Below, piece after piece: positions 1-7,008 of a stretch of 7,008 bases of DNA; the first letter of the stretch is position 1, and each line of letters opens with the position of its first letter. The stretch comes from an uncultured Bacilli bacterium (GTDB taxonomy: Bacteria; Bacillota_I; Bacilli_A; RF39; UBA660): positions 1-7,008 of the forward strand of contig CALVUU010000077.1 of assembly GCA_944363655.1 (NCBI GenBank), written 5' to 3'. The notes below the pieces were generated by a model, which did no database searches, had not been told where the DNA came from, and was given only the letters and a program-made list of their open reading frames with translations. Both the position numbers and the translations under genes were made by a program.

Positions 1-103
1 AAGAAGTATAAGTAGATTTTTCGCCATAAATTTTTAAGTAACGATAACGAGAGAATTCATCAATAGCTGTATGCCATTGACTTTTATAAATAACTTTTGC
101 CAT
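1..103 (-). pseudogene. DDE integrase-core transposase fragment (cut by left window edge)
   Basis: Read on the minus strand from an ATG at 103, the frame stays open to the window edge (34 codons). It contains WHTAIDEFSRYRY followed by a KSTYTS motif. This matches the start of the rve/DDE catalytic core of a transposase group common in Firmicutes, typically 'QYTAIDE(Y/F)SRxRY...STYSSA'. The Asp of TAID (residue 15 here) would be the first catalytic Asp. Family members normally carry a helix-turn-helix domain of 100 or more residues before this point. Here the upstream DNA is instead the XRE gene on the other strand, so the N-terminus appears lost. A short neighbouring minus frame (HVKDGKSYL then stop) could be a frameshifted remnant of the missing part, but that is weak. 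The rest of the core lies outside the window, so IS boundaries cannot be seen. IS481-like is a guess; the integrase-core identity is fairly secure. Confidence 0.6.
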
Positions 104-123
104 CCTTAACGTGGGTGTTAAAA

Positions 124-324
124 ATGAAAATTAAAGCAAATGAAGTTATGAAAATAATTAGAGAATGGACAACTTTATCCCAACATGAATTTGCCAAAAA
201 AGTAGGAAGAAGTCGAAATGGAATAAATAATATTGAAAATAATCGTAATAGAATATTTTTACAAGATTTTTTAGATATATGTGATAAATTTAACATTAAT
301 GTAACATTAGAAAAGCACAAATAA
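124..324 (+). CDS. Small XRE-family helix-turn-helix regulator
   Basis: A 66-residue protein that is essentially a single Cro/C1-type helix-turn-helix domain (about residues 6-60). The recognition region is LSQHEFAKKVGRSRNGINNI (residues 18-37): 'LSQ.EFAKK.G.SR..I.NIE' is the classic XRE pattern, and it is followed by a helix with LxxxLxIC-like spacing. Such one-domain proteins bind DNA as dimers and are typical of phage, mobile-element and toxin-antitoxin loci; no partner toxin is visible here. I chose ATG 124 because a weak GGGTG Shine-Dalgarno precedes it by about 7 nt. A TTG at 97 would add nine residues that do not look like protein of this family and would overlap the transposase fragment. 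It is the only protein-coding gene on the plus strand. It converges on the 339-2372 gene and ends inside a shared terminator hairpin. Its target is unknown. Position beside a transposase fragment suggests an acquired segment. Confidence 0.75.
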   Translation: MKIKANEVMKIIREWTTLSQHEFAKKVGRSRNGINNIENNRNRIFLQDFLDICDKFNINVTLEKHK

Positions 325-341
325 AACTTTGTGCTTTTCTA
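308..341. terminator. Bidirectional hairpin terminator between convergent genes
   Basis: A perfect 14-bp inverted repeat (308-321 with 328-341; core AAAAGCACAAA / TTTGTGCTTTT) has a 6-nt loop. On each strand the distal arm ends in TTTT. The TAA of the XRE gene lies in the loop and the TAG of the minus-strand gene is the last three bases of the right arm. It can therefore serve both converging transcripts. The T-tracts are short, so strength is uncertain. Confidence 0.7.
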
Positions 342-2372
342 TCTACTTAAATGTGTTTCTTTATTTAATACAGTTTCATTTATATACTTAGTAACTAATT
401 CTTTTAATTCTTCTCTACTAAAAGCATATATATCTTTATTTTCATCTAATATATTATAATAATTAAATATTGTATATAAATCAGTAAAGAAATAATCATC
501 TCCATCCCAAGATATATCTAATTGTATATTAACAAATGGAATAGACATAATTCCATATTTATAAACACGACATAAGTCTAAACTATAAAATGTATCATCA
601 TCAGTAATATGTAACTTACAATTAGACATAACTAATATATCGTTATTATTAATAACTACATCATCAAATAAATTTAATCGCTCTTCAACTCCCTTTAAAT
701 AAGCAATATTAAATACATAAGATAATTCTAATTTATCATTAAAATTATATAATTTTAAATAATCTAATAAAGGTATTCTAGCTACATAATTTTGTAAATC
801 TATCATGTCACTAGTCTTAAACAATTCAAATTTTATATTTCCATTATCTTTACTAATACCTACTTCTAAATCTTGTAAATATTCTTCACTTAAAAACTCG
901 CCATTATTATATATTGGTATTTTTTTATACATATAATCTTTTATTAATTTATTATCATTAACCATATTAATCCAAAACTCTTGTGTACCATAAATATCCT
1001 TATAATTTAAATAGTTTATTTTTATATAAGTATCTAAATTATTTATATAAATCATATCATCCATACTTATCGGAGTATTACCATAATAATTTAAAAGTGA
1101 TAATTTAGAATCTATAACTCCACATAAATAAGGTTGATTATCATTTATAGTTACATATTCATAATCTTTATAAAGTTTATTAATACTATTTAATTCTTCT
1201 TTAGTAATTATATTTTCGCAACTTAAATCTTTTAAATAATTATTATATTTATCTAAATATGCATTTATTAATTCATCATTATTTTCTAATATTTTAATAA
1301 AATTAGTTAAAGATTTATAAGGATTATTTAAATTAACGTTTTTCAAACATAATTTAAATAATTCATCTAAATATTCTCTTGAATTAGTTATACTTATATC
1401 ATATCCTAAAGTCTTTTGGGTATCACTTAAAGTATTTATAAATTCACTTATATAATCAAAATCTATATCAGGATATTTTTCTTTTAATCTATTTATTAAT
1501 TCATCTATTCCATATTTGTTATAATCTTCTAAAGAATAATCTACAAATAATAAAAGATAATCTAATAATAATCCCTCAGATTGATAACTAGTAGGTAATG
1601 TAAATAGACTAACTATTTTATTATTCATTGCTTCATTTAAAGCACTATTATCAGTATATCTAAAAATTACTCCTTGCTCAGAACCTACATAAAACTCTTG
1701 CGTAACATGAGCAAGTTCATGATATATGGTATTTATTAAAGCTCCATTAATTAAATTAATTTGATTATTAAAAGTATCATAATTACCTGCAATTTTATCT
1801 CCTAAAATTGCAGGATCATCTATTTCAACTATTTTTAAAGTTTTTATATTTTCATAAAATATGCGCAGATCAGCATTAGGTACTTCTTCTAAATACTTAT
1901 TAACTAAAGATTTAGCAAATATTTTATAATACTTATCTAAATTAGTATTATCATCAATAGCCTTATAAATCTCTTCTTTTGTAACACTCGTATAACCTAA
2001 TATTTCATCTAAATATTTTGTATTAGAAAATACTTGTGTATTACCTAAATTAGTATCATCATATACTAAATTTACCTCATTATCACTAACTTGATATTTA
2101 ATATTAACTAACCCTTTAATAGCAGTTGCTGCAACAACCACAGCAAGTATACCACTTGCTAAACGTACCTTTTCTTTAAAAAATATGTTTTTATCATAAA
2201 ATATAAACGGATTATGTATATTGTAAATAGAATTTAATACTTTAAAATCTTCAAATAAAGGGTATTCATATTTTCCAGTTTCATCTTTTTCTAAAAATAC
2301 TTTTCTTTTATTAGAAGATAAAAATATTGTAAAATTTTTATTATTATATTTAATATCAAATAATTTTTTCAT
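339..2372 (-). CDS. Putative membrane-anchored HExxH zinc metallopeptidase, family unrecognised
   Basis: A 677-residue protein I cannot assign to a named family. Residues 1-70 are hydrophilic and presumably cytoplasmic. KEKVR precedes a moderately hydrophobic segment at about 71-89 (LASGILAVVVAATAI), predicted as one membrane anchor with the remaining roughly 590 residues outside. The clearest functional signal is HELAH at 218-222 in the context NTIYHELAHVTQ, the HExxH motif of zinc peptidases. A glutamate at 247 (SALNEAMN), 25 residues after the second His, is well placed as the third ligand, as in gluzincins. The C-terminal half is rich in Asn, Asp, Tyr and Ile, with no motif I recognise. 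The start is ATG 2372, with AGGTG six bases upstream. It lies 61 bp downstream of sufU behind a terminator. Promoter-like sequence in that gap is weak (TAAAAT without a good -35), so read-through from suf or a poor own promoter are both possible. Peptidase activity and topology are inferred; it could also be a degenerate, non-catalytic member. Confidence 0.7.
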   Translation of the reverse strand: MKKLFDIKYNNKNFTIFLSSNKRKVFLEKDETGKYEYPLFEDFKVLNSIYNIHNPFIFYDKNIFFKEKVRLASGILAVVVAATAIKGLVNIKYQVSDNEVNLVYDDTNLGNTQVFSNTKYLDEILGYTSVTKEEIYKAIDDNTNLDKYYKIFAKSLVNKYLEEVPNADLRIFYENIKTLKIVEIDDPAILGDKIAGNYDTFNNQINLINGALINTIYHELAHVTQEFYVGSEQGVIFRYTDNSALNEAMNNKIVSLFTLPTSYQSEGLLLDYLLLFVDYSLEDYNKYGIDELINRLKEKYPDIDFDYISEFINTLSDTQKTLGYDISITNSREYLDELFKLCLKNVNLNNPYKSLTNFIKILENNDELINAYLDKYNNYLKDLSCENIITKEELNSINKLYKDYEYVTINDNQPYLCGVIDSKLSLLNYYGNTPISMDDMIYINNLDTYIKINYLNYKDIYGTQEFWINMVNDNKLIKDYMYKKIPIYNNGEFLSEEYLQDLEVGISKDNGNIKFELFKTSDMIDLQNYVARIPLLDYLKLYNFNDKLELSYVFNIAYLKGVEERLNLFDDVVINNNDILVMSNCKLHITDDDTFYSLDLCRVYKYGIMSIPFVNIQLDISWDGDDYFFTDLYTIFNYYNILDENKDIYAFSREELKELVTKYINETVLNKETHLSR

Positions 2373-2378
2373 TTTCTA

Positions 2379-2383
2379 CACCT
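2379..2383 (-). promoter_or_regulatory. Ribosome binding site of the HExxH gene
   Basis: On the minus strand AGGTG sits six bases before ATG 2372. It is a moderate Shine-Dalgarno match and fixes the start, as no other in-frame start codon lies nearby with such a site. Confidence 0.55.
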
Positions 2384-2398
2384 GCATTAATTTTATCA

Positions 2399-2451
2399 AA
2401 AAAAATACTAAAGAAAAAGCACTTATGTGCTTTTTATAATAGTATTTTTTT
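2399..2451 (-). terminator. Two-tier hairpin terminator of the sufS-sufU operon
   Basis: The inner hairpin is AAAAAGCAC (2414-2422) with GTGCTTTTT (2427-2435) around a 4-nt loop, a perfect 9-bp stem overlapping the sufU stop codon. It is enclosed by a second perfect 12-bp inverted repeat (2399-2410 with 2440-2451), separated from it only by a 3-nt/4-nt internal loop. On the minus strand the sequence reads through CTTTAG into a run of eight T. The inner stem with its T-rich flank, or the whole nested structure, can act as the rho-independent terminator. Confidence 0.7.
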
Positions 2452-2835
2452 GAGTGCTTCATATGGAAGCCATGCACAAGTCTTACGACTAGTGTTTTTG
2501 GTATCTTCATAAACTATTGCCTCTTTTAAAATACTAGAATTATATTCTAAATCATTAAGCATGGCTTCCATGTTTTTAATATATTCTATTGCTTCTAAAA
2601 CACTTTTACCTTTTAAATTAGTAGTCATAATTGATGCTGATGAAATACTTATAGCACATGCTTCTCCCTCAAACGTTATATCTTCTATTTTATCATTTTT
2701 TATTTTTACATAAATATCTAAATTATCTATACAAGAAGAATTTCTTGTATTTTCTACTATATAATTATTATCATTTATTCTTCTTCTATTTCTTGGATTA
2801 CTATAATGATCCAGTATTATTTCTCGTTTTTCCAC
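2434..2835 (-). CDS. sufU: SufU-type Fe-S assembly / sulfur-transfer protein
   Basis: A 133-residue IscU/NifU-N family protein of the SufU type. SufU accepts persulfide sulfur from the SufS active-site Cys through a bound zinc ion and passes it on for Fe-S cluster assembly in the cytoplasm. The residues expected as zinc and sulfur ligands are present: Cys35 and Asp37 (SSCIDNLD), Cys60 (GEACAISISSAS) and Cys120 (SRKTCAWLPYEAL). The N-terminal ILDHYSNPRNRR is also family-typical. It is somewhat shorter than the roughly 145 residues usual for SufU. The first motif is off-consensus: CID replaces the usual CGD. The start is GTG 2835, immediately after the sufS stop (TAA-GTG). A GTGAG element inside the sufS 3' end is the likely ribosome binding site, so translation is probably coupled to sufS. 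It is followed by a terminator and is the last gene of the pair. Confidence 0.92.
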   Translation of the reverse strand: MEKREIILDHYSNPRNRRRINDNNYIVENTRNSSCIDNLDIYVKIKNDKIEDITFEGEACAISISSASIMTTNLKGKSVLEAIEYIKNMEAMLNDLEYNSSILKEAIVYEDTKNTSRKTCAWLPYEALKKILL

Positions 2836-4032
2836 TTAAATCATCTCACTTACTATTTTTTCTTTATCGCTTAAAAGTTCTACTAATTCATCTATTTCTC
2901 TTTCAGTATTATAAAAATATAAACTTACTCGCAAAGAATTAGTAACACCCGTAGCATTTTTCACAAGTTTGGCACAATGATTGCCAGCTCTAACACAAAT
3001 ATTATATTTATTTAAATAATATGCCACATCTTGCGAAAATACACCATCGACATTAAAAGCAACAATGCCACTATCCGCTTCTAAATTGAGGATATCTATG
3101 TGTGGAATTTTAACCAACTTTTCAATTAAATATTCTCTTAACTTAATTTCTCTTTCATGTATTTTATCCATTCCTATTTTTTTAATATATTCAATTGCTG
3201 CACCTAAACCAATAACACCAGCAATATTCGGAGTTCCCGCCTCAAGTCTAGTAGGCAAATCGACATAATATACTTCACTTGGAGAATCAAATGATTCATT
3301 CATTCCTCCACCTAAATTGATAGGTTCTAAATTTTCCAACAATTCTTGTTTACCATATAAAACTCCAATTCCTGTTGGTCCTAACATTTTATGTGCAGAA
3401 AACGCTAAAAAATCGACATCAAGATCTTGAACATCAACTTTCATATGGGCAACACTTTGAGCGCCATCGACAACAACAAATATATTATTTTCATGAGCAA
3501 TTTTACATATTTCTTTTATTGGTCTTACATCCCCAACGACATTAGTAATTTGCGCAAGAGCAATAATCTTAGTTCTAGGAGTAATACTTTTTTTTACATT
3601 ATCGATTGTTACATGTAAGTTATCATCTAAAGGAATAAAATTTATCGTACAACCATAATCATTTACTAATCTAAACCAAGGTAAAACATTAGAAGCATGT
3701 TCCGTTGTTGTAATTAATATCTCATCCCCCGGTTCTACTATATTTGCAAAAAAACCTGTTGCTATCATATTAAGAGACTCTGTTGCACCACTTGTAAAAA
3801 CAACTTCTTCTTTTGTCTTAGCATTAATAAATTCTACAACTAAATCCCTAGCACTTTCATATTCCATATCAACTTTATATGATATATCATAATCTCCGCG
3901 ATGCGCATTAGCATTATATTTCTCATAATATTCAGTCATTTTATCAATAACTACTTGAGGTTTAAAACTTGTTGCTCCATTATCTAAGTATATTATATCT
4001 TGTTTTAGCATTGGAAAGTCTTCTCTATTCAT
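2836..4032 (-). CDS. sufS: SufS-type cysteine desulfurase
   Basis: A 398-residue PLP-dependent class V aminotransferase-fold enzyme. It converts L-cysteine to L-alanine and leaves a persulfide on its catalytic Cys, which SufU collects. Landmarks are YLDNGATSFKP near the N-terminus, TTTEHASN (His112, stacking on PLP), VVVDGAQSVAH (Asp189, Gln192), the Schiff-base lysine in FSAHKMLGPTG (Lys215), and the active-site RAGNHCA (Cys353). The last replaces the more usual RAGHHCA by one residue. The short Cys loop and the HKMLGPTG context place it in the SufS (type II) rather than IscS group. The length is normal. The start is ATG 4032, with GAAGG 9 bases upstream. A promoter-like pair lies at 4125-4153, giving a leader of about 85 nt. 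It directly abuts sufU. No sufB, sufC or sufD is visible here. Confidence 0.95.
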   Translation of the reverse strand: MNREDFPMLKQDIIYLDNGATSFKPQVVIDKMTEYYEKYNANAHRGDYDISYKVDMEYESARDLVVEFINAKTKEEVVFTSGATESLNMIATGFFANIVEPGDEILITTTEHASNVLPWFRLVNDYGCTINFIPLDDNLHVTIDNVKKSITPRTKIIALAQITNVVGDVRPIKEICKIAHENNIFVVVDGAQSVAHMKVDVQDLDVDFLAFSAHKMLGPTGIGVLYGKQELLENLEPINLGGGMNESFDSPSEVYYVDLPTRLEAGTPNIAGVIGLGAAIEYIKKIGMDKIHEREIKLREYLIEKLVKIPHIDILNLEADSGIVAFNVDGVFSQDVAYYLNKYNICVRAGNHCAKLVKNATGVTNSLRVSLYFYNTEREIDELVELLSDKEKIVSEMI

Positions 4033-4124
4033 TATATTATACCTTCTTTCTTATTTTACTATATTTTATTCTCTAAACTAAAAATCACTTATAACAAAGG
4101 CCTTGTCCCCTCAAAACTTGTATT

Positions 4125-4153
4125 ATTTTACCACAATTTATAACTTTTTACAA
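4125..4153 (-). promoter_or_regulatory. Predicted sigma-A promoter of sufS-sufU
   Basis: On the minus strand TTGTAA (4153-4148), a 17-nt spacer and TAAAAT (4130-4125), with TG one base before the -10, form a plausible housekeeping promoter. Transcription would begin near 4118, leaving a leader of about 85 nt before ATG 4032. The leader holds only a weak 5-bp hairpin around ACAAGGCCTTTGT, and I recognise no riboswitch in it. Confidence 0.5.
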
Positions 4154-4171
4154 AAAGTTTGCAAAAACATG

Positions 4172-4199
4172 TTGACTTAAAATAAATATTTGTTATAAT
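4172..4199 (+). promoter_or_regulatory. Strong extended -10 promoter of the candidate small RNA
   Basis: TTGACT (4172-4177), a 16-nt spacer and a perfect TATAAT (4194-4199) preceded by TGT give a near-consensus sigma-A promoter with an extended -10. It is the best promoter match I see in the window. A start 7-8 bases downstream falls on G4207, exactly the first base of the long stem of the downstream structure. No plus-strand gene lies downstream, so its product should be a noncoding RNA. Confidence 0.7.
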
Positions 4200-4206
4200 A
4201 AAACAT

Positions 4207-4303
4207 GTAGAGCAACATCCATTTTTCATATTTTTACTAAAGGTATTTTTATACCTTTGATGTTGCTCTACAAAAAAACACAAAATTAATTTTGTGTTTT
4301 TTT
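4207..4303 (+). ncRNA. Candidate structured small RNA, about 97 nt, family unknown
   Basis: Three helices are perfect by eye. Helix A is a 13-bp closing stem, GTAGAGCAACATC (4207-4219) with GATGTTGCTCTAC (4259-4271). Helix B is an 8-bp hairpin, AAAGGTAT (4239-4246) with ATACCTTT (4251-4258), closed by a TTTT loop and stacked directly on A. Helix C is the terminator, starting at the very next base after A. The only sizeable unpaired stretch is 19 nt (4220-4238), U-rich, between the 5' strand of A and B. The predicted transcription start coincides with the first base of A. No open reading frame of useful size exists; the longest ATG frame is nine codons with no ribosome binding site. It does not resemble SRP RNA, 6S RNA, tmRNA or RNase P as I know them. 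The gene is divergent from sufS and converges on the AI-2E-family gene. Alternatively it is a short inverted-repeat element (MITE), but no target duplication flanks it and a MITE would not explain the promoter and terminator. Confidence 0.6.
4272..4303. terminator. Bidirectional terminator for the small RNA and the AI-2E-family gene
   Basis: A perfect palindrome of 16 bp per arm (AAAAAAACACAAAATT mirrored) gives a hairpin ending in seven T on both strands. On the plus strand it ends the candidate small RNA. On the minus strand it starts at the stop codon (4304-4302) of the AI-2E-family gene and ends that operon. Confidence 0.85.
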
Positions 4304-5414
4304 ATTTTTCCTTTTTTTCTTCCAAACGATATCTAATGTTTGTAGCCATTATACTATATATAATAGAACATATTGGCACACTTAAAAGCATACCTAAAAT
4401 ACCATTTATACTAGCCCCAACAGTTACAGCAACTAAAACCCAAATACCTGGAAGTCCAACGGATTTTCCAACTACTTTTGGATAAATTAAATTGCCTTCT
4501 AATTGTTGTAAAACTAGAATAAAGATAATAAAGATTAATGCTTGTAATGGACTAACCATAAATATTAAAAAAGCTCCAATTATAGTTCCAATAAATGCAC
4601 CAAAAACAGGAATTAATGCCGTAAATCCAACTAAAACAGATATAGTAGATGCATATGGAAGTCTTAAAGCAAACATACCTAAAAAGCATAAGAAACCAAT
4701 TATAATCGCCTCAATACATTGTCCTCCAACAAAACTAGAAAATATTTTATTAGACAAACTAGCAATATCTTGCACTTTAACAATTGCTTTATCAGGCAAA
4801 TAAGCATGCATAAGATTATCCACTTGATGGCTAATCTTTTCTTTTTGAGCTAGAAAATAAATAGCAAAAACAATTCCAATAGTTACATTAATAAATCCTG
4901 TTACTACATTAGTTGCAATTCCTAAAGTAGTTTCTAATACTTGATTACTATTTTCTTTAATATAAGCACTTGCACTTTCCCCTAAAGATTTAAATACATC
5001 AGATATTTCATTAATTATATTAGCATCAATTCCCCAACTATTTAATAAACCTTGTAAATTTTTTGTATATTCCGGAATATTATCAGCAAATATAGCTATT
5101 GTATTTTGTAAGTTAGGAATTATTAAAAATAACAAAAAGACAAAAAAACCAATAATTATTGCAAGAGCAATAATTAAACTAACTGCTCTTTTAGTAATAG
5201 TGCTAATTTGCCAATTTTTAAGCCATTTCTTCTCAACAACATTCACTAATACATTTAAGACAAATGCTACCCCTAATCCTACAATAAAAGGCATAAATAA
5301 CTTAATAATATAACCTAAAATACCCAGTATATCTTTAATATAAATAAAACCAAAAATAATTACAATAGTATATAATATTAAACCTCTAATATTTTTTAAA
5401 CTAAACGATTTCAA
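4302..5414 (-). CDS. AI-2E family (PerM/YdiK-like) integral membrane transporter
   Basis: A 370-residue polytopic membrane protein with the layout of the AI-2E transporter family (PF01594). Hydrophobic segments lie at about 10-30, 34-59 and 76-100. A soluble loop follows at about 101-163, then further segments at about 164-189, 229-251, 256-285, 288-304 and 320-353. Family signatures are visible in the C-terminal half: ALIPVFGAFIGTIIGAFL (266-283), QQLEGNLIYPKVVGKSVGLP (303-322) followed by a WVL motif, and a terminal GMLLSVP. Members have been linked to autoinducer-2 export and to Na+/H+ antiport. The substrate cannot be told from sequence, and quorum sensing should not be assumed. The start is TTG 5414, strongly supported by AGGAGG six bases upstream. 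The gene follows 5460-6161 after 45 bp without a terminator, so it is probably the last gene of the tex transcript. A perfect TATAAT at 5439-5434 might give extra expression. Confidence 0.9.
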   Translation of the reverse strand: MKSFSLKNIRGLILYTIVIIFGFIYIKDILGILGYIIKLFMPFIVGLGVAFVLNVLVNVVEKKWLKNWQISTITKRAVSLIIALAIIIGFFVFLLFLIIPNLQNTIAIFADNIPEYTKNLQGLLNSWGIDANIINEISDVFKSLGESASAYIKENSNQVLETTLGIATNVVTGFINVTIGIVFAIYFLAQKEKISHQVDNLMHAYLPDKAIVKVQDIASLSNKIFSSFVGGQCIEAIIIGFLCFLGMFALRLPYASTISVLVGFTALIPVFGAFIGTIIGAFLIFMVSPLQALIFIIFILVLQQLEGNLIYPKVVGKSVGLPGIWVLVAVTVGASINGILGMLLSVPICSIIYSIMATNIRYRLEEKKEK

Positions 5415-5420
5415 TAAGAT

Positions 5421-5426
5421 CCTCCT
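5421..5426 (-). promoter_or_regulatory. Consensus ribosome binding site fixing a TTG start
   Basis: On the minus strand AGGAGG lies exactly six bases before TTG 5414. This perfect Shine-Dalgarno site at ideal spacing is the reason for accepting the non-ATG start. Confidence 0.8.
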
Positions 5427-5433
5427 TTACATC

Positions 5434-5462
5434 ATTATAAACTAACTATTAACTATTTACTA
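5434..5462 (-). promoter_or_regulatory. Possible internal promoter before the AI-2E-family gene
   Basis: A perfect TATAAT (5439-5434, minus strand) sits between the two genes. At 17 nt spacing the -35 would be TAGTAA, only a half match, and the leader would be about a dozen bases carrying just the Shine-Dalgarno site. TATAAT is frequent by chance in DNA this AT-rich, so this is tentative. Confidence 0.25.
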
Positions 5463-6161
5463 GACTAAACCATTTAAAAAATTTACTACTTCATTAATTT
5501 CATAAACGGCAAATTGTCTATTTATTCCGTCGTCTTTAACAATTAATATTTCATTTTCACTAAAATCACTAATAGTTAATGTATATTTAGTATCTATTGT
5601 TCTACAAGTAACTTGTAAACTAATAGTGCTTTCATAATCTTTTTTAATAACTGGATCATTTACCCTCTTAGATGAATATATGGTATCTATTAATGTGTCC
5701 ATTGCATCTCTATTAATATCTCCCTCAGTATAAGTGCTAACATTATTATATTCATAAACCCACATATCACTTAAAACATAATCCGTACTACAATAATTAT
5801 CATATACTAAACTTATCGATACATTTCGATAATAATTATTATCACGAATATTATAATTAGTTATAGTTATATCATTTTTTTCATCATAATAATATATTCC
5901 ATAACATTGTTCTAAACTATTTATATAATCTTCTTTATAAGTATTTAAATAATTAACACTAAGAGGAGTAATAAAATTTGCTGTATTATTACTATTTACT
6001 CCTTGATAATACATAAATCTACTTATTGGAATGCCTTCACCAGTCATACCTTCTTCAGTATAAAATTCGTAAATAAAAGTTTTATTTATTAAAAGTAAAA
6101 AGACTCCAGCCATAAATAAGAAAACTAAACTAACTGCAATTATATTTAAAATTAATTTCAT
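5460..6161 (-). CDS. Single-pass membrane protein of unknown function downstream of tex
   Basis: A 233-residue protein of no family I recognise. A strongly hydrophobic segment at residues 3-25 (ILNIIAVSLVFLFMAGVFLL) is an uncleaved anchor or signal; there is no lipobox Cys. The remaining roughly 205 residues are polar and rich in Tyr, Asn, Asp and Thr, with beta-strand-like alternation. They are predicted to lie outside the membrane. Three Cys (86, 124, 186) fall in this part, so a disulfide is possible. I use ATG 6161 and not the TTG at 6173, because the sequence from that TTG (TTGAGGAGTAGT) is itself the Shine-Dalgarno site. That site lies within the last codons of tex, and this ATG follows the tex TAG by one base. 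Translation is therefore probably coupled to tex. The link with tex and the AI-2E-family gene is only positional. Confidence 0.8.
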   Translation of the reverse strand: MKLILNIIAVSLVFLFMAGVFLLLINKTFIYEFYTEEGMTGEGIPISRFMYYQGVNSNNTANFITPLSVNYLNTYKEDYINSLEQCYGIYYYDEKNDITITNYNIRDNNYYRNVSISLVYDNYCSTDYVLSDMWVYEYNNVSTYTEGDINRDAMDTLIDTIYSSKRVNDPVIKKDYESTISLQVTCRTIDTKYTLTISDFSENEILIVKDDGINRQFAVYEINEVVNFLNGLV

Positions 6162-6162
6162 A

Positions 6163-7008
6163 CTACTCCTCAATTAACGATAAACTAACGCGACCTTTTT
6201 CTTTTTCAATGCCACAAATATAAACGTTTATAATATCTCCAACTTTTAATATTTCACTCGGATGTTTGACATATTCTTTACTCAATTTAGATATGTGAAC
6301 TAAAGCATCATCGTGTAAACCAATGTCAACAAACGCTCCGAATGCTGTAACATTACGCACGGTTCCTTCTAAACTCATCCCAAGTTCCAAGTCATCAATC
6401 GTAAGAATATCACTACGTAAAGTCATTTGCTTTACCTCATCACGTGGATCTATTACACCATTAACTAAATTGTTTTTAATTAAATCCCATTTTTCTTCTG
6501 AAATATTATATTTATTCATCACTTCATTTTTATTTAAAGCATCAATTCTTTCTTTCATATAAAGAGTTCCAACTTTGGCAACTTCTATTTTATTATCTTG
6601 TAAAATTTTGTTAACTAATTCATAATCTTCTGGATGGATATTAGTTTTATCCAAAGGATTATCACCATTAAATATTCGCAAGAATCCTGCTGATTGTTCA
6701 AACGCTTTCTCATTATCTTCAATATTTCTTAATTCCTCACGAGATTTAATAGTTCCTTTTTTCTTACGATAATCAAGAATTTTTTTGATAATACTTTTGC
6801 TAAGACCCGAAACATAGTTTAAGATACTTTCACTAGCATTGTTTAGGTTTACTCCTACTTTATTAACTACTTTACTTACTACGAATCCTAGTTCTTCATC
6901 AAGTTCCTTTTGTTTTAAATCATGTTGATAAAGCCCCACTCCGATTGCTTTAGGGTCAATTTTAACAAGTTCCGATAAAGCATCTTGTAATCTTCTTCCA
7001 ATACTTAC
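6163..7008 (-). CDS. tex: Tex family RNA-binding transcription accessory protein, C-terminal part
   Basis: The last 281 codons of a Tex protein (full length about 720), open to the right window edge. The frame continues upstream of the GTG at 6939 as SIGRRLQDALSELVKIDPKA then IGVGLYQHDL. That is the conserved end of the YqgF-like domain, so 6939 is not the start. Next come the tandem helix-hairpin-helix region (fragment residues about 45-165, including VGVNLNNASESILNYVSGLS, then FEQSAGFLRI and NPLDKTNIHPE) and the S1 RNA-binding domain (about 208-279, GTVRNVTAFGAFVDIG, then LVHISKLS and GRVSLSL). Tex proteins bind nucleic acid in the cytoplasm and associate with the transcription elongation complex; in Bordetella and Streptococcus they affect expression of toxin and other genes. 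The gene ends TAG at 6163, one base before the next ATG, with which it overlaps in ribosome-binding-site sequence. Nothing looks damaged in the visible part. Confidence 0.95.
   Translation of the reverse strand, partial: VSIGRRLQDALSELVKIDPKAIGVGLYQHDLKQKELDEELGFVVSKVVNKVGVNLNNASESILNYVSGLSKSIIKKILDYRKKKGTIKSREELRNIEDNEKAFEQSAGFLRIFNGDNPLDKTNIHPEDYELVNKILQDNKIEVAKVGTLYMKERIDALNKNEVMNKYNISEEKWDLIKNNLVNGVIDPRDEVKQMTLRSDILTIDDLELGMSLEGTVRNVTAFGAFVDIGLHDDALVHISKLSKEYVKHPSEILKVGDIINVYICGIEKEKGRVSLSLIEE

Follow-up and report, generated by a model that had tools for sequence, protein, structure and literature searches.

A putative small RNA family of uncultured Bacilli with a conserved loop complementary to translation start regions

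Results

The DNA analysed here, called the window throughout, is a stretch of 7,008 nt from the genome of an uncultured Bacilli bacterium (contig CALVUU010000077.1). It is AT-rich and encodes on its minus strand a tex-like S1/HHH protein, an unknown protein of 237 aa, a NifU-like protein, the cysteine desulfurase SufS (Aminotran_5; 2836-4032) and a transporter of the AI-2E family (PF01594; 4302-5414). The putative small RNA (sRNA) gene lies on the plus strand, between the 3' end of the AI-2E gene, its convergent neighbour, and the 5' end of sufS, its divergent neighbour. Downstream of it the window contains no plus-strand gene, and a tRNA and tmRNA search of the window gave no match. The minus strand also encodes, at 339-2372, a 677-aa protein without Pfam match that contains a HELAH stretch, which we take to resemble a zinc-protease motif.

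The 5' leader of sufS contains an element of about 20 nt, GGACAAGGCCTTTGTTATAAGT (4087-4108, minus strand), that the sRNA-bearing genomes retain with minor variation, even G305, in which the sRNA lies elsewhere. In a search of three genomes, about 0.7 Mb of each, with up to four mismatches allowed, the element was found before sufS in all three and at one further site, with four mismatches. It could be an operator or an RNA signal.

The sRNA gene is preceded by a promoter (4172-4199, plus strand) formed by the -35 box TTGACT (4172-4177), a 16-nt spacer and the -10 box TATAAT (4194-4199), extended by a TG at 4191-4192. With 11 of 12 positions matched, it scores highest among the 56 promoter-like matches of the window, only three of which, this one included, have the TG. 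The total of such matches is at shuffle level (56 versus 58.9), so the promoter assignment rests on score, place and conservation. TTGAC...TATAAT, with the one-base variant TACAAT allowed, stands just upstream of the sRNA in all 19 sequences of the family. The spacer motif AATAAAT (4181-4187) is identical in 18 of the 19 promoters, the exception being locus L104. This conservation exceeds the needs of a plain promoter and possibly reflects a regulator site. As a motif shared by a regulon, AATAAAT gave many weak AT-rich matches, none of them convincing.

Transcription is predicted to start at about 4205-4207. The RNA from 4207 to 4303 folds at -38.0 kcal/mol compared with -10.06 +/- 2.33 kcal/mol in 200 shuffles (z -12.0), none of which was as stable. 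The fold returns the perfect 13-bp outer stem that had been proposed, with its 5' arm at 4207-4219 and its 3' arm, supported also by covariation, at 4259-4271. It also returns the 8-bp inner hairpin with a UUUU tetraloop (4239-4258; arms 4239-4246 and 4251-4258), leaving a 19-nt strand exposed (4220-4238). The U-rich character and exposure of this strand had been recognised from the sequence, while its partial invariance and its relation to translation starts had been missed. The terminator expected after the stem begins on the very next base and occupies 4272-4303, although with 14 bp, a 4-nt loop and a U7 end rather than the 16 bp first described. It has only two G-C pairs and is missing from a consensus terminator scan because that scan asks for three. 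Since the hairpin is almost symmetric and the stop codon of the AI-2E gene on the minus strand overlaps it, its use on both strands is possible, and it may serve both the sRNA and the convergent AI-2E transcript. Folds of the relatives also give hairpins with U-rich ends after the stem, weakest for L003 and L004.

Relatives were collected through homologues of the AI-2E protein, by alignment and a GTDB contig scan, and 80 of 497 loci were kept. The ten closest (L001-L010; nine titled 'uncultured Bacilli bacterium' and one 'uncultured bacterium') all have the promoter, the outer stem and the loop in the same place. A covariance model run on the window and the 80 loci matched strongly only the window and these ten (E 1e-8 or better); minus-strand and stray rows at E 0.04-0.7 were set aside. 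Each genome of the ten holds one strong copy, and none was found in six others searched alongside. Rows at E 0.1-0.8 in that search, one of them falling on the opposite strand of the true G007 copy, were discarded. In the genus of G001, 18 of 30 genomes have one clear copy; the same 30 are drawn when starting from G008. Promoter, outer stem and loop are also present in eight genomes beyond the ten closest relatives, so their retention is not due to chance. The genomes of the sRNA-bearing group measure about 0.9-1.7 Mb.

A nineteenth genome of the genus, G317, matched the model at E 0.034 under the E 0.05 threshold (L105 1501-1547, minus strand) and was set aside as chance; about one match of this quality is expected in 30 genomes. 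The matching segment is an 11-bp hairpin around UUUUCAUAUUUUUAUUAU, with a loop similar to that of the sRNA, lacking ACYAAA and the inner hairpin and having no evident promoter or terminator. It lies antisense across the start of a frame that reads as FtsW/RodA-like. Among the genomes that lack the sRNA, G317 is the nearest to the bearers. Matches in wider samples (3 of 291 genomes of the family and 12 of 385 of the order, under stricter filters with few candidates scored per genome, so that distant relatives may be missed) all belong to the same genus except that of G432 (E 0.0045), which lacks the core loop and was set aside. The sRNA was thus found outside the genus in none of the 291 family and 385 order genomes. 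Also set aside were 13 model matches at E 0.01-0.6 in 14 viral contigs that had been pre-selected for the loop pattern.

All 30 genomes of the genus have sufS, and the sRNA adjoins it in 17 of the 18 other bearers; in G305 sufS is on a different contig. The AI-2E gene is adjacent in 16 of the 18 (partly by sequence reading), the exceptions being G305 and G306. The relative with the most similar SufS (95% identity), G306, carries other DNA in place of AI-2E, and in G305 the sRNA has neither neighbour and follows tex-like and 237-aa-like genes. As its neighbours differ in these two genomes, the element behaves as an independent gene. Twelve genomes of the genus lack the sRNA (G288 and G312-G322); in these, a coding sequence that reads as sufD stands directly before the sufS start. 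In the bearers sufS stands apart, and the rearrangement of the suf genes coincides with the presence of the sRNA.

An 11-sequence MAFFT alignment, which was not fitted to the covariance model, has 11 of 21 pairs changed on both sides (24 cells), a value reached by none of 500 shuffles; a count of further pair types on the same alignment was not significant (104/500). With 19 sequences (18 distinct), in an alignment that was fitted to the model and so leans to structure, 15 of 21 pairs are changed on both sides (48 cells, 92.7% paired). No shuffle out of 500 was as high on any of five measures, and sliding the partner by one to three columns left at most six such pairs. RNAalifold's own prediction on this alignment recovered 18 of the 21 pairs. 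Changes on both sides affect 10 of the 13 outer and 5 of the 8 inner pairs. L101, L102 and L103 have a degenerate or shifted inner hairpin, and L008/L009 differ in the upper part of their outer stem. It thus seems to be the clamp and the loop that are essential, and not the inner hairpin. The plus strand is favoured by the G-U cells, 16 of which would turn into A-C mismatches if the minus strand were the RNA; the reverse holds for 4.

There is no conserved reading frame on either strand of the 19 sequences. Rfam 15 gave no match at the gathering threshold in the window or in the 18 relative loci; at a relaxed threshold the window returned 17 rows, the best at E 0.12 and all far below gathering. 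The relatives support the original prediction of a stand-alone noncoding RNA gene: its stems are conserved and covary in both alignments, it matches no Rfam family at gathering score, no frame is conserved in it and no plus-strand gene lies downstream in the window.

The most constant part of the RNA is the exposed strand, with consensus UUUUCAUAUUUUUACYAAA. Over 19 sequences, 13 of the 18 unpaired columns counted are invariant; the outer stem has only 4 such columns out of 26, and the inner stem 4 out of 16. Within 4224-4237, UUUCAUA and UUUUAC are identical in all 19, the only variation there being the length of the U-run between them (4-7). Start regions in three genomes (G004, G010 and G001) consist of a G-rich Shine-Dalgarno stretch, with GGUGA common among the start regions listed, followed by a spacer and a second codon that are both rich in A. 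If G-U pairs are allowed, the invariant loop is complementary to starts of this kind.

Target scans covered about 0.68-0.71 Mb of each of these genomes, in which a simple custom ORF caller gave 706, 728 and 766 genes, paired into 599 orthologue groups; energies are plain duplex energies that leave accessibility aside. In an offset scan (500 of 1775 genes sampled over the three genomes, 24 dinucleotide shuffles), the mean duplex energy of the loop reached its minimum at the offset centred on the start codon, at -6.11 versus -4.35 +/- 0.40 kcal/mol (z -4.36). The 22 other offsets had z from -2.9 to +0.1, most below -1, so the baseline itself is mostly negative. Averaged over orthologous start regions, the loop beat all 60 dinucleotide and all 30 mononucleotide shuffles. 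Part of this signal is composition, as the reversed loop scored nearly as well at starts (-6.42 versus -6.88) and slightly surpassed the real loop at offset -10. Shuffling everything but UUUUCAU gave an equally good loop in 3 of 30 trials, and shuffling the first six letters before an unchanged 3' part did so in 1 of 30, which was the real sequence again. Complementarity to start regions is thus supported as a general statistical property of the loop.

No individual target stands out in these scans. The best single orthologue group was equalled or beaten by 13% of shuffles by its mean and by 7% by its worst member, and the top candidates are mostly generic starts, many of them AUG-AAR. The predicted start regions listed include those of an fmt-like gene (G001_438), of an ftsQ-like gene (G010_32) and of a conserved triple led by G001_553, named by sequence reading. 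The exact 14-nt complement GTAAAAATATGAAA, a pattern that does not fit the sRNAs of G003, G005 and G305 with their different U-run, was not enriched in the 30 genomes (6 sites outside sRNA genes versus 13 for the reversed control). One of the six is start-like by eye: L122 in G321, a genome without the sRNA. Hfq was found in none of the 30 genomes of the genus by a search that was positive in 5 of 14 control genomes, B. subtilis included; the RNA would therefore work without it.

Discussion

We describe what looks like a genuine, uncatalogued small RNA gene, common to one group of uncultured Bacilli. The gene would give a noncoding RNA of about 97 nt, transcribed from the plus strand by a strong sigma-70-type promoter, presumably in response to some controlling signal, and ended by an intrinsic terminator. 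Several of its features are those of trans-encoded base-pairing sRNAs. It has its own promoter and terminator, it holds no conserved ORF and, judged by sequence only, it is not a cis element. Its RNA structure is conserved with compensatory changes, and its conserved exposed seed is statistically complementary to mRNA starts, a property that the reversed loop partly shares.

We lean, with rather modest confidence, towards an antisense RNA that represses translation initiation of several mRNAs without Hfq. The long covarying stem would act as a clamp keeping the fixed single strand exposed, and this strand would pair in trans with several mRNAs around the ribosome-binding site and start codon, in regions of the GGUGAAAAU-AUG-AAA kind. 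Pairing would block 30S binding and thereby repress translation, with no need for Hfq. A broader version, which we find unlikely, is a genus-wide 'anti-start' RNA, a general Hfq-free brake on translation initiation and not a regulator of a few dedicated targets. The loop would then mirror the average start of the genome (spacer, AUG and second codon, with G-U pairs to GGUGA), and its effect would be strongest on AUG-AAA-AAA starts, a type that membrane and secreted proteins often have.

The main rival to an antisense mechanism, not probable but to be taken seriously, is a stand-alone sRNA whose invariant U-rich strand is the site of a protein (a chaperone, a ribonuclease or a regulator) that it titrates or carries, the start-codon match being a by-product of AT-rich sequence. 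A short antisense seed needs fewer than the 13 nucleotides fixed over 19 sequences, and both the lack of an enriched perfect target and the preference of the reversed loop for start regions agree with a protein site. However, the complementarity peaks at the offset centred on the start codon, a U-run varying from 4 to 7 would be odd in a rigid protein site, and Hfq, one candidate partner, was found in none of the 30 genomes. Antisense pairing with one dedicated partner, for instance an RNA of a mobile or variable locus, instead of many mRNAs, seems improbable. It is suggested by a 19-nt sequence, TTTTGGTAAAAATATGAAA, in G006 and G307 (L126 1493-1515; L125 near 1500), which is complementary to the loop and its edge (with one G-U in G307) and lies between a surface-type gene and a Snf2-like gene, upstream of the latter (names by sequence reading). 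This sequence may be either a coincidence or the dedicated partner. Yet it is found in two related genomes only, probably through one event, and away from a start codon; an exact 14-nt site away from the sRNA gene occurs in just one of the other 16 bearers, G305, where its surroundings are different (L106).

The remaining explanations differ on the nature of the element itself. That the functional RNA is the minus strand, as a 3' structure of the AI-2E operon transcript, we hold to be very improbable. The element is palindromic, its terminator can work both ways and the minus strand also folds (z -8.5), but the G-U bias of 16 to 4, the plus-strand promoter in 19 of 19 sequences, the model score in the window (90.5 bits for the plus strand versus 26.7) and the absence of an adjacent AI-2E gene in G305 and G306 all speak for the plus strand. 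A cis-regulatory or divergent control element of sufS, even less credible, would explain why 17 of 18 relatives have this intergenic region in common with sufS; against it, no plus-strand gene follows the sRNA in the window, and in G305 sufS keeps its own leader on another contig while the sRNA lies beside another gene. We give hardly any credence to a reduced 6S RNA binding RNA polymerase. Like 6S RNA (RF00013), the sRNA has a long stem with an unpaired internal region and is encoded in single copy; unlike it, its opening is one-sided and fixed in sequence, its size and shape differ and its locus has no RF00013 match. As 26 of the 30 genomes encode a separate 6S RNA above the RF00013 cut-off, we reject this identity. 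A small protein gene can practically be dismissed. The window does contain an antisense ATG frame of 33 aa, but over the 19 sequences this frame ranges from 3 to 33 aa with no common length or sequence past the first residues, and sense frames of at least 8 aa are present in only four of them.

Our preferred reading has counterparts among known sRNAs. In Bacillota, FsrA, RoxS (RsaE) and IsrR are single-gene trans-acting sRNAs that block ribosome binding and pair through C-rich regions. The sRNA described here would be of the same single-gene, trans-acting kind and has no Rfam match at gathering score. Similar in design is NfeR1 (alpha-r14), which is Hfq-independent, carries ultraconserved unpaired anti-Shine-Dalgarno motifs on variable stems, CCUCCUCCC on three hairpins, and silences at the translation initiation region (PMC10746234). 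With alpha-r14 and the related AbcR1/2 of alpha-proteobacteria our sRNA would share an intergenic origin and action in trans, and with NfeR1 a fixed unpaired motif on variable stems and the start-site pairing without Hfq that we propose. In contrast to NfeR1, it has one U-rich motif, complementary to the spacer and AUG-AAA, and the two differ in hairpin number and are unrelated by sequence or lineage. Membership of alpha-r14 was rejected, since the CCUCCUCCC motif is absent and the loop is instead UUUUCAUAUUUUUACYAAA. Literature searches on RF39 and Bacilli small RNAs and on metagenome noncoding RNAs found no paper, and a search on anti-Shine-Dalgarno sRNAs gave none on this bacterial group among the matches listed.

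In summary, on the evidence of its sequence this appears to be a real and new sRNA family, of a trans-encoded kind that is already known. With it, this group of uncultured Bacilli gains an sRNA family supported by covariation. The pairing of its loop with translation starts suggests a role in tuning protein production. Since the loop points at the start codon and not only at the Shine-Dalgarno sequence, and since the Hfq search found none in these genomes (0/30), it would provide a clear and testable case for antisense regulation without Hfq.
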